Source: Streptomyces sp. NBC_00878 (GTDB lineage: Bacteria; Actinomycetota; Actinomycetes; Streptomycetales; Streptomycetaceae). Taken from it: a stretch of DNA of 64,000 nt. The stretch's first letter is position 1, and each line of letters starts with the position of its first letter. The notes beneath the pieces were generated by a model that did not search any database, was not told the DNA's origin, and saw nothing but the letters and a program-made list of their open reading frames with translations. A program made the translations under genes and the position numbers. This document shows, in pieces, positions 1 through 64,000 of this stretch. The DNA lies in the NCBI RefSeq assembly GCF_026341515.1, contig NZ_JAPEOK010000001.1, positions 9,362,001-9,426,000 of the forward strand. Direction: 5' to 3'.

Positions 1-486
1 GGCCGACGGCCGTCGGCGACCCTGCACGTCGGCGACGACATCTCCGAGTTCACGCCCCGGCTGAGCGCACTGCCCCAGGTCGGCAGGCACACCGTGCGGG
101 GCTGGGACGTGGCGCTCAAGAAGGCCGTGGTCTCCACCGTCACCGCCGGTCGGGAGTCCACCACCATGCGCGGCGCAACTACCGGCCCCAGCCAGGCCGA
201 CCAGGCCTTCGGCAGGGCGGGGACCGTCAGCACGGGCCTGCCGGTGCCGAACCGGGACCGGGCCGACCAGATGGCCCGCGGCCAGTTCGACGACCTGGCG
301 CTGACCTACATCACCGGCGAGGCCGAGTGCGAGGGGCAGCCCCGGCTGCGCGCGGGCGAGGTGGTCGACATCCAGGGCGCGGGCACTGTCTTCAGCGGCG
401 CCTACTACCTCACCTCCGTCAGCCATTCGCTGACCGCGGGGGACGACTACCGGACCTCCCTCCGGATACGGAGGAACGCCGCATGA
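1..486 (+). CDS. Contractile injection system hub protein, gpD-like (partial, 5' end outside window)
   Basis: The frame is open from the first base, so only the C-terminal 161 residues are present. The order of the genes that follow (gpV-like spike, PAAR, gp25, baseplate J) identifies it as the phage late-control gpD/gp27-like hub that sits on top of the spike in contractile injection systems. The tail carries the short beta-rich segments usual for this family, with GEVVDIQGAGTVFSGAYYLT and VSHSLTAGDDYRTSLRIRRN near the end, as in other gpD/VgrG N-terminal domains. Its TGA stop overlaps the ATG of the next gene (ATGA). The function is inferred from that ending and from position; the fold cannot be confirmed because the N-terminus is missing. 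Confidence 0.75.
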   Translation, partial: GRRPSATLHVGDDISEFTPRLSALPQVGRHTVRGWDVALKKAVVSTVTAGRESTTMRGATTGPSQADQAFGRAGTVSTGLPVPNRDRADQMARGQFDDLALTYITGEAECEGQPRLRAGEVVDIQGAGTVFSGAYYLTSVSHSLTAGDDYRTSLRIRRNAA

Positions 487-1127
487 CGGAGATCTTCGAC
501 CATCTGACGGGCCCGGAGCCCGCCCGCGCGGACGCACCGTTCCAGGGGGTGGCGATCGGCATCGTCACCAACAACCAGGACCCGGAGGGGCTGGGCCGGG
601 TCAAGGTGACCCTGCCCTGGCTGGCGGACGACGCCGAGACCGACTGGGCACGGGTGGCGGTGCCGATGGCCGGGGCCGGCCGCGGCTTCTGGTTCCTGCC
701 CGAGGTCGACGACGAGGTCCTGGTCGCCTTCGAGCACGGCAACCCGGAGGTCGCCTACGTCGTCGGCGCGCTGTGGAACGGCAAGGACGAACCGCCAGTC
801 ACCAACAGCAACGGCCGCAACGACGTACGGGTGATCAGATCCCGCAGCGGGCACGTGATCCGGCTGACCGACACCGCCGGGGACGAGCGCATCGAGATCG
901 TCGACAAGAGTGCCGGGAACAGCATCGTGATCAGCACGAAGGACAACCGGATCACGATCACCTCGAAAGCGGACGTCGTCATCTCCGCCGGCGGGAAGCT
1001 GCGGCTCGCCGGCAACGGGGTCGAGATCGTCTCCAAGGCAGATATGAACGTGCAGGCCAAGTCCGCGCTCGCGGTCAAGTCCGGCGGACGGCTGGACATC
1101 AAGGGCAGCCAGGTCAACATCAACTAA
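483..1127 (+). CDS. Phage baseplate assembly protein V / VgrG-like spike
   Basis: A 214-aa protein. Residues about 20-105 form an OB-fold of the gpV/gp5 type, seen in GIVTNNQDPEGLGRVKVTLP, then WARVAVPMAGAGRGFWFLPE and DDEVLVAFEHGNPEVAYVVG. The rest is a beta-helix made of short repeats (HVIRLTDTAGDERIEIVDKS, then ITITSKADVVISAGGKLRL) that trimerises into the central needle. It starts at the ATG overlapping the hub stop codon; the same frame stays open upstream but inside the hub gene. It should form the membrane-piercing spike of the injection system, tipped by the PAAR protein encoded next. Confidence 0.92.
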   Translation: MTEIFDHLTGPEPARADAPFQGVAIGIVTNNQDPEGLGRVKVTLPWLADDAETDWARVAVPMAGAGRGFWFLPEVDDEVLVAFEHGNPEVAYVVGALWNGKDEPPVTNSNGRNDVRVIRSRSGHVIRLTDTAGDERIEIVDKSAGNSIVISTKDNRITITSKADVVISAGGKLRLAGNGVEIVSKADMNVQAKSALAVKSGGRLDIKGSQVNIN

Positions 1128-1543
1128 TGGGGGTGCAGGATTCCATGGGGCAGTTCGCCGCCAAGCAGGGTGACCTGGTCACGGCCACCGACATCCACAT
1201 CGTCATGGTGCCCGGACCGACCGGTCCGGTGCCGACACCACTGCCGCACCCGTTCACCGGGATCATCAAGGGTGCGCTGAGCGCGGACGTCACCATCATG
1301 GGCAAGCCGGCGGCGGTGGTCGGCTCCACCGCCGAGAACACCCCGCCGCACCTGCCCGCGCCGCCGGGCACCTCGTTCCAGAAGCAGCCGTCGAACACGG
1401 CCACCCTCGAAGGCGGCAGCACCACGGTGAAGATCAACGGAAAACCCGCCATCAGGACTGGCGATCGAGCCTCCACCTGCAACGATCCGCAGGATCTTCC
1501 GAACGGGACGGTCGTGGCGACGGGCACGGTGACGATCGGATGA
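1127..1543 (+). CDS. PAAR-domain spike tip protein
   Basis: A 138-aa protein that starts at the ATG inside the preceding TAATG overlap (a second ATG follows at 1145). It has the PAAR pattern: PVPTPLPHPFTGIIKGALS, then DVTIMGKPAAVVGSTAENTP, and a final TVKINGKPAIRTGDRAS strand pair. Proteins of this family cap the VgrG/gp5 needle with a sharp metal-bound cone and can carry effectors. No extra effector domain is visible, so it looks like a bare tip. It is translationally coupled on both sides (TAATG upstream, ATGA downstream). Confidence 0.9.
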   Translation: MGVQDSMGQFAAKQGDLVTATDIHIVMVPGPTGPVPTPLPHPFTGIIKGALSADVTIMGKPAAVVGSTAENTPPHLPAPPGTSFQKQPSNTATLEGGSTTVKINGKPAIRTGDRASTCNDPQDLPNGTVVATGTVTIG

Positions 1544-1947
1544 CCGGCGTGACGGACAGCGGCTTTCTCGGCACCGGCTGGGCGTTCCCGGTCGGCCCAG
1601 ACCCCGACCGCCCCGAGGAGGGCATACGGCTCGCCGGCGGCGCGGAGGCGATCCGCCAGTCGATCTGGTTGATCCTCGGCACCTCGCCCGGCGAACGCGT
1701 GATGCGACCGGACTTCGGCTCCGCCATCCACGACGCCGTCTTCGACACCAACGACGCGAGCACCGCCGGCCGGGTCGGCCGGTCGGTGCGTGAGGCACTG
1801 GCCCGCTGGGAACCGCGGATCGACGTACTGGACGTCTACGCGGTCCCCGACCCCGAGGACCGGCACCGGCTGCTCATCGAGATCAACTACCGGGTGCGGT
1901 CGAACAACAGCCGCTTCAACCTCGTCTACCCCTTCTACGTCGTATGA
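1540..1947 (+). CDS. GPW/gp25 family baseplate wedge protein
   Basis: A 135-aa protein with the hallmark gp25 pattern: the helix EAIRQSIWLILGTSPGERVM, then RPDFGSAIHDAVFD, and a C-terminal strand ending NLVYPFYV. gp25 proteins are the conserved wedge core that nucleates sheath polymerisation in T4, type VI secretion and extracellular injection systems. The length is normal for the family. It is ATGA-coupled to the PAAR gene upstream and overlaps the baseplate J gene by four bases downstream, which points to fixed-ratio co-translation of baseplate parts. Confidence 0.93.
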   Translation: MTGVTDSGFLGTGWAFPVGPDPDRPEEGIRLAGGAEAIRQSIWLILGTSPGERVMRPDFGSAIHDAVFDTNDASTAGRVGRSVREALARWEPRIDVLDVYAVPDPEDRHRLLIEINYRVRSNNSRFNLVYPFYVV

Positions 1948-4900
1948 GCGGCCGGCCCCCGTCCATCGACCCCCGCGACCGCGCCGCACTGGTCGCGCAG
2001 ACCACCGAGCTGGCGACCCGTTACAGCGGCTGGCAACCGCCCGCCGACGGGCGGGCCGACGCCGGCCAGGCCCTGATCGGCGTCTTCGCCCGCTTCGCCG
2101 AACTGGTCGTGCGGCGCCTCAACCAGGTACCGGAACGCGACTACCTCGCCTTCCTCAACCTGATCGGCACCCGGCCCTCGCCGCCACTGCCTGCGCGCGT
2201 GCCGCTCACCTTCCGGCTGGCCGAGCGCAGCCGTTCCGACGCACTGGTCCCAGCCGGTACCCAGGTCGCCGCCGAACCGCTGGACGGCGAGGACGACGAG
2301 GTCGTCTTCGAGACCGGGACCGACCTGGTCGTGACCCGGGCCCAGCTGGTGACCGTCCTCGTCGACGACGCCCCGCACGACACCTACGCCGACCGCAGCG
2401 CCGAGGCCACCGGCGGCCGCGACGAACCGTTCGCCGCGTTCACCGGCGACCAGGCCATGCCGCACCAGTTCTTCGTCGCCTGCGACCCGGTCCTGACCGC
2501 CGATGGCGTAAAGGACGTCACGCTGACGCTGGCCACGCCGGACGACACGCTGCTCGCCGGGTGGCCGGTCTCCTGGTCGTACTGGGACGGCACCCGGTGG
2601 CAACCGGCGCAGGCCGACAGCACCCCGGGGGACGGCTCGTGGACGGTGCCCCTCACCGGCCTGCCGCAACTGCCCCCGTACGACGTGAACGGCACCTCGG
2701 CCGGCTGGCTGCGCGCGCAGCTCGACCTGCCGATGCCGCACGGCACCTCGGGGCTGCCGCCCGACGCGGTCGCGCTCGGCAACAAGCCCCCCCAGGACAG
2801 CGCCGACGGGGAGTTCCCGTTCGGGGAGACCGACCAGGGCCAGTTCTTCTACCTGAGCGTCGACGCGTCGGTGGCCCTCCACGGCGCGACCGTCCGGCTC
2901 GCTGTCACCCTGGCACGCCCCGGTGAGGCCGGTGACCCGGCCACCCCGGTGCGACTGGAGTGGTCGTACAAGGACGGCGACGCCTGGCGGCGGCTGGGGG
3001 AGTCCGGCACCGCGGCGGAGGAGGTCGGCGACAGCGACACCGGCCTGAAGGACGGCACGCTGGCGATGACCCGCGACGGCGAGATCAGTTTCCGGGTCCC
3101 CGCCGACTGGCCCGCCGAGTTGTTCCGGGCCCGGTCCGGGCACTGGCTCCGGGCGCAGATCGTCCAGGACGGCGGCGCGTACGCCACTCTCCCGCGACTG
3201 GAATCGCTGACCGTGGGACACGACTGGGATCCGCCCACCATCACGGGCATCGACGTGCGGACCGAGACGGACCCGGAACCGGTGACACCGCCCGGAGCGT
3301 TCACCAACGGCACCCCGCTGGACGTGACCCGGGACTTCCACCCCTTCGGCGAGCAACCGCGCTTCAACGACACCTTCTACCTGGCCTGCCCCGCGAGCCT
3401 GGTCCGGCCGGGCGCGGACCTCACCCTCGACGTGATCCTGACCAACGGCCCGGACGTCACGGACGGGCCGGTCCCGCCGGTGCGCACCGACGGCGACCCG
3501 CGGATCGTCTGGGAGGCATGGGGCGGCACTGGCTGGAACACCGTGACCGTCGGCGCCCCGGACGCGGACTATGCCTTCACCGCCGACGCCACCCTGCTGC
3601 TCACCCCGCCCGAGGGCTTCGCGCGCACCGAGGTGAACGGCATCGAGGAGTTCTGGCTGCGCATCCGACTGATCCACGGCGACTACGGGACCGCGGCCCA
3701 CTACACCCGCAACGACGACGGCACCTACGAACCCGTCGACGCCACCTTCGCACCGCCCGTGATCAGAACCCTGTCGTGGAGTTCCCGGCAGGGGCTGACC
3801 GTACCCGTCCCGGCACCGGTGTGCGTCACCCACAACGACTTCCGCCTCGTCACCCACCACCGCGACCCCGACACACCGTGGTCCGTCACCCCCTTCACCC
3901 CGAACCCGGAGCAGGACCCCGCCCTCTACCTCGGCTTCGACCAGCCGTTCGATACCCGGCCCGTCACGCTCTATCTCCAGGTCGAACCACCGAAGCCGGA
4001 GGAGGTGACGGCCGACCGGCTCGCCGGGACCGATCTCACCGACCGCGCCGAACTGGTCTGGGAGTACAGCGGCACCGACGGCTGGCAGCCACTGGCCGCG
4101 GCCGACGAGACCGCGAACCTGTCCGGCCGAGGCACGGTGACTTTCGTCGGACCGGCGGACCTGACAGCGCGGGAGCACTTCGGGCAGAGCCGTTGCTGGC
4201 TGCGGCTCATCCTGCGGCACGGGACTTTCCCGGTCACGCCGAGGCTGCGCCGGATCCTGCCGAACACGACCTGGGCGGTCCAGGCCGTCACCGTCACCGA
4301 CGAGATTCTCGGATCGGGCATCGCCGGGGCCGGCCAGCGGCTCACCACCGCGCAGAGCCCGGTCCTGCCCGGCCAGCGACTGGTCGTACGGGAGCCGGAG
4401 CGCCCGTCGGCGGCGGAGGAGGCCGCACTGACCGCGGCCGAGGGCGCCGACGCCGTGACGGTCACCGAGGACGCCGCGGAGGTCTGGGTGCGGTGGCACG
4501 CGGTGACCGACTTCCACAGCTCCGGCCCCGACGACCGCCACTACACCATCGACCCCCGGACCGGAGAGATCACCTTCGGTGACGGCCTGGCCGGGCGGGT
4601 GCCACCGCGCGGCCAGAGCAACATCCGTGTCACCTACCGCACGGGCGGCGGCGAGGAGGGCAACCGCGCCGCGGGGACCGTCGTGACGCTGAAGTCGGCC
4701 ATCCCGTCCGTCGACTCGGTCACCCATCACGAACCGGCCTCCGGCGGCAGCGCGTGGGAGCCGCTGGAGCGGGTGCGCACCAGGGGACCGAGGTCGCTGC
4801 GCCACCGCGACCGTGCCGTCACGGCCGAGGACTTCGAGGACCTCGCCTTCGAGTCCTCGGCCGAGGTGGCCCGGGTCCGGGCGGTGCTGCCCAGCCGGTT

Positions 4901-5498
4901 CGACCCGTTCGACCTCTGGTTCGACCCGGCGACCGAGCAACCGAAGGCCGCGCACGCGGAGGCGGACGCCGGCGGGGTCGGGATCATCGTGGTCCCACAC
5001 TCCGGCGCCACCCGGCCGGTACCCGGCCTGGGGCTGCTGCGCCGGGTCGAGGAGTACCTGCGGGCCCGGTGCGGCCCGACCACCGAGGTCCGGGTCGCCG
5101 GCCCGGAGTGGATCGAGGTGACCGTCGCCGCGACGGTGGTGGCGTCCTCCCCGGACGTCGCCGGACTGGTCGGCGGACGGGTCGAGCAGAGCCTGCAGCG
5201 ATTCCTGCACCCGCTGACCGGAGGGCCCGACGGTACCGGCTGGGCCTTCGGCCGCAAACCGCACCGCTCGGACCTGTACGCCGTGATCGAGGCCGTCGAC
5301 GGTGTCGATCACGGCACCGCGCTCACCGTGGCGCAGGCGGCTCACTCCGACGAACTCGGCGACGGACTGGAGGCGTTGCTCGGCCGTTCCCTGGCGCAGC
5401 TCGCGGCCGAGCCCCCGGACGCGGATGAGACCCGATGGCTGGAGCGCGCGCTGGTGTACTCCGGCCGGCACCAGATCACCGTGACCCTGGGAGCGTGA
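1944..5498 (+). CDS. Large baseplate assembly protein (baseplate J/gp47-type wedge)
   Basis: A 1184-aa protein. The N-terminal part begins with helical wedge sequence (ARFAELVVRRLNQVPERDYL). The middle contains several jelly-roll-like beta repeats with WEY/WSYKDGDAW and GHWLRAQI motifs at about residues 100-700. The C-terminal baseplate J core holds DPRTGEITFGDGLAGRVPP (about residue 870), then RDRAVTAEDFEDLAFE (about 955) and a final HRSDLYAVIEAVDGVDHG. This is the usual architecture of the long putative baseplate assembly protein in actinobacterial injection systems, equivalent to Afp11. It overlaps gp25 by four bases. A 1210-codon antisense frame over the same bases is a GC-bias shadow. 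Confidence 0.9.
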   Translation: MSGRPPSIDPRDRAALVAQTTELATRYSGWQPPADGRADAGQALIGVFARFAELVVRRLNQVPERDYLAFLNLIGTRPSPPLPARVPLTFRLAERSRSDALVPAGTQVAAEPLDGEDDEVVFETGTDLVVTRAQLVTVLVDDAPHDTYADRSAEATGGRDEPFAAFTGDQAMPHQFFVACDPVLTADGVKDVTLTLATPDDTLLAGWPVSWSYWDGTRWQPAQADSTPGDGSWTVPLTGLPQLPPYDVNGTSAGWLRAQLDLPMPHGTSGLPPDAVALGNKPPQDSADGEFPFGETDQGQFFYLSVDASVALHGATVRLAVTLARPGEAGDPATPVRLEWSYKDGDAWRRLGESGTAAEEVGDSDTGLKDGTLAMTRDGEISFRVPADWPAELFRARSGHWLRAQIVQDGGAYATLPRLESLTVGHDWDPPTITGIDVRTETDPEPVTPPGAFTNGTPLDVTRDFHPFGEQPRFNDTFYLACPASLVRPGADLTLDVILTNGPDVTDGPVPPVRTDGDPRIVWEAWGGTGWNTVTVGAPDADYAFTADATLLLTPPEGFARTEVNGIEEFWLRIRLIHGDYGTAAHYTRNDDGTYEPVDATFAPPVIRTLSWSSRQGLTVPVPAPVCVTHNDFRLVTHHRDPDTPWSVTPFTPNPEQDPALYLGFDQPFDTRPVTLYLQVEPPKPEEVTADRLAGTDLTDRAELVWEYSGTDGWQPLAAADETANLSGRGTVTFVGPADLTAREHFGQSRCWLRLILRHGTFPVTPRLRRILPNTTWAVQAVTVTDEILGSGIAGAGQRLTTAQSPVLPGQRLVVREPERPSAAEEAALTAAEGADAVTVTEDAAEVWVRWHAVTDFHSSGPDDRHYTIDPRTGEITFGDGLAGRVPPRGQSNIRVTYRTGGGEEGNRAAGTVVTLKSAIPSVDSVTHHEPASGGSAWEPLERVRTRGPRSLRHRDRAVTAEDFEDLAFESSAEVARVRAVLPSRFDPFDLWFDPATEQPKAAHAEADAGGVGIIVVPHSGATRPVPGLGLLRRVEEYLRARCGPTTEVRVAGPEWIEVTVAATVVASSPDVAGLVGGRVEQSLQRFLHPLTGGPDGTGWAFGRKPHRSDLYAVIEAVDGVDHGTALTVAQAAHSDELGDGLEALLGRSLAQLAAEPPDADETRWLERALVYSGRHQITVTLGA

Positions 5499-5506
5499 GG
5501 AGTTCC

Positions 5507-6454
5507 GTGCCGATCCCCCTGCCGAACCTCGACGACCACAACTTCGACGACCTGGTCGGGGAGGCACGGGCCCTCATCCCCGTACTGCTGCCGGAATGGA
5601 CCGACCACAACCCCGGCGACCCCGGGATCGTCCTCGTCGAACTGCTGGCCTGGCTGACCGAGATGCAGCTGTACCAGGTCGACCAGCTGTCGCAGAGCCA
5701 CACCCTCAACTTCCTGCGACTGCTCGGCGGCCCCCAGTGGTCGCCGCCGGACACCGGCGACCTCGACGCGGCCGTACGCCAGAGCGTGGCTGCGCTGCGC
5801 GAGCGCCACCGGGCCGCGACCGTGGACGACTACGAGTACCTGGTCCGCACGACCTGGCCCGGGCAGCCGCAGGCGGCCGGGCTTCCCCGGGTACGGCGTG
5901 TACGGTGCGTGCCGGGCCGGAACCTGGCCGGCGCCGACCCGACCGCGCCCGCCCCGGCGCACATCAGCGTCGTCGTCCTCCCCGAGCCCGGCGAGGCCGC
6001 GGACGCCGGGGCACTGACCGCCGCCCTGCACGAGTTCCTCGACCCGCGCCGGATCCTGACCGTCCGCCATCACGTCGTCCTCCCGGAGTACGTCGACTTC
6101 CACGTCGCCGCCGATCTGGCGCTGCACGAGGACGCCGTGCCACAGGACGCCCTCGCGGACGCGCGGAACCGGCTCCGGGAGTTCTGCGACCCGTTCACCG
6201 GCGGTGACGCCCGCGACGGCTGGCCCTTCGGGCAGAGCCTGCACCCGTCGGAGGTGTACGCCGTGCTCGAACAGTCGCCCCTGGTCGACTACATCGAGAA
6301 CGTCCGCCTCACCCGTGCCGGCACGGACGCCGACGCCGGGGCGGACGGTATCGCCCTGGACGCCCACCAACTGGTGCGGCTGACCCGGGTGGACCTCGTG
6401 GGCTACGACAGTTACGGCAGAACGCACCCGTCGACCCCGGAGCTCCCGCGATGA
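5507..6454 (+). CDS. Second baseplate J-like wedge protein
   Basis: A 315-aa protein. The GTG at 5507 is chosen because GAGGAG lies four bases upstream; a GTG at 5495 overlaps the previous stop and has a poorer site. The N-terminus matches baseplate proteins (LPNLDDHNFDDLVGEARALI, then WTDHNPGDPGIVLVELLAWL). The C-terminal half repeats the baseplate J ending (WPFGQSLHPSEVYAVLEQSP, LVDYIENVRL). It is probably the Afp12/gp7-like partner of the preceding 1184-aa wedge. Its last codon overlaps the start of the tail protein I gene (ATGA). Confidence 0.88.
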   Translation: MPIPLPNLDDHNFDDLVGEARALIPVLLPEWTDHNPGDPGIVLVELLAWLTEMQLYQVDQLSQSHTLNFLRLLGGPQWSPPDTGDLDAAVRQSVAALRERHRAATVDDYEYLVRTTWPGQPQAAGLPRVRRVRCVPGRNLAGADPTAPAPAHISVVVLPEPGEAADAGALTAALHEFLDPRRILTVRHHVVLPEYVDFHVAADLALHEDAVPQDALADARNRLREFCDPFTGGDARDGWPFGQSLHPSEVYAVLEQSPLVDYIENVRLTRAGTDADAGADGIALDAHQLVRLTRVDLVGYDSYGRTHPSTPELPR

Positions 6455-7086
6455 GCCGCTATCTCGACCACCTCCCGGCGCCGTTCCGGGAGGACCCGTT
6501 CGCCGGCGCGTTCCTGCTGGCGTTCGAGGCCGTGCTGACCGGCCGCGACGACGCCGAGGGCGTCACGGGCCTCGAACAGCTCATCGAGCGCTCCGCCGAC
6601 TCCATCGACCCGCTGACCACCGGTGAGGAGTTCCTGCCCTGGCTGGCCGGCTGGGTCGCGTTGAGCCTGCGCGCGGACTGGGACACGGACACCAAACGCG
6701 GGTTCATCCGGGAGGTCGTGCCGCTGTACCGGCAGCGGGGCACCCTGGCCGGGCTGCGCCGGATGCTGGAGATCTACCTGCGGCCGCTGGACGACGGTGT
6801 CACCCGCGACGACGTGGTCGTCTTCGACGAGTTCGAGACACCCGCCCACTACTTCCAGGTCCAGCTGACCCTCGGCGACACCGACCCCGGACGGCTGCGC
6901 CGCGTCCAGGAGATCGCCAGGGCGATCATCGACCGGGAGAAGCCGGCCCACACCTTCTACGCGCTCAAGGTCGTGGTGCCCACGATGCGGCTGGTCTCCG
7001 AGGAACTGCGCGAACGCGAGGGCGGCGTACCGGAGTTGCTCATCCTCGGCGAGAACTCCCAGCTCGGCACCCGCGACTCATCCTGA
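6451..7086 (+). CDS. Phage tail protein I-like baseplate protein
   Basis: A 211-aa protein of the P2 gpI tail-protein family. It opens with YLDHLPAPFREDPFAGAFLL, continues with the diagnostic PLTTGEEFLPWLAGWVALSL and with REVVPLYRQRGTLAGLRRML, and closes with a beta-strand region (HYFQVQLTLGDTD). In P2-like and injection-system baseplates this protein links the wedge to fibres. It is ATGA-coupled to the gene upstream; the next gene follows after 17 bases with its own strong ribosome binding site. Confidence 0.9.
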   Translation: MSRYLDHLPAPFREDPFAGAFLLAFEAVLTGRDDAEGVTGLEQLIERSADSIDPLTTGEEFLPWLAGWVALSLRADWDTDTKRGFIREVVPLYRQRGTLAGLRRMLEIYLRPLDDGVTRDDVVVFDEFETPAHYFQVQLTLGDTDPGRLRRVQEIARAIIDREKPAHTFYALKVVVPTMRLVSEELREREGGVPELLILGENSQLGTRDSS

Positions 7087-7103
7087 CATTCGGAGGAAGC
7101 CCG

Positions 7104-8921
7104 ATGGCGGACTACACCCAACCCGACGTCGTACCGAAGCGCGTCCGCTTCTTCGACGGGCAGTTCCTGAAGGAACAGGACTTCATCGACGAACAGAGGT
7201 TCCACCTCGACCGCGAGCGTCGGCAGAGCCGGCTGCTGCGGCTCACCGGCATCAGCGTCGGCCTGACGGTGACCTCGGACGCCGAGCGCCAGATCACCGT
7301 GACCGCCGGCATGGCGGTGGACGCGCTCGGCCGGCACCTCGTCCTGGCGGCCGACACGGCCGTGCAACTCGACGAGGACTTCGCCGACCAACAAGGCATC
7401 GAGGTGCACCTGGCCTACCGGGAGTCCGCGTCGGACATGACGCCCGAAGGGGCGCCCGGCGGGGCGGGAGCGCGCCGCTGGGACGAGAGCCCCAGGATCG
7501 TGGTGGTGGCCCCGGACGGCACCACCATGGTCGCCCCCGACGACGCCTCGCCAGACCTGGACGGCCAATCGGTGCTGCTCGCGCGGCTCGCGGTGGCCAA
7601 CGGCCAGGTCGTGGTGGACCTCATCGCGGCACAACGCTCCACCCTCTCCGTCGCGGGTGCGCTCGGCATCGGCACCACCGCCCCCGGCAGCGACCTGGAG
7701 ATCGGCGACTACGGTCCGCAGGACCGGCACCTGACGTTCAAGGTGGCCGGCGGCGACGGCCACCGCAGCGGGCTCCGGCTGCGGGCCGGGTCGGAGAACG
7801 ACAACGAGGGCTACTCCCTGGAGTACGACCGGCGGCCGGTCGCGGGGCAGGGCCTGCACGTCAGGACCCACGGTCCCGACGATCCCGAGGGCGGCACGAC
7901 GAGGCTCTTCGTCGACCCCGGAGGCGATGTCGGCATCGGCACCACCACACCGGACAACCAAGGCGAATGGGACCGGGTCCTCGACCTGGCGGGCGCCGCG
8001 AGAAGCAAACTGTCCGTGCGGACCGCCACCGTCGCGGGGCACGTGGCGGCGCACGACACGGGGGTGTACGGAGCGTCTCCCGGCATGGTCGTGGGCACCG
8101 CGTCCGTCAGCCCGCTGACCCTGGTCACGGGCAGAGCGGCCCGGCTCAGCGTCACCGCCACCGGTCACGTGGGCATCGGCACCACCGCTCCGCAGGTCAC
8201 CGGGGGGTGGGGCCGGGTCGTCGACGTAGTGGGTGCCGGCCGCACCAAGCTGTCCGTGCGGACCGCGAGCGTGGACGGGCGCGTGTCGGTGAACGACCTG
8301 GGGGCCTCCGGCGTGGCCAGCATGGTCGTGGGCACCGAGACCGCCACCCCGCTGAGCTTCGTCACCACGGGCAGCAGTCGGTTCACCATCGGCGCCGACG
8401 GCAACATCTCCATGGGCAGTGATCCGTTCACAGCCCGATGGACGACCAAGCACGTCGACACCCACGAACCCGCGGAGCCTCACCTGAGGCTGCATCGGGA
8501 CGACACGACCTCCGGCGGCAACCGGTTGTTCCTGGAGCTCTTCCAAGGCCACGGGAATCCTCTTCAGACAGACGTCTACCCCAGCATCCGGTTCCACCAC
8601 AGCACCAGATACTGGCACCGCATCGAGGGGCGGCGCGACGGGCTGCACATCAAAACCGGGAGCATGGCCAGTGACGCCCACACCGACCTCTGGGCCTGGG
8701 GAGTCCATGCCGAGTCACTGACCATCGGCGCGGTCACCATCGGCGCGGCCGAGCTGGCCGTGCTGAAGAAACTCGCCGCAGGACAGCTGAGCGTCACGCT
8801 CTTCAACGTCCCCAAAGCGACGTACGCCTTTGTCTCCAGTGATCCGATAAGTGGGACCACGCACGAGGTTTGGGCGAATCCCGGCGGCTCCCACCCCTGG
8901 GTTCTCAAGCCCCTGGTTTAG
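7104..8921 (+). CDS. Putative fibre-like injection-system protein with GIGTT repeats
   Basis: A 605-aa protein with GGAGGAAG upstream of the ATG. Residues 1-110 form a conserved-looking head (RVRFFDGQFLKEQDFIDEQR) that I know only from injection-system clusters. From residue 188 there are repeats beginning GIGTT at residues 188, 277 and 357. The last two units are about 80 residues each and near-identical in pattern (KLSVRTA, then MVVGT, then a glycine-rich turn), as in trimeric fibres. The C-terminus is a separate beta-rich domain with little similarity to anything I recognise. Position after tail protein I suggests a fibre or baseplate decoration; host-receptor binding is inference. Confidence 0.7.
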   Translation: MADYTQPDVVPKRVRFFDGQFLKEQDFIDEQRFHLDRERRQSRLLRLTGISVGLTVTSDAERQITVTAGMAVDALGRHLVLAADTAVQLDEDFADQQGIEVHLAYRESASDMTPEGAPGGAGARRWDESPRIVVVAPDGTTMVAPDDASPDLDGQSVLLARLAVANGQVVVDLIAAQRSTLSVAGALGIGTTAPGSDLEIGDYGPQDRHLTFKVAGGDGHRSGLRLRAGSENDNEGYSLEYDRRPVAGQGLHVRTHGPDDPEGGTTRLFVDPGGDVGIGTTTPDNQGEWDRVLDLAGAARSKLSVRTATVAGHVAAHDTGVYGASPGMVVGTASVSPLTLVTGRAARLSVTATGHVGIGTTAPQVTGGWGRVVDVVGAGRTKLSVRTASVDGRVSVNDLGASGVASMVVGTETATPLSFVTTGSSRFTIGADGNISMGSDPFTARWTTKHVDTHEPAEPHLRLHRDDTTSGGNRLFLELFQGHGNPLQTDVYPSIRFHHSTRYWHRIEGRRDGLHIKTGSMASDAHTDLWAWGVHAESLTIGAVTIGAAELAVLKKLAAGQLSVTLFNVPKATYAFVSSDPISGTTHEVWANPGGSHPWVLKPLV

Positions 8922-8955
8922 GACTGACCACGAACCCCTGTGAAGGAAGACCGAC

Positions 8956-9129
8956 ATGAGAGCCGAGATAGAAAAGCGCGTCTCCGAACTGGAGACGGAG
9001 TACCGGGATGGGCAGCGGATGCTCGCCGACCTGGAGGCCAAACAGGCCGACCTCCAGCAGACCGTGCTCCGCATCAGCGGCGCTCTCCAGGTACTGAACG
9101 AACTGCTGGCCGCCGAGAACGCCTCGTAG
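8956..9129 (+). CDS. Short coiled-coil protein, last gene of the injection-system operon
   Basis: A 57-aa protein starting MRAEIEKRVSELETEYRDG and ending in NELLAAENAS. A good site, GAAGGAAG, lies seven bases upstream of the ATG. Residues 3-50 form an almost perfect heptad pattern with E, K, Q, L and V and no proline or aromatic core, so it should be a single alpha-helical coiled coil. It lies 34 bases after the fibre-like gene on the same strand. I do not recognise a family. A small chaperone, trimerisation clamp or scaffold for the preceding fibre-like protein is plausible. Confidence 0.72.
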   Translation: MRAEIEKRVSELETEYRDGQRMLADLEAKQADLQQTVLRISGALQVLNELLAAENAS

Positions 9130-9395
9130 GCTGGCGACGCGGATCCGACGCCGCCGGGAGCCGCGAGCCAACCCGCGGACGCGTGAAGGCCGACGCTCAC
9201 CACGCGCTGTACCGCCTGACGCCCGCTCATCCCCCCGTACGTCCCGTGCCGGTCCGGCCGGGCCTCCGTCCCACGTCTGGAGGTCCCATGGCGACCGCCT
9301 GTCCGCAAGTCTCACCCTCCAGCTCGAACCCGAGACAAAGGGGCCCTGGGCCTGTTCGATCATCGCGCCGTCACCGGGCGACGACTCGAGGGAAA

Positions 9396-9413
9396 TCTGA
9401 GGCTCTTCTGAGG
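9396..9413 (-). promoter_or_regulatory. Tandem TCTGAGG element, copy A
   Basis: TCTGAGG occurs at 9396-9402 and again at 9407-9413, a period of exactly 11 bases, followed by AGGAG. Two half-sites one helical turn apart are the usual layout for OmpR/PhoB-type response regulators. Read on the minus strand it is CCTCAGA-N4-CCTCAGA, the orientation of the two other copies relative to their genes, but no gene lies to its left on that strand. Binding is an inference. Confidence 0.45.
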
Positions 9414-9558
9414 AGGAGCTGAAGACGGCCGGAAGCTGGCACTGGCGTGTCCGGAAGCCGCCGTGAATCGATCACGTGCCCGCTCCCGGGCGCGGGTGGC
9501 ACTTCCGACGTGCGACCACCGGCGTGAGCGGGAGGCGATGTCGGGGGTGTTCGCGTGT

Positions 9559-9578
9559 ACGCCGACAGGCGTCGGCGT
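9559..9578. repeat. Perfect 8-bp inverted repeat with 4-base loop
   Basis: ACGCCGAC (9559-9566), loop AGGC, then GTCGGCGT (9571-9578). The stem is GC-rich and lies 430 bases beyond the last injection-system gene. No T-run follows, which is normal for Streptomyces terminators. It may terminate the operon or be a protein-binding dyad. Confidence 0.4.
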
Positions 9579-9815
9579 GTGGGCGTGCACCGGAAGCGGC
9601 GTGTGCAGCCGAACAGCCGCCGGGGTGGTCCGGTTCATTGGCCAACGGCAGCCACATACCACCGGGCCGGGCCTGAGCATCCGACCGGCCTCGCCGGACG
9701 CGACGACCACGGTGATGAGCCCGGGCCGACCTGGGGTTACCACCTCAACTCCTTGAACGGGAACCGCTTCGCCGCCCCCCCCGCCCGCCGGATGCGGTGG
9801 GCGCCCTCAGCTCCT

Positions 9816-9833
9816 CCTCAGGGAAGCCTCAGA
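9816..9833 (+). promoter_or_regulatory. Tandem CCTCAGG/CCTCAGA element, copy B
   Basis: CCTCAGG at 9816-9822 and CCTCAGA at 9827-9833 are spaced 11 bases apart. The element lies about 130 bases upstream of the secreted-protein gene at 9963, a normal distance for an activator site. Similarity to copy C at 14308 continues well past the half-sites into flanking CTTGGTGGA (reverse strand), so the two share a common origin or a longer site. Confidence 0.5.
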
Positions 9834-9962
9834 GCTCCACCAAGTCTGGCCTGGTGGCGGGCGCGATGCTGGAACAACGCCGGGTCGAGGAGCAGTCGTA
9901 CGGACACCGTCCCCAGCCCGGCAGTCATTTCAGACGCGAGACACGAGAGAGAAGGACAGACG

Positions 9963-10427
9963 ATGCGAGTCGACAACACCAGGATGTCCGGCCCGATCCG
10001 GACTCGGCGGGGGCTGGCGCTGCTGATCGCCTCGGGGGCCGGGCTGGGCTCCCTGCTGCTGGGAGCGGTACCCGCACAGGCCAACGACACCACCAAGCAG
10101 GTCGCGGCCAACGGCCAGTCAGTCAGCTTCGCCACCGGTGACAGCAGCCGGGGCGTCAGTGGCAACGTCACGTTTGTGGTGAACGCGGACGGCAACTGGT
10201 CGATCACGGGAAGCGGGAAGAACTCGAACCTCCTCGTGCGTACCTTCCACTGGACCTGTGACCTGTCGTGGGACGCGGCGAGCGTCTCGCACTCGACCGG
10301 GAAGAAGGCCGTGCCCGGCAAGAAGACCCGCACCATCAGTTCGGCGGCGTACGACCCCAACATCCAGGCGGACTTCGCCGACATCGTCGACCGCGGCAGG
10401 GCCGACTGCGACATCGTCATCGGCTGA
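9963..10427 (+). CDS. Small secreted protein of unknown function
   Basis: A 154-aa protein starting MRVDNTRMSGPIRTRRGLAL, with AGAAGG about nine bases upstream. It has a Sec signal peptide: an RTRR n-region, a hydrophobic stretch (residues 17-36) and an AQA cleavage site near residue 39. The mature part is beta-rich with two cysteines, in FHWTCDLSW and RADCDIVIG, which could form one disulfide. I do not recognise a family. A strong hairpin terminator follows, so it is probably monocistronic. Tandem element copy B upstream may regulate it. Confidence 0.8.
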   Translation: MRVDNTRMSGPIRTRRGLALLIASGAGLGSLLLGAVPAQANDTTKQVAANGQSVSFATGDSSRGVSGNVTFVVNADGNWSITGSGKNSNLLVRTFHWTCDLSWDAASVSHSTGKKAVPGKKTRTISSAAYDPNIQADFADIVDRGRADCDIVIG

Positions 10428-10613
10428 CCGAGGCGAGTTTCGCCGGTCTTCGGTGGAACCGCGGGAACGTCGATCGCGGCATACGCGTTCCGATGGCCTT
10501 GCGGAACGGTTCGCGGAGGCCGGCGCTGCGGGTCAGGAAAGACCGTCAGCAACCATGGCAGCAACGGCCTTCCGATGAGGGAGTCCTGACAGAAAGCTGC
10601 TGACGATTCTCTT

Positions 10614-10645
10614 GAAGGGCCGCCCGGAGTGCTGGGCGGCCCTTC
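10614..10645 (+). terminator. Strong hairpin terminator
   Basis: GAAGGGCCGCCC (10614-10625) pairs perfectly with GGGCGGCCCTTC (10634-10645) across an 8-base loop. A 12-bp GC stem without a T-run is the usual Streptomyces form. It follows the secreted-protein gene. Confidence 0.85.
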
Positions 10646-10949
10646 GTGCACTCCGTGGGGGTGCGATCTCAACCACGTGCCAGTCCTTCACACGGGCGAG
10701 GACGTCATCGCGGGCGACACGAATGTGCCCCCGTCAGCCGCAGACGGTTGGCGCACCCGCCGTTGATACCCCTGAGCCTCTTCTCCCCCGAACCTTCGGC
10801 CCGGCCTCGTCCCCGGCCGCGCCGCCGCCCATGCCCGGGTACGCGAACTCCACGTCCCGAAGCGGGCATTGGGTGTTGGCGCACCTGCGCCAGGAGCCGG
10901 TCCGGGGCCCGGTGTGAAGCCTCTCCTCGCTGGCGTTCTGCCTGCCGGA
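10646..10949. other. 304-base gap
   Basis: No coding signal was seen on either strand. This is the 3' flank shared by the secreted-protein gene and the minus-strand hydrolase gene that ends at 10950. Confidence 0.5.
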
Positions 10950-12167
10950 CTACTCGGCGAGGAAGGTGTCGAGGTGGGAGAGGAAGGTGGGCCAGGCCGG
11001 GTCGTCGGCGGTGAACAGGTGGTTGCGGCTTTCGAGGAGGATCAACCGGCTGTCGGAGATGAGCGTGGCCAGTTCCAGGGCCTGTGCGACGGGGACCCGC
11101 GCGTCGTCGCGGGAGTGGATGATCAGCGTGGGGCAGGTTACCTGGTGGGCGATTCCGGAGACGTCGATGCGGGTGAACTCTTCCAGGAAGCGCAGGCCGT
11201 TGGCGGGCGAGGTCGTCTGGCGCTGGTAGGCGGCGAACGCGTCCCATTCCGCTGGTGTGGCGTCAGCGAGGAACTGCGAGGCGAAGAAGCGCAGGAAGCT
11301 GCTGTCCTGGGAACGCCATCCGGCGCGGGCGATGTTCAGGTCGACCTGAGCGGCATCGCGCTCGGCGTCGTCGGCGGCTCGGATCTGGCGTCCACGGGCG
11401 TAGGACGCGGTGAGGATCAGCCGACTGACCCGCTCGGGATGGCGCGCCGCGTAGGCAACCGCCACCGCGCCGCCCTGTGACACCCCGAGCAGAGGGAAGC
11501 GGTCGAGGCCGGCGGCATTGACCACGGAGTCGAGGTCGTCGACCAGGTCGTCGAGGGCGAAGCTGGGCACACTCCATTCGGAGAGGCCGCAGCCCCGCTC
11601 GTCGTAGCGGATGAGCTGCCGGCCGCGGGTGAGACCGTCGAACCAGTGCGCCCACATCGGGGTGGTCCGATCGAGGTCGAGGTGGGTCAGCCAGTTGGCC
11701 GTCTTCACCAACGGCGGGCCTTCGCCTGTGGTGGCGTAGGCGATGCGAGTGCCGTCCGCGGACCGGCAGAACCGTATGACCTCGTGGTCCGCCTCGGCCG
11801 CCGCCGCAACGGCGGCGGTGGGTGCGGCGGACGGTGTGGCGGAAGCCACCGTCACCTGCGCGACGAACTGATGGCCGCGCTCGCGCACCGTGCGAATGCA
11901 CCGCTGTCGCGTGGCGCTGTCACCGATCGCGAGGCGGGCGCTGCGTAACCAGGTGGCGAGCGCGGCCTCGCTGGCCGTGCGGCCGCGCCCCACCGTGTCG
12001 AGCAGCTCCTCCTCGGGCACGACGCGGTCGCGGTGCTCGACGAGGTGGCAGAGCAGATCCGCAGTTTGAGGTTCGATGGGGACCGGCTGCCCGTCGTGGC
12101 TGAGCCGACGGCGATCCGTGTCCAACTCGTACTGCCCGAAAGAGTAAACAGCGCCGCTCACAGCCAT
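10950..12167 (-). CDS. Winged-helix DNA-binding domain fused to an alpha/beta hydrolase
   Basis: A 405-aa protein from the ATG at 12167; an in-frame ATG at 12212 would add 15 residues, and neither has a strong ribosome binding site. Residues 1-100 are an OmpR/CadC-type winged helix (YSFGQYELDTDRRRLSHDGQ, then DRVVPEEELLDTVGRGR). After a 30-residue alanine-rich linker comes a complete alpha/beta hydrolase with nucleophile elbow GVSQGG (about residue 228), acid HSRDD (about 350) and histidine ESRNH (about 380). No phosphoreceiver or transmembrane segment is visible. The fusion suggests a transcription factor that senses or hydrolyses a small ester or lactone; that role is inferred. Confidence 0.85.
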   Translation of the reverse strand: MAVSGAVYSFGQYELDTDRRRLSHDGQPVPIEPQTADLLCHLVEHRDRVVPEEELLDTVGRGRTASEAALATWLRSARLAIGDSATRQRCIRTVRERGHQFVAQVTVASATPSAAPTAAVAAAAEADHEVIRFCRSADGTRIAYATTGEGPPLVKTANWLTHLDLDRTTPMWAHWFDGLTRGRQLIRYDERGCGLSEWSVPSFALDDLVDDLDSVVNAAGLDRFPLLGVSQGGAVAVAYAARHPERVSRLILTASYARGRQIRAADDAERDAAQVDLNIARAGWRSQDSSFLRFFASQFLADATPAEWDAFAAYQRQTTSPANGLRFLEEFTRIDVSGIAHQVTCPTLIIHSRDDARVPVAQALELATLISDSRLILLESRNHLFTADDPAWPTFLSHLDTFLAE

Positions 12168-12432
12168 GACTGTATAGCGTTTGTTCGATTCTGTGGGCGT
12201 CGATTGTCCCATCACGATGCTTGCTCGGCCGAGTTGGTCAGGCACTGTCGGCAGATCAATGTGCCGGTGCGGTCGACTCGGCCGGACCGCCGGGGTCCGC
12301 GACGACTCGTCAACGCGCCCGCTGGCGCAGCCATCCGGGCCCAGGAGCCGCCTGCTGGCCAAGAGCCCGGATGTCCGCTGGACTTGTTGCGGAGCGGCTT
12401 GTCCGGGTGGCGCAGGCAGGGGCGGCCACCGG

Positions 12433-14016
12433 TCAGGGGCGTGCCGGCCCGCCCTCCCGTAGCCGGCGCCGCAGGATCTTGCCGGAGGCCGCCTTTGGCA
12501 CCGCTTCGATGAACTCGACCCGGCGGATCTTCTTGTACGGGGCGACCTGGCCCTCGACGTGGGTCATCACCTCGTCGGCGGTGACCGACGCCCCGGGCAC
12601 CGGCACCACGAACGCTTTGGGCACCTCGTTGCCTTCCTCGTCATCGACGCCGATCACCGCCGCGTCGGCGATGCCGGGATGGTTGAGGAGGATCGCTTCG
12701 AGTTCGGCGGGCGCCACCTGGTAGCCCTTGTACTTGATGAGTTCCTTCACCCGGTCGACGATGAACCAGTTCCCGTCCTCGTCGACCCGACCGATGTCGC
12801 CGGTGTGCAGCCATCCGTCGACGTCGACCGTCGCGTCGGTGTCCTCGGGGCGGCCGAAGTAGCCCTTCATCACCTGCGGTCCCTGGATCCACACCTCGCC
12901 GGGTTGGCCTGCCGCCACGTCCAGCCCGGTGACCGGGTCGACCAGGCGCGCCCGAGTCGACGGGAGCAGGTGCCCCACGCACGCGATGGGCTCGTCGAGG
13001 TTGCCGTCGGCATGGAGATGCGAGGCGGGAGACAGCTCGGTCATTCCGTACGCCTGCCCGATCTCCACACCCAGCCGGTCGGCCACCGCCGCCTGCACCC
13101 CCGCGTCGAGCGGCGCCGCGGCACAGATGATGCGTCGAAGATTCGACAGGTCCAGGTTTCCGACCGCGGGGTGCTTGGCCAGGGCCAGCATCACCGGCGG
13201 GGCGACGTACGCATGGGTGATGCGGTCGCGCTCCAGGCTGGTCAGGAACGCGTCGAGATTGAACCGGGAGTGCACGTAGACGGTCGCACCACGGTGCAGC
13301 GCGTTGTTGACCAGGGCAGTCAGCCCGAAGATGTGGAAGAAGGGCAGGATCGCGATGACACGGTCGTTCTCGCCGACCCGATGCAGACCGTTCATCTGCT
13401 CGAGGTTGGTGCACAGGTTGCGGTGGGTCAGCATCACGCCCTTGGGCACGCCCGTCGTGCCGCTCGAATAGGGCAGCACGGCGACGTCCACAGCCGGATC
13501 GAGCTCGAACGCCGGCACGTCGCCGTCGCAGAGCAGCCCCAGCACCGGACGGTGGCCGTCGGCCGTGTCGCACACCAGGATCTCGATGTCCCGGCCGGTC
13601 TGCCGCCGGACCAGCTCGACCGCGGCCCGCGCCGTCTCGATCAGCGCGGACACACTCACCATCAGACGCGCCTCGGCGTCGATCAGCTGCTTGGCGATCT
13701 CAGCCGGTGTGGCCAGCGGCGACAGCGTGGTCACCGTCCCGCCCGTGATGGTGGTGGCGTAGAGGACCACGGGGAACAGGATCGTGTTCGGTGAGTGCAG
13801 AGCGACCACGTCACCCTTGCCGATGCCTTCGGCGGCAAGGCCTGCCGCCAGTTGGCGGACCAGCGTGGCCAACTCACCGTAGGTGAACGTCTGTCCACTG
13901 GACACGTCCACCATGGCCGGCCGGGTTCCGCGCCGCGCGGCATCGCCGAGCACCCATTCATGGACGGGACGATCGATGACTGTGACATCCGGGTACTTGC
14001 TGTTGTAGATCATCAA
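12433..14016 (-). CDS. 4-coumarate-CoA ligase-like AMP-forming enzyme
   Basis: A 527-aa protein of the ANL superfamily, of normal length. The AMP-binding signature PYSSGTTGVPKGV is near residue 184, YGMTELSPASH is the second core motif, GYQVAPAELE (about 430) is the 4CL-type hinge, and PKAASGKILRR near the C-terminus carries the catalytic lysine. It should adenylate a carboxylate, probably an aromatic or fatty acid, and pass it to CoA. GGAG lies eight bases before the ATG pair. The upstream gap contains tandem element copy C in the same relative orientation as copy B has to its gene. Confidence 0.9.
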   Translation of the reverse strand: MMIYNSKYPDVTVIDRPVHEWVLGDAARRGTRPAMVDVSSGQTFTYGELATLVRQLAAGLAAEGIGKGDVVALHSPNTILFPVVLYATTITGGTVTTLSPLATPAEIAKQLIDAEARLMVSVSALIETARAAVELVRRQTGRDIEILVCDTADGHRPVLGLLCDGDVPAFELDPAVDVAVLPYSSGTTGVPKGVMLTHRNLCTNLEQMNGLHRVGENDRVIAILPFFHIFGLTALVNNALHRGATVYVHSRFNLDAFLTSLERDRITHAYVAPPVMLALAKHPAVGNLDLSNLRRIICAAAPLDAGVQAAVADRLGVEIGQAYGMTELSPASHLHADGNLDEPIACVGHLLPSTRARLVDPVTGLDVAAGQPGEVWIQGPQVMKGYFGRPEDTDATVDVDGWLHTGDIGRVDEDGNWFIVDRVKELIKYKGYQVAPAELEAILLNHPGIADAAVIGVDDEEGNEVPKAFVVPVPGASVTADEVMTHVEGQVAPYKKIRRVEFIEAVPKAASGKILRRRLREGGPARP

Positions 14017-14558
14017 AGACTCCGTTTTCTCGCTTTGCTCTGTCAGTCAGAACCCAGGGGTTTCCGGCTGGGCGGCACCGGACCTGGGACCGTGCGGTCT
14101 GCCGGGGTCTGGTTGTGCGGTGACCATCTGGTTGTCCCCTGTGGGTCTTCCGCCAGGACGCCGTCACGTCTGTCGGGCCCTTGCCGGAGCGGTTATCGGT
14201 GTTTTGTGGGGCCGGCAGCGCCGACTCTGAGCGAAACGGTCTGACAGGATCGTCGGAACGTGTGTTCCGATCGTCGGGCCTGCCGCCGGGCCACCGCTTG
14301 GTGGAACTCTGAGGCTTCTCTGAGGAGGGGTTGAGGGCGGCCGCAGCCAACAGGTCGTGGTCGGCGAAGAACGTCAGCGGCTCCTGTCGGCGAGGGTGGT
14401 CCGGTCGCTCGTGCAGGGCGACTTGCCTGTGCGGGCACACCGACGCGGTCACATCGTCATCACCGGCTTGATGGCGGCAGGGATGGGGTGCTGGGGGAGG
14501 GCGTTGTAGTGTCTACGGCGTCAAATGGCGGGCGCCGAACCACTGGAGGCAACACCTC
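14017..14558. other. Divergent promoter region between the CoA ligase and rpoA-like genes
   Basis: There is no acceptable frame in these 542 bases. The region holds tandem element copy C (14308-14325) and must contain both divergent promoters. A frame on the minus strand at 13958-14452 is explained by the extended copy B/copy C repeat and not by a gene. Confidence 0.55.
14308..14325 (-). promoter_or_regulatory. Tandem TCTGAGG element, copy C
   Basis: TCTGAGG at 14308-14314 and 14319-14325 are spaced 11 bases apart, with flanking CTTGGTGGAA shared with copy B. It reads CCTCAGA-N4-CCTCAGA towards the CoA ligase gene, which starts about 290 bases away. Confidence 0.5.
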
Positions 14559-15572
14559 GTGCTCATTGCTCAGCGTCCGTCCCTGACCGAAGAGGTCGTC
14601 GACGAGTTCCGCTCCCGGTTCGTGATCGAGCCGCTGGAGCCGGGCTTCGGCTACACCCTCGGCAACTCCCTGCGTCGTACGCTCCTTTCCTCGATCCCGG
14701 GCGCCGCGGTCACGTCCATCCGTATTGACGGTGTCCTGCACGAGTTCACCACCGTGCCGGGCGTCAGGGAGGACGTCACCGACCTGATCCTCAACATCAA
14801 GCAGCTGGTCGTGAGTAGTGAGCAGGACGAGCCGGTCGTGATGTACCTGCGCAAGCGGGGTCCAGGTCGGGTCACCGCTGCCGATATCGACCTGCGGGCC
14901 GGTGTCGAGGCGCACAACCCCGACCTGGTCCTCGCCACGCTCAATGGCAAGGGCAAGCTGGAGATGGAGCTGACCGTCGAGCGCGGTCGCGGCTACGTCT
15001 CCGCCGTCCAGAACAAGCAGGTCGGTCAGGAGATCGGGCGCATCCCGGTCGACTCGATCTACTCGCCCGTTCTGAAGGTCACGTACAAGGTCGAGGCGAC
15101 GCGTGTCGAGCAGCGCACCGACTTCGACAAGCTGATCGTCGACGTCGAGACCAAGCAGGCCATGCTTCCGCGTGACGCCATGGCGTCGGCCGGCAAGACC
15201 CTGGTGGAGCTGTTCGGTCTGGCCCGCGAGCTCAACGTCGAGGCGGAGGGCATCGACATGGGTCCGTCCCCGACGGACGCCGCTCACACTGCCGACTTGG
15301 CTCTGCCGATCGAGGAGCTCGACCTCACCGTCCGCTCCTACAACTGCCTCAAGCGCGAAGGCATCCACTCCGTGGGTGAACTCGTCGACCGCTCCGAGGC
15401 CGACATGCTCGACATCCGCAACTTCGGTGCGAAGTCCATCGACGAGGTCAAGGCGAAGCTCGCCGGCATGGGCCTGGCTCTCAAGGACAGCCCGCCCGGA
15501 TTCGCCCCGACCGCCGCCTACAGCGCGGACGACGATGCGGACGCGGGCCTCGTCGAGACCGAGCAGTACTAG
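14559..15572 (+). CDS. rpoA: RNA polymerase alpha subunit, second stand-alone copy
   Basis: A 337-aa protein with a GTG start and CTGGAGG upstream. It is full length. The N-terminal assembly domain has [20 protein letters not shown] and [20 protein letters not shown]. The C-terminal domain has [20 protein letters not shown] and [20 protein letters not shown]. The acidic Streptomyces tail ends VETEQY. Every motif needed for dimerisation and for contacts with UP elements and activators is present. Housekeeping rpoA lies inside the ribosomal protein cluster, normally between rpsD and rplQ. Here no ribosomal gene is nearby, and the flanks are a CoA ligase and a STAS gene. It is therefore most likely a duplicate, although the window cannot show the other copy. 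Confidence 0.93.
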
Positions 15573-15680
15573 AAGCTGGAAAGCCGTCAACGAGGGGCAG
15601 AAGTCCTGAGGCGGTGGAGAAAGACGTCGTGCACCTCGGTGTTGTACTGCCCCGACATTCGCAAGGCGCGGAGAACGTCG

Positions 15681-16046
15681 TCAGTCCTGGTGTGAGGTTT
15701 CGCAGGCCCGGGCCGCCTCGACAACGGTGGTGTACAGAAAAGTCGGTCGGCCGAGGTCCGCGGTCTCGAAGGCGCTTCGCGCATCCGACCCCGCGACCAG
15801 GGCCAGCGTGCCGCCCTCGGCTCGGATCTTTTGGCGTGTCGCGGCCAGCAGTTGGATACCGACGGTGTTGAAGTGTGTCACCCGTTCGGCATCGACCACG
15901 AAGCGGCGGTGTCCCACGCGCAGGAGCCTGACAAGCGGCCCGCACAACAAGGGCGCCGTAGTCGCATTGAAGACTCCTTCCGCTTCGACGACCAGCAGGC
16001 CGACATCGGCCCAGCGAGGGGTGAGCCGTAGCGGCTGTACCTCCAT
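15681..16046 (-). CDS. STAS-domain protein (anti-sigma factor antagonist-like)
   Basis: A 121-aa protein with a GGAGGG site upstream of the ATG. The fold is STAS-like: GLLVVEAEGVFNATTAP as the first strand and helix, HRRFVVDAERVTHFNTVGIQ as the phospho-switch region, and a LALVAGSD strand. The usual D-S pair is replaced by N-T in HFNTVGIQ, so it may still be threonine-phosphorylated or be locked. It should bind an anti-sigma ATPase in a partner-switching pathway. Its partner is not adjacent; a HATPase gene lies at 38160 and another STAS gene at 62205. Confidence 0.75.
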   Translation of the reverse strand: MEVQPLRLTPRWADVGLLVVEAEGVFNATTAPLLCGPLVRLLRVGHRRFVVDAERVTHFNTVGIQLLAATRQKIRAEGGTLALVAGSDARSAFETADLGRPTFLYTTVVEAARACETSHQD

Positions 16047-16362
16047 GTCCGCCCTCCGCCTGCCGGGTGGTAGGTGTGCGAAGCCCGGGTCGTCCCACAG
16101 AACAGAGAGCCTCGCTGCTTCGCCTGCCCCGTCTCCGTCGCGTCATGCGGGTCTGATGTGGTCGAAGCCATGGCGAGTGCCCGGCATGGTGGGATCGGCA
16201 GATGAGAATCGCGGCACGGTCTGGACCTTCCCCGCAGCGTGACTGCGCGGAGTCCCGACACCGCTACGTTGTCGGGGTCGCAGAGGACACGTCGGTGTGC
16301 CGGAGGAGATCCCTCGATCTCGCCCTGCCGACCACCCACACCAACATCCCGCTCGCGAAACG

Positions 16363-16530
16363 CCGTACGACCTGCCGCACTCGGCCCGGTCCACCTGCCT
16401 GTGTGCGGGCGCGGACCAGGCCGAAGCCGCCCAGCGGTCCGGCAACAGCGTCGAGGCTTTCCTGCCCCAGTACGCGAAATGCCAGTATGACCGGCAACCC
16501 ATCAACTACCAGCGCATCGAAGGGCCGTTG
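16363..16530 (+). pseudogene. Tyrosine recombinase (integrase) C-terminal remnant
   Basis: The frame reads PYDLPHSARSTCLCAGADQA, then RSGNSVEAFLPQYAKC, then INYQRIEGPL. Streptomyces integrases have PYDLRHSA at the catalytic R-x-x-H position and GNSVEVLLSRYAKC around the catalytic tyrosine. Here the tyrosine is kept but the arginine region reads LPHS, and nothing of the N-terminal 300 residues is recognisable in any frame. It is a decayed end of a prophage or integrative-element integrase. Confidence 0.75.
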
Positions 16531-16614
16531 AGCGCTACGACCGATGGCCCTAGACGGACCACTGACGGCCCGGACTGAAAGGGTCGACCCCATCGATGAG
16601 GAGCTCGCCCAAAC

Positions 16615-16900
16615 CTAGATCACGGTGGCCCGTCCGCCACCCAGCATGGTCATGGCCTCCGGACCTGAAGTGATGACCGCGATCCGTCCGGGAGCGGCGA
16701 GAGCGGTGACGCCGAGCGTGGCGTCGACGGCGTGCTTGTGGCCGTGCCGGCCGGCTTCGGCGAGGACCGCTGCGGCGTGGCGCGCGATCGGCGGGGCGGG
16801 GAGTGGGCCACGCGCGTTCGCCCCGCCCAGTGCCTGCTTCCGCCGACCCCGCTGGAGCCGGTCCCGCAGCGCCCGTGTTTCCCGTCCGTGACGGGACCGC
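16615..16900 (-). pseudogene. PIN-domain protein C-terminal remnant
   Basis: Read on the minus strand up to the TAG at 16615, the frame gives ARHAAAVLAEAGRHGHKHAV, then DATLGVTALAAPGRIAVITS and GPEAMTMLGGGRATVI. This is the typical end of actinobacterial PIN/VapC-like proteins (an A-x-D-A catalytic helix followed by a TSDPED-like strand and loop). There is no start codon in frame for about 85 residues and the N-terminal acidic residues are missing. It is probably a toxin-antitoxin relic. Confidence 0.6.
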
Positions 16901-16946
16901 GCTCAGCCGATCCTTGAGCCACTGCGCGGGCAGGTGAACGCAGCCG

Positions 16947-18002
16947 GTGACGTTTCCGTATCTCCTTGAGCGGCGCAGACGCGTGACAGGCTGCCGACGG
17001 TGGTCTGCCGCTGCGGAAAGAGGGGCGAACATTCAGAGCCAGCCCGCGACAATCCTCGACGGCCACCCCGGTCGGCCGGAGGCGAGTCGTGCCCTGGCCT
17101 GTGTCAGGGCTGGGGCGTTCGCCCTGGCCGGCAGTGTCCTTGCAGCCCTGGGGCATGTCGCTGTCGCCGGCGGGGCGGTGCCGTGGCGGTTCGTGTTGCT
17201 CTTGGCGGGGGCGCAGTTCATCGCGGTCTGGCCTGTTGCCCGTCGGCGCTTCTCGTTCCCCGCAGCTCTGGGATGCGCTCTTGCCGTGCAAGGCGTGCTG
17301 CATCTGGTGTTGACGATCATGGGCGAGCGGGATCCCGAGAGGAACTTCCGGGTCGGCCACGCCGCTCACGGCATGCCCGGTCATGCGGCCATGGCGGACG
17401 GTCCTGCCTGGCAGCACGCTTGTACGACCCTGACCGCCGTCCACGTGCTGGCCGCACCGGCGGTGGCCTGGCTGCTGCACAGTGCCGACGCCGCTGTGGC
17501 AGCCGCCATGGCCATCACGCGTGCCGTGCGCGGCATCGCGGCCACCGTCGCCGCCTGGGTCCGCTCGCTACGGACGGGCGTTCAGGTCCGCTCCTTGCCC
17601 GCCGTACCTCTCACCGAATACGCCGCGCCTCACGCGCGGGCATGGACACATTCCCTGGAGCACGCGCTGGTGCGCAGGGGACCACCGGGACACGCCCACG
17701 TCCCGAGTCGTCCCTCACCCGGGCGGCCCCCACGGGCCGCCCGGCTGTCCCGCAAGGAGCATCTCTGTGTCCGTGCACCACGCTGCCCGCGCGGCGGGCC
17801 GTGTCGCCGCGGCCGGCGCCGCCGCGCTGACGGCCGCCCTGGCCCTGGCCGATCCCGCCTCCGCTCACGCGGAGGTCGAAGCCGACGCCCCGCGGGCCCT
17901 GGCCGAGAACGTCACACTCACTTTCGTCTCCGAGGCGGAGTCGGACACCGCCGGTTTCACCGAACTGCGCGTCGTCCTGCCCGACGGCATCGCACCGGGT
18001 GA
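16947..18002 (+). CDS. Copper-cluster membrane protein, with a run-through tail
   Basis: The frame encodes about 270 gene-like residues. It has transmembrane segments (ALAGSVLAALGHVAVAGGAV, then FVLLLAGAQFIAVWPVA, AALGCALAVQGVLHLVL and TTLTAVHVLAAPAVAWLLHS) and a His/Met patch (HAAHGMPGHAAMAD). It is a paralogue of the protein at 20446, with the same layout and a shared VRRGPP ending. After that ending the frame runs on for about 90 arginine-rich residues and overlaps the YcnI gene by 236 bases, which suggests a lost stop or a small indel. The start is uncertain: GTG at 16947 or 16983, neither with a clear site. Confidence 0.55.
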   Translation: MTFPYLLERRRRVTGCRRWSAAAERGANIQSQPATILDGHPGRPEASRALACVRAGAFALAGSVLAALGHVAVAGGAVPWRFVLLLAGAQFIAVWPVARRRFSFPAALGCALAVQGVLHLVLTIMGERDPERNFRVGHAAHGMPGHAAMADGPAWQHACTTLTAVHVLAAPAVAWLLHSADAAVAAAMAITRAVRGIAATVAAWVRSLRTGVQVRSLPAVPLTEYAAPHARAWTHSLEHALVRRGPPGHAHVPSRPSPGRPPRAARLSRKEHLCVRAPRCPRGGPCRRGRRRRADGRPGPGRSRLRSRGGRSRRPAGPGRERHTHFRLRGGVGHRRFHRTARRPARRHRTG

Positions 18003-18513
18003 CGTCACGCTCGCCGATGCACCCAAGGGGTGGAAGCTGAAGCCTGGCGACGACGGTTACGCCGTCGCAGGCCCTGCCCTCAGAACCGGAGTCGACGCCG
18101 AATACAAGGTCAGGGTCCGGCAGTTGCCGGACGCCGGGCAGCTCGTGTTCAAGACCCTCGAGACCTACGGCGACGGCGAGACCGCCCGCTGGATCGAGCT
18201 GCCGGGCGGCGGCGTGGAGCCCGAGCAGCCTGCTCCCGTGTTGAAGCTGCGGGCTGCGGCATCAGGCACGGCCTCTTCCGACCCGAGTCCGTCCGCCAGC
18301 GGCCCGTCCGCCAGCGGCCCGTCCGCCGAAGCGACGGACGCCCGGCTTGCCGGGAAGACAGCGACTGCTCAGGAATCCGGGTCGTCCGCCGGCCTGATAG
18401 TCGGCTCCGCGATCGCCGTGCTGCTCGTGCTGGGCGGCGGCGCGTGGTGGCTGGGCAGGCGCCGAGTCTCCTCGGGAGCATCCGATGTCCCCGCAGCCGA
18501 CCCGGAGTCCTGA
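17767..18513 (+). CDS. YcnI-family (DUF1775) copper-binding protein
   Basis: A 248-aa protein. The GTG start follows AAGGAG at seven bases. A signal peptide ends at AHA, so the mature protein begins at His34 in HAEVEADAPRALAENV; the N-terminal histidine is the known Cu(II) ligand of YcnI proteins. The DUF1775 domain runs to about residue 170 (VKVRQLPDAG-type strand, ARWIELPGGG). A Ser/Pro linker with tandem SGPSA repeats follows, then one transmembrane helix (LIVGSAIAVLLVLGGGAWWL) and a basic tail. It is likely a membrane-anchored extracellular copper chaperone working with the CopCD fusion that starts two bases later. Confidence 0.9.
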   Translation: MSVHHAARAAGRVAAAGAAALTAALALADPASAHAEVEADAPRALAENVTLTFVSEAESDTAGFTELRVVLPDGIAPGDVTLADAPKGWKLKPGDDGYAVAGPALRTGVDAEYKVRVRQLPDAGQLVFKTLETYGDGETARWIELPGGGVEPEQPAPVLKLRAAASGTASSDPSPSASGPSASGPSAEATDARLAGKTATAQESGSSAGLIVGSAIAVLLVLGGGAWWLGRRRVSSGASDVPAADPES

Positions 18514-18514
18514 C

Positions 18515-20326
18515 GTGGAACGACGACACGTGAACGAGAGCGGTCACATCGGCAGGGCGTTGCTGGTGGTGGTCGCCGTACTCGCGGGTGTCCTGCTCGG
18601 CGGCGCGGCACCGGCTTCGGCGCACGCGGTGCTGACCGGCAGCGACCCGCGCGAGAGCAGCGTGCTCAAGACGGCGCCGAAGCAGGTCACGGCCACATTC
18701 AATGAGTCCGTCAGCCTCGCCGAGGACTCCCTGCGTGTACTCGACCCCGACGGCCGTCCGGTGACCGCGGGCGACCCCGCGCATGCGGACGGCAAGAGGG
18801 ACACCGCCCGCGTGGCGTTGACCGGCGGTTTGAAGGAGGGCACGTACACCGTCTCCTGGCGGGTGCTGTCGGCGGACAGTCACGCCGTCTCCGGTGCCTT
18901 CGTCTTCTCCGTCGGCGCGCCCTCGCAGACCCGTGCCGAGGCCGCCGCCGAGTCTGCCGTGGACTCCGTGGTCGACGTGCTCTACGGCATCGGCCGCTAC
19001 GTCGCCTATGCCGGCCTGGCCCTGTTGATCGGCCTGGCGGTGTTCGTCCTGGTCTGCTGGCCCGAGGCCACCTCGCTACGGGGAGTGCGCAGGCTGTTCC
19101 TGGCCGGGTGGTGGGCGCTGGCGCTGTCGACGGTCACGCTGCTGCTGGCACGCGGACCGTACGCGAGCGGGGATGGGCCGGCCGGGGTGTTCGACCCGCG
19201 GCTGCTGCGGAGCACGGCGGAGAGTCGGCCGGGCGTCGCGCTGCTGGTCCGCCTGGCCCTGCTCCTGCTGATCGCTCTGCTCCTGAGGAGGCGTGACCGG
19301 TCCGAGTGGCAGGCCGACCGGCGTAGGGCTGCGGGGGGCTGTGCTCTCGCCTTTGGCCTGGCCGGGACCTGGGCGGTGGCCGAGCACGCCTCCACCGGCA
19401 TTCAGGTACCGGCGGCGATGGTCTCGTCCGTACTGCACCTGCTGGCCATGGCGGTGTGGCTCGGTGGTCTGACGGCGCTGCTGGTGGCTCTGGTGCGGGC
19501 CCCGGCCGACAACCCGCTCCCGCCCGCCGCCGTGGCACGCTTCTCCCGGCTCGCCCTCGTCTCCGTAGCAGTGCTGGCGGCCACCGGTGTGTACCAGTCC
19601 TGGCGCGGGCTCGGCTCCTGGGAGGCGTTCACCACCCCGTACGGCAGGACGCTCGCCCTGAAGGTCGGGGCCGTGACGCTGATGCTGGCGGCTGCGTCGT
19701 ACTCCCGGAACTGGACCGAGCGGCTGCTGCACGTGCCCCGGGAGGAACCGGTGCTGGTCACGGTGGGCGGCGACGAAAGTCCTCCGCCCGACCGGACGGA
19801 TGAAACCGGTACGGCCGGGCCTGGCTCTCAGGAGCAGCGGCGCGGCCTGCGCAGGTCCGTATTGGCCGAGGTGGTGATCGGTGTCGTGGTGCTCGCGGTG
19901 ACGACTGTACTGACGGGGAGTCAGCCAGGCCGGGCCGACGCCGAGACCGTGGCGGCTTCCCGGGTGCCCGGGCGGCCCGATGTGAACCTGACGATGGTGC
20001 CGTTCGACACGGGCGCCTCGGGCCGCACAGGGAGCGGCAGGGTGCAGATCACCCTGCAGCCGGGCCGGGTCGGCCGGAACGTGGTGGAAGCCACCGCCTA
20101 CGGCGCTGACGGAAGCCTCATCGCCATCCCCGAACTGCGCCTGACCCTCACCCACTCCGAGCAGGGAGTCGGACCGCTCGATGCCGGACTCGCCGACCAG
20201 AGCGGCTACTGGGGCAGCGACAACCTCAGCCTCCCGATCGCTGGGACGTGGATGATGCGGGCGACCGTCCGCGTCTCCGATATCGACCAGGTCACCGTGG
20301 AGGAGACCGTGAACATCATCCCCTGA
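18515..20326 (+). CDS. CopC-CopD fusion copper resistance/import protein
   Basis: A 603-aa protein. The GTG at 18515 has GGAG seven bases upstream inside the YcnI end; ATG 18485 and GTG 18530 are alternatives. A signal peptide ends AHA, so mature CopC begins HAVLTGSDPRESS with the copper-binding histidine; DSHAVSGAFVFSVG supplies the second. Then follow about eight CopD transmembrane helices (for example GIGRYVAYAGLALLIGLAVF and LHLLAMAVWLGGLTALLVAL). A C-terminal extracytoplasmic beta domain begins at LTMVPFDTGASGRTGSG. The family moves copper across the membrane; whether it imports or protects is not decided by sequence. Confidence 0.92.
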   Translation: MERRHVNESGHIGRALLVVVAVLAGVLLGGAAPASAHAVLTGSDPRESSVLKTAPKQVTATFNESVSLAEDSLRVLDPDGRPVTAGDPAHADGKRDTARVALTGGLKEGTYTVSWRVLSADSHAVSGAFVFSVGAPSQTRAEAAAESAVDSVVDVLYGIGRYVAYAGLALLIGLAVFVLVCWPEATSLRGVRRLFLAGWWALALSTVTLLLARGPYASGDGPAGVFDPRLLRSTAESRPGVALLVRLALLLLIALLLRRRDRSEWQADRRRAAGGCALAFGLAGTWAVAEHASTGIQVPAAMVSSVLHLLAMAVWLGGLTALLVALVRAPADNPLPPAAVARFSRLALVSVAVLAATGVYQSWRGLGSWEAFTTPYGRTLALKVGAVTLMLAAASYSRNWTERLLHVPREEPVLVTVGGDESPPPDRTDETGTAGPGSQEQRRGLRRSVLAEVVIGVVVLAVTTVLTGSQPGRADAETVAASRVPGRPDVNLTMVPFDTGASGRTGSGRVQITLQPGRVGRNVVEATAYGADGSLIAIPELRLTLTHSEQGVGPLDAGLADQSGYWGSDNLSLPIAGTWMMRATVRVSDIDQVTVEETVNIIP

Positions 20327-20445
20327 GGTCTTGGGCCGGGGCCGGCATCCCGGGGGAGGTCGCCCGCCGGTCCGCACGTGTATGAACGCTTTCGCGCAGC
20401 CATCCGTAAGCAACAACAAGCCTGCCAGCCCTGAGGAGTTGTCCC

Positions 20446-21252
20446 ATGCCCCGAATGCACCGCCGTGCCGGCGGAGCGGAGCGGGTGTGCCGTACGTCGG
20501 GCATCCCCCAGGGGGCCGCCGATGCTCTGCGTCTGGTGCGGGCCGCGGTGTTCGCGGCCCTATGCGTTGTGATGACGGCGCTGGGCCATACGCTGATGAC
20601 CAACGATGTCCTGCCCTGGTGGGCGGTTGGTGTCGCGTTCGCCGGAACGGCCTCGGGCGCGTGGTGGCTGACCGGCCGGGAACGTCGTGCCGCGACGATC
20701 ATCGGGGCCACGGTCGTCGCACAGGGACTGTTGCATCTGCTGTTCAGCCTCGCCCACCAGCTGATCCGACCACCGACCGCCGCGGGCATCCCGACGACGG
20801 AGCGCCTCTCGGGCACGCAGGGGATGGCGTTCTCCCACTCCGGCATGGGCATGCACCACTCCGGTATGCATTCCCGGGCGATGCAAGTGCCCTCCGACGC
20901 GCCGCTCCTGTCCGCCGTCACGCACGAGGTCTCGGCCGGGATGCTCCTGGCGCACCTGCTCGCCGCCGTCGCGTGCGGTGTGTGGCTCTGGCGGGGCGAG
21001 GCGGCGGTGCATCGGATCGGCCGGGCCCTGGCAGCCGCCCTGTTCGCGCCGTTTCGCAGGGTCTGCCGCGTGCTCTTCCGTACGGCCGACCGGCGCGAGG
21101 TCCCGACGTGCCGAGCAGCCGACGGCGCCACGGAGGACTCGCGGTCGACTCCCTCCTCCCTGAGGCACTCTGTCGTTCGCAGAGGGCCACCGACGGGCCG
21201 CTCATCAGCACATCGCCCGTCTCCCGACCCTCTGCTCGCCGTACGGATCTGA
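20446..21252 (+). CDS. Copper-cluster membrane protein with Met/His-rich loop
   Basis: A 268-aa protein with GAGGAG seven bases before the ATG. It has four or so transmembrane segments (AAVFAALCVVMTALGHTLM, ATIIGATVVAQGLLHLLFSL, SAGMLLAHLLAAVACGVWLW). Between them is an extracytoplasmic loop containing MAFSHSGMGMHHSGMHSRAM, a copper-type methionine/histidine motif. It is a paralogue of the gene at 16947, so the cluster carries two copies flanking YcnI and CopCD. The cytoplasmic tail is arginine-rich. Copper binding is inferred from the motif and the neighbours. Confidence 0.8.
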   Translation: MPRMHRRAGGAERVCRTSGIPQGAADALRLVRAAVFAALCVVMTALGHTLMTNDVLPWWAVGVAFAGTASGAWWLTGRERRAATIIGATVVAQGLLHLLFSLAHQLIRPPTAAGIPTTERLSGTQGMAFSHSGMGMHHSGMHSRAMQVPSDAPLLSAVTHEVSAGMLLAHLLAAVACGVWLWRGEAAVHRIGRALAAALFAPFRRVCRVLFRTADRREVPTCRAADGATEDSRSTPSSLRHSVVRRGPPTGRSSAHRPSPDPLLAVRI

Positions 21253-21437
21253 CAACGGCCCGACTATCGAGCGGCCGAGGCCGGGGGACAGGCGGATGGC
21301 CGGCGTGCCCGTAAGCACGTCGGCATGTTCTCTTCGGCCCGGGCTGTGTCCGCTGCGCCACCGGCCCCGACATGCGGTTGCCTACCAGGCGCTGCGGTGT
21401 CGCGGCGGGCCAGCCTGCTTCATCGATCGGGAGTTCC

Positions 21438-22133
21438 ATGTCCCAGCACCACCGCACATCCAAGTGCTCACACCTGCGTGACACCGCGCCATCGGAGCGA
21501 CCGGTGACGTCCGGACGGGACGGGGCCGCGGGAACGCGACGCCCGCGCACCCGTCTCGTCGCCTGCTGCGCCGGTTTCACGGCCGCGGTCCTGCTGCTGT
21601 CCGGCTGCGGCGGTGATTCCTCCGACGGCGCGTCCGCGAACGAGACGGCCGCCGACTCCTCCCCTCCCTCGGCCGGCATGGACGACATGCAGGGGATGGC
21701 GATGGGAGACCCGTCAGCCACCCCCGCCGACAAGATCCCCGACGCCGAGGTCGAGAAGGGCTCCTTCGAGCTGCTGGACACCCGCCCGCCCGGCATGGAC
21801 GACGTCAAGGGCACGGCCTGGCTGGCCCAGGGCCCGAAGGGCACCACGGTGACGGTGTCCCTGACCGGCCTGAAGCCGGGCGACAAGTACATGTCGCACC
21901 TGCACGCCCAGCCATGCTCCACCAAGGGCGGTGGGGAGCACTTCCAGTTCGAGAAGGGCGGAGCGACCACACCGCCGAACGAAGTCCACCTGATGTTCAC
22001 CGCCGACAAGTCCGGCATGGGCATGACCACAGTGAACAACGACCGCAAGACCGGCGAGGACGCGGTCGCCCTCGTCGTCCACCCTGCCGCTGCCATGGAC
22101 AACCGGATAGCATGCGCGGACTTCGACTTCTGA
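21438..22133 (+). CDS. Lipoprotein of Cu/Zn superoxide dismutase-like type
   Basis: A 231-aa protein. The ATG at 21438 is preceded by GGGAG at four bases; a start at 21372 is less likely. A twin-basic n-region is followed by a hydrophobic segment and the lipobox LLLSGC at about residue 57. A DDMQGMAM metal-type motif follows. The domain has KYMSHLHAQPCSTKGGGEHF, resembling the SodC copper-site H-x-H and the disulfide cysteine, with a matching ACADFDF end. Several SOD ligands are not obvious, so it may be a copper carrier rather than an enzyme. Its 3' end overlaps the next gene by 22 bases. Confidence 0.8.
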   Translation: MSQHHRTSKCSHLRDTAPSERPVTSGRDGAAGTRRPRTRLVACCAGFTAAVLLLSGCGGDSSDGASANETAADSSPPSAGMDDMQGMAMGDPSATPADKIPDAEVEKGSFELLDTRPPGMDDVKGTAWLAQGPKGTTVTVSLTGLKPGDKYMSHLHAQPCSTKGGGEHFQFEKGGATTPPNEVHLMFTADKSGMGMTTVNNDRKTGEDAVALVVHPAAAMDNRIACADFDF

Positions 22134-22705
22134 GGGCGCCGACCGCCCTGCTGGGGTTCCTGTGTGCGCTGCTGTTCCTCGGCGGCACACCCGCGTACGC
22201 CCACACCGCGCTGAAGGACGCGACACCGGGACCCGGCGCCAAGGTCGCCCCCGGTATCGATGTCGTCGCGCTGACCTTCGGCCGACTGAAGTCCGGCACC
22301 ACACCGAAGATCAGCCTGACCGGCCCCGACGGCAACACCGTGCCCGTCGGGGAGCCCGTCGTCGCCGACGACTCCGTTGTCTGCGCCGCCGTCACCCCGC
22401 TGCGCGCGGGCATCAACACCCTCTCCTACACCGTCATCTCCGCCGACGGGGACACCCAGAGCAGCGCCTTCCAGTTCGAGGTCGCCGACGGTACCGAGAA
22501 CGCTGCCACCCCGTCCGCCTGCCGAGGACGGAGCCTGCCGGCTCCGAGCTCCGGCGCCGAGAACGGCACGATCCTGGGACTCGGCCGCACCACGGCGCCG
22601 GTCGTCTTCTCAGTGGTCGGCGTCGTACTAGCGGGCGGCGGTGTCCTTGCTGCGCGCACGATGCGTAGGGCGAGGCTGACGGGGAGAAGGGGGACCGCCG
22701 CATGA
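22112..22705 (+). CDS. CopC-domain copper-binding membrane-anchored protein
   Basis: A 197-aa protein that overlaps the lipoprotein gene by 22 bases. A signal peptide ends AYA, so the mature protein begins HTALKDATPGPGAKV with a CopC N-terminal histidine. The CopC fold continues (PKISLTGPDGNTVPVGEP, LSYTVISADGDTQSSAFQFE), but the usual SADxH histidine is a D-T here. One transmembrane helix near the end (VVFSVVGVVLAGGGVLAA) is followed by a basic tail. Translational coupling to the lipoprotein suggests joint action in copper delivery. Confidence 0.85.
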   Translation: MRGLRLLRAPTALLGFLCALLFLGGTPAYAHTALKDATPGPGAKVAPGIDVVALTFGRLKSGTTPKISLTGPDGNTVPVGEPVVADDSVVCAAVTPLRAGINTLSYTVISADGDTQSSAFQFEVADGTENAATPSACRGRSLPAPSSGAENGTILGLGRTTAPVVFSVVGVVLAGGGVLAARTMRRARLTGRRGTAA

Positions 22706-22757
22706 CGCACGTGTGACCTGGGCGCACCCTGCCTCGGTAGCGTTCACCGATCACGTC

Positions 22758-22761
22758 CTAG
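22758..22761 (+). repeat. CTAG target-site duplication, left
   Basis: CTAG directly precedes the left inverted repeat and is repeated at 24204-24207 after the right end. A 4-bp YTAR-type duplication is normal for the IS701 family. Confidence 0.8.
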
Positions 22762-24203
22762 TAGGGCTTGGTCAGGTCGGTTGTTGTGGTGCGTGTCCTG
22801 CGGGCCCGGTGTGGCGTTGAGAGTGTGTGACTCCGGACGAGATTGCTGTGGTGCGTGGTGAGTTGGAGACGTTCGCGGCGGAGGTGTTCGAGCCGTTCGC
22901 GCGCAAGGATCAGCGCCGGTGGGGGCAGGTTTATGTGCGGGGGCTGCTGACCGACGGGCAGCGTAAGTCGGTCGAGCCGATGGCCGCCCGGCTCGGGGAG
23001 GACGGCAATCGTCAGGCACTGGCCAACTTCATCACCACCAGCCCCTGGGACCCGGCGCACATCCGGGCCCAGCTCGCCTGGCGGATGGAGGAGACGATCG
23101 GGCCCAAGGCCCTCATCTTCGACGACACCGGGTTCCTCAAGGACGGGATGGCCTCGGCATGCGTGTCGCGGCAGTACACCGGCACCGCGGGCAAGGTCAC
23201 CAACTGCCAGGTCGGCGTCTCACTCCACCTCGCGTCCGACCACGCCTCGGCGGCGGTCAACTGGCGGCTGTTCCTGCCCCGGACATGGGATCCCGCCTCA
23301 CCGGAGGCCGATGCGGACAAGGTCGCCCGCCGCACCGCCTGCGGCATCCCGGACGATGTCGGGCATGTGGAGAAGTGGCAGCTGGCCCTGGACATGCTCG
23401 ACGAGACCCGCTCGTGGGGGATCGAGGTGCCGCTGGCCGTCGCGGACGCCGGATACGGCGACGCTGCCGCGTTCCGGCACGGACTGCAGGCCCGCGGCCT
23501 GAACTACGTGGTGGGGATCTCCACCACACTGTCGGCCCAGCCCGCCGACGCGGTGCCGGTGGCCGGGCCGTACTGCGGGACGGGACGCCCGCCGCTGGCC
23601 AAGTATCCCGACAAGCCGCGGTCGGTGAAGGAGCTGGTCATCGCGGCGGGCCGGAAGGCTGCCCGGCCGGTGCAGTGGCGAGAGGGCTCCCGGCCCGGCA
23701 CCGGCCGCTTTGGCCGTAAGCGGATGTACTCCCGCTTCGTGGCCTTGCGCATCCGGCCTGCCGGACGCGAGGTCCGCCAGGCCACCGACGGCCCGGAACT
23801 GCCCGTGTGCTGGCTGCTGGCCGAATGGCCCGCCGGTGAGAACGAGCCGGTGCAGTTCTGGCTGTCCGACCTGCCCTCCGGCATGCCTCTGACCACGCTG
23901 GTCCGCCTCGCCAAACTCCGCTGGCGCATCGAGCACGACTACCGGGAGATGAAGCAGGCCCTGGGACTTGCCCACTTCGAGGGCCGGACCTGGGGCGGCT
24001 GGCACCACCACGTCACCCTCGTCTCCGTCGCGCACGCCTTCTGCACCCTGCAACGACTGGCCCGGGCCCCAAAAGACCCAGCACCGGCCTGAGCCTCTAC
24101 CAAGTCGTCCGCGAGCTACAGACACTCCTCGCCCTCTGGACCGGTGCCTGCCCCACCTGCCACCGCAACATGCCCACACCGATACGAATCTGACCAAGCC
24201 CTA
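22762..24203 (+). mobile_element. IS701-family insertion sequence, 1442 bp
   Basis: The ends are perfect terminal inverted repeats, TAGGGCTTGGTCAG at 22762 and its complement ending at 24203, flanked on both sides by CTAG. One transposase gene fills the element. It separates the copper cluster from the remains of an ECF sigma factor gene. Intact ends and a clean duplication indicate a fairly recent insertion. Confidence 0.9.
22827..24092 (+). CDS. IS701-family DDE transposase
   Basis: A 421-aa protein from GTG. It has the IS701 pattern: ALIFDDTGFLKDG with the first catalytic aspartate, GKVTNCQVGVSLH, VPLAVADAGYGDAAAFRHGL with the second, and LRWRIEHDYREMKQALGLAH with the glutamate. The frame stops at 24092, but the minus-one frame continues with typical family tail sequence (GLSLYQVVRELQTLLALW, then ACPTCHRNMP) to a stop at 24193. 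A CCCAAAA heptamer lies at 24068-24074, just before the switch, so the tail may be reached by frameshifting or may be a mutation. Confidence 0.92.
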   Translation: MTPDEIAVVRGELETFAAEVFEPFARKDQRRWGQVYVRGLLTDGQRKSVEPMAARLGEDGNRQALANFITTSPWDPAHIRAQLAWRMEETIGPKALIFDDTGFLKDGMASACVSRQYTGTAGKVTNCQVGVSLHLASDHASAAVNWRLFLPRTWDPASPEADADKVARRTACGIPDDVGHVEKWQLALDMLDETRSWGIEVPLAVADAGYGDAAAFRHGLQARGLNYVVGISTTLSAQPADAVPVAGPYCGTGRPPLAKYPDKPRSVKELVIAAGRKAARPVQWREGSRPGTGRFGRKRMYSRFVALRIRPAGREVRQATDGPELPVCWLLAEWPAGENEPVQFWLSDLPSGMPLTTLVRLAKLRWRIEHDYREMKQALGLAHFEGRTWGGWHHHVTLVSVAHAFCTLQRLARAPKDPAPA

Positions 24204-24207
24204 CTAG
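24204..24207 (+). repeat. CTAG target-site duplication, right
   Basis: Matches the CTAG at 22758-22761 on the other side of the element. Confidence 0.8.
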
Positions 24208-24252
24208 GGGCAGTCTCCAGGTCCGCTATGACGCCGTCGGCCTGCAAGACCA

Positions 24253-24894
24253 TCACCGGTCTTGGAGGCCGACGTCACGCAGGGCCAGAGTCGACCAGCG
24301 CTGCTCAGACTGCGGCGACCACCGGTGGGGCGCTCGGAGTCCTGCAGCCAGGCGATCAGGGAGGTGCGGGCGCGTGACTCGCGAACGCACGGTCCCCACT
24401 GGGCAGTTGCTGACCTGCGTCGCTTCCGCGTAGGGCAGCCCCAGTAACTGGGAGGGCGAACGTCTCACGGTTCCCGTCGGGCGGTTCCCGTCGGGCCGGT
24501 GGGCCAGCAGCTCGACGAGCGCAATGCTGTCGTCGAAGCTGGGCTAGTCGTGTGGCCGGGCCCGCTCGGCGGCAGTCTGTCAGCCGTCGGTGTCCGAGCG
24601 GCGTAGCTCGTGGCGGCGGTCCGGAGGTGGTCGACCACCGTGCGCCGGGCGACGCGCAGCTGCCAGGTGCGGACCACGGAGGGACCTCCGAAGCGGTGCA
24701 GGCTGTCCAGGGCCCGCATGAAGGCGTCCTGGCTCAAGTCGTCGGCAGACTCGGGATCGGCACCCGAGGCTTGTCACGAACCGGCGGACGTCTCGGTGCA
24801 GCGCCCGCACGAGGTTCTCGACGCCTTCATTGCCACAGCCCTGGAACGTCCAGGCTGACGACTTTGCCATGCAAGTGCGGGCCCAGTTCAGCAC
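24253..24894 (-). pseudogene. ECF sigma factor, broken by frameshifts
   Basis: Three overlapping minus-strand frames together give one ECF sigma factor. The N-terminus contains NLVRALHRDVRRFVTSL (frame to 24894). The region 2 helix reads SQDAFMRALDSLHRFGGPSV and continues VVRTWQLRVARRTVVDHLR. Region 4 is QLLGLPYAEATQVSNCPVGT followed by VRSRV. No single frame spans them and no start serves all three, so at least two frameshifts have occurred. The gene may once have regulated the adjacent copper genes, from which the insertion sequence now separates it. Confidence 0.8.
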
Positions 24895-25088
24895 CTCTAC
24901 ACGATCTTCTCCGAACGGGTAAAGTGACTGTAAAGGCTGTAGGGGTCCATTTGATCTGCTCGGCTCCTCTTACATGTTGGTTCGTCCGGCAGAGTTTCCT
25001 TTCACAGGGGTATCGCGGCTGTCCTGTATCGGGGTCCAATGATGAGAATCAGGCCCTTCGCGCTCGCACCGGTCAGACGAGGCACGCA

Positions 25089-25520
25089 ATGGATCCATGG
25101 CTGATCTGGTTGATCATCGCAGCTGTGTTGGCTGTGGCGGAGATCGTCACCCTCACTGCTGCGCTCGGAATGCTGAGTGCGGCCGCGTTGGTCACGGCGG
25201 GGTCCGCTGCGGTCGGGCTGCCGGTGCCCTTCCAGTTCTTGGTGTTCGCTGTCGTCGCTACGGTCACCGTGGTGTTCGTGCGTCCCGTTGCGCTGCGCCA
25301 TGTCCTCGGGCCCCAAGTGGAGCGGTTCGGCATAGACGCACTGGTCGGCAGGGCTGCCTATGTCGTGTCGGAGGTGACGGGCCGGGACGGAAGGGTCCGT
25401 ATCGACGGCGAGGAATGGACGGCCCGCGCCTATGACGAGACGCTGGTGATTCCTGCTGGAAGCACCGTCGACGTCATGGAGATCAGCGGCGCCACCGCGA
25501 TCGTCTACCCCCGGGACTGA
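25089..25520 (+). CDS. NfeD-like membrane protein
   Basis: A 143-aa protein. Two or three N-terminal transmembrane segments (WLIWLIIAAVLAVAEIVTLT, LSAAALVTAGSAAV, FQFLVFAVVATVTVVFV) are followed by a C-terminal OB-fold of the NfeD type (ALVGRAAYVVSEVTGRDG, then TVDVMEISGATAIVYPRD). NfeD proteins associate with SPFH/slipin partners, and one is encoded four bases downstream. The ATG lies a few bases behind GAGG. The pair probably organises a membrane microdomain. Confidence 0.9.
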   Translation: MDPWLIWLIIAAVLAVAEIVTLTAALGMLSAAALVTAGSAAVGLPVPFQFLVFAVVATVTVVFVRPVALRHVLGPQVERFGIDALVGRAAYVVSEVTGRDGRVRIDGEEWTARAYDETLVIPAGSTVDVMEISGATAIVYPRD

Positions 25521-25524
25521 AACC

Positions 25525-26562
25525 ATGGAAACCTCGGCGTTCCTCATTGCCGGCCTGATCGTCGCGCTTATCGCGGTTTTCACCGTGGTGCGGGCGGTAC
25601 GTATCGTGCCGCAAGCACGCGCTCGCAATGTCGAGCGACTCGGCCGCTACCAGCGGACCCTGAATCCCGGCCTCAACCTCGTGATCCCATACATCGACCG
25701 CGTTCACCCGGTGATCGACCTGCGGGAACAGGTTGTCTCCTTCAAACCGCAGCCGGTCATCACCGAGGACAATCTCGTCGTCGAGATCGACACCGTCCTG
25801 TACTTCCAGGTCACCGACCCACGAGCGGCTTTCTACGAGATCGCGAATTTCCTTCAGGCGGTCGAACAGCTCACCGTCACCACGCTGCGCAACGTCGTAG
25901 GATCCATGGACCTTGAAGTGACCCTCACCTCACGGGACACCATCAACAGCCAGCTGCGTGGCGTGCTGGACGAGGCCACCGGCAAATGGGGGCTGAGGGT
26001 CAACCGGGTGGAGATCAAGGCCATCGACCCTCCGCAGTCCATCAAGGACGCGATGCAGAAACAGATGCGGGCCGAGAGGGACAAGCGGGCCGCGATTCTC
26101 GGGGCCGAGGGGCAGCGCCAGTCGCAGATCCTCACGGCCGAAGGCGACAAACAGGCCGCTGTCCTGCGCGCGGAAGGCAACCGGACCGCTGCCATCCTCC
26201 AGGCCGAAGGCCAGTCCCGGGCCATCGACGAGGTGTTCCAGGCCGTCCATCGCAACGACCCGGACCCCAAGCTGCTCGCCTACCAGTACCTCCAGACGCT
26301 GCCCCAACTCGCGCAAGGCCCGGGCAACAACTTCTGGGTGATCCCCAGCGAGATCACCTCCGCACTCCAGGACGTGTCCCGCGCCTTCACCGAGGTGCTG
26401 CCCCAGTCGCCCGCCACCCGCGACAAACCCTCGGACGACATGGCTGCTCAGGCCGCCAACGACAAGGCTCAGGCCGAGGAAGCCGCTGCCGCGGCCCTCG
26501 CCGACGCAGCCAAGGCCGAGGGCGTCATCCCTGATTCCCTCCCGTCACACCCACCTCGCTGA
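25525..26562 (+). CDS. SPFH/band-7 family protein (stomatin/QmcA-like)
   Basis: A 345-aa protein. An N-terminal hydrophobic anchor (residues 4-25) is followed by the PHB domain with RLGRYQRTLNPGLNLVIPYI, then VVSFKPQPVITEDNLVVEID and FLQAVEQLTVTTLRNVVGSM. A helical region of repeated AEG units (EGQRQSQILTAEGDKQAAVL) follows, and an Ala-rich coiled tail. This is the classical stomatin/QmcA layout and the expected partner of the NfeD-like protein encoded just upstream. Confidence 0.93.
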   Translation: METSAFLIAGLIVALIAVFTVVRAVRIVPQARARNVERLGRYQRTLNPGLNLVIPYIDRVHPVIDLREQVVSFKPQPVITEDNLVVEIDTVLYFQVTDPRAAFYEIANFLQAVEQLTVTTLRNVVGSMDLEVTLTSRDTINSQLRGVLDEATGKWGLRVNRVEIKAIDPPQSIKDAMQKQMRAERDKRAAILGAEGQRQSQILTAEGDKQAAVLRAEGNRTAAILQAEGQSRAIDEVFQAVHRNDPDPKLLAYQYLQTLPQLAQGPGNNFWVIPSEITSALQDVSRAFTEVLPQSPATRDKPSDDMAAQAANDKAQAEEAAAAALADAAKAEGVIPDSLPSHPPR

Positions 26563-26702
26563 CGGCGGGCAGGGGTCTCTGCCAACGCGACTCGCGGACC
26601 GGGAGCCTCCGAGCGGATGATCATCTGGCAATTGCCTTCGGGGTGCCTGCTGCTCCGGTTGAAGGAGCTCGTGAAGGCGCAACCCTGCGGGGCGCCGTCA
26701 GG
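26563..26702. other. Short spacer after the SPFH gene
   Basis: No coding signal or clear hairpin was seen; it separates the SPFH gene from a convergent pseudogene. Confidence 0.4.
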
Positions 26703-27180
26703 TCAGCCGGTCTTCCGCCCCCACCGGGTGTCGATCCGTTCCCACTCGACGTTCCATTGCTCCGTCCGTCACCGGTCCAGGTATAGGCGCGCCATCCAGA
26801 CGGTGCTCAGCACGGCCTCGCCTGCGCCGGTCGCGGCCAGCACGCCTCCCAGAGACGCGTGGATGCGCACCTTCCCGCCCGTCAGAACCTCGGCTGTGAG
26901 TCCGCCACGCTTGTCCATCCACACCGTGACCCGGCTGTCGGCCGGGGTCTTGGGCGGCACCCTGGCCTCGTCGGTGCGTGCCGAACCGTCCGGCACGGTC
27001 CGGCGAACAGTGGCCCACAGCCGATGGTCCGTAATCGCCTTGGCAGGGGTGTTTTCCTCCGCGTCTTCGGTGAGTACGGCCGACTCCGCGCGGCTCTCTC
27101 CCTGCCGGCTCTTCCCAGGAGGCCGGGCGGTTCCGTGACCGGCTGCTCTGAGCGGTGCGAGAATGCGGCCCTTGGGTCAC
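26703..27180 (-). pseudogene. Decayed Rv1733c-like membrane protein gene
   Basis: The minus-strand frame parallels the intact protein at 45203 over most of its length: GRILAPLRAAGHGTAR, DHRLWATVRRTVPDGSARTD, EARVPPKTPADSRVTVWMD. It then has LDR followed by TGA where the paralogue has LDRW (TGG to TGA). After that stop the frame still reads EQWNVEWERIDTRWGRKTG, matching the paralogue's end. The N-terminal start and first transmembrane part are missing. It is a pseudogene killed by truncation and a nonsense change. Confidence 0.75.
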
Positions 27181-27236
27181 GGGCCCATCGGTTCACGATG
27201 GGGCACGAGCACCATGGGAACGGGGTTGGGGGAGCC

Positions 27237-28067
27237 ATGAGCTTGGCCATGTGTCCACTGTGCAGCGAGGACGAGGACATCGAGGTGGTCCGCTCTCTCG
27301 ACGGCGGACGTCGAGTCGTGAAGCACCGGTGCGGTTACCAATGGGAACACGGAGAACCCGCTCCTCCGCAGAAGCAGCCGCCCTACGCCTTCAGTGACCT
27401 GAAGGCCCGATTCCCGAAACCCGAGGACGTCGAGCCCGAGCGGCTGGAACGCGTCACCGGGTTCAAGGCGCAGTACCTCGTCACCAAGCCCGACTTCGAG
27501 CCCGAGGTCGCGGCATACTGGGCGAAGTACCAGAAGATCTTCTCTTCGGACGGGCTGCGGACATGTGACCCCAGGGTCCTCAAGGACTTCGCCAACTCCG
27601 ATGTCGGAGCCCACCCCGGCAACCAGGCCACCTTCAACTCCGCCTGGAACGCCATGGGTGACGCTGCGGCCGGCGAGTCGACCCGCCAGACCATCGAGTA
27701 CCTCCTGTACGGACCCGACGACATACCGCTCGCGGACCGCCTCCAGCAGCTGCTGACGGGTACGAAGTCGTTCGCCATGACCGGATTCAAGGAGGCCCTC
27801 CTGACGAGGGCCCTCTGTGTGACGCAGCCGGATCGCTTCCTGTCGATCCTCAAGTACACGACGCAGGCAGGCGGCAAGCGCGAGATCGCACGGTTGGTCT
27901 ATGGACTGGAGCTGCCGGCGCCCGAGTCGGTGAACTGGACCCTCGGGCGGCTCATCCTGTGGAGCAATGACCTCCTGCACCACCTGGTCGGTGACGGCTT
28001 CGCCAACCAACAGCACGCCGCCGCGTTCCTGTGGTGGGCCAAGGACCAGCCCGAGGGGCCTCGGTAA
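27237..28067 (+). CDS. Zinc-ribbon protein of unknown function
   Basis: A 276-aa protein. The N-terminus has a CPLC and HRC pair (CPLCSEDEDI, KHRCGYQW), a small zinc ribbon. A charged linker follows, then a helical domain with DPRVLKDFANSDVGAHPGNQ and FLSILKYTTQAGGKREIARL. The end is conserved-looking (WTLGRLILWSNDLLHHLV, QHAAAFLWWAKD). That C-terminal half resembles the N-terminal region of McrB-like restriction ATPases from memory, but no ATPase is present. The ATG at 27237 has GGAG very close; ATG 27249 is an alternative. Function unknown. Confidence 0.65.
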   Translation: MSLAMCPLCSEDEDIEVVRSLDGGRRVVKHRCGYQWEHGEPAPPQKQPPYAFSDLKARFPKPEDVEPERLERVTGFKAQYLVTKPDFEPEVAAYWAKYQKIFSSDGLRTCDPRVLKDFANSDVGAHPGNQATFNSAWNAMGDAAAGESTRQTIEYLLYGPDDIPLADRLQQLLTGTKSFAMTGFKEALLTRALCVTQPDRFLSILKYTTQAGGKREIARLVYGLELPAPESVNWTLGRLILWSNDLLHHLVGDGFANQQHAAAFLWWAKDQPEGPR

Positions 28068-28888
28068 GCAACGCGCAAGGCGATTCCGGGCAGACCCGCC
28101 TCTGTAACCCTGGTGGCGAACCGTGGATGCCCAACAGCCCGTTCAGCAAGCACTTGAGGCCCTGACTGCCCGCGGTCTCGACCTGCCGGATCCCGCCGTA
28201 CAAAGCCTTTGTACGCGCAACGGGCTCCTTGGATCGGTCCTCCGCCGGGCAAAACTCCACCAGAGATCGGCGGCACTTGGAACCGACAGCCTCGCAGGGC
28301 CGGACAGGGCGTTTCTGATCATCCCGACCGACATGAAAACAGGTCGACAACCAGCGTCCAACAGAGGCTCACGTTCAACGGGTCAACTTGCACACCCTGT
28401 CTTCGACCGTCACCTCGTACACATCGATGCGCAGCAACTCCCGGACGTGGGCCGGGACGCGTTCGGTAGCTGCAGTCGATGACGATGGCGCGACGAGTGC
28501 GTAGCGTATGTGAGGGTCCTGGCTCGTCATGCGGCGCAGCAGCTGACCGTAGGCAATGTCGGCGTCGATGCCCTTCTCTGGCCGTGACGTTGTTCAGCGG
28601 GCTCTGGCACAGTTGAGCCAGAACCCGATCTCGCGAACAAGGCCACCACGCACCGCCCAGGGCTGTCAGTACCTGATTCCGGCCGCCCTTGCGCTCCTTC
28701 GATGCCTGATCCATGAGTCCGTCAACCGAATCGCCAGAAGGGGCGCCGACTGAGGAGTCCAGTCAGTCCGCCGCGGCAACGGCACCCTACAGCTTTCGGC
28801 CGACTCGCCCTCGCCCGCGCCGATGACCTGGGAGTGATCGAAGGGATGCGTCCTGCCCGGTCATCGCTGAGCGGGGTGGTACGGCCCT
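28068..28888. other. 820-base region with one gene remnant
   Basis: No intact gene is present. The minus-strand remnant at 28375-28580 is the only coherent protein sequence; the rest shows mixed composition and no accepted frame. Confidence 0.5.
28375..28580 (-). pseudogene. C-terminal remnant of a hypothetical protein
   Basis: The minus-strand frame reads GIDADIAYGQLLRRMTSQDP, then HIRYALVAPSSSTAATERVP and AHVRELLRIDVYEVTVEDRV before a stop at 28375. This looks like the end of a real protein of about 200-300 residues, with restriction/nuclease-associated flavour (YALV-P strand and LRIDVYEV). Upstream it is broken by a stop and the N-terminus is not recognisable. I cannot name the family with confidence. 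Confidence 0.45.
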
Positions 28889-30211
28889 CTACCAGCCGGT
28901 CAGCAGGAGGTGGTTGAGGAGCAGGCCCAGGGCTGCCTGGGCCGTCAGCCAGACGCGGGGGCGGTCGAGGAAAGCGCCCGCCGCGAGCAGCCACAGCGCG
29001 AAGGGCAGCCAGATCCGTTCTGTCTCCGCCTTGCTCATCCCGGACAGGTCGGCAACGAGCAGCATGAGCAGGGCCGCACACAGCAGCAGCCCCATGCGGC
29101 GCTCGGCGTCGGGCGACGCGCGCCACCGGATGAGGAGGGCGCCGGTGCGGCGTAGGCCTGCCACTGTCGCCGGACCCACCACGAGGACTGTGCAGGCGAG
29201 GTTGGCCCACACCCAGTAGCCATATGGACGGAAGCCGCCGGCGCCCTGGTAGTAGCGCTCGACCAGCAGGTGGTAGGCCTCCCACCAGTTGAAGCCGACC
29301 ACCGTGAACGCCACTGGGACGACGGCGAGTCCGGCGATCACGTACGGGAGGATCCGGAGCCGTCGGGAGCCGAGCAGCAGGACGGCGCCCGCGATCACGG
29401 CGAGGAGCGTGAGCCCGTACGACAGATATGCGGTGAGCCCGAAGAGGAGTCCGGAGGCCAGGGCGGTCGCTCGGGGCCGGTGACCCGTCACCGCCAGGGC
29501 GAGGAAGGCGACGGCCCAGGCGGCGAGCGCCGCGAAGTATCCGTCCGCCGACGTGCCCGCCCAGACCGCGGCCGGGGCCAGGACGAGGAAGGGCGCGGCC
29601 CGCCGGGCGAGGGCCTCGCTCGCGAGTGCCCGGAGGGTGACGAGGACCGCGGCTGCGGCGGTCGCTCCGGCCGTGATGACGAAGACGCCCGCCCACGCTC
29701 CGCCACCCAGGCCGATCCGGTCGAGCAGGACGAACGTGAGGGTGGCCCCCGGGGGATGGCCGGCGACATGCGCGGGCCAGTTGTCGGGGGAGCCGATCAG
29801 GATGTGCTGGGTGAAGTCCCGCAGGGTGTCGGGGATGTCCTGGAAACGGTCGATGACCTGGAGGTACTCGTACCCGGTCGTCAGCCGCCGGGCGATCCCG
29901 CGGTGCCAGCCGTCGATGAGGGCGAGGGAGAAGGTCCAGGCCATGGCGGTGGCCCAGGACGTCCACAACAGTGGCCGCCAGGGCAGACGCGCGGCCAGGG
30001 ACGGGCCGTACGCCACGACGGCGATGGCGACGGTGACCGCGGCGGGGGTGCCGGGGCCAACGTGGGGGCCCCAGTTGGCGTACAGGGGAGGCCATCCGAC
30101 GTGCAGGACGTCCTTGGCACGCTTGATGGCGATGCCGGTCAGCGCGGCCGTCACCACGAGCAGGGCGGCGGCTGCGACGGCGTAGAGGTCGCGGCGAAGA
30201 TCGCGGTTCAC
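28889..30211 (-). CDS. Polytopic membrane protein, GT-C glycosyltransferase-like
   Basis: A 440-aa protein with about 11 transmembrane segments (for example VAAAALLVVTAALTGIAI, AGVFVITAGATAAAAVLVTL). The first large loop contains DGWHRGIARRLTTGYEYLQV, and further on AGHPPGATLTFVLLDRIG, a HPPG motif seen in GT-C mannosyl- and arabinosyl-type transferases. A late conserved segment, SKAETERIWLPFALWLLA, also fits. It should use a polyprenyl-phosphate sugar donor outside the membrane, but the substrate is unknown. The start is a GTG with a weak upstream site. It is divergent from the molybdopterin protein at 30327. Confidence 0.7.
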   Translation of the reverse strand: MNRDLRRDLYAVAAAALLVVTAALTGIAIKRAKDVLHVGWPPLYANWGPHVGPGTPAAVTVAIAVVAYGPSLAARLPWRPLLWTSWATAMAWTFSLALIDGWHRGIARRLTTGYEYLQVIDRFQDIPDTLRDFTQHILIGSPDNWPAHVAGHPPGATLTFVLLDRIGLGGGAWAGVFVITAGATAAAAVLVTLRALASEALARRAAPFLVLAPAAVWAGTSADGYFAALAAWAVAFLALAVTGHRPRATALASGLLFGLTAYLSYGLTLLAVIAGAVLLLGSRRLRILPYVIAGLAVVPVAFTVVGFNWWEAYHLLVERYYQGAGGFRPYGYWVWANLACTVLVVGPATVAGLRRTGALLIRWRASPDAERRMGLLLCAALLMLLVADLSGMSKAETERIWLPFALWLLAAGAFLDRPRVWLTAQAALGLLLNHLLLTGW

Positions 30212-30326
30212 GCTGGGAGACGTTAGGCCGGACGGCGGCCGCCGGAGCCTCGACAGGCGCGGACGTCAGCCGTTCGTCATGAGTTGCACGCACTCTCACC
30301 GGGTGTCGCGGACCTACGGTCGGGGT

Positions 30327-31595
30327 ATGGCACGGTCTCCTTCCTCACCCTCCTTCTGGCGCAGCCCGGTGCGCGGCCCCTGGTTCACCTCCGTCCTCGG
30401 CGTGGTGCTGCTCGCCGGGATCACGGTGCTGTTCGTGACCGGGCTGCTGTCCTACGCCGCCTACAACCCCGGCCTGTCGCCGGTGAACGACAAGACCCCT
30501 GACAAGGGACTGCTCGGCTTCTACCTGTTTGCCTGGCCGACCGACCCGCACTGGCTGTACCGCCTCAACCAGGGCGTTCACGTCACACTCGGGATCACCC
30601 TGGTCCCGGTCCTGCTGGCGAAACTGTGGTCGGTCGTGCCCCGGCTGTTCCAACTGCCGCCGGCCCGGTCGCTCGCGCACGCTCTGGAGAGGATCTCGCT
30701 GCTCCTGCTGGTCGGGGGCGTGCTGTTCGAGTTCGTGACGGGCGTGCTCAATGTCCAGCTGGACTACCTCTTCCCGGGCTCCTTCTATCCGCTGCACTTC
30801 TACGGCGCCTGGGTGTTCTTCGCCGCGTTCGTCGTGCATGCCGTCCTGAAGACGCCGGCCGCGGTACGCAATCTGCGGCGGCTGCGGGAGGAAAGAGCGG
30901 GGGAGGCCGGTTCGGGGGAGGAACCGGCGGAGGCGGTGCCCTCGCTGGTCTCCCCGAACCCGGCCGCGCCCACCACCTCGCGGCGCGGGGCGCTGGGGCT
31001 GGTCGGCGGCGGTTCGCTGCTGTTGTTCGGCACGACGGTCGGGCAGAACTTCGACGGTCCGCTGCGGCGCACCGCCCTCCTGGCGCCGCACGGTGGCGCC
31101 GATCCGGGCAGCGGTCCCGGCGGCTTCCAGATCAACAAGACGGCCACGTACCGGGGGATCAGCGCTGCCGAGACGCGCGAGGAGGCGTGGCGGCTGGTCC
31201 TCACCGGCCCTTCCGGGACCGTCCGGTTGAGTCGTGCCGAACTGCTCGAACTGCCGCTGCGCAGTTCGGCGTTGCCCATCGCTTGTGTGGAGGGCTGGTC
31301 GACCGGCGACCAGTGGTGGCGGGGTGTACGGCTGCGGGAACTCGCCGCCCTCGTCGGGTACGACGCGGAAGCGGCCCCCGACGTCATGGTGGAGTCCCTC
31401 CAGCGGCATGGTGCCTTCCGCAAGGCCGCCCTGCGGTCCAACCAGGTGCGTGACCCGCGTTCCCTGCTCGCCCTGGACGTCAACGGCGAGCCGCTGACCC
31501 CCGACCACGGCTACCCGGCCCGGATCATCGTGCCCGCGGCGCCCGGTGTGCTCAACACCAAGTGGGTGGCCCGGATGACGTTCGGAGACCTGTGA
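30327..31595 (+). CDS. Cytochrome b561-like domain fused to a molybdopterin oxidoreductase
   Basis: A 422-aa protein. Residues 20-195 hold about four transmembrane helices with paired histidines (LNQGVHVTLGITLVPVLL, FYPLHFYGAWVFFAAFVVHA) typical of b-type cytochromes. After a twin-arginine-like SRRGALGLVGGGSLLLF segment comes a SUOX-type molybdopterin domain. It has LPIACVEGWSTGDQWWRGV with Cys320 as the likely molybdenum ligand, and ends RIIVPAAPGVLNTKWVARM. It should oxidise an external substrate and pass electrons through the membrane haem. Its stop overlaps the next gene (TGATG). Confidence 0.88.
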   Translation: MARSPSSPSFWRSPVRGPWFTSVLGVVLLAGITVLFVTGLLSYAAYNPGLSPVNDKTPDKGLLGFYLFAWPTDPHWLYRLNQGVHVTLGITLVPVLLAKLWSVVPRLFQLPPARSLAHALERISLLLLVGGVLFEFVTGVLNVQLDYLFPGSFYPLHFYGAWVFFAAFVVHAVLKTPAAVRNLRRLREERAGEAGSGEEPAEAVPSLVSPNPAAPTTSRRGALGLVGGGSLLLFGTTVGQNFDGPLRRTALLAPHGGADPGSGPGGFQINKTATYRGISAAETREEAWRLVLTGPSGTVRLSRAELLELPLRSSALPIACVEGWSTGDQWWRGVRLRELAALVGYDAEAAPDVMVESLQRHGAFRKAALRSNQVRDPRSLLALDVNGEPLTPDHGYPARIIVPAAPGVLNTKWVARMTFGDL

Positions 31596-32056
31596 TGAGG
31601 AAGCTGCGCCTGAGCGTGGGCAGTCCGTTCCAACTGCTGCTTCTCGCCTGCTCGTTCGCCCTCGCCGGATACGCGGGAGTGCGGCTGCTCGCGGACGACT
31701 GGTTCCAGGTCGCGCTGTGGTTCGTGGGCGCGGCAGTGGTGCACGATCTCGTCCTGCTGCCGCTGTACGCGACGCTGGACCGTGCGGTCGTACGGGCATC
31801 CGGCGCGGCCGGTTACCGGGAGTGGGCTGTGTACGTACGCGTGCCCGCCGCCTTGTCCGGGCTTCTGCTGCTGGTGTGGTTCCCGCTGATCAGCGGCCGG
31901 GTCGCGGACGGCTACGAGTTCGCCACCGGCCTGTCGGCGAGCGGCTTCCTCCTCCGGTGGCTGCTGATCACGGCCCTGCTGTTCGGCGCTTCGGCGCTGC
32001 TGCTGGTGCTGCGGCTGCGCAGGGCGACGAAGGACCGGCCGCCTGCCGTCCACTGA
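31595..32056 (+). CDS. Small four-helix membrane protein
   Basis: A 153-aa protein coupled to the molybdopterin gene through TGATG. It has four hydrophobic helices (FQLLLLACSFALAGYAGVRL, VALWFVGAAVVHDLVLLPLY, VPAALSGLLLLVWFPLISG, LLITALLFGASALLLVLRL), with VVHDLVLLPLYATLDRAV as a conserved-looking loop. No catalytic motif is seen. Coupling suggests that it helps fold or anchor the redox protein. Its 3' end overlaps the convergent methyltransferase gene by 145 bases. Confidence 0.78.
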   Translation: MRKLRLSVGSPFQLLLLACSFALAGYAGVRLLADDWFQVALWFVGAAVVHDLVLLPLYATLDRAVVRASGAAGYREWAVYVRVPAALSGLLLLVWFPLISGRVADGYEFATGLSASGFLLRWLLITALLFGASALLLVLRLRRATKDRPPAVH

Positions 32057-32691
32057 TCGGCGGTGCGCCAGCCGAGCGGGTGGGCGTGCCGCAGCAACGC
32101 CGGGGTGCCGAGCCGGGCCCAGGGGAACGTGGCGTCGGCCGAGTCCCCGGTTGCGGAGGCACCCACGATTCGGACGTCGACGTGCTCGTCCACGTCCGCC
32201 GGGACTGTTTCGGCGATCAACAGGCCGCCTGGGCGCAGCAGTTCACCCAGTCGCCGGAGCAGAGCATGCGGGTCGCCGCCGATGCCGAGGTTGCCGTCGA
32301 GGAGCAGGGCGGTGTCCCAGCGGCCCTCGCCGGGCAGTGGTTCAAACACCGAACGCCTCAGGGCCCGGCCTCCGAGCCGTGCGGTGTGGACGACGGCGGC
32401 TTGACTGACGTCGATGCCAAGGACGGGCCGCCCCAGAGAGGCGAGTTCGACGACCAGCCTTCCTGGCCCGCACCCGACGTCGAGGACGGCGCCCTCGCAC
32501 CGGTCCAGGACCTGACGGTCCACGGCGTCGGCCCGCGCACACCAGCGCTCGACGTCCAGCGGCAGCAGCCAGCCGTCGCCACGGCGCAGGAAGAGCGGTC
32601 CCCGGCCGGCCCGGAGGGCGTCGGCGTAGGGGTCGGCCGACCAGCTGTGCCCGGAGGTGTCCCGCGCCATCACCTCATGCGCAGTGCTCAT
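31912..32691 (-). CDS. SAM-dependent class I methyltransferase
   Basis: A 259-aa protein with motif I AVLDVGCGPGRLVVELASLG near residue 70, motif II VLGIDVSQAAVVHTA, and LGELLRPGGLLIAETV as motif III. The catalytic body ends about residue 225 (GGRSFVALRSR). The last 33 residues (SSSAEAPNSRAVIS and beyond) look like random translation of the opposing gene, so the stop has probably been lost and the overlap is unusual. Its ATG overlaps the stop of the DUF2064 gene upstream, so the two are coupled. Substrate unknown. Confidence 0.85.
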   Translation of the reverse strand: MSTAHEVMARDTSGHSWSADPYADALRAGRGPLFLRRGDGWLLPLDVERWCARADAVDRQVLDRCEGAVLDVGCGPGRLVVELASLGRPVLGIDVSQAAVVHTARLGGRALRRSVFEPLPGEGRWDTALLLDGNLGIGGDPHALLRRLGELLRPGGLLIAETVPADVDEHVDVRIVGASATGDSADATFPWARLGTPALLRHAHPLGWRTADQWTAGGRSFVALRSRSTSSSAEAPNSRAVISSHRRRKPLADRPVANS

Positions 32692-33305
32692 CGGCGGCCG
32701 GCCGTCTGCAGCCGGGCCAGTTCCGCGGCGAAGCAGCCGTGCGGCGCCAGGGCGGCGACCGCTTCGGTGTCGGCGGACGTGTCCACGTCCCGCAGGCGCG
32801 GCAGGTCCCGCACCCGCAGGCCGGCGGTGACGAGCCGGGCGCGCTGTGCGGCGCCGGTGACGGGCGTCGACATCGGGACCCCGCGCAGCAGTTGCGGGTC
32901 CGGTTCCGCCAGCCCGAGCGCCCAGAAGCCGCCGTCCTCGGCCGGGCCGAAGCAGGAGTCGTACCCGTCGAAGTCCACAGTGAGCAGGTCAGGGGTGACC
33001 TGCGGTGTGTCCATCCCGATCAGCACGGTCGGTCCGTCGCAGTCGGCGAAGGCCGCGGCCAGTCGCTCGTCGAGGCCGCCCGCACACTGCGGTACGACGT
33101 CGAAGCCGGGCGGCAGCCAGGGCCCGGGCCTTCCGTCGAGGACCAGGATCCGGCGTCGGGCGGGTGCCGCGGCAACCGCCCTCAGGGTGTCGGTGAGGGC
33201 CACCTCGGCGAGCGCCGCCGCCTCCTCGGGTGAGAACTGCGGCGTGAGCCGGGTCTTCACCCGTCCCGGCCGCGGTTCCTTGGCGATGACGAGCAGGGTG
33301 GTCAC
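32688..33305 (-). CDS. DUF2064 (TIGR04282-type) nucleotidyl/glycosyltransferase-like enzyme
   Basis: A 205-aa protein from a GTG preceded by AAGGAGG at nine bases. It has TTLLVIAKEPRPGRVKTRLT, then GPTVLIGMDTPQVTPDLL and DSCFGPAEDGGFWALGL, the GT-A-like core of the DUF2064 family. Members usually sit beside GT2 and SAM-methyltransferase genes, exactly as here. The start overlaps the GT2 stop and the end overlaps the methyltransferase start, forming a compact operon. The donor and acceptor are not known. Confidence 0.87.
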   Translation of the reverse strand: MTTLLVIAKEPRPGRVKTRLTPQFSPEEAAALAEVALTDTLRAVAAAPARRRILVLDGRPGPWLPPGFDVVPQCAGGLDERLAAAFADCDGPTVLIGMDTPQVTPDLLTVDFDGYDSCFGPAEDGGFWALGLAEPDPQLLRGVPMSTPVTGAAQRARLVTAGLRVRDLPRLRDVDTSADTEAVAALAPHGCFAAELARLQTAGRR

Positions 33306-34024
33306 CGGCGGGATCCTCCTTGTGCCTGTGCTGTGGCCGCCGTGGTTACGGCGGGCCGCTCGGCCAGGACGCGGCTCATGTCCCGTACCGCCTGCCAGGT
33401 GCCACGCCAGGTCCCGGTCACCTTCGAGGTACCGGACCGTGGCAGGTACGGGACGTCGTGCTCGGTGACGTGCCAGCCCGCGTCGGAGGCCCGCACGACC
33501 ATCTCCAGCGGGTAGCCGCTGCGCCGGTCGGCCAGGTCCAGGGCGAGGAGCGCCTCGCGGCGGGCGGCGCGCAGCGGACCGAGGTCGTGCAGGCGCAGAC
33601 CGGTGCGGCGGCGCAGCATCAGCGCGAGCGCGAGATTGCCCGCCCGGGCGTGCACGGGCCAGGCGCCCCGGCCCTGCGGACGGCGCCGCCCGAGCACCAG
33701 GTCGGCCTCGCCGCTTCGGACTTCGGCCACGAACGGCAAGAGCAGGGCAGGGTCCAGCGAGGCGTCGCAGTCGCAGAAACACACGATGCCGGCCGTGGCC
33801 GCGGTGAGCCCCGCATGGCAGGCGGCGCCGAAGCCGCGGCGCGGTTCGTGGACGACGGTGGCGCCCAGTTCGCGGGCGATGCCCGCCGAGCCGTCGGTGG
33901 AGCCGTTGTCCACGACAAGGGCACGCCAGCCGGACGGAATGCGGGCGAGAACCCAGGGCAGTGCCTCGGCTTCGTTCAGGCAGGGGAGGACGACATCAAC
34001 GTCCTCGGGTGTGGAAGAGGTCAT
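33302..34024 (-). CDS. Family 2 glycosyltransferase
   Basis: A 240-aa protein from ATG 34024; GTG 34036 is an alternative. GT2 signatures: VDVVLPCLNEAEALPWVLAR, ALVVDNGSTDGSAGIAREL, IVCFCDCDASLDPALLLPF (a D-x-D equivalent), and GYPLEMVVRASDAGWHV. No transmembrane helix is seen. It likely transfers a sugar from a nucleotide donor to a lipid carrier. It heads the minus-strand operon with the DUF2064 and methyltransferase genes, whose products probably complete one glycolipid pathway. Confidence 0.9.
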   Translation of the reverse strand: MTSSTPEDVDVVLPCLNEAEALPWVLARIPSGWRALVVDNGSTDGSAGIARELGATVVHEPRRGFGAACHAGLTAATAGIVCFCDCDASLDPALLLPFVAEVRSGEADLVLGRRRPQGRGAWPVHARAGNLALALMLRRRTGLRLHDLGPLRAARREALLALDLADRRSGYPLEMVVRASDAGWHVTEHDVPYLPRSGTSKVTGTWRGTWQAVRDMSRVLAERPAVTTAATAQAQGGSRR

Positions 34025-34151
34025 CACGGCTCTCACCCTACGAACGCGAACCGGGCAAATCGGACTTCGGCTCCTTACGAAACACGGACGTCAGGGACTG
34101 TTCGTGCCGGGTGGGCGCCGCCGAAGCAGGGCGTGGTGCGAGGCTGGCCGC

Positions 34152-34880
34152 ATGGAACAGCAACCGAGTGGGCCGGCACCGACTCGCATCCTGGTGGTCG
34201 ACGACGACCCCACGGTCGCCGAGGTCGTCGCCGGATACCTCGACCGGGCCGGGTACGCCGTGGACCGCGCCGGAGACGGACCGGCCGCGCTGGCCAGTGC
34301 CGCCGCGCACTGGCCCGAGCTGGTGGTGCTCGATCTGATGCTGCCCGGCATGGACGGCTTGGAGGTGTGCCGCCGGTTGCGGGCACGCGGCCCCGTGCCG
34401 GTCGTCATGCTTAGCGCCCGCGGCGACGAGGACGACCGCATCCTCGGTCTTGAGGTGGGGGCGGACGACTACGTGACCAAGCCGTTCAGCCCCCGGGAGC
34501 TGGTGCTTCGAGTGGAGTCGGTCCTGCGCCGCACGCGGCCCCGCACGGGCACGCGTTCCCACAGCGCGGCCGGACTCACCGTCGACCCGGCCGCGCGCCG
34601 CGCCACCAAGCACGGCGGCGAACTCGCCCTCACCCTGCGCGAGTTCGACCTGCTCGCGTTCTTCCTCCGGCATCCGGGCCGGGCGTACAGCCGCGAGGAC
34701 CTGATGCGGGAAGTGTGGGGCTGGGATTTCGGCGACCTCTCGACGGTCACGGTCCACGTCCGACGCCTGCGCAACAAGGTCGAGGACGATCCGGCCAGGC
34801 CCCACCTGATCCAGACGGTGTGGGGCGTCGGCTACCGATTCGACCCGGCCCGGACCGATCCCGACTGCAAGGGGGTCTGA
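34152..34880 (+). CDS. OmpR-family response regulator
   Basis: A 242-aa protein. The receiver has LVVDDDPTVAEVVAGYLDRA, phosphoacceptor Asp61 in VVLDLMLPGMDG, and Lys110 in YVTKPFSPRELVLRVE. The winged-helix effector domain runs from about residue 130 (EFDLLAFFLRHPGRAYSRED, VTVHVRRLRNKVEDDP). The histidine kinase gene follows after two bases. It lies between opposing metabolic genes and is divergent from the GT2 operon, which it may control. Confidence 0.93.
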   Translation: MEQQPSGPAPTRILVVDDDPTVAEVVAGYLDRAGYAVDRAGDGPAALASAAAHWPELVVLDLMLPGMDGLEVCRRLRARGPVPVVMLSARGDEDDRILGLEVGADDYVTKPFSPRELVLRVESVLRRTRPRTGTRSHSAAGLTVDPAARRATKHGGELALTLREFDLLAFFLRHPGRAYSREDLMREVWGWDFGDLSTVTVHVRRLRNKVEDDPARPHLIQTVWGVGYRFDPARTDPDCKGV

Positions 34881-34882
34881 CC

Positions 34883-35995
34883 ATGCGCGACACTCTGCTC
34901 ATAGCTCTGTTCGCCTTCTGTGGCGCCGGCGCGGCCGGGCTGCTCGGCGCGGGTGCGCTGTGGATGCTGCGCCGCCGTTCGCTCACCGCATCGCTTACCG
35001 TGGTGGCCGCCGTCGCCGTGACCGCGATGCTCGCGGGCACCCTGGCGGTGGCGCAGGCGATGTTCCTGTCCCCGCATGACCTGACCGTCGTGACCATGGT
35101 CGTCGCGATGGCCGCCGTCGTCTCCCTGGCCACGGCGCTGCTGCTCGGCCGCTGGGTCGTCGCCCGCAGCCGCGCCCTCCAGCTCGCCGCCCGCGACTTC
35201 GGCGACGGCGGCGACTTTGCGGCACCCCACGGTGCGGCCACCGCCGAACTCGCCGCGCTCAGCGGCGAGTTGGCCGCCACGAGCGCGAAGCTCGCCGCAT
35301 CCCGGGAGCGGGAGCGTGCATTGGAGGCCTCCCGGCGTGAACTCGTGGCCTGGATCTCGCACGATCTGCGCACCCCGCTCGCGGGCCTGCGTGCGATGGC
35401 CGAGGCGCTGGAGGACGGGGTGGCCGCCGATCCCGACCGCTATCTGCGCCAGATCCGCACCGAGGTGGAACGCCTCAACGGTATGGTGGGCGATCTCTTC
35501 GAGCTCTCTCGCATCCACGCGGGCGCCCTCGCTCTCACGCTCTCCCGCATGTCCCTGTACGACCTGGTCGGCGACGCCCTGGCAGGTGCCGACCCGCTCG
35601 CCCGCGAACACGGGGTACGGCTGGTGGGCGGCCGTGTCGAACCCGTGCCGGTGGAGGTGGACGGCAAGGAGATGAGCCGGGTCCTCGGCAACCTGCTGGT
35701 CAACGCGATCCGCCGGACACCGGCCGACGGCACGGTCGCCGTGGCGGCTGAGTGGTCTCCGGACGGCGTGGTCCTGTCCGTGACGGACGGCTGCGGCGGC
35801 ATCCCGGAGGAAGACCTGTCGCGCGTCTTCGACACCGGCTGGCGCGGCACCCACGCCCGCACGCCCCCGGCGGGCGCCGGGCTGGGCCTGGCCATCGTCC
35901 GCGGCATCGTGGAGGCCCACCAGGGCCGGGCCACCGTACGCAACATTCCCGGTGGCTGCCGTTTCGAGGTGGTGCTGCCCGCGGCCGCTTCCTGA
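34883..35995 (+). CDS. Sensor histidine kinase
   Basis: A 370-aa protein. Two or three N-terminal transmembrane helices (residues 5-95) enclose only a tiny loop, so it probably senses within or near the membrane. A HAMP-like linker follows. The DHp motif is VAWISHDLRTPLAGLRAM with His160. The catalytic domain has the N box LGNLLVNAIRR, the G1 box VTDGCGGIPEED and the G2 box GAGLGLAIVRG. It is in operon with the response regulator. Its stop codon lies in the loop of a strong hairpin terminator. Confidence 0.93.
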   Translation: MRDTLLIALFAFCGAGAAGLLGAGALWMLRRRSLTASLTVVAAVAVTAMLAGTLAVAQAMFLSPHDLTVVTMVVAMAAVVSLATALLLGRWVVARSRALQLAARDFGDGGDFAAPHGAATAELAALSGELAATSAKLAASRERERALEASRRELVAWISHDLRTPLAGLRAMAEALEDGVAADPDRYLRQIRTEVERLNGMVGDLFELSRIHAGALALTLSRMSLYDLVGDALAGADPLAREHGVRLVGGRVEPVPVEVDGKEMSRVLGNLLVNAIRRTPADGTVAVAAEWSPDGVVLSVTDGCGGIPEEDLSRVFDTGWRGTHARTPPAGAGLGLAIVRGIVEAHQGRATVRNIPGGCRFEVVLPAAAS

Positions 35996-36008
35996 AGCGG
36001 GCAGCACC
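35971..36008. terminator. Bidirectional terminator between kinase and epimerase genes
   Basis: GGTGCTGCCCGC (35971-35982) pairs with GCGGGCAGCACC (35997-36008), a perfect 12-bp stem. The kinase stop TGA (35993-35995) lies in the loop. It sits at the 3' ends of two convergent genes. Confidence 0.8.
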
Positions 36009-36024
36009 ACCGGTCCAAGGGAGG

Positions 36025-37026
36025 CTACGCGCCACGCATCCCGGCCCGCGCGAACTTCCGCATGCCGTCCGCGAAGCCGACCTCCGGCTTCCATCCCATC
36101 TCCGCCCGCAGCCGGGACGAGTCCGCCGTGATGTGCCGCACGTCGCCCAGCCGGTACTCGCCGGTCACGACCGGCTCGGGCCCGCCGTACGCCGCGGCCA
36201 GCGCCCTCGCCATCTCTCCGACGGTGTGCGGCTCACCGCTGCCGGTGTTGTACGCGGTGAGCGCTCCTACGGCCGAATCCGCCTCCAGCGCCGTCGCGTT
36301 GGCCGTCGCCACGTCCCGTACGTGCACGAAGTCCCGCCGTTGTCGACCGTCCTCGTACACCCGCGGGGCCTCACCGCGGGCGAGCGCCGAACGGAAGAAG
36401 GAGGCGACTCCGGCGTACGGCGTGTCCTGGGGCATCCGGGGCCCGTACACGTTGTGGTAGCGCAACGACACCGCCGAGCCGTCCGTCGAGCGCGCCCATG
36501 CGGCGGCCAGATGTTCCTGGGCGAGCTTGGTGGTGGCGTACACGTTGCGGGGGTCCATCGGCGCGTCCTCGCCGACCAGTCCCGGTGACAACTCCTTCCC
36601 GCACACCGGGCACCGCGGCTCGAAACGCCCGGCCGCCAGGTCGGTGACGGCCCGGGGCCCGGGCCGTACCACCGCGTGCCGCGGGCAGGTGTACCTGCCC
36701 TCGCCGTAGACGACCATCGAGCCGGCCAGCACCAGGCGCCGGACGCCCTGTCCGGCCATGGCCGTGAGCAGTACGGCGGTGCCGAGGTCGTTGCGGGAGA
36801 CGTACTCCGCCGCGTCGGCGAATCCGGTACCCAGGCCGACCATCGCCGCCTGATGGCACACGGCGTCCACACCGGCCAGGGCACGGGCAACCGCCTTCGG
36901 GTCCCGGACGTCCGCGTCAGGATCATCACGCACGTCAAACACGACTGGCTCGTGCCCGCGCGCCTCAAGCGCCTCGACGACATGGGACCCGATGAACCCG
37001 GCACCGCCGGTGACCAGTACTCGCAT
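36025..37026 (-). CDS. NAD-dependent nucleotide-sugar epimerase/dehydratase with a zinc-type insert
   Basis: A 333-aa extended SDR. The NAD motif is RVLVTGGAGFIGSHVVEALE. The catalytic Tyr163 and Lys167 are in NVYATTKLAQEHLAAAW. The C-terminal sugar-binding part includes RRDFVHVRDVATANATAL and YNTGSGEPHTVGEMARALA. An insertion between residues about 130 and 155 carries TCPRHAVV and RCPVCGKE, four ligands that could hold a zinc ion. It probably makes a modified nucleotide sugar for the nearby glycosyltransferases, although it faces them across the kinase gene. Confidence 0.9.
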   Translation of the reverse strand: MRVLVTGGAGFIGSHVVEALEARGHEPVVFDVRDDPDADVRDPKAVARALAGVDAVCHQAAMVGLGTGFADAAEYVSRNDLGTAVLLTAMAGQGVRRLVLAGSMVVYGEGRYTCPRHAVVRPGPRAVTDLAAGRFEPRCPVCGKELSPGLVGEDAPMDPRNVYATTKLAQEHLAAAWARSTDGSAVSLRYHNVYGPRMPQDTPYAGVASFFRSALARGEAPRVYEDGRQRRDFVHVRDVATANATALEADSAVGALTAYNTGSGEPHTVGEMARALAAAYGGPEPVVTGEYRLGDVRHITADSSRLRAEMGWKPEVGFADGMRKFARAGMRGA

Positions 37027-37260
37027 GCGCCCACGTTAGGGCGGCACAACCGTCGCACCCCCGGGCCGCGCGCACCACGTCACGAGTCCGTAAGGGAAAC
37101 AAGACAACAGACGCGACCTGCCGAGCCGTCCCCATGCCCGCACGCGTACCCCCGTGCCGTGGCGTAAGGATTTCGTCACCGGCCACCCCAGCCCGGACGG
37201 CCCTCTTTTCCGTTGAATAGGAAGTGACGAGGTAACTCCCGGAACGGAAAGGGGAACGGC

Positions 37261-37818
37261 ATGGGGCGCGTGCGGGTGGGGCCGTTGGCCATCGGGGTGC
37301 TGGTGGCGGTGGTTGTAGGGGTAGGTGCCGGGCTGTACTGGTTCCAGCCGTGGAAGCTCTGGCAGGACGAGACGGTGACGGAGGCCCTGCCCGGCGTCGA
37401 AGAGCCCTCCCGGGCCCCGGAAGCGAAGCCCGGGACATCTTCCTCCCCTTCGGCGCCGCCCGGGCCCGTGACGCTGGCGAGTGGTGAGCTGATCAGCCAC
37501 GAGCACACGACATCGGGCACGGTGAAGCTCGTACGTCTGGCCGATGGCTCCCACGTCGTGCGACTGGAGAGCCTTGACACCAGCAACGGGCCGGACTTGC
37601 GTGTATGGCTGACCGACGCGCCGGTCAAGCAGGGGCGGGCCGGCTGGCACCTCTTCGACGACGGCAAGTACGCCAGCCTCGGCAAGCTCAAAGGCAACAA
37701 AGGCAGTCAGAACTACGCCCTGCCGGAAGACGTCGATCCGTCCCGCTACAGCAGCGTCAGCATCTGGTGCGACCGCTTCGACGTCTCCTTCGGCGCCGCC
37801 GAACTCATCCGCGGCTGA
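37261..37818 (+). CDS. DM13-domain membrane-anchored protein
   Basis: A 185-aa protein with AAAGGGG upstream of the ATG. One N-terminal transmembrane helix (residues 7-25) is followed by a Pro/Ser linker. A DM13 domain fills residues 75-185, including LVRLADGSHVVRLESLDTSN, PDLRVWLTDAPVKQG, then YALPEDVDPSRYSSVSIWCD with the conserved cysteine. DM13 domains are proposed to handle electrons or radicals outside the membrane, so a link to the nearby molybdopterin redox protein is possible. A hairpin terminator follows. Confidence 0.88.
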   Translation: MGRVRVGPLAIGVLVAVVVGVGAGLYWFQPWKLWQDETVTEALPGVEEPSRAPEAKPGTSSSPSAPPGPVTLASGELISHEHTTSGTVKLVRLADGSHVVRLESLDTSNGPDLRVWLTDAPVKQGRAGWHLFDDGKYASLGKLKGNKGSQNYALPEDVDPSRYSSVSIWCDRFDVSFGAAELIRG

Positions 37819-37843
37819 AGGAAGTCCACGATGATGCCGCGAG

Positions 37844-37864
37844 CCGGCACCAATCCGGTGCCGG
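37844..37864 (+). terminator. Hairpin terminator after the DM13 gene
   Basis: CCGGCACC (37844-37851) pairs with GGTGCCGG (37857-37864) across the loop AATCC. It lies 26 bases after the stop. Confidence 0.75.
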
Positions 37865-38159
37865 AACCGCTCTGCTGAGGCGGGGTGGGCCTGCCGCCCC
37901 AAAGGGAAGAAAGGGGTGCTCCCTCATCCGTTCCCGGGGCGGCGAAGGCTGGCCTGTGGTGCGATAGTGACGAGAGGTTTGCCGAGTACCTGTGTTGTGG
38001 ACCAGGTCGGCATAGGCCTGGAGTGTCTGCGGTTAGGGCCCCGGCCTCGGACCGTGGAAGGCGCTGGTCTGATGACACGCCGCCTCACCCGCCAGAAGAA
38101 GAGTCCGGCCCCTGCCCATCACCCCACCAGCACGGACTCAAGCGGCCTGACCAGCCCGG

Positions 38160-38624
38160 TCACATCAGATGGCCCGCCGGACCCCCGCCGGGGTCGTCGG
38201 CCAGCACAATCGCGGCCTTCACGCGCTTGCCCACCGGCTCGCGCCGCACCTCGAAACTGCGGCACACCGCCATCGCGATCTCCAGGCCATGCTGCCCGAC
38301 CCGGCCCGGAGCAGCAGGACAGGCCGCCGGCAGTGTCGGATCGGTGTCCCACACGCTGATCTCCACGGCACCGTCGCTGAGCTCCAGGTCCAGCAGGCAC
38401 GGTCCGGGCGCGTACTTATAGGCGTTGGTCACCAACTCGCTGACCACCAGTTCCACCATGCCCATCGCACGCTCCGACACTGGGAGCCCGTGAACGGCCT
38501 GCACCTCGGCCATGAAACGGCGGGCCGAATGCCGGGCCTCCGCGATCGGCTCGCTGCCGTCCAAGGCCATGACGGACAGGATCGGGTAGCTGGCTAGCGC
38601 CTCATATTCGTCCTCATGCACCAC
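38160..38624 (-). CDS. Anti-sigma-type ATP-binding regulator (HATPase_c)
   Basis: A 154-aa protein from GTG 38624; GTG 38621 is adjacent. It has the Bergerat fold of RsbW/SpoIIAB-like proteins common in Streptomyces: ARRFMAEVQAVHGL, ELVVSELVTNAYKYAPGPCL with the N box, ISVWDTDPTLPAA with the G1 box, and GQHGLEIAMAV with the G2 box. It should bind sigma factors or STAS proteins by phosphorylation-based partner switching. It is monocistronic; STAS proteins elsewhere in the window (15681, 62205) are possible partners. Confidence 0.87.
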   Translation of the reverse strand: MVHEDEYEALASYPILSVMALDGSEPIAEARHSARRFMAEVQAVHGLPVSERAMGMVELVVSELVTNAYKYAPGPCLLDLELSDGAVEISVWDTDPTLPAACPAAPGRVGQHGLEIAMAVCRSFEVRREPVGKRVKAAIVLADDPGGGPAGHLM

Positions 38625-39153
38625 TGAGCCACACCGCCACCCTCGTCCTGAGCAACACGGGTACCGGCGCCCGCATACCCCTGAAACGGCGCCGCACACC
38701 AGACCTGAAATCGGAAGATCCGACCCTGACATGCACGGTCGCCTCGCCGACCGGCTGACCGGCAGCCACTGACCGGGTCGGCCGTCCTCGCCGACCACGG
38801 ACGCCGTGGGGAGGGCGGTCTCTCTTTCCCGCAACCCCGGCCCGGAACCGTGCTCTGACGGCCCAGGCCTGGCCCGCGCTGATCACTGGCACCGCCCTGG
38901 CGCGGCGCTCGGGTCTGGAAGCAGTCGCCGGGGTGACGGGCACGGCACGGCCCTACTCCCTCAGATGTTCTCGTGTTCAGAGCGCGGACCGACGCTGCCA
39001 CCGTGATGAACAGCGACCTCACCATCTCGGCGAGGGCACGGACTCCAGCCCGCCGGCCCGTTACCCGGCCCTGCGGACTGCCCATCGTCAGGACGTACCG
39101 GGGCCGTTGTGGTGCCGTCCTCCGAGCGGGGTGCCTCAGCCGGCAATGGCCGC
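38625..39153. other. 529-base gap
   Basis: Nothing convincing was seen. Minus-strand frames here lack recognisable domains. The region must contain the promoter of the HATPase gene. Confidence 0.45.
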
Positions 39154-39675
39154 CTACGAAGATGGCCTCGCGGAGGCGGATTCGCGCGGGAAATGAGATG
39201 CGGTGGACAGCTCACGGGGCGCTTCCTCCAGCCGCTGCACGGTGGTGTCGTCCGAGGTGTCACGCGGGAGGTCCCCGCCGGTGGACAGCAGTGACCAGGC
39301 CCCGAGAGCCAGAGCGATCGCGGCCGCTGTGGAAGCCACGCGGCCGACGCGCCGGAGCCTGGCTCGGCCGTCCAGGTCCCGCCAGGCCGGTTCGGGCCAC
39401 GGGCCCTCCGGCTGCCACAGGTCGCCAACCGCGTGAGTACCGCATTCCGCCGGCTCGATGTGCGGACGACACGCCCGCCGATCAGTTCTTCCGACGTCAA
39501 AAGGCCGGAGGCGCAGTCCTTGGGCCCGTTCCAGCGCGGAGGGCTCCCTGAGAGCCGACTGGCGGATGGCATGCTCACTGTCGGTGAGGAACTTCAGCCA
39601 GACCTCCTCGGGCCGGGACGGCACGCCGTCCGGCTCTTCGGGCGGCCCATCGCCGCCCCGCCCTTGGATGTTCAC
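39154..39675 (-). CDS. Streptomyces hypothetical protein with one membrane helix
   Basis: A 173-aa protein. The start is GTG 39675, with AGAGGGG three bases upstream; a longer form from 39699 is less likely. The N-terminal half is hydrophilic (PEEVWLKFLTDSEHAIRQSA, a DSE-x-x-I-R-x-S motif). Then come WRDLDGRARLRRVGRVAST and one transmembrane helix (AAAIALALGAWSLLS). I know this pattern as a Streptomyces family without assigned function. The basic RARLRRVGRV segment before the helix sets the topology, with the N-terminus in the cytoplasm. Confidence 0.78.
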   Translation of the reverse strand: MNIQGRGGDGPPEEPDGVPSRPEEVWLKFLTDSEHAIRQSALREPSALERAQGLRLRPFDVGRTDRRACRPHIEPAECGTHAVGDLWQPEGPWPEPAWRDLDGRARLRRVGRVASTAAAIALALGAWSLLSTGGDLPRDTSDDTTVQRLEEAPRELSTASHFPRESASARPSS

Positions 39676-40507
39676 GGTCCCCTCTCCCCCTGCGTTCACG
39701 CTTTACAGGCGGCACAGGCTTCGCCCCGTGAAGTGCCGCGCGGCTCCGTGACCTGTGGAGCGTCATCGATCCTGATGTCGCGGAACCGTGGGAGGCGAGC
39801 CCGCCGACGGCCGGAATGCCGGCTCGTGCCGCATAATTCTGCCGCTGTACCTCCTGGGCGCCGAACAGCAATCGGCCGTCGGCTCGCCCCCGACTCAATA
39901 ATTGCACAGTGCAAAATGAGATAGCTAGCCATTCCGGTCCGCTTCTCGTGACGTGCGCCCGACTGCTTCCGGCGACGGAGCGCGTTCCCGGGTGGTGGCC
40001 GGTGGATGTCGCGGCCCCGGGGGCGCGGACCTTGCGAGAGCTGACGCGGCCGTGAAATCCGCCCTGCCTCGCTCGCCCCAGAGGTGACTCTGATTCCGCC
40101 TGCTCACCCCGAGGGGCTGAAGCTATTGCAGGGTTCGCGCCTCTCCCCGGACCGGGGCAATGGCCGGTATCACTGATCAACAGTTGGTGCGGCCGGTGTA
40201 GCGCAACAGGAGCAGCGGTCTCCCGAAGGGTGGGCCGGCCCTGTGTGAAAGAACAGGATCGGCGGCCGCGCGGTCAGGTGCCGTCATCCGTGGGGGAGTT
40301 GGGGAGGGCTGCAGGGTGCGGTTTCTCTGGGTGTCATCGCTGCCTGCCGCAGGCCGGGAATGTCGGCTACCGATCTCGATTAGTCAAAGGTCCAGGGTTG
40401 AAAGCCGTCGCAGGCGAGCAACCTTTGCATAGCCTAAAGGTGGGAGAGGGTCGCCTGCGGAGGTGAGGGGGCGGCTCTCGAAGCGCTGCGACCCGCTGGA
40501 GTACGTC
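39676..40507. other. 832-base gap with a palindromic operator-like site
   Basis: No convincing gene was found; a 78-codon minus-strand frame at 39696-39932 was considered and not accepted. The notable element is the TTGCACAGTGCAA palindrome at 39902. Composition is less GC-rich around 39830-39930, as expected of a regulatory region. Confidence 0.5.
39902..39914. promoter_or_regulatory. MarR-type palindromic operator candidate 1
   Basis: TTGCACAGTGCAA is a perfect palindrome (6-bp arms around A). It has the same form as the site at 42222 next to a MarR gene. Confidence 0.5.
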
Positions 40508-41596
40508 ATGACCGACCGGAAGCCGTCATCGAACTGGACGGTGCTGTCCTGGACGCCGACCGTGGTGATGGCGGTGGTGGCGAGCGTGGACGTGGTCGCC
40601 GGACCCGGAGTGGGTCTGTTGCCGCTGGTGTCGCTCGGACCGGCCTTCTCGGGGCTGATCGGAGGATGGCGCCGCACGGCCGGGACCGGTGTGGCAGCGC
40701 TGCTGCTGTGTGTGGGGCTCGGCTTCTACAACGGGCAGTTCGACGAGAGCCGGGGCTTCGCGGCCCTCGGGTCGGTGGCGGGCGTGACTGGTGTGGGGAT
40801 CGCGGCGGCTGTGATGCGTTCGCGCCGGGAGGCGGAGCTGGCCAGCGTCCGGTCGATCGCTGAGGTGGCCCAGCGGGTGCTGTTGCGGCCGGTGCCGTTG
40901 ACCGCGGGTCCGCTGCAGGCGGCTGTGTCGTACACCTCGGCGGTCGCGGAGGCGCGTATCGGCGGGGATCTGTACGAGGTGGTGGCCTCGCCGCACGGTA
41001 TCCGGGTGATCGTGGGTGATGTGCAGGGCAAAGGCCTGGCCGCGGTGGAGACGGCTGCCGTGGTGCTCGGCGCCTTCCGGGAGGCGGCGCACGACGAGCC
41101 GGACCTGGTCGGGCTCGGCGAGCGCCTGGAGCGGAGCGTGGCCCGGGAGCTGGAGGGTGAGAAGTTCGTCACCGCGATCCTTGCTGAGATCGGCGCACGC
41201 CATGAGGTCGTCTTCCTCAATTACGGTCATCCGGCGCCGATGGTGGTACGTCGGGACGGCGCCGTCGACTTCCCGCAGCCGCCCGCCCATGCCCTTCCGC
41301 TGGGGCTGGGCGCACACGGCGGCGAGGACCCGAAGTCCTATCGGGTGGACTTCGCGCCGGGTGAGCAGCTCCTGCTGTACACCGACGGCGTCACCGAGGC
41401 CCGGAACGAGGACGGCCACTTCTATCCCGTCGGGGAACGCGCGCACCTGCTGAAGGACCCTGACGCACACCGCGCCCTGGAGGCTCTGCGCGCGGACCTG
41501 GCCCAGCATGCCGGCGGCCCGCCACACGACGACGCCGCGATGCTCCTGCTCCGGTACCACGGTCATGAGGAAGGAAAATCTGCCCCCATCACGTGA
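40508..41596 (+). CDS. Membrane-anchored SpoIIE/PP2C-type serine phosphatase
   Basis: A 362-aa protein; the ATG has GGAG six bases upstream. The N-terminus holds about three transmembrane helices (VVMAVVASVDVVAGPGVGLL, AGTGVAALLLCVGLGF, AALGSVAGVTGVGIAAAVM). A PP2C-SpoIIE domain follows from about residue 125: EARIGGDLYEVVASPHGIRV and IVGDVQGKGLAAVETAAVV with the metal aspartates, then LLLYTDGVTEARNEDGHFYP and PPHDDAAMLLLRY. It should dephosphorylate STAS antagonists and so release sigma factors. No regulatory domain other than the membrane part is seen. Confidence 0.92.
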   Translation: MTDRKPSSNWTVLSWTPTVVMAVVASVDVVAGPGVGLLPLVSLGPAFSGLIGGWRRTAGTGVAALLLCVGLGFYNGQFDESRGFAALGSVAGVTGVGIAAAVMRSRREAELASVRSIAEVAQRVLLRPVPLTAGPLQAAVSYTSAVAEARIGGDLYEVVASPHGIRVIVGDVQGKGLAAVETAAVVLGAFREAAHDEPDLVGLGERLERSVARELEGEKFVTAILAEIGARHEVVFLNYGHPAPMVVRRDGAVDFPQPPAHALPLGLGAHGGEDPKSYRVDFAPGEQLLLYTDGVTEARNEDGHFYPVGERAHLLKDPDAHRALEALRADLAQHAGGPPHDDAAMLLLRYHGHEEGKSAPIT

Positions 41597-41630
41597 GCGA
41601 GCAGCGACTTCGGCACGGTAGAAAGGACAC

Positions 41631-42167
41631 ATGTCAGAGCGCGAGACCCCCGCGGGGGCGATGGACGATGTTCACACGGTGAGCCGTGCGGTGCTGACCG
41701 CAACCCGGCTGTTGGTGGCGGTCTCCGCGCGCTCTCTCGCCGCCGTTGAGGAGGGGGTGACGCTGCCGCAGTTCCGGATGCTGGTAGTGCTGGCCACACG
41801 TGGGGCCACCAAGCTGGTCACGCTGGCCGAACTGCTCCAGGTGGCGCCGTCCACCGCGATGCGGATGGTGGACCGGCTGATCGCGGCCGGGCTCGCCGAC
41901 CGGCAGACCAACCCCGCCAACCGTCGTGAGACCCTGCTGCAGCTGACGGACGAGGGGCGACGCACGGTCGAGGACGTCACCGCCCGGCGCCACGCCGAGA
42001 TCGCCGCGATCGTCGAACGGCTGACCCCGACACAGCGACTGGCACTCATCGAGGCCCTTGCCGCCTTCAACGAGGCCGGGGGAGAGCCACCAGCGATGAC
42101 GCTGGAAGACGTGGAGCCGTATCCGCTGGGCTGGGCGGTGCATCTCCCAGTGGCCCGCGACGCCTGA
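41631..42167 (+). CDS. MarR-family transcriptional regulator
   Basis: A 178-aa protein with AAAGGA upstream of the ATG. The winged helix is clear: LPQFRMLVVLATRGATKLVT, LAELLQVAPSTAMRMVDRL (recognition helix) and RRETLLQLTDEGRRTVED (wing), with dimerisation helices on each side. The C-terminal 25 residues (EDVEPYPLGWAVHLPVA) are an extension. A perfect palindrome TTGCATAATGCAA lies 55 bases after the stop. This is a likely autoregulator that also acts on the gene beyond. Confidence 0.9.
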   Translation: MSERETPAGAMDDVHTVSRAVLTATRLLVAVSARSLAAVEEGVTLPQFRMLVVLATRGATKLVTLAELLQVAPSTAMRMVDRLIAAGLADRQTNPANRRETLLQLTDEGRRTVEDVTARRHAEIAAIVERLTPTQRLALIEALAAFNEAGGEPPAMTLEDVEPYPLGWAVHLPVARDA

Positions 42168-42221
42168 CCTGCCCGCCACGCCCTCAAAATTCTGGCCGGT
42201 CTTCTCCGTCTCTGGCGCATT

Positions 42222-42234
42222 TTGCATAATGCAA
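42222..42234. promoter_or_regulatory. MarR-type palindromic operator candidate 2
   Basis: TTGCATAATGCAA is a perfect palindrome located between the MarR gene and the membrane-protein gene at 42366. It matches TTGCACAGTGCAA at 39902 in all but the two symmetric positions. Confidence 0.6.
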
Positions 42235-42365
42235 GGCAGTGATGCGCGGCCGACCTGGCCGCCGTCTTCCGGCGATGCGGGCCGCCCGCGCATGCCCGGC
42301 CGGGGCCGGTGCGGATCGTCTGCCTGCCACGCCAGGACGGCGGGATGCGGAGAGGGGAGAGGCGC

Positions 42366-42788
42366 ATGCGCCGACGACGTCGCCCCCTGCCCGTACCGGA
42401 GCCGCACTTGATGACGCACTTGCGGACCACGGTGTGGGGGCCGGCCGAGTTCGTCGGTCTGCCGCCGAGGCGGCTGGCCGTGGAAGGGCTCCTGGCCGGG
42501 TGCGCGGGAGCGGGGGCGATCGTCGGCACTTCGGTCGCCGGTGCCTGGTACGGGGTGCCTGGGTTGGTGGACGGTGAGGGCGGACTGGTGTGTGCCGCCG
42601 CGCTCGCCGTCGTGTACGACTCGAAGGGGCGGGTGCCTCCACGTGGCGTGGAGCCCGGAGGATCCGACCCGGGCCCTCTTCACGGTCTGGGCGGCTGGAC
42701 CGCCGCGCTCGTCGCCGGTTGCGCGGTCGCCGTCGTACGCTCCTACCGGCTCGGGGCGTCCGGCCAGGACGGAGTCGGCGGCCCGTGA
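42366..42788 (+). CDS. Small membrane protein downstream of MarR
   Basis: A 140-aa protein with GAGAGG just upstream of ATG 42366. A basic start (MRRRRRPLPVPEPHLM) precedes a GPAEFVGLPPRRLAVEGLLA segment. Two hydrophobic helices follow (residues about 38-60, and GGWTAALVAGCAVAVVRSY near the end). No catalytic motif is seen. The palindrome 131 bases upstream suggests that the MarR regulator controls it, perhaps as an export or stress-membrane protein. Moderately sure that it is a real gene. Confidence 0.55.
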   Translation: MRRRRRPLPVPEPHLMTHLRTTVWGPAEFVGLPPRRLAVEGLLAGCAGAGAIVGTSVAGAWYGVPGLVDGEGGLVCAAALAVVYDSKGRVPPRGVEPGGSDPGPLHGLGGWTAALVAGCAVAVVRSYRLGASGQDGVGGP

Positions 42789-43080
42789 TCATCAGGCCGT
42801 CGGGGTGGGCGCTGGGGAGGTCACGCCGCCGTGGAAGTTCGGCAGGTCCAGGCCCCGGCTTGAGGGCGAAGAACGGGCCGAACTGCCGTGCCACTGTCAC
42901 CCGGGCTACCGCTACGGCTCCGAGACCCAGCAGACGATTCTCCTGCCTGAGGCGGTCCGTCTGGGCGGCCCTACTCCGCCAGGTCTGTCCAGCCTTTGGT
43001 GTCGCCGAGAGCGGTGAGATGCCGCAGACTCCCATATAGGGCCCATATCGACGTGGTGGTCTGCGGAGAAGGTGACCAGT

Positions 43081-44136
43081 GTGCTTGAGGTCCCGCTCTG
43101 GTTGTGGGGAGCGTTCGCCGCGACGGTGGTGGTGTCGTTGACGGTGGACCTGCTGGCCCACCGCACCGCGCACGTCATCGGTTTCAAGGAGGCCGCCGCC
43201 TGGAGCGCCCTGTGGGTGAGCCTCGCCCTGATCTTCGCCGGCGTCGTCTTCCTCGTCCTCGGCACGACGGCCGGTACCGAGTACACCACCGCGTGGCTGC
43301 TGGAGAAGAGCCTGTCGGTGGACAACCTCTTCGTCTTCGCGGTGATCTTCGCCTACTTCAAGGTGCCCCGCGCCTATCAGCACCGGGTCCTGTTCTTCGG
43401 CGTGATGGGCGCCCTGGTCTTCCGCGGGATCTTCCTCTCCCTAGGCGTCGCCGTCGTCAGCCGCTTCACCGCCGTGCTGTTCGCCTTCGCCGCCATCCTC
43501 TTCTACAGCACCTACAAGCTCCTCAAAGACGAGGAGGACAGCTTCGACCCCGGCAAGAGCTTCGCCCTGCGGCTCCTCCGCAAGATCATCCCGGTCCGGG
43601 ACGAATACGCGGGCATGAAGTTCTTCGTCAAGGAGGCCGGAAAGCGCGTGGCCACCCCGCTCCTCGCGGTGGTCGCCGCGATCGAGGCGGCCGACCTGGT
43701 CTTCGCCGTCGACAGCGTCCCGGCCGTCCTCGCCGTCAGCGACGACGCCTTCATCGTCTACACCAGCAACGCGTTCGCCATCCTGGGCCTGCGCGCCCTG
43801 TACTTCCTGCTCGCCGGCCTGCTTGACCGCTTCCACTACCTGAACAAGGGCCTCGCGATCATTCTCGCCTTCATCGGCGTCAAGCTCATTCTTCAGGCAT
43901 CCCACAAGACGATCAGTACCGGCATCCCGGAAATCCCCTCGCCGATCAGCCTGGCTGTCATCGTCGTCGTTCTGGCCGCATCAGTCGCTCTCAGCCTGCG
44001 CCGACCCGCGCTGTCCCACCCGGTCCCCGCCGTTCAGGAGGAGCGGACATCCTCCTCGGCGGATGCCGCGACCAAGGACCCAGGACTCGGTGGCGCGCAC
44101 GCCGAGAAGGACCAGCCGCCGGATGATCCACCCTGA
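43081..44136 (+). CDS. TerC-family integral membrane protein
   Basis: A 351-aa protein from GTG 43081, with GGAGAAGG eight bases upstream; GTG 43072 has a worse spacing. It has the TerC family features: WLLEKSLSVDNLFVFAVIFA, LVFRGIFLSLGVAVVSRFTA and VVAAIEAADLVFAVDSVPAV with the buried acidic residues, then FAILGLRALYFLLAGLLDRF. About nine transmembrane helices are followed by a hydrophilic tail. TerC proteins act in tellurite/metal resistance or metallation of exported enzymes, in particular manganese handling. Monocistronic. Confidence 0.92.
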   Translation: MLEVPLWLWGAFAATVVVSLTVDLLAHRTAHVIGFKEAAAWSALWVSLALIFAGVVFLVLGTTAGTEYTTAWLLEKSLSVDNLFVFAVIFAYFKVPRAYQHRVLFFGVMGALVFRGIFLSLGVAVVSRFTAVLFAFAAILFYSTYKLLKDEEDSFDPGKSFALRLLRKIIPVRDEYAGMKFFVKEAGKRVATPLLAVVAAIEAADLVFAVDSVPAVLAVSDDAFIVYTSNAFAILGLRALYFLLAGLLDRFHYLNKGLAIILAFIGVKLILQASHKTISTGIPEIPSPISLAVIVVVLAASVALSLRRPALSHPVPAVQEERTSSSADAATKDPGLGGAHAEKDQPPDDPP

Positions 44137-44213
44137 CCCGCGCATTGATCGACGCCGTACGGCGAGGGGCACGCGGCCTGCCCATTTTCGGCCATACGGC
44201 CTATTGTTAAAGA

Positions 44214-44414
44214 ATGAGCAAAGCCGCGCATGAGGCCGATCCTCGAGGGACGCATGTGTGCCCGGTCTGCAAGCGTCCACTGGAGGCAACGATCAAGAGA
44301 CGCCACAAGACTCTCGGAGTCTTCGTGCCCGTGTGGGGCCCAGGCCCCTGCCACAACCCGGACTGTCCCGAATACCTGGAGACGCCAGAGCACAGCAGCC
44401 CTCAGAACCACTGA
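44214..44414 (+). CDS. Small zinc-ribbon protein
   Basis: A 66-aa protein. Four cysteines, in HVCPVCKRPLEATIKRRHK and GPGPCHNPDCPEYLE, should bind one zinc. The middle (KTLGVFVPVWGPG) is hydrophobic. This is a compact Streptomyces-type small zinc-ribbon with no known role. The ribosome binding site is weak (AAAGA), and the start ATG follows an AT-rich promoter-like stretch (CTATTGTTAAAG). Confidence 0.72.
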   Translation: MSKAAHEADPRGTHVCPVCKRPLEATIKRRHKTLGVFVPVWGPGPCHNPDCPEYLETPEHSSPQNH

Positions 44415-45202
44415 CATCACGACGGGACACCAGCCGGCGGAGTCCGCTCGCGGCCGGGACATGACTCGCCGTGGGCTTCCAACTGTCTGACGCGTACTGC
44501 TGGACGATCGACCGGGCAGCCTCGGCAGCGCACGAGGCCGTGGGAGACGCAGTGGTAGCCCATCCGGTGATCGGCGCTGAGTTCACGGCGGGCAAGAAGG
44601 TGCGGAGGCGTTCTCCGGTACCGACGATGCCGAGGCTTGATGCGGCGCCAGCGCGGTGGTCGTCGGCCGCCTAGCCGCGGCGACAATGCCGCCACCGCGA
44701 CCACGTCCGGTGCGGCACGTCCAGCAGCTCCTGCAGGCCGCCTCCGTGGCCCGCGGCCAGGAACCGCTCCACGACGGACTCCTGTTCGGCCGGGCTCACC
44801 TGCATGCGCGCCCGCCGCGTGGCTATGTGTTCCCGGGCTCGGCGGGCGATCTGCCGCCGGTGTCTTACCGACAGCCGCCCCGACCTCGCGGCAACCCACA
44901 CGGCCGACGGCGATGACCGGCCGCCGGGCCTGTTCTGGGAACTGCACTCCGGATACGTCCTGCACCCCGAGGACCGGGGCGCGTCGGCCTCGACCCGTCA
45001 AGGTCTCGCCGCGCTTCTTGGCCGCCGTCCCCGCCCGCGCCCGGCCGCACCGTAGGCGGCGACACGACTTCGCCGGGTCCCGGCAGGAGGCGGGAACGGT
45101 AGGGACCCCGCACTGGCCGCCGAGCGGAACGGTTTCCAGTACGACGCCACCGCGGTACCTGCAGCCCGGTTTTCCTCCGTACCCACTCCCGTTCCGTTCG
45201 GA
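44415..45202. other. 788-base region with sigma-factor remnant
   Basis: No intact gene was found. It contains the decayed SigJ-like sigma factor on the minus strand described separately. Plus-strand frames at 44472 and 44656 look like shadows of that remnant. Confidence 0.5.
44470..44960 (-). pseudogene. SigJ/ECF41-like sigma factor remnant
   Basis: Minus-strand frames together give the end of a SnoaL-tailed ECF sigma factor. EVGAAVGKTPAA lies in one frame, then RRAREHIATRRARMQVSPAE followed by QESVVERFLAAG in another, and APDVVAV in the first again. These match the region 4 end and C-terminal NTF2-like domain of SigJ-type proteins. Region 2 is missing and frame changes separate the pieces. 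Confidence 0.5.
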
Positions 45203-45784
45203 TCAGCCCGTTCTCCGCCCCCACCGTGTGTCGATCCGCTCCCACTCTGCGGCCCACTGCGCCATGCGCCACCGGTCCAGCCCCAGGCGTGCGCCCCAGG
45301 TGAAACCCAGCACCGCACCGCCCGTGCCGGCCGCCGCCAGCAGGCCTCCGAAGGCCGCTTGGAGCTGCGCTTCGCCGCTGGTCGGGGGCTTGGCTGAGTG
45401 GTTGCCGTCCCGGTCGATCCACACGGTGACGCGGCTTCCGGCCGGTGTGGTGGGTGGCACCCTGGCCTCGTCCGTACGCATGGATCCGTCCGGTGCGGTC
45501 CAGTGGACGGTGGCCCACACCCGGTGGTCGCTCATCGCTCGGGCCGGCGCTTTGTCCTCCGCTCCTTCGGCGAGGACGGCCGAGACTGTGCGGCGCTCTG
45601 CCCGCTGCTGGTCGGCGGCCCTCTCGACCGCGTTCGCCGTCCCCAGACCCGCCCAGAGACCGCTCACCAGGGCGAGGATCCACCCGGCGAGCACGACCCA
45701 GGCTTCGATGACGTCGCTGTGCCGCCTCAGCGGATTGCGCCGCCACCGCCACGAGCGCATGGTGGCCTGCCGTGACGTTGCCAT
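45203..45784 (-). CDS. Rv1733c-like membrane protein
   Basis: A 193-aa protein from ATG 45784, with GAGGGGG about ten bases upstream. The N-terminus TMRSWRWRRNPLRRHSDVIE is the family signature. Two transmembrane helices (AWVVLAGWILALVSGLWAGL and FGGLLAAAGTGGAVLGF) flank an extracytoplasmic domain (VWATVHWTAPDGSMRTDEAR, VPPTTPAGSRVTVWID). The cytoplasmic tail ends WRMAQWAAEWERIDTRWG. Mycobacterial Rv1733c is a dormancy-associated antigen, but the Streptomyces function is unknown. A decayed paralogue lies at 26703. Confidence 0.88.
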   Translation of the reverse strand: MATSRQATMRSWRWRRNPLRRHSDVIEAWVVLAGWILALVSGLWAGLGTANAVERAADQQRAERRTVSAVLAEGAEDKAPARAMSDHRVWATVHWTAPDGSMRTDEARVPPTTPAGSRVTVWIDRDGNHSAKPPTSGEAQLQAAFGGLLAAAGTGGAVLGFTWGARLGLDRWRMAQWAAEWERIDTRWGRRTG

Positions 45785-46027
45785 CGGCCGACACCCCCTC
45801 GTGAGCACCGACAGCCTCCTTCCAGTGTCCTACGAGGAAGGACGATCGACCCCATCTGTTCATCGCTTCCGGCCACGTCCACGGCCGGTGCTTCCCGCTC
45901 CTTGGCTCCGTCCGGGCCGTGCGTCCGACAAACGGGCCCGGCCGGCTGTGGCACCACGTGTCCGATGGGCGATGCCAGGAACTGGCCGATTGCCGGGGAA
46001 GCAGTGTCGGGGTGGGTGCGGATCACC

Positions 46028-49000
46028 TCAGCGGTCCCCGGGGCCAGGGGCCGGGCGTACGGCGTGGCGGGCTGTGGGGTTGGCGATGAGGTGGCGGGGG
46101 TCGGTCGCGCGCGTGATGGCCGACTCGACGGCGGCGACGCGGTCGGCGAGGAGACCGAGGGCGGCGACAGCCTTGCTCAGCGGGTTGCCTTCTGGGCCTC
46201 CGAGGGCCTGCGTGCGGACGTATACAGTCTTCAACTCGGTCCAGCGTGCAGCCTGTTCGGTGCTCAGGGCGCCGCGGAGCTCGGCCAGTTTGAGTAGATT
46301 CGCCTCGGCTCCGGTGGTGAGGGTCTGGGCCTCGGCCGTGTAGTGGTCGTCGATGACGGCGGCGAGTTCGGCGTCGTTCATGACGGGCTGGATGCGCTGG
46401 GAGAGCTTGTTCATGTTGCGGTAGGAGCCCTGGAGTTGGAAGGGCGGTTCCGTGCGGGTGGCATCGCTCTGGGCGGCGGAGGCGATGTAGGCCGTGTTCA
46501 CGGCGAGGACTGTCTCTCGGGCGGTGAGCAGGTGGCGCAGGACTGCGAGGATCTGCTCCAGTTCGGCCGGGGCGTACGGGTGGGTGAGCTGGTCGGCGCG
46601 GGCCATGGGGTCACCCTCGGCCAGCCGGGTCAGCAGGTCGAGGTCGGTGCGGTCGCGGCCCGCGAGGGGGGCCAGGACCGGGTTCGCGGTCAGGGCGTTC
46701 TCGATGAAGCTCGCCGCGAAGGCGTCCTGTTTGCCGGTCAGTACGTCGCCGAGGTTCCAGACGTCGGCGCGGTTGGCGAGCATGTCCGGGACGTGGAAGC
46801 GGCTGCCGGACTCGGTGTAGGGGTTGCCGGCCATGCAGACCGCGAAGCGCTTGCCGCGCAGGTCATAGGTGCGGGGCTCGCCGTCCCGTACGCCCTCGAT
46901 GCGGCGGGTGGCGTCACACAGCGGGATGAACTTCTGCAACAGCTCGGGGGAGGTGTGCTGGATGTCGTCGAGGTAGAGGAGGGTGTTGCTGCCCGCCTCA
47001 AGGGCAAAGTTGATCTTCTTGATCTCCTGGCGTGCTGTGGCGTTCGGGGCTTCGGCAGGGTCGAGCGAGGTGACGGAATGGCCGAGAGCCGGACCGTTGA
47101 CCTTGACCAGGACGAGCCCGAGACGGTCGGCGACGTACTCCATGAGGGTCGTCTTGCCGTAGCCGGGCGGGGAGATGAGCAGCAGCAGGCCACCGGTGTC
47201 GGTGCGCTTGGCGTCCCCGGTGGTGCCGAGCTGTTTGGCGAGGTTGTCGCCGATGAGCGGGAGGTAGACCTCGTCGATGAGAAGGTTGCGGACGAACGCG
47301 GACATCACGTGCGGGCGATATTCGTCCAGCCGCAATCGAGACCGCTCCGCGGCTACGAGGGCGGTGCGCTGCCGCTGGTAGGCGCGGTGGCCGGGGACGT
47401 CGCGGGTGCGGAAGTTTGTGGTGCGGGTGAGGAGTTCGTCGATGCGTAGGGTGAGCGTGCCGCCGGTGACGCGGGGGTGGGAGCCGAGCAGCCCCTCGAC
47501 CGTCTCGGTCAGCGGCGCGTCGGATTCGTAGCGCGTCAGGTCCGGGCACAGTTCGGCGGCCACGGCCTCGGCGAGGTCGCCCGGGCTCAGGTCCGCACCC
47601 GTGGCCGAGGTGTACGAGGACAGCCACGCCTCGATCAGCTGGCGGCGTGCGGGCAGGTCATCGAGCGCGGGGAGGTCCTCGTCGTAGGCCGAGGTGCCCA
47701 CCGTGCGGCGGAACTTGTCCAGCAGGGTGCGCGTGCTCGTGCTGATGACGAAGCCGTCGGGGCCGGCCGTGAGTTCCTCGAAGAGGTATGCGGCGGCGTG
47801 CGCCCCGGTCTCCGCATGGCCTATCGCGGCTGCCAGCTCCGCTTGGAGTTCCGCGATCGCCGGGGTGAGCCCGAACGTGTCGCGGGCACGCGCGAGGGAT
47901 ACCGCGCGGCGCGCCCAGGCCGCGCGCTCGTCGAAGGTCGTGCCATGAGTCCAGAAGAGCTGGGCGGTGGCCCGGGCCGCGGGCGCGTGGCGCAATGGAC
48001 CCGCTGCCTCGTGCAGGCGCAGCAGCGCGGTGAGGATCGCGGTCGTGTCGTGGTCGTGCACGCCGCGTTCGTAGCCCTCGTCGTAGGCGGCTTCCGCGGC
48101 CTCTCGTACGAGGTCGGCGAGGTCGTCGGCCTCGGCCAGCGCGGCCGCTCCGTGTTGGTCCAGAAGGCGGGCCGCGAGGTGCTCGGCCCGGTAGACCTCC
48201 GGGGACTCGGAGGGCAACGGCCGGTCCCAGTAGAGGCGGGTGTCCGCGAACTCCGGGTCGGTCACCGGCGAGCGGCAATCCGTGCCGGTGAGCGCGAAGG
48301 CGAGGCCGTCACCGTGCGGGACCAGCGTGAGGTCGAGCGGCTCGGTGTTGACGGCGAAGCGGTGGCGGCCCAGGCGGAGGGTGCGGCCGTCGTCGGCGAA
48401 CAGGTCGGTGCGGTCCCGCAGGGCGCGGGCCGCCTCCTGGCGGGCGGCTTTCAGGCGGCCGTCCAGTTCCTCAGCCCTTACCTGGTCGCCGAGGTCGCGC
48501 AGCTCGTCCGCTGTCCGCCGGACCTTGGCGACCATCAGGTCCGAGGCGAAGTACGCGGCGACCGCGTCCGCGTTGGAGAGCGCGGCGGCACGGCGGGTGA
48601 CCGTCTCCAGGACCCGGTTCGCCGAGTGCGCGAGGCGCTCGGTGCGGCGGGCACGGGCGTCTGCGAGGGTCTGCTTGCGGGTGGAGAACGCCTCATGGAT
48701 CTTGTCGCGCTTGTCCGCCAGCTCGCCCAGGAAGTCGTCGAACTCGGCGAACCGGGATTCGAGGGTCTCGACCTGCACCAGCATGCGGGAGAGCTGCTCG
48801 TCGCAGGTCTGAGGACTGTCGGCGGCCGTGAGCGCGCCGGTGACCGTCTGCCCGAGGAGCGCGAACTCGGCGGCGAACTCGGCCCGCCCCTCGTGGTCGA
48901 GGAGCGTGCGGCGGCGACCGTCGAGGACGGCGCGGGCACGGTTGACATTGCCGAGGACCTCGGCGACGCGCTGCAGGATGGAGGTGCGGACGGTGGCGTC

Positions 49001-50941
49001 ACCGATGTCGAGCCCTGCGACGACCTCGGTCACCGTGCGCAGCTGGCCGGCGAGTTCGTCGAGGCGAACCGTGACGGGTGCGGCCTCGGCGACGGTGACG
49101 ATCGACTCGGAGTCCGCGACGAGTTGTTCGACGTCGGCATGGTGGTCGGCGAAGGCGTCCTCTCGAGCGAGGTGGGCGACGGCTCGCTGTCCGAACGCGG
49201 TGAGGTCGGCCTCGGCGTCCGCCGCCAGTTCGTCGATGCGAACGGTGTCCGCGTAGCGCATCTCCTTCAAGGTGAGCAGGTGCCCCTGCGCTTGCCGGAG
49301 GTCGGTCAGGCCCGACACCCAGGCGGCAGCACCGCGCGGGACCTCACCACGCAGCCGGCGCACCGCCGCCGCGACGCGGGCCGCCGCCTCGTCGAGCGCG
49401 TCGGTGGCCTGCCGGGTGAGTGCCTGGACGGTCTCGAACTCGGCCAGCACCTGCTCGGCCGTCGCCCGTACCTGCTCCAACGGGCTCAGTAGATCACCGA
49501 GTTCGGCGTCGCCCAGCCAGTGGTAGGAGTCCGTTGTCCGGACGCACGCGGCGGTCAGCGCCTCGTACACCTCGCTCGTCGGGGAGGTCTCGGCCACGGC
49601 GCGGGTGATGGACAGGCAGTCGGAGAGGCCGCGTACGAGATCGGCGTTGCCTATACGGGCGAGCGGGCCGGTGCCGGTCGGCCGGGTGGCGGCGTGGGTG
49701 TCGGAGACGTACGGGGAGCGCCACAGCTGGACCGGGTGCACGCGCTGCGGCTCATCACTGTCGGCGCGCAGCACCACGAGCGCGCCGTCGTCGAACAGGG
49801 CCCAGCCGTGGCAGGACAGCGGCGTCGCGACCTCCTTGCGGATCACGTTGTAGGGCAGCAGCAGGCTGCGGCCCTCCGTGCGCGCGTGGAACGCGAACAG
49901 CACGTCCTCGCCGTTGGGCGAGCGGACCGTGCGCTCGAACTCCAGGTCGGTGGTGTCCGTGCCGTCGAAGGTCTTGTACGCGCCCGTGGCCAGGCAGTAG
50001 CCGCCGGGGAAGACGATGCCCTGGTCCTCGGGCAGGCGGCGGCAGGCCTGCCCGATGCCGTCGAGGCGTACGACGGTCTTGGTGAGGGTGTTGAACACCA
50101 GGTGGCGGTGGGTGCCCTCCTTGTAGGGGCGGATCCGCAGCAGGATGAGGGCGCCCACGCGTGCGTGGGCGATGTCCGCGTCGGCCAGGGACTGCAGTGG
50201 TTCGTCGACCGGCTCGGCGTAAACGCCCTCTGCGGTCTCGGTGTTGTCCTCGACCTTGACGGTGAGGGTGCCGCCGACCGTCTCGACGAACACCTCGCCC
50301 TGGATGGAGACGTGCGGGTGGCGGCCCAGGACGTGGTCCTCGCGCGTCGCCGCGGTCCACTCGAAGTCGTGGGAGGGCGGGAAGACGTGGTCGCGCTCTC
50401 CGCGCGCGTCGAGGAAGGCCGCCTGTCCGTCGGCGGACAGTGCCCAGCGCAGGACGCGGATGTCGGCGGCCTTCTCGCCGGTCTGGAAGACAGCCAGCAC
50501 CTTGCCGTCGGTGCGGCGCAGCTGGAGGAGGTGGGTCTGGCGGTAGTAGCGGTAGAGGGCGGCGAATTCCCGGAGGAAGGCAGGGTCGTCGAGCAGGCCG
50601 GGCACGGCGTCGTCAGGTAGCCGGTTCAGGTCGCGGTCGTGGAGTGCGAAGACGTCGCCCACAGCGGTGTCCGGCTTCAGACCGAGGAAGACGTTGTGGC
50701 CGAAGAGCAGCGTGTCGCCGACGGAGACGATGTCGCGGGGCACGCAGGTGTGCTCCGTCCGGAGCCGCTCGGTGCCGATCAGTTCAAGCCGGGTCGAGCC
50801 GAACTCCTCGGTGCGGCGGGTGTTGAGCGCCTCGGCGCGCCGGGCGAGTTCGGCGGCCTGTGCGGCGAGGCGATCACGCAGCACCTCGTCCGCCCCGGTG
50901 TCGAGCGCGTCGTACGTACCGGTGTCCAGGCCGGTTGCCAT
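46028..50941 (-). CDS. 1637-aa AAA+ ATPase, DNA repair ATPase-like
   Basis: A very large protein. Residues 1-450 are beta-rich with repeated VFNTLTKTVVRLDGIGQACR-like stretches. A long helical/coiled section (about 450-900: VRATAEQVLAEFETVQALTR, TRQATDALDEAAARVAAAVR) follows. A second mixed domain (900-1250) precedes one AAA+ module: Walker A PPGYGKTTLMEYVADRLG (about residue 1260), Walker B NTLLYLDDIQHTSPELL, and CMAGNPYTESGSRFHVPDML as sensor/arginine region. It resembles proteins annotated as DNA repair ATPases, a name not backed by experiments. The flotillin gene lies directly upstream on the same strand, with about 100 bases between. Confidence 0.8.
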   Translation of the reverse strand: MATGLDTGTYDALDTGADEVLRDRLAAQAAELARRAEALNTRRTEEFGSTRLELIGTERLRTEHTCVPRDIVSVGDTLLFGHNVFLGLKPDTAVGDVFALHDRDLNRLPDDAVPGLLDDPAFLREFAALYRYYRQTHLLQLRRTDGKVLAVFQTGEKAADIRVLRWALSADGQAAFLDARGERDHVFPPSHDFEWTAATREDHVLGRHPHVSIQGEVFVETVGGTLTVKVEDNTETAEGVYAEPVDEPLQSLADADIAHARVGALILLRIRPYKEGTHRHLVFNTLTKTVVRLDGIGQACRRLPEDQGIVFPGGYCLATGAYKTFDGTDTTDLEFERTVRSPNGEDVLFAFHARTEGRSLLLPYNVIRKEVATPLSCHGWALFDDGALVVLRADSDEPQRVHPVQLWRSPYVSDTHAATRPTGTGPLARIGNADLVRGLSDCLSITRAVAETSPTSEVYEALTAACVRTTDSYHWLGDAELGDLLSPLEQVRATAEQVLAEFETVQALTRQATDALDEAAARVAAAVRRLRGEVPRGAAAWVSGLTDLRQAQGHLLTLKEMRYADTVRIDELAADAEADLTAFGQRAVAHLAREDAFADHHADVEQLVADSESIVTVAEAAPVTVRLDELAGQLRTVTEVVAGLDIGDATVRTSILQRVAEVLGNVNRARAVLDGRRRTLLDHEGRAEFAAEFALLGQTVTGALTAADSPQTCDEQLSRMLVQVETLESRFAEFDDFLGELADKRDKIHEAFSTRKQTLADARARRTERLAHSANRVLETVTRRAAALSNADAVAAYFASDLMVAKVRRTADELRDLGDQVRAEELDGRLKAARQEAARALRDRTDLFADDGRTLRLGRHRFAVNTEPLDLTLVPHGDGLAFALTGTDCRSPVTDPEFADTRLYWDRPLPSESPEVYRAEHLAARLLDQHGAAALAEADDLADLVREAAEAAYDEGYERGVHDHDTTAILTALLRLHEAAGPLRHAPAARATAQLFWTHGTTFDERAAWARRAVSLARARDTFGLTPAIAELQAELAAAIGHAETGAHAAAYLFEELTAGPDGFVISTSTRTLLDKFRRTVGTSAYDEDLPALDDLPARRQLIEAWLSSYTSATGADLSPGDLAEAVAAELCPDLTRYESDAPLTETVEGLLGSHPRVTGGTLTLRIDELLTRTTNFRTRDVPGHRAYQRQRTALVAAERSRLRLDEYRPHVMSAFVRNLLIDEVYLPLIGDNLAKQLGTTGDAKRTDTGGLLLLISPPGYGKTTLMEYVADRLGLVLVKVNGPALGHSVTSLDPAEAPNATARQEIKKINFALEAGSNTLLYLDDIQHTSPELLQKFIPLCDATRRIEGVRDGEPRTYDLRGKRFAVCMAGNPYTESGSRFHVPDMLANRADVWNLGDVLTGKQDAFAASFIENALTANPVLAPLAGRDRTDLDLLTRLAEGDPMARADQLTHPYAPAELEQILAVLRHLLTARETVLAVNTAYIASAAQSDATRTEPPFQLQGSYRNMNKLSQRIQPVMNDAELAAVIDDHYTAEAQTLTTGAEANLLKLAELRGALSTEQAARWTELKTVYVRTQALGGPEGNPLSKAVAALGLLADRVAAVESAITRATDPRHLIANPTARHAVRPAPGPGDR

Positions 50942-51045
50942 GGGTCAGTTTCCCTTCACGTTCGCGTGGTTGCGCGCAGGTCACGAGAGAGGGGTCCGGA
51001 GCTGCCGTCCCCTGTGCGGCAGCTCCGGACCCGGCCGACGGGTGA

Positions 51046-53091
51046 TCAGGCCTTGACGCCGCCGTTGAGTTCGGCGAGCGGCAGGTCGGCCAGGCCCAGT
51101 TCGCCTGCCCGGTCCATGAGCTGCTCCAGCCGGCCGGCGTTGACACCGTCCGCATTCATCAGCTTCATCAGCAGCGCCGACACGGTCAGGTTCTGCACGT
51201 CGGCCGTGGAGACCGAACCGAGGACCCGGCTCACGTCGTCGGTGAAACTCGACGTGCCGTCCAGCCAGGGTTTGGCAAGCGCCTGCGCGGTCTCGGAGTG
51301 CTGCATGAACCCGTCGACGCTCTTGCCGAGCCCGATCGAGGAGACGAGGCGGTCGAGGAAGACGGACTCGCCGCCGACGATGTTGATGTCGGCGTTCTCC
51401 AGGCCGGTCGCCAGTACCGTGGCCTGCGCCTCGGCGACCTGCCTCTGGACTTCCAGACCGGCCAGCCGGATGTCCTTCTCGGCCTCCAGGCGCAGCCGGT
51501 ACTCCTCGTGGCCACGGGAGGCGTCGTCGAGGGCGGCCATCGCGGCGGCCTTCTCGGTCAGCCCGGCCGCCTCGGCCTTCAGCCTGCCGCCAATCGCCTC
51601 GGCCTCGGCGTGCGCCTTGGCCCGCGCGCCCTCGGCCTCCGCCTTGAGGCGTGCCTGCGTGGCCTCGGCCTCGGCGAGACCGGCCTTCTCTATGACCTCG
51701 GCCTCCTTGTCCCGCACCTGGACGGCCGCGAGCCCTGCGGCCGCCGCCTCGGCCTGGATGCCCTCGGCGAGCCGCAGCTTGGCCCGCGCGTCCAGGTCGG
51801 CTGCCTTCAACCCCGCTTCCGCCAACGTGAGTTGCTCAGCCGCCCGGTGGGTGGCGGCCTGCTCGGCCGCCTCGGCCGCCTTGATGTCCTTGACCAGCTT
51901 CTCCTGCGCCTGGGCCTCGGCGGCGATGATCACCGTCTGCCGGCCGCGCTCGGCCTCCTCCACGGCACGCAGCTTCTTGATGGACTCTTCCTGCTCGGCG
52001 ACCGTGCGGTCCACCGCGACGCGCTCCCGGACGACCTCGGCGATCTCCCGCTTCTCCGCCTCCACCTCCTTCTCGGCGGAGATCCGGGTCAGCTCCGTCT
52101 CCCGTTCCCGGGCGATGACCTCAAGGACGCGGTCCTTCTCGATGCGCTCGTTCTCGATGGCGATGACCCGCTCGCGGTTCTTCTGCGCGACCGCGACCTC
52201 ACGGGCCTGGTTCTCGCGCTGGATGCCGAGCTGTTCCTCGGTCTTGAGGAACGCGCCCTGTGCCCGCAGCCGCTCCTCCTCCACCACCCGCGCGGTTTCG
52301 GCCTCCTCACGGGCCCGTACGGTGTCGATCTCCCGCTTCTGCTTGATCTCGGCGTCGGCCTGACGGCGCTCCAGTTCGAGGATGGCCTCCCGGGCATCCA
52401 CGTTCTGCCGAGTGATCTCCTTCTCCTCGGTGCGCTGGAACTCATTGGTGCGCACGTGCTCGATTGCCGTCAGCTCGGTGATCTTCCGGATGCCCTGGGC
52501 GTCCAGGACGTTGGCCGGGTCGAGCTGGGTCAGCGGCGTCTGCTCCAGGTAGTCGATCGCCGCGTCCTCCAGGTGGTAACCGTTGAGGTCGACACCGATG
52601 ACCTCGATGATCCGATACCGCAGCTCCTCGCGCTTGGTGTAGAGGTCGGTGAAGTCCAGTTGCTTGCCGACGGTCTTGAGCGCCTCGGAGAACTTCGCGT
52701 GGAACAGTTCCTGCAACGTGTCCCGGTCACTGGCCCGAGCGGTGCCGACGGCCTGCGCGACCTTGATGACGTCCTCGACGGTCTTGTTGACCTTCACGAA
52801 GAACGAGATCCGGATGTCCGCGCGGATGTTGTCCTGGCAGATCAGCCCTTCCCGGCCGGCCCGCATGATCTCGATGGTCTTCACCGAGATGTCCATCACC
52901 TCGGCCTTGTGCAGGACGGGCAGGACGACCTGCCCGGTGAAGGTCACGTCGACCTTGCGCATCTTGGAGACGATCAGGGCCTTGCCCTGCTCCACCTTGC
53001 GGAACAGCCGGGAGAAGACGAACAGCATGACGAGGGCGACGAGCAGGCAGACGGCGACGAGCGCGCCGATGCCCACGGTGATGGCATCCAT
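51046..53091 (-). CDS. Flotillin-family (YqiK-like) membrane scaffold protein
   Basis: A 681-aa protein. An N-terminal transmembrane helix (residues 7-28, ALVAVCLLVALVMLFVFSRL) is followed by the SPFH domain (KVEQGKALIVSKMRKVDVTF, then VEDVIKVAQAVGTARASDRD) to about residue 190. A long coiled coil of EAE/AEA repeats (EKEITRQNVDAREAILELER and onwards) runs to about 560. The flotillin tail contains NADINIVGGESVFLDRLVSS. It is the classical flotillin layout and longer than stomatins. It is encoded between the AAA+ ATPase and a YqiJ-like membrane protein, suggesting a membrane-microdomain module. Confidence 0.92.
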   Translation of the reverse strand: MDAITVGIGALVAVCLLVALVMLFVFSRLFRKVEQGKALIVSKMRKVDVTFTGQVVLPVLHKAEVMDISVKTIEIMRAGREGLICQDNIRADIRISFFVKVNKTVEDVIKVAQAVGTARASDRDTLQELFHAKFSEALKTVGKQLDFTDLYTKREELRYRIIEVIGVDLNGYHLEDAAIDYLEQTPLTQLDPANVLDAQGIRKITELTAIEHVRTNEFQRTEEKEITRQNVDAREAILELERRQADAEIKQKREIDTVRAREEAETARVVEEERLRAQGAFLKTEEQLGIQRENQAREVAVAQKNRERVIAIENERIEKDRVLEVIARERETELTRISAEKEVEAEKREIAEVVRERVAVDRTVAEQEESIKKLRAVEEAERGRQTVIIAAEAQAQEKLVKDIKAAEAAEQAATHRAAEQLTLAEAGLKAADLDARAKLRLAEGIQAEAAAAGLAAVQVRDKEAEVIEKAGLAEAEATQARLKAEAEGARAKAHAEAEAIGGRLKAEAAGLTEKAAAMAALDDASRGHEEYRLRLEAEKDIRLAGLEVQRQVAEAQATVLATGLENADINIVGGESVFLDRLVSSIGLGKSVDGFMQHSETAQALAKPWLDGTSSFTDDVSRVLGSVSTADVQNLTVSALLMKLMNADGVNAGRLEQLMDRAGELGLADLPLAELNGGVKA

Positions 53092-53185
53092 GGGTGACGT
53101 CCTTGAGGCGTAAGGGAGTTGGAAGTGTGAGCGAGGGGGGCGGAGCGCGACGGTGAGGCGGTCCTGCCCCGGGCGGAGGTGAGGC

Positions 53186-53683
53186 TCAGGCGGCGCGGTC
53201 GCGCGCGTTGGACGTCACCTTGTACGGCGTGTCCCGGACTTGGTCGTCGGCTCCGCTGCGAGGTCGCGGCATACCGATGCCGCCACTGACGAGGGCCTCG
53301 ACGGGCCGGGGCGCCCCGGGTTCATCGGGGAAGAGGCGGTGCAACGGTCGTACGAACAGACGCGTCAGTCGCCAGGCGACGAGCAGCGCTCCGACCGGCA
53401 CCACGATCTTCACCAGGCCAATGACGACTCCCGCGGGAGCGGCAGCGTGCAGCAGGACGACCATGCCGAGACTGAGGAGCCAGGCGAACGCCGCCAGCAT
53501 GGAGAACGCGACCGCGACCGGTACTCCGCCCATACCCCAGGCGTCGAGATCCGCGTCCGTGTCGAAGCTGTAAGCGCCGGCCGCGCCGAAGGCGACGAGA
53601 AGCCAGAAGGCGAAGATCACGATCATGGCGGCCGTGAACAACAGGGAGGGGAAACCGGTGGCCGCTTCGAAAAACGCGCGCAT
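53186..53683 (-). CDS. YqiJ-like membrane protein lacking the OB-fold domain
   Basis: A 165-aa protein. ATG 53683 is chosen because a G-rich site lies six bases upstream; ATG 53689 overlaps it. About three transmembrane helices (ATGFPSLLFTAAMIVIFAFW, PVAVAFSMLAAFAWLLSLGM, AAAPAGVVIGLVKIVVPVGA) match the YqiJ-type partner of flotillin. The C-terminal half, where an OB-fold is expected, is short and unstructured (PRPVEALVSGGIGMPRPRSG). It could be a truncated or minimal version. It precedes the flotillin gene on the same strand, so it is probably the first gene of that operon. Confidence 0.75.
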   Translation of the reverse strand: MRAFFEAATGFPSLLFTAAMIVIFAFWLLVAFGAAGAYSFDTDADLDAWGMGGVPVAVAFSMLAAFAWLLSLGMVVLLHAAAPAGVVIGLVKIVVPVGALLVAWRLTRLFVRPLHRLFPDEPGAPRPVEALVSGGIGMPRPRSGADDQVRDTPYKVTSNARDRAA

Positions 53684-53689
53684 ACTCAT

Positions 53690-54111
53690 CCCCCCGATAC
53701 CCGTTGCCCGACGCTGCGGGCTGCTGGGGAGTCTTCGTGGCCCCGGCGCAACACACCTGCCGGTGTCCGGCACCGGGGCCATCCCCCAGTGCTCCCCGCC
53801 ACCCATCGTGCCTGCTCAACGGCGACGGGCGCATTGCCGGGTCCCGGCAGTATTCGCCGTGGTTGGTATGCCGGTTGCTGTTAAGGGTTCATCAGCGCTG
53901 CGTCAGGATCCGGGGGAGCGAGAGACACGTTCTTGAGGTCCCGCGGACCACCAGGCAGCGCACGGTGCAGGAACTCGTCCCGTGGCCCGGCTGGGTTTAT
54001 ACGTGGGATTCGGTTCTGGCTCACTTTCCGCGAAGATCCAGTGCCTGGTCGTGGACGTCGCGCGAGTGCCAGGATGCGTGGCCCGAGCGCAGACGGACGC
54101 GGAGGGAACGT
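53690..54111. other. 422-base gap
   Basis: No accepted gene. This is the likely promoter region of the minus-strand flotillin/ATPase operon and of the plus-strand small membrane protein. Frames crossing it show no domain. Confidence 0.45.
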
Positions 54112-54324
54112 ATGCGAGCGTTGTTGGCAATGCGTGAGTGGAGTACACGGCGAAAAGTGACTGCTGCTGTGATGTTGCAAATGCTATGGCTTGGCATGCT
54201 GATCACCGCCGTGATCATCTGGGACCTCTCACTTTCTGTCCCCGTCGCCATCGCGATATGGGCCGGGCCGGCCCTGGGAGGAGTGGCAGGCACCTGGGCC
54301 GCCTCGAAGACACCTGCTGGATGA
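54112..54324 (+). CDS. Small membrane protein (70 aa)
   Basis: A 70-aa protein from ATG 54112, with GGAGGG five bases upstream. The basic N-terminus (MRALLAMREWSTRRK) precedes two helices (VTAAVMLQMLWLGMLITAVI and VPVAIAIWAGPALGGVAGTW). No known family. It lies five bases before the PucR-type frame, but that gene has its own better start at 54440, so an operon is possible but not shown. Confidence 0.65.
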   Translation: MRALLAMREWSTRRKVTAAVMLQMLWLGMLITAVIIWDLSLSVPVAIAIWAGPALGGVAGTWAASKTPAG

Positions 54325-54439
54325 GGCTGTGGCCGTGGCTGAGACCGTTCTGGGCCGGCTGACAAGCCTCGGGTCTGCCACTCTTGACCATCGTGCGTTA
54401 GGAATGGGGCAGCAGAGCGTCAAGGACAGAGGAGAACGG

Positions 54440-55546
54440 GTGACAGGGCGGGAGATACCCGACGAGTATCTGGAGGGGTATGCCCGGACGCTGGCCGAGG
54501 TGGGTGCGACCGGTCGCCGCCTCACTCGGGAGGAGTTGCAGTCCCTGCGTGCCCGTGGCGAGCGCGCGGCCGAGGCCGGCCTTGGGCTACGAGCTCTGGT
54601 CCGCCGGCACCTGTCCGCGACCCGGGAGAGCTGGCCCACCCTCCCTGCCACAGAAGCCGCACCAGTGCTCGCCGCGGTCGAGCAAGCCATCGACGCCTTC
54701 GCCGAAGGGCACGAGCGGTCGCAGAAGCTCGCGGTACGGCAGGAGGAGGCTGTACGGCGGGAGTTCATCGACGACCTGCTCTACGGCCGCAGCGACCTGG
54801 GGCGCCTGGCCGAACGCGCCGAACGCTTCGGGCTGCTCCTTGCCCGGGCCCACGCGGTCGCCGTCGCCCAGGGCCGCAAGTCACTCGAAGACATGGACCC
54901 GGCCACCCGGCAGGTGGAGAGCGCCCTGGTCGGCCGGTTCGGCCAGCGGCGCATCCTGCTCACCACGAAGGACGGGCGGCTGATCTGTATCGCGCCCGGA
55001 GACCAGGAGGACGTGCTGACGTTCTTCGCCAAGCAGGCACACGCGGCCACGGACGGCGGCCGGGTCGCTCTTGGACGGCCGCCCCCCGGGCCCGGGGGAG
55101 TCGTCCACTCCTACGAAGCAGCCCTCAACGCCCTCGACCTGGCCGACCGGCTCCGACTCGACGAGCCAGTGCTGCGCGCCGCCGACCTCCTCGTCTATCC
55201 CGTGCTCACCCGGGACCGGCAGGCCATGGCCGACCTCGTCCTCACCACACTCGGTCCGCTTGACACCGCACGTGGAGGGGCGCAACTGCTCATCGACACG
55301 CTGACCGCGTACTTCGACACGGGCTGTGTCTCGGCCGAGGCGGCTCGCCGCCTGAACCTGAGCGTGCGGGCCTTCACCTATCGCCTGGAACGCGTTCAGA
55401 AGCTGCGCCAATCCGGCGGATCCCGTGCACCGCTACACCTTGCAGACCGCGGTCATCGGAGCCCGGCTCCTGGGCTGGCCGGACAAGGAAGTGTGACGGG
55501 CGGGGCGTCGCGAAGCGGCTGGCGAAACCGCACTCACTGCGTCTAA
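54440..55546 (+). CDS. PucR-type transcriptional regulator with frameshifted C-terminus
   Basis: A 368-aa frame starting at GTG 54440, with GAGGAG five bases upstream. The N-terminal part is a helical sensor, with a GGDEF-like fold in the middle (AHAVAVAQGRKSLEDMDPAT, RRILLTTKDGRLICIAPGD). The HTH_30 helix-turn-helix follows (TLTAYFDTGCVSAEAARRLN, then LSVRAFTYRLERVQKL). After QKLRQ the family tail ADPVHRYTLQTAVIGARLLG continues in the +1 frame (GCG at 55416, stop at 55496), so an indel has destroyed the last 25 or so residues. DNA binding may survive because the HTH itself is intact. Confidence 0.85.
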   Translation: MTGREIPDEYLEGYARTLAEVGATGRRLTREELQSLRARGERAAEAGLGLRALVRRHLSATRESWPTLPATEAAPVLAAVEQAIDAFAEGHERSQKLAVRQEEAVRREFIDDLLYGRSDLGRLAERAERFGLLLARAHAVAVAQGRKSLEDMDPATRQVESALVGRFGQRRILLTTKDGRLICIAPGDQEDVLTFFAKQAHAATDGGRVALGRPPPGPGGVVHSYEAALNALDLADRLRLDEPVLRAADLLVYPVLTRDRQAMADLVLTTLGPLDTARGGAQLLIDTLTAYFDTGCVSAEAARRLNLSVRAFTYRLERVQKLRQSGGSRAPLHLADRGHRSPAPGLAGQGSVTGGASRSGWRNRTHCV

Positions 55547-55604
55547 CGTCAGTGTTCTTGAGTCACCGGATGGTGCGTGCGGCACAGAAGCTGGGGGAGC
55601 CGGA

Positions 55605-55907
55605 GTGTCCTTCCTGAAGTTCGCGGGCGATGAAGTGCTGGAGATGGCGGGCACGCTGGAGACCAGCGGGGGGCAGATGAAGTCGGCCTCCAAGGAGATG
55701 AAACACGCCGACTCGAAGCAGATCGGCCACGGCGGCCTCGAATCCGCGTGTGACGACTTCGCGGATTCCTGGGACTACGGCTTCGGAGAGCTCTCCAAAC
55801 TCACCAAGGGCGTCTCGAAGTTCGCCAAGAAGGCCGCGGATGAATTCCGAAAGCTGGACGACAAGCTGTACGACGAGTTGAAGAAGGCGGGCGAGGGCAA
55901 GAAGTAG
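55605..55907 (+). CDS. Small WXG100-like protein
   Basis: A 100-aa protein from GTG 55605 with a GGGGGAG site. It is almost all alpha-helical and charged, without proline. A central SWDYGFGEL (W56) lies between two helices, as in the WXG turn of ESX substrates, though the third residue is Y and not G. C-terminal lysine-rich helix (KFAKKAADEFRKLDDKLYDE). Secretion by a type VII system is possible but the motif is imperfect. It faces the WXG-type gene pair downstream across a 26-base convergent gap. Confidence 0.6.
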   Translation: MSFLKFAGDEVLEMAGTLETSGGQMKSASKEMKHADSKQIGHGGLESACDDFADSWDYGFGELSKLTKGVSKFAKKAADEFRKLDDKLYDELKKAGEGKK

Positions 55908-55933
55908 CCCTCGCTCAGCCGACTTCGGCCGGT

Positions 55934-56683
55934 TCAGGGTTTGGCCGGCTCCGGAACGTCGAAGGTGAAGGTCCGGCCGATCTGCGCCAGACGGCCGCAG
56001 TAGGAGTCCAGCAGGAACACTGACGGCGTGGAGATCGTCACGTACGCGCAGTAGTCGCGCGGCGCAGGAACGATCAGCTGGAGCAGGGCCATGGGAAGAG
56101 TCGGACGGACAGCTTCCCCCGTACCGGCGACGTCCGCGATGCCGGTCTCGGCCGCGAAGCTCGCGGGCAGGGTGAGCATGCGCAGGGAGGCGGACATGAC
56201 GCCCGGCCCAGACGGCAGTTTGGCCGCCAGCAGCATGTCCTGCCTGCCCTGCACACCCTTGCCGAGAGCGAAGTCCAGCTCCTGGAGGTGGCTCTCGCGG
56301 GCGAAGAACTTCTGTTCCTTCGCGCGGTAGATGCCTTCGGCGGCCAGCGGCCGGTCCCGGTGCCCGCTCGGCTTGACGGTGACGGCGAGCAGGCCCATGG
56401 ACAGCCGCTCGTCACCGGCCACGTCCTCGGTGCCCAGACACATGGCGGTGAGGGCGACGGTCTCCTCACCGCCCGCGGACAGGCCGGGCAGGGTCGCACG
56501 CAACTGCTCGGTGGCAGAGGCGAGTTGCTGCTCGTCGGCATCCGGCATGAGCTTGGCCAGTGCCTCCTGCCAGCCGTCGGAGGCGGCGGGGTCGGGCAGG
56601 CGGACGAACTCGTCGGGGACGGTGTACCGGAAGGCGTACGGAATTTCCCGTGCGATGGCGGCTTCGACCGGGTTGTGGGTCAT
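55934..56683 (-). CDS. Hypothetical protein coupled to a type VII-like secreted protein
   Basis: A 249-aa protein without transmembrane segments or known domain. It starts at ATG 56683, inside the ATGA overlap with the upstream gene. Features: AREIPYAFRYTVPDEFVRLP, GGEETVALTAMCLGTEDVAG, and an end rich in beta strands (YVTISTPSVFLLDSYCGRLA). Close coupling to the WXG-like gene suggests that it is its chaperone, immunity protein or co-secreted partner. I cannot name a family. Confidence 0.65.
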   Translation of the reverse strand: MTHNPVEAAIAREIPYAFRYTVPDEFVRLPDPAASDGWQEALAKLMPDADEQQLASATEQLRATLPGLSAGGEETVALTAMCLGTEDVAGDERLSMGLLAVTVKPSGHRDRPLAAEGIYRAKEQKFFARESHLQELDFALGKGVQGRQDMLLAAKLPSGPGVMSASLRMLTLPASFAAETGIADVAGTGEAVRPTLPMALLQLIVPAPRDYCAYVTISTPSVFLLDSYCGRLAQIGRTFTFDVPEPAKP

Positions 56684-58134
56684 GCGACGGTTCCGAAGTT
56701 CGAGGGCTGCAGGCCTTTGGTGAAGCTGTCTCCGGCGGAGGTGAGCGTCGTGGCGGCGTCGAACTGCGGTCCCAGCGGGCCGGGGGCCATGGTCGTGGGC
56801 TCGTTGTCCGGTGCCTCGTAGTCGAAGAACCCGGCCGCCGGGCCGACGACGGGGATGTCGGAGATGTTCCAGTCGCCGTCCAGCCACCGGCCCTCGTTGG
56901 TGTTGGAGCCGAACGCGAAACCTGCCCCGGTCACCGTGCCGACCACGTCGAGGGTCCGACCGGCGGCGACATGGACCCAGCCCTGTCCCGCCATGGCGAA
57001 GCCGCGCATCGAGTTGGCCATGCCGCTGGGGATCTTGGCGATGTTGCCCCAGGCGCCGGGGCCGATCCTGCCGAGTGTCGCCATGAAGCCCTCGGAGGCC
57101 CGCAGTGTGCGCCCGGACTGCACCATCAGCCGGCCCGCCTGGGCGAGCTTGGCGCCCGCGAGACCCACACCGCCCGCGACCACGCCGAGCGCGTCCCAGG
57201 CGAGCGTCTGCCAGGTCACGCCCTCGGCACCGCCGATCATCGCGGCACTGTGCGCGGCCAGCGCACCCACGCCGACGATGAAGCCGATCAGACCGAGTGC
57301 GCCCACCCCGGTACCGAGCGCCAGGGCGACGAGGCAGATCACACCGATGACCATGGCGATGTCGGCGTCGCCGACCAGCTTCCAGAAGTTCGGGTCCGAC
57401 AGGACGTTCCAGGCATCGGCCAGGAAGTCCGTGAACCCGGCCACCAGGTCGTCGAACCAGCCGGGTTCGGGCGGAGCGTCATCCGCCGCATCCTTGATCG
57501 TACGAGCCGTCGCGTCCGCCGCGGTCGTGTACTCCGTGTGCAGAGTGCGGGCCCGATCTCGGATGGCCTCCAGCTCGTCGTTGGCTGTGTCGTACGCCTT
57601 CTGCTTGTCCTTCTTGTCCTCGTCGTGCTCGTCCTTCTCCTTCTCGGAGAGTGTGGATGTCTCCTTCGGCAAGCCGTCGAGAGTGCCCTTCGTGGTGCTC
57701 ACCTTCTGCGCGGCTGCGGCGGCTTCCTCCTCCAGTTTGCGGGCCCGCGTCTGGAAGCCGTCCAGGCTGGTCTCCCAGCCGGACAGTGTCCGGTGGGCCG
57801 AACTGATCGAGCCGAGCGCCTTCTTGAGATACGGGGGAATCTTCTCTACGGACTTCGTGAACGTGTCGGCCGACTTGCCCACCCAGATCCCGTCGGACGT
57901 ACCGATCTTGCTGAGCTGCGTCTGCGCGGTACCGCTGTCCCGGTCGACCCGGCCGATCGCGGAGACCATCAGCAGCACGGTCTCCAGGTCGCCCGGCGCC
58001 GAATCGAACCCGAGATGGGGATACTTCGACGAACCTACTGCTTGTCCCCCTACATTGCTGTTCGCCTCCCGCCGGTGGGGGGACGGATCATCCAGGTGAT
58101 AGGAAGCTATCCGTGAGGTGAGTGGTTCCGCCAT
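56680..58134 (-). CDS. WXG-type putative type VII-secreted protein with membrane domain
   Basis: A 484-aa protein from ATG 58134, which has only a weak site. The N-terminal 210 residues form a helical WXG/ESX-like domain with SDGIWVGKSADTFTKSVEK (W about residue 82) and a long charged coiled coil (KLEEEAAAAAQKVSTTK, EKEKDEHDEDKKDKQKAYDT). Three or so hydrophobic helices follow (GDADIAMVIGVICLVALALG, ALGLIGFIVGVGALAAH, AWDALGVVAGGVGLAGAKLA). The tail ends in a small glycine-rich domain. The layout resembles polymorphic toxins exported by type VII systems, but no nuclease or other toxin motif is visible in the tail. Confidence 0.7.
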   Translation of the reverse strand: MAEPLTSRIASYHLDDPSPHRREANSNVGGQAVGSSKYPHLGFDSAPGDLETVLLMVSAIGRVDRDSGTAQTQLSKIGTSDGIWVGKSADTFTKSVEKIPPYLKKALGSISSAHRTLSGWETSLDGFQTRARKLEEEAAAAAQKVSTTKGTLDGLPKETSTLSEKEKDEHDEDKKDKQKAYDTANDELEAIRDRARTLHTEYTTAADATARTIKDAADDAPPEPGWFDDLVAGFTDFLADAWNVLSDPNFWKLVGDADIAMVIGVICLVALALGTGVGALGLIGFIVGVGALAAHSAAMIGGAEGVTWQTLAWDALGVVAGGVGLAGAKLAQAGRLMVQSGRTLRASEGFMATLGRIGPGAWGNIAKIPSGMANSMRGFAMAGQGWVHVAAGRTLDVVGTVTGAGFAFGSNTNEGRWLDGDWNISDIPVVGPAAGFFDYEAPDNEPTTMAPGPLGPQFDAATTLTSAGDSFTKGLQPSNFGTVA

Positions 58135-58196
58135 CGTCGTGACCACACCGCTACGGCATGCTGACTGTGCCCACAAATCCGGACCCAGGAGGCGCG

Positions 58197-58802
58197 ATGT
58201 TCCTGCAGCCCCAGCTGAAGGCTCTGTTGAGGGACGGCTCGCAGGGCGCGCAGCGGCACGATGCCCGCAATCTTCAGCGGTCCTGGCGGAAGTTCGCGGC
58301 CTTCGCCTACATCGCCGAGCAGTACGGCTACGAGTACGACGGCCTCTCCCCGATCTCGCCGAAGGGCAGCCCGAACCCGTACTTCGCCTTCCGGCGCACC
58401 CCGGACGCCGTGGAGCGCGCCACCCACACCACCGAGCGGTACCCCACCGCGCTCCAGGGCGGCCCGCTGCCGGGCATGCGCCCCGGCGGGAACCGCCTGC
58501 GCCCGGTGGCCGAAGCCCGGCGGGACGTCGACCTGCTACACGCCCGCATCATGGTCGACTACAGCCGCACCCACCGGCGGCGCGGCCTGATCGCGCTGGT
58601 GATCCTCCCGCTCGCCATGCTCATCCCGCTCTCCCAGACCGGCTTCACCCCGTCAGCCCTGGGGGTCTGCGCCGCTATCTGGCTGTTCTTCGCCGCCCTG
58701 TGGGCCCTGGGCCTGCTTCTAGCCCGGCGCCGCCTCACCAAGTACGGACGCATCCCGACCGCGGCCGGAATCGACTGGCGGGCGGCGCAGGCGCGCACGT
58801 GA
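58197..58802 (+). CDS. Membrane protein divergent from the WXG-type gene
   Basis: A 201-aa protein from ATG 58197 with AGGAGG four bases upstream; an in-frame ATG at 58158 lacks a site. The hydrophilic N-terminal 130 residues (KFAAFAYIAEQYGYEYDGLS, then YPTALQGGPLPGMRPGGNR) precede two transmembrane helices (LIALVILPLAMLIPLSQTGF and GVCAAIWLFFAALWALGLLL). No family is recognised. It is divergent from the WXG-type gene, with 62 bases between starts, so the two may share a regulatory region. Confidence 0.68.
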   Translation: MFLQPQLKALLRDGSQGAQRHDARNLQRSWRKFAAFAYIAEQYGYEYDGLSPISPKGSPNPYFAFRRTPDAVERATHTTERYPTALQGGPLPGMRPGGNRLRPVAEARRDVDLLHARIMVDYSRTHRRRGLIALVILPLAMLIPLSQTGFTPSALGVCAAIWLFFAALWALGLLLARRRLTKYGRIPTAAGIDWRAAQART

Positions 58803-59226
58803 TTGCCGGACTCTGAAAGACGCCCAGGGCAGGTATGTACCGGTGACGGTCAGTGATCCAGGCAGGCCGCGTCCGCAGGACTGACTGTGTGTCCGAACTC
58901 CACCCTGTGAGGCGGATGAGGGGTTGGGACGGAGGACCCCCGGGTTGGCACCGGCACGAGCCCCTGACGAACGGCGATACGGATGGTGCTTGTGGTGATC
59001 ACCGGCGTCGACATGGTCACGCTCGTGACCCGGGCAACGGGGGTTCTGCTCCGGCGAGAGTGCCAACGGCTCGGCACCAGCGCCGATGCGCACCGGATCG
59101 AGTCGGCAGCCACCCCGAGGTGTCCGAGACGCCCGCCGCCATGCCCGGTCCCTTCACCACATCGGCGGTGCCGCAGGCGTCAACCGACTGCCCGACCATG
59201 ATTCGCGCTACTGACGGCGTGCTGTT
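58803..59226. other. 424-base gap
   Basis: No coherent coding signal was found on either strand; several short frames were checked and did not match a family. Confidence 0.4.
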
Positions 59227-59649
59227 TCAGCGGAACGACCGGACATCCAGCCAACGCTGCCGTGCCCGTCGGAACCAGCTCGTGAGGTGGGAGCACAACG
59301 GGCCACCGCGCGGCAGCGCTACCGTCGTCTCCCGCGCCATCGCGGTGAAGAATCCCCGCCCGGCTCGGCTCTGCAACGTGGTACTCCACCGGTAGCCGGG
59401 GCGGCGGGCGAGCAGCGAATGGATCAGCTCGCGTCCCAGCCCTTGACCTTGCCAGGTGTCGCAGATCCAGATGTCCAGAATTCGCCCTGCACGGCACGTC
59501 TTGCAGGCGCGGAAACGCAGCTGTCCAATGACGCGATTTCCCCGGTTCAGCGAGACGATCTCGATGGATGCGGCCGGGGCGGACGAGGCAGTCCTGTTCA
59601 CCCGTGGCGGTTGATGATTCTGAGCTCTGCCATTCCATACCCAGACCAA
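59227..59649 (-). CDS. GNAT-family acetyltransferase-like protein
   Basis: A 140-aa frame. The core contains RVIGQLRFRACKTCRAGRI, then DIWICDTWQGQGLGRELIHS with the acetyl-CoA pyrophosphate loop Q-G-x-G. A typical GNAT ending (GFFTAMARETTVALPRGGPL) follows. The start is uncertain: a TTG at 59649 is the most upstream option, and an earlier domain part may be lost. Compared with Streptomyces relatives of about 180 aa, the N-terminus seems short. It may be a slightly truncated but functional acetyltransferase. Confidence 0.55.
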   Translation of the reverse strand: MVWVWNGRAQNHQPPRVNRTASSAPAASIEIVSLNRGNRVIGQLRFRACKTCRAGRILDIWICDTWQGQGLGRELIHSLLARRPGYRWSTTLQSRAGRGFFTAMARETTVALPRGGPLCSHLTSWFRRARQRWLDVRSFR

Positions 59650-59736
59650 TGAATTCCGCCTTCTGAAATCGCCGATGCACGGTGAGGAGCGGACTGAAGG
59701 GGGAGATGCGGCGCTGGTCCTGGCGTCGCCGCCGGT

Positions 59737-60036
59737 TCAACGATGCGCATCGTTCGAGTCCTCCCTCCTCACTGCCGCAGGGCCGGTACGCAGGTCGACG
59801 ATGTGGGCGACGAGCGCCCCGGCAAGCACTGCCCAGGCCGTCGCGGCGAAACCGGCCGCCTGCCAGCCGCTGACGGAGACAAGCGAGACTGTGGCGCATC
59901 CCGCAGCCATCGCACAGCGGTTGGAAAGGAAAGACCACTCGCGGCGGCCGCTTCCCGGTTGACGGATTTCCACCAGAGCGGTCCGGATGACCAGCATGGC
60001 CAAGACGGTCACGGGCGCGATCACTGACGAATCCAC
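59737..60036 (-). CDS. Small two-helix membrane protein
   Basis: A 99-aa protein from GTG 60036, preceded by a weak GAGAG site. Helix 1 is SSVIAPVTVLAMLVIRTALV. A short arginine-rich loop follows (RQPGSGRREWSFLSNR). The further hydrophobic segments are MAAGCATVSLVSVSGWQAAG and FAATAWAVLAGALVAHIV. No motif is recognised. A longer frame from 60204 has unusual composition and is not used. Confidence 0.5.
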   Translation of the reverse strand: MDSSVIAPVTVLAMLVIRTALVEIRQPGSGRREWSFLSNRCAMAAGCATVSLVSVSGWQAAGFAATAWAVLAGALVAHIVDLRTGPAAVRREDSNDAHR

Positions 60037-60211
60037 GTGTGCTCTCGTTTCGATCCAAGTCGTCGGGTCCGGCGGCGGGCGGTGCCTGAGCGAGGCACAT
60101 CGAGCAAGTGTCAGGCGGAATGCCTTGCAGGCCCAGGCTGCGGTCGAGGAGGCGGGCGGGCGCGAAGCAGCCCTGCCAGACACAGTTCGCAACCATGGCC
60201 GCACCAGTCGC

Positions 60212-60670
60212 TCATGAACCTCCGGTGAAGTGCTCCAACAGCCTGGCCGCGGTGATCGCGCCGATCAGGGCGGCTTTGTCGCCACTGTGTTCGACGACCG
60301 CGACGACCGAGGTGTCCTTGCGCGCCATCAGCGCCGCGATCTGCATGGCCGAGGCGTCCGGGCCGACCACGGCAGCGGTGATGGTGCGGCGCGGCAGCCA
60401 CTCGATCACCGATCGCCCCACCATCGACGCTCTGACATCGTCGTCGAACCGGTCGTCGATCACCGAGGCGAGGAGCGGGTCATCCTGGACGCTGTCGGGC
60501 ACAAGCGCCGTGACGAGACGGGTAGCGGACACGATCGCATACGGGTACTGGTCCGGGTCGAGGACCAGCAGGGCCGGTAGCTGCCCGCGCGCCACCAGCC
60601 GGACTGCATCCAGCGCGTCGTCGTCCGCGGACACGGTGGGATAGCTCCTGGCCAGATCACGTGCATACAT
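60212..60670 (-). CDS. CBS-domain protein
   Basis: A 152-aa protein from ATG 60670, with GGAG ten bases upstream. Two CBS motifs are visible: RDLARSYPTVSADDDALDAV, LPALLVLDPDQYPYAIVS, and IAALMARKDTSVVAVVEHSG, then KAALIGAITAARLLEHF. CBS pairs bind adenine nucleotides and sense energy state. The start overlaps the stop of the antiporter gene upstream by 14 bases, so it probably regulates that transporter. Confidence 0.87.
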   Translation of the reverse strand: MYARDLARSYPTVSADDDALDAVRLVARGQLPALLVLDPDQYPYAIVSATRLVTALVPDSVQDDPLLASVIDDRFDDDVRASMVGRSVIEWLPRRTITAAVVGPDASAMQIAALMARKDTSVVAVVEHSGDKAALIGAITAARLLEHFTGGS

Positions 60671-61898
60671 CAGCGGAGGTCTCCTTGGTCGGTGCGTCGG
60701 CGTCCTCGCGGCCCGACGGGATCCCGGCCAGGTCGTCGACATCGAAGGCACGGGCGATCGGCACGTCCGTGGAGCTGTGGGCGATGATCGAGAAGGCGAT
60801 GCAGACCGCGATCAGCGTGAACGCCGCTTCGGCCTGCGGGATGCCCGACTGCAGCACCAGCAGGCCGTAGACCACCGACGCGAAGCCCTTCGGACCGAAC
60901 CAGGCGGCCACCAGCCTCTCCCGGCGCGAGATGCTCGTGCCGAGCAGGGAGAGCAGCAGTGACGCCGGGCGGATCAGGACGATCGCCAGGACTGCTGCCA
61001 CGTAGCCGCCGACCGACAGGTCGCCGAAGAGCTGGGGCGTCAGCAGCGCGCCGAAGACCAGCAGCGCCGCGAATTTCGCGAGCTCTGCCAGAGCCTCGCC
61101 GAGCGGCTCGAAGGACTGCTTCGCCTCCGGAGAGACGTGGACCAGCGTCGCGCCGGCCGAGAACGCGGCCAGGTAAGGGTTGGCGTGGGTCAGGTGGCAG
61201 GCCGCGTACAGGATGATCCCGGTCGCCAGCGGCAGCAGCGGCTGCAGCTTCGGCTCCGCGCCCAGCAGCCGGAAGCGCACCAGCCCACTGGCGAGCAGCG
61301 GGAGCGCGACGCCGAACACGAGGCCGAGCAGCAGTTCCAGAGCGATCTTGGAACCGGAGGCCTCAGCACTGTCGGAAGTCGGGCCCGCGGCGGCGATGAG
61401 GATGAGCACGATCGGCAGGGCCAGGCCGTCGTTGATGCCGCTCTCCACGTTCAGCAACTGCCGCAGCTTGGCGGGGACTTCACGGCGCCCCACAATCGCC
61501 GAGGCGAACACCGGGTCGGTGGGCGCCAGGACCGCACCCACCAGGAACGATGTCGTCCAGTCCAGGCCCACCAAGAAGTGCGTGATCAGCGCCATGAAGA
61601 CAAACGCAAGAGGCATGCCCAGCCCCAGAGCACGCGCCGGATTCTTCCAGTTGGCCCGCAGCTTGGGCAGGGAGACGTGCATGCCGTCGGTGAACAGCAC
61701 CGCAAACAGCGCCAGGTCGGCCGTTATGGCCACGATCTCACTGTCCGGCGTGATGTGAATCAGGCCGAGGAAACCGTCGCTGACGAGCGCTCCGCCGACG
61801 AGGAAGAGGAATGACGTGGAAAGCACCGTCCGGGCCGCCAGACCCGACAACAGAACCGCCACCAACAGTGCAACACCGAACACCGCCACAAGCACCAT
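60657..61898 (-). CDS. CPA1-type sodium/proton antiporter
   Basis: A 413-aa protein with about 12 transmembrane helices. The family core GAVLAPTDPVFASAIVGRRE contains the conserved Asp; NVESGINDGLALPIVLILIA holds the second acidic residue. It ends with a hydrophilic tail. NhaP-like proteins exchange Na+ or K+ for protons. The CBS gene is coupled downstream. No regulatory TrkA domain is fused, so the separate CBS protein could fill that role. Confidence 0.92.
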   Translation of the reverse strand: MVLVAVFGVALLVAVLLSGLAARTVLSTSFLFLVGGALVSDGFLGLIHITPDSEIVAITADLALFAVLFTDGMHVSLPKLRANWKNPARALGLGMPLAFVFMALITHFLVGLDWTTSFLVGAVLAPTDPVFASAIVGRREVPAKLRQLLNVESGINDGLALPIVLILIAAAGPTSDSAEASGSKIALELLLGLVFGVALPLLASGLVRFRLLGAEPKLQPLLPLATGIILYAACHLTHANPYLAAFSAGATLVHVSPEAKQSFEPLGEALAELAKFAALLVFGALLTPQLFGDLSVGGYVAAVLAIVLIRPASLLLSLLGTSISRRERLVAAWFGPKGFASVVYGLLVLQSGIPQAEAAFTLIAVCIAFSIIAHSSTDVPIARAFDVDDLAGIPSGREDADAPTKETSADVCT

Positions 61899-62204
61899 GA
61901 CGGACCCCCGATCGGAAGAGAGAGTGATCCCCTACTCGCCGACCAGGCTTCCCGGCACACCGAGAGAAACCCTACAGGTCCTTGACGCATCCTTGACAGA
62001 GTCCGCCTGCGCACGATGCGCTCCCCGCGATTGCTGGATCTCGGCAATCCTGAATGCCAGAAGTAGCCTCGACGTGCGTAGACGCCGTTCAGCGCAATGC
62101 CCGGTCCTCCGAACGGCGGCCGCGGCGCGAGGCCCGTACGCTGATACTCAGGTGCGCCGGGAAGTCTGGTCGGCAGGTGACCGCCCACTGCCCTGGAGCC
62201 CCGC
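61899..62204. other. 306-base gap between antiporter and STAS genes
   Basis: It contains divergent promoters. A repeated TCCTTGAC/CCTTGAC motif near 61978-61996 could be a -35-type element for one of them. No coding signal. Confidence 0.4.
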
Positions 62205-62633
62205 ATGCCGGACTTTTCCCCCGCATGGCAGCCGGCCGGGCCGCCTCCGCCTCTGGGCGTGGGCAGTCGCCTGCGTCATCCGTTCCGGGGGCGCAGGCTC
62301 AGAACCGAGATCACGGGTGACCGGGCCGTCGTCCATCTGTCAGGGGAGATCACCTCGGGGTACGCGAGACGGCTCGGAACGGATCTCGCGGAACTCCTGC
62401 GCTCGGAAATCGCCTTGCTTGTGATCGACCTCGGCAAGGTGACTTACCTCAGCAGTGACGGCGCGGGGATGATCTTCATAGCGCTGCGGGCCGCGCGATC
62501 GCACGGCACACGAGTGATCGCCACCCACGTGGGTCCTCAGTCCCGCGCCACCCTCGAACAGCTGGGACTGCTCCGGATTGTCGACGTGTACGCAGGCGAC
62601 GGCCCGAACCTGTCACAAGGCACTGGCGAGTAG
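62205..62633 (+). CDS. STAS-domain anti-sigma factor antagonist
   Basis: A 142-aa protein with GGAG six bases upstream of the ATG. The N-terminal 30 residues are disordered and Pro-rich, then a SpoIIAA-like fold: RAVVHLSGEITSGYARRL, IALLVIDLGKVTYLSSDGAG, MIFIALRAARSHGTRVIATH. The phosphorylation site S-S in YLSSDG is intact, so it should be switched by an RsbW-like kinase and a SpoIIE phosphatase such as those at 38160 and 40508. Confidence 0.9.
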   Translation: MPDFSPAWQPAGPPPPLGVGSRLRHPFRGRRLRTEITGDRAVVHLSGEITSGYARRLGTDLAELLRSEIALLVIDLGKVTYLSSDGAGMIFIALRAARSHGTRVIATHVGPQSRATLEQLGLLRIVDVYAGDGPNLSQGTGE

Positions 62634-62665
62634 CCACTGCCGGCAGCCGGTAGCGGCGGCTGGGA

Positions 62666-63130
62666 TCACTGGCCGAACTGCTTGCGCCAACTATCGATCA
62701 GCGCGGGCATCTCACGCGTCACGTAGGCGTAGAAGTCCTGCATCTCGTGCAGGCGGTGAGCCGTGGCGGTGTTCTCGCCCGCAGCGTCGATGCCTTCCTG
62801 GGCCGCGTCGTGCATCACGCTGAGCACGGCGTTCTGCTGGGACATGAGAGTGGCCCAGGCGCCTTCACGAAAGCGGTAGTGGTCGCGGCGGCTGCCGGGA
62901 GCTGGGACGCGCTCGACCAGTCCGACGGGAATGAGCTGCTTGATCGCGGTGGAGACCGCACCCGAACTGATGGACAGCTCCTGGCACAGATCGGCTGCGG
63001 TCATCGTGTCCTGCTCGGTGTAGAGCAGTGCGGTCATCACCCGGGCCGTGGTCTTCTGCATCCCGCCCTGGGCCAGGGTCAGAGCCAGCCTCTCGGCCAC
63101 ATCACGCAGCCGCTCCCTCGCGTCGTCCAT
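62666..63130 (-). CDS. GbsR/MarR-family transcriptional regulator
   Basis: A 154-aa protein. The winged helix is seen in KTTARVMTALLYTEQDTMTA, then DLCQELSISSGAVSTAIKQL, IPVGLVERVPAPGSRRDHYR. Dimerisation helices (SVMHDAAQEGIDAAGENT, MQDFYAYVTREMPALIDSW) follow. Members usually repress a divergent ABC transporter. Here the divergent gene is a truncated ATPase 74 bases away, with two direct repeats between them as likely operators. Confidence 0.88.
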   Translation of the reverse strand: MDDARERLRDVAERLALTLAQGGMQKTTARVMTALLYTEQDTMTAADLCQELSISSGAVSTAIKQLIPVGLVERVPAPGSRRDHYRFREGAWATLMSQQNAVLSVMHDAAQEGIDAAGENTATAHRLHEMQDFYAYVTREMPALIDSWRKQFGQ

Positions 63131-63154
63131 GCCTCTCAGAGTACCGAACCCTGC

Positions 63155-63198
63155 GAAAGCTCAATGTGTTCAAAATTCTCTGAAAGTTCGATACGTTC
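63155..63198. promoter_or_regulatory. Direct repeat operator candidate between regulator and ABC gene
   Basis: GAAAGCTCAATGTGTTC (63155-63171) and GAAAGTTCGATACGTTC (63182-63198) match at 13 of 17 positions and are 27 bases apart. They fill the gap between divergent starts. Confidence 0.55.
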
Positions 63199-63204
63199 CG
63201 AGTC

Positions 63205-63582
63205 ATGGAGAGTGCGATCGAGCTCCGCGAGCTCACCAAGACCTACGGGTCCCGCCGTGGCCTGACAAGCCTGTCCCTCGGCGTCCGTGTCGGCGAGATC
63301 TTCGGCTACCTCGGCCCGAATGGAGCCGGGAAGACCACCACCATCCGCCTCTTGCTCGACCTGATCCGCCCGACGGCCGGCCGGGCCACCATCCTCGGCC
63401 TGGACGCCCGCACCGACGGGGTCGCTCTGCGCCGCCGCGTCGGCTATCTCCCCGGCGACTTCGTCGTCGACGGACGCCAGAGGGCCCGCGACTGTCTGCA
63501 CTTCCTCGCCGACCTGCGCGGCGGCGTACCGCCGCCTGCATCGCCTGTACCGAACGCCGGGAGTCCCCAGAGCAGGCCGTGA
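63205..63582 (+). pseudogene. ABC transporter ATP-binding protein, truncated after Walker A
   Basis: The frame encodes 125 residues. It has [15 protein letters not shown] and the Walker A motif [20 protein letters not shown], then [19 protein letters not shown] as the Q-loop region. The ABC signature, Walker B and H-loop are absent, and the sequence after about residue 108 ([12 protein letters not shown]) no longer resembles the family. It is a 3' truncated relative of DrrA/antibiotic-type exporters of about 300 aa; no permease gene follows. Confidence 0.82.
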
Positions 63583-63647
63583 GCGTCCCTTGCCGACTGC
63601 CGTGGCACTCCGATCGCGGACCGTGTCGGCCACGGGCAAGAGCCGTC

Positions 63648-64000
63648 TCACGTCTTCTCCCCGTAGACGAACCGCTCGATCTCGGAGACGGCCAGGTCAC
63701 GTCCGGTCGGCCGGATATAGCGCGCGAGGTATTCCTGTGTGCCGACCTGTTCCCGTTGGGCCCAGCCGTACTCCTGAAGCAGGCTCCGAGCGTCGTCGGG
63801 GTCGAGACCGAAGTGCCACATCGGTTGCTTCACGACGAAGTCGTGGTGGGCCTGCTCGGCTCCGTAGAAGTCGATTCCGTCGAGGAAGTCCCTGCGGAGG
63901 TAGGTGAAGATCAATCGGCTGCCGAGGGCGGCCTTGGCGAGGAATGCGAGGGTCCTGCGCACGCCGTCCTCCGTCAGGTACTGCGTCACCGCCTCCCAGA
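63648..64000 (-). CDS. SAM-dependent methyltransferase (leucine carboxyl methyltransferase-like), partial
   Basis: C-terminal 117 or so residues of a gene whose start lies outside the window; the frame is open to the edge, reading WEAVTQYLTEDGVRRTLAFL. It contains FVVKQPMWHFGLDPDDARSL, QEYGWAQREQVGTQEYLARY and an IERFVYGEKT end. These are typical of the actinobacterial PPM1/LCMT-type methyltransferases. The catalytic SAM motif would be upstream. The truncated ABC gene converges on it. Confidence 0.8.
   Translation of the reverse strand, partial: WEAVTQYLTEDGVRRTLAFLAKAALGSRLIFTYLRRDFLDGIDFYGAEQAHHDFVVKQPMWHFGLDPDDARSLLQEYGWAQREQVGTQEYLARYIRPTGRDLAVSEIERFVYGEKT

Follow-up and report, generated by a model that had tools for sequence, protein, structure and literature searches.

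An accessory family of stand-alone rpoA genes scattered over chromosomes and plasmids of Streptomyces

The alpha subunit of RNA polymerase is generally regarded as the product of a single-copy core gene, and this gene is used as a phylogenetic marker. In the passages concerned, Mukhamedyarov et al. (2011, PMC3294249) place S. avermitilis MA-4680, with two rpoA genes, among several such organisms in the 1055 genomes searched, and their Discussion calls this second gene, which comes from the same genus as the genes described here, fairly recent. Those passages do not speak of a family, carriage on plasmids, a leader, gene conversion or a C-terminal domain (CTD) pattern for S. avermitilis, whose second gene is likened to ours by description, not by sequence. 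The same source describes alpha1 and alpha2 of Francisella, likewise two alpha genes per genome, there with a mixed-alpha RNA polymerase. As for leader RNAs, the rpoA-containing ones in the relevant passages of PMC7247131 are S4 leaders of other phyla. The present analysis concerns a stretch of 64,000 nucleotides from Streptomyces sp. NBC_00878 (the window), in which a complete rpoA stands outside the ribosomal operon.

Three rpoA genes in one genome

The gene, termed copy W, lies at 14559..15572 on the forward strand and is given in the open reading frame list as an alpha subunit of 337 residues with a GTG start, a TAG stop and the C-terminus VETEQY. The Pfam domains RNA_pol_L (PF01193), RNA_pol_A_bac (PF01000) and RNA_pol_A_CTD (PF03118) each score above the cut-off, which makes up the complete set of dimerisation, insert and C-terminal domains of bacterial RpoA. 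The protein shares 94% amino acid identity with the top-scoring RpoA of other genomes in the genus and matches the structures of actinobacterial housekeeping RpoA (7vpd and others) over its full length (670 bits, residues 1-337 to 1-340). Its neighbours, both on the reverse strand, encode an AMP-binding CoA ligase (12433..14016; Pfam) and a STAS-domain protein (15681..16046; open reading frame list and Pfam). The preliminary description of a full-length rpoA away from the ribosomal operon, flanked by these two genes, is thus confirmed. It had also named rpsD and rplQ as the usual neighbours of rpoA, which is correct for rplQ but not for rpsD: the housekeeping rpoA of this genome sits between rpsK and rplQ, and no rpsD-sized open reading frame was found between rpsK and rpoA.

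Three copies of rpoA are present in the genome: W, the housekeeping copy H (C1:6491535, in the order rpsM-rpsK-rpoA-rplQ), and a second extra, copy X (C1:3390222). The presence of H confirms a ribosomal-operon rpoA elsewhere in the genome and rules out W as the sole rpoA in a rearranged locus. A wholesale duplication of RNA-polymerase genes was rejected as well, rpoB, the gene searched, being single-copy. All three rpoA sequences differ from one another. W and H share 88.3% nucleotide identity, with 118 nucleotide differences over 337 codons (dN 0.035, dS 0.49, NG86), and of the 337 aligned residues of their proteins 21 differ, counting the start residue; the tail has a 3-residue gap besides. 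X and H share 93.7% nucleotide identity (dN 0.017, dS 0.23).

The CoA ligase gene and its upstream neighbour form a homologous block also found in three other genomes (G401, G103 and G119), none of which has an rpoA beside the block within the ~1.5 kb examined. As candidates for an empty site, these genomes matched the left block, and the right flank was without a match there. We also note copper-type genes (DUF1775, CopC-CopD) at window positions 17482-20326, a few kilobases from W, and a 230-bp stretch that is found, 83% identical and inverted, downstream of W (window 16315-16542) and upstream of X (L005 5067-5296).

An accessory rpoA family in the genus

With W as the query, an RpoA match was obtained in 390 of the 392 genomes of the genus and two or more matches in 82, a count in which some multiple matches are fragments of one gene. 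Re-searching 79 of these 82 multi-match genomes yielded 70 extra loci from 63 genomes, the present one included, with two extras apiece in seven; an extra rpoA is therefore carried by at least 63 of 392 genomes (16%). The other 16 re-searched genomes have second matches that are fragmentary or at contig ends and fall outside the 70. Since the 70 are full-length or nearly full-length matches, the fraction of broken copies is uncertain. Sixty-eight are intact; those of G406 (L133) and G266 (L134) are truncated or interrupted, and were counted among the 70 and left out of the 68. These two are diverged, shortened, paired in the tree and preceded by odd leaders, and L134 has a STAS gene nearby, like W. 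A further broken member, L170 of S. phaeoluteigriseus, has a frame shift past about residue 100. Outside the genus, 14 of 16 genomes gave a single match, the exceptions being G048, with two fragments on one contig, and G051, with none; in a second set, which has 15 genomes in common with the first, 22 of 24 gave a single match and the rest none or fragments.

Plasmids carry the gene too. By tblastn, rpoA was found on 87 PLSDB plasmid records (21 Streptomyces, 79 kb to 2.35 Mb), and the largest Streptomyces records may be secondary replicons. Eight of the 21 loci were viewed; in seven the annotation reads RNA polymerase subunit alpha, and one lies in an annotation-free stretch. Seven of them (L195-L201) start with ATG and are preceded by a leader that differs slightly, and the leader of L202 is of the GTG type. 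In two of the eight (L197 and L198), ssb and an HTH gene are found a short way upstream of rpoA; zeta-toxin and AbiE-type genes are near L197 and a terminal-protein gene is near L198. A search with the leader pattern returned 29 stretches in named genomes, 28 from Streptomyces and one from Actinobacteria bacterium OV320, with S. noursei A-2-1 and strain RB17 each represented twice.

The extras have no genomic setting in common. The most frequent non-rpoA neighbour cluster occurs at 6 of 70 loci, at offsets scattered from -5.7 to +7.3 kb, and several shared neighbours are seen in some genome pairs only. The idea that rpoA moves together with a gene cluster or mobile element was rejected, as there are no conserved neighbours (open reading frames of at least 90 aa called by GC3, over ~7 kb where the contig allowed). 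A phage origin was likewise rejected: among the best 20 of 23 matching phage records, the well-covered ones have 41-50% identity and the sole actinobacterial phage 27%. Two identical extras of one genome (L120 and L121, G278) each lie ~609 kb from a chromosome end, as expected for long terminal inverted repeats.

These data show that the genus has an accessory rpoA family, with members dispersed among its chromosomes and plasmids. W is full-length, lies outside the ribosomal operon, and has the GTG start, the GTCTACGGCGTC leader and the CTGGAGGCAAYACC ribosome binding site of the family. In the coding-sequence tree it forms a starred trio with L069 (G185) and L113 (G332), nested in starred all-extra sets of 13 and 25 rows. 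No description of a genus-wide family was found in the literature searched on extra rpoA; the single second rpoA of S. avermitilis has been in print since 2011. The observation is real and reaches further than the preliminary description stated.

Leader, gene conversion and C-terminal domain

The upstream region distinguishes most extras from housekeeping genes. A GTG start is used by 57 of 70 extras, as against ATG in 79 of 79 housekeeping loci of the genus (a set that contains the L053/L165 repeat and a few more), and GTCTACGGCGTC occurs within 90 nt upstream of 35 of 70 extras and of none of the 79. Among the 13 ATG extras, three (L091, L119 and L123) have a housekeeping-type leader. The motif TACCCTT, a putative -10 box, is present within the same 90 nt in 48 of 70 extras and 64 of 79 housekeeping loci, and hence is not unique to extras. 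It precedes X and H and is absent before W, as the exact motif is from 21 other extras. Homology between W and X begins at 14506..14515 (forward strand, blastn); the box of X and H lies upstream of this point and has been replaced in W. A sigma-70-type scan, which covers one promoter type, revealed no promoter upstream of W.

A 22-nt hairpin with a 7-bp stem and a loop that is mostly AAATAGYG was found in front of every one of the 92 housekeeping loci examined, with L080 and same-class relatives among them (the search pattern fixed the loop, not the arms), and also before W, X and H. In W it occupies 14516..14537 on the forward strand, with the 8-nt loop AAATGGCG, as supported by covariance model R1, folding and covariation. 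The ribosome binding site GGAGG follows at 14545..14549 on the same strand, inside the extra-family motif CTGGAGGCAACACC and separated from the start codon by 9 nt; both elements are intact in W. When the whole genome was searched with R1, the best three of nine matches were located before the three rpoA genes (E 2.1e-6, 3.8e-5 and 6.0e-4), the second of these being that of W. Use of the hairpin elsewhere was rejected, the fourth and fifth matches (E 0.022 and 0.31) being within long open reading frames of the opposite strand (542 and 601 aa) and taken as chance.

In 26 distinct housekeeping versions of the hairpin, without L080, 98.9% of cells pair, and both-side changes amount to 27 cells versus 6.8 in shuffles and 0-2 in slid controls; in these versions four stem pairs show a both-side change, a count that is not above that in shuffles (3.5). 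Inclusion of L080 gave a like result. The hairpin of the extras is looser: 31 of 106 lack a pattern match, and in 24 distinct matching versions the outermost pair is formed in half and the inner six pairs in 88-100%. A search of the three loci against Rfam, with E allowed up to 1, gave no match to the hairpin, and folds of single sequences show no unusual stability (z -1.30 to -0.01). On this evidence, the hairpin looks like a candidate new cis-regulatory RNA of the rpoA mRNA; a part in autoregulation by alpha would be guesswork. Between housekeeping rpoA and rplQ lies the known L17 leader (RF03132; L001 2573-2629).

Gene conversion by the resident rpoA was assessed in 32 of the 63 genomes, those for which the housekeeping locus was also retrieved, using one extra each (W for this genome). 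At synonymous codons in the range 76-225, the own housekeeping copy is nearer to the extra than the median of others in 30 of 32 genomes (p 2.5e-7, with genomes treated as independent) and the nearest of all in 22, the mean synonymous distance being 0.062 to own and 0.173 to other copies. The corresponding counts are 28 and 16 for codons 2-75, and 26 and 10 for codons 245-312 (means 0.148 versus 0.214), so conversion does not spare the CTD. Among the 22 genomes with assemblies of at most six contigs, the own copy is nearer than the median over codons 76-225 in 20 and nearest in 15; broken assemblies therefore do not account for the signal. The ratio of own to other distance is 0.26-0.37 over codons 102-226 and 0.50-0.66 before them; it is ~0.7 for the CTD and reaches 0.95 at the final position of the sliding analysis (33 genomes, L080 included). 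The extras are not one group in the coding-sequence tree, which requires 27 label changes, at least 17 of them forced by starred branches, and many extras pair with the housekeeping copy of their own genome although most leaders are of the extra type. Label changes number 34 in the tree of the N-terminal domain (NTD; 15 forced, 672 columns) and 15 in that of the CTD (2 forced, 219 columns). X illustrates the pattern: its codons 157-236 are identical to those of H, with many differences on either side, and H ranks first of 55 canonical copies for codons 76-225, 26th for codons 2-75 and 29th for codons 245-312. Codons 76-225 have thus been repeatedly overwritten by the resident rpoA, while leader, CTD and tail tend to stay family-specific. 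The middle-heavy profile could be purely mechanical in origin, and selection for the pattern is therefore not claimed.

W presents another picture. Ordered by closeness to W at synonymous codons, H ranks 54th (codons 2-75), 52nd (76-225) and 50th (245-312) of the 55 canonicals. Since H is among its most distant canonicals, W comes from another lineage and has not been converted, and a recent duplication of the resident rpoA is rejected on the same ground. The preserved ribosome site had been read in the preliminary description as duplication of the whole coding unit; a unit larger than the coding sequence has indeed moved, with ribosome binding site and structured leader, but it is no duplicate of the genome's own rpoA. 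The grouping of W with extras is unstarred in the NTD tree, and its nearest rows in the short CTD tree are canonicals. Over residues 2-312 the protein differs from the housekeeping consensus at 16 positions, which places it among the eight most diverged of the 70 extras. Its private changes comprise 10 replacements and 8 silent ones (approximate ratio 0.43) and include L104R, A111D, P113R and A277D.

The CTD is where the family departs from the housekeeping gene. Figures below are from recounts on 55 canonical rows where these were made and otherwise from 57 rows (CTD change counts, contact residues and dN/dS), which include one gene repeated as L053 and L165; L080, classed as canonical by its downstream rplQ and truA, was dropped together with L053 in the recounts, and the results hold. 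Housekeeping residues 245-312 are invariant across the 55 rows. From the housekeeping consensus, the 68 intact extras differ by 5.9% in the CTD, 14.0% in the tail and 1.24% in the NTD (6.0%, 14.0% and 1.35% for all 70). Recurrent CTD changes among the 70 are I269V (55), A307G (33), V276L (32), M304L (23), A248V (21) and E255D (19); we take E255, by numbering, to be E. coli E261. The seven positions presumed equivalent to the DNA-contact residues R265, N268, C269, G296, K298, S299 and E302 of E. coli are unchanged relative to the housekeeping protein in 68 of 68 extras, W included. Among the seven signature positions W carries E255D alone. Of the positions singled out in the preliminary description, the 261-type is changed in W and the 265-type is kept, as are the other presumed contacts.

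By NG86 on 120 random pairs each, dN/dS is 0.067 (NTD) and 0.100 (CTD) between extras, and 0.034 and 0.019 between housekeeping genes; the last value is an upper bound, because NG86 yields a dN of 0.0065 though no residue varies. Mean dS between extras is 0.26 in the NTD and 0.37 in the CTD. Private changes, replacement to silent, are 76:93 in the 68 extras versus 3:23 in the 55 housekeeping rows. The extras are constrained, yet less so than the housekeeping gene, and the divergence of their CTD could reflect relaxed constraint.

Locus L080 of G166 (7001-8023) is an observation apart, in which rplQ and truA follow an rpoA whose GTG leader is of the extra type. No match to rpsK or rpsM was found within 7 kb upstream, and further rpoA fragments of this genome end at contig ends. 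The locus reflects either chimeric assembly or genuine recombination of one rpoA copy with another.

Proposed explanation, alternatives and known systems

We propose that W is a horizontally acquired member of the accessory, stand-alone Streptomyces rpoA family. The unit that keeps its identity would be ~1.1 kb long and consist of leader hairpin, ribosome binding site and coding sequence, preceded in most members by the promoter-like TACCCTT box that housekeeping copies often have too. A transcribed member would yield an alpha with an N-terminal assembly domain near-identical to the resident one, which, to judge from this identity, could be built into the resident enzyme within a mixed dimer or a homo-dimer; the supply of alpha would rise, and part of the polymerase would bear C-terminal domains that differ slightly. 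We infer from the sequences that extra alphas enter RNA polymerase in this way and alter transcription. X, with its TACCCTT box and with codons 157-236 equal to those of the housekeeping gene, would fit the working state and appears a better candidate than W for a working second alpha. W, having no box, being unconverted and changing fast, is probably weakly expressed or decaying; an unrecognised promoter may still drive its expression. The suggestion in the preliminary description that W replaces the housekeeping alpha under some conditions is disfavoured by its foreign origin, the loss of the TACCCTT box and its private changes (10:8); a condition-specific second alpha would fit the family and X better than W. 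The acquired W, the working X and the weak or decaying W, taken together as one explanation, are held with moderate confidence. We put forward only tentatively that the alpha is a mobile one that retains a promoter, leader and CTD of its own and has its assembly region continually reset by conversion to fit the local polymerase, which would amount to a transferable swap of the regulatory domain.

It is possible, though we incline against it, that the extras are neutral or selfish passengers, in which plasmid copies land, are tolerated as near-identical, are homogenised by chance and decay slowly, with W on its way out. Plasmid carriage, the absence of a common genomic context, the relaxed constraint on recent changes, the broken members (G406, G266 and L170) and the missing box of W are all as such passengers would have them. 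Nevertheless, only 2 of the 70 extras are clearly broken despite the mean dS of 0.26 and 0.37, and per site replacement is at least ten-fold rarer than silent change (dN/dS 0.067 and 0.100).

Somewhat more doubtful is a specialised role, with extras expressed in some condition to give an RNA polymerase with altered CTD contacts. The recurrent substitutions against an invariant housekeeping CTD, E255D at the presumed E. coli E261 position among them, the retention of DNA-contact positions in 68 of 68 and the own leader and start codon of most extras argue for it. The substitutions are, however, conservative and largely common by descent and need not be functional, the CTD dN/dS of ~0.10 versus 0.02 in housekeeping genes is equally explained by relaxed constraint, and W has one signature change of seven and no promoter-like box.

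The alpha dimer is the starting point of RNA-polymerase assembly, and an extra copy could act as a gene-dosage device by which very large genomes or plasmid carriers obtain more alpha. Two observations would agree with this: codons 76-225 are near-identical to those of the resident gene, and median genome size is 10.0 Mb among the 79 re-searched genomes (rounded sizes; multi-match genomes only). We regard it as unlikely: large genomes carry more accessory genes generally, and beta is single-copy here, so alpha alone would rise. That W is an assembly error or contamination is very unlikely: no sign of either was seen in this genome, and it is contradicted by the position of W with its own flanks inside a 10.2-Mb contig of a genome 99.98% complete with 0.23% contamination, the three mutually different rpoA sequences, the recurrence of its family in many other genomes and named records, and a conversion signal that persists in the genomes of at most six contigs.

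If at least one sixth of the sampled Streptomyces have a patchy, mobile second alpha, mixed polymerases may be at work in many of these bacteria, and plasmids may change the transcription of their hosts by way of a core subunit. Trees based on rpoA and reference assays could then be misled by extras and gene conversion. The diverged CTDs of the extras, set against the invariant housekeeping CTD, offer natural variants for testing activator and UP-element contact residues.

Compared with known systems, RF03132 (L17-Actino-Proteobacteria leader), as described in the passages concerned of PMC7247131, is a cis-acting RNA of the same housekeeping operon; it sits before rplQ, whereas the present hairpin sits before rpoA. 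According to the relevant passages of PMC3294249, the two alphas of Francisella have diverged in dimerisation and beta/beta' contact residues and form mainly a heterodimer. The Streptomyces extras differ in that codons 76-225 are near-identical to the resident gene and the CTD is what differs; the two alpha pairs arose separately. The rpoA pair of Chloroflexus, in the same passages, also lacks drastic change in the dimerisation or beta/beta' regions. That pair is described there as ancestral in its species, in contrast to the Streptomyces extras, which are patchy within the genus and are also found on plasmids.
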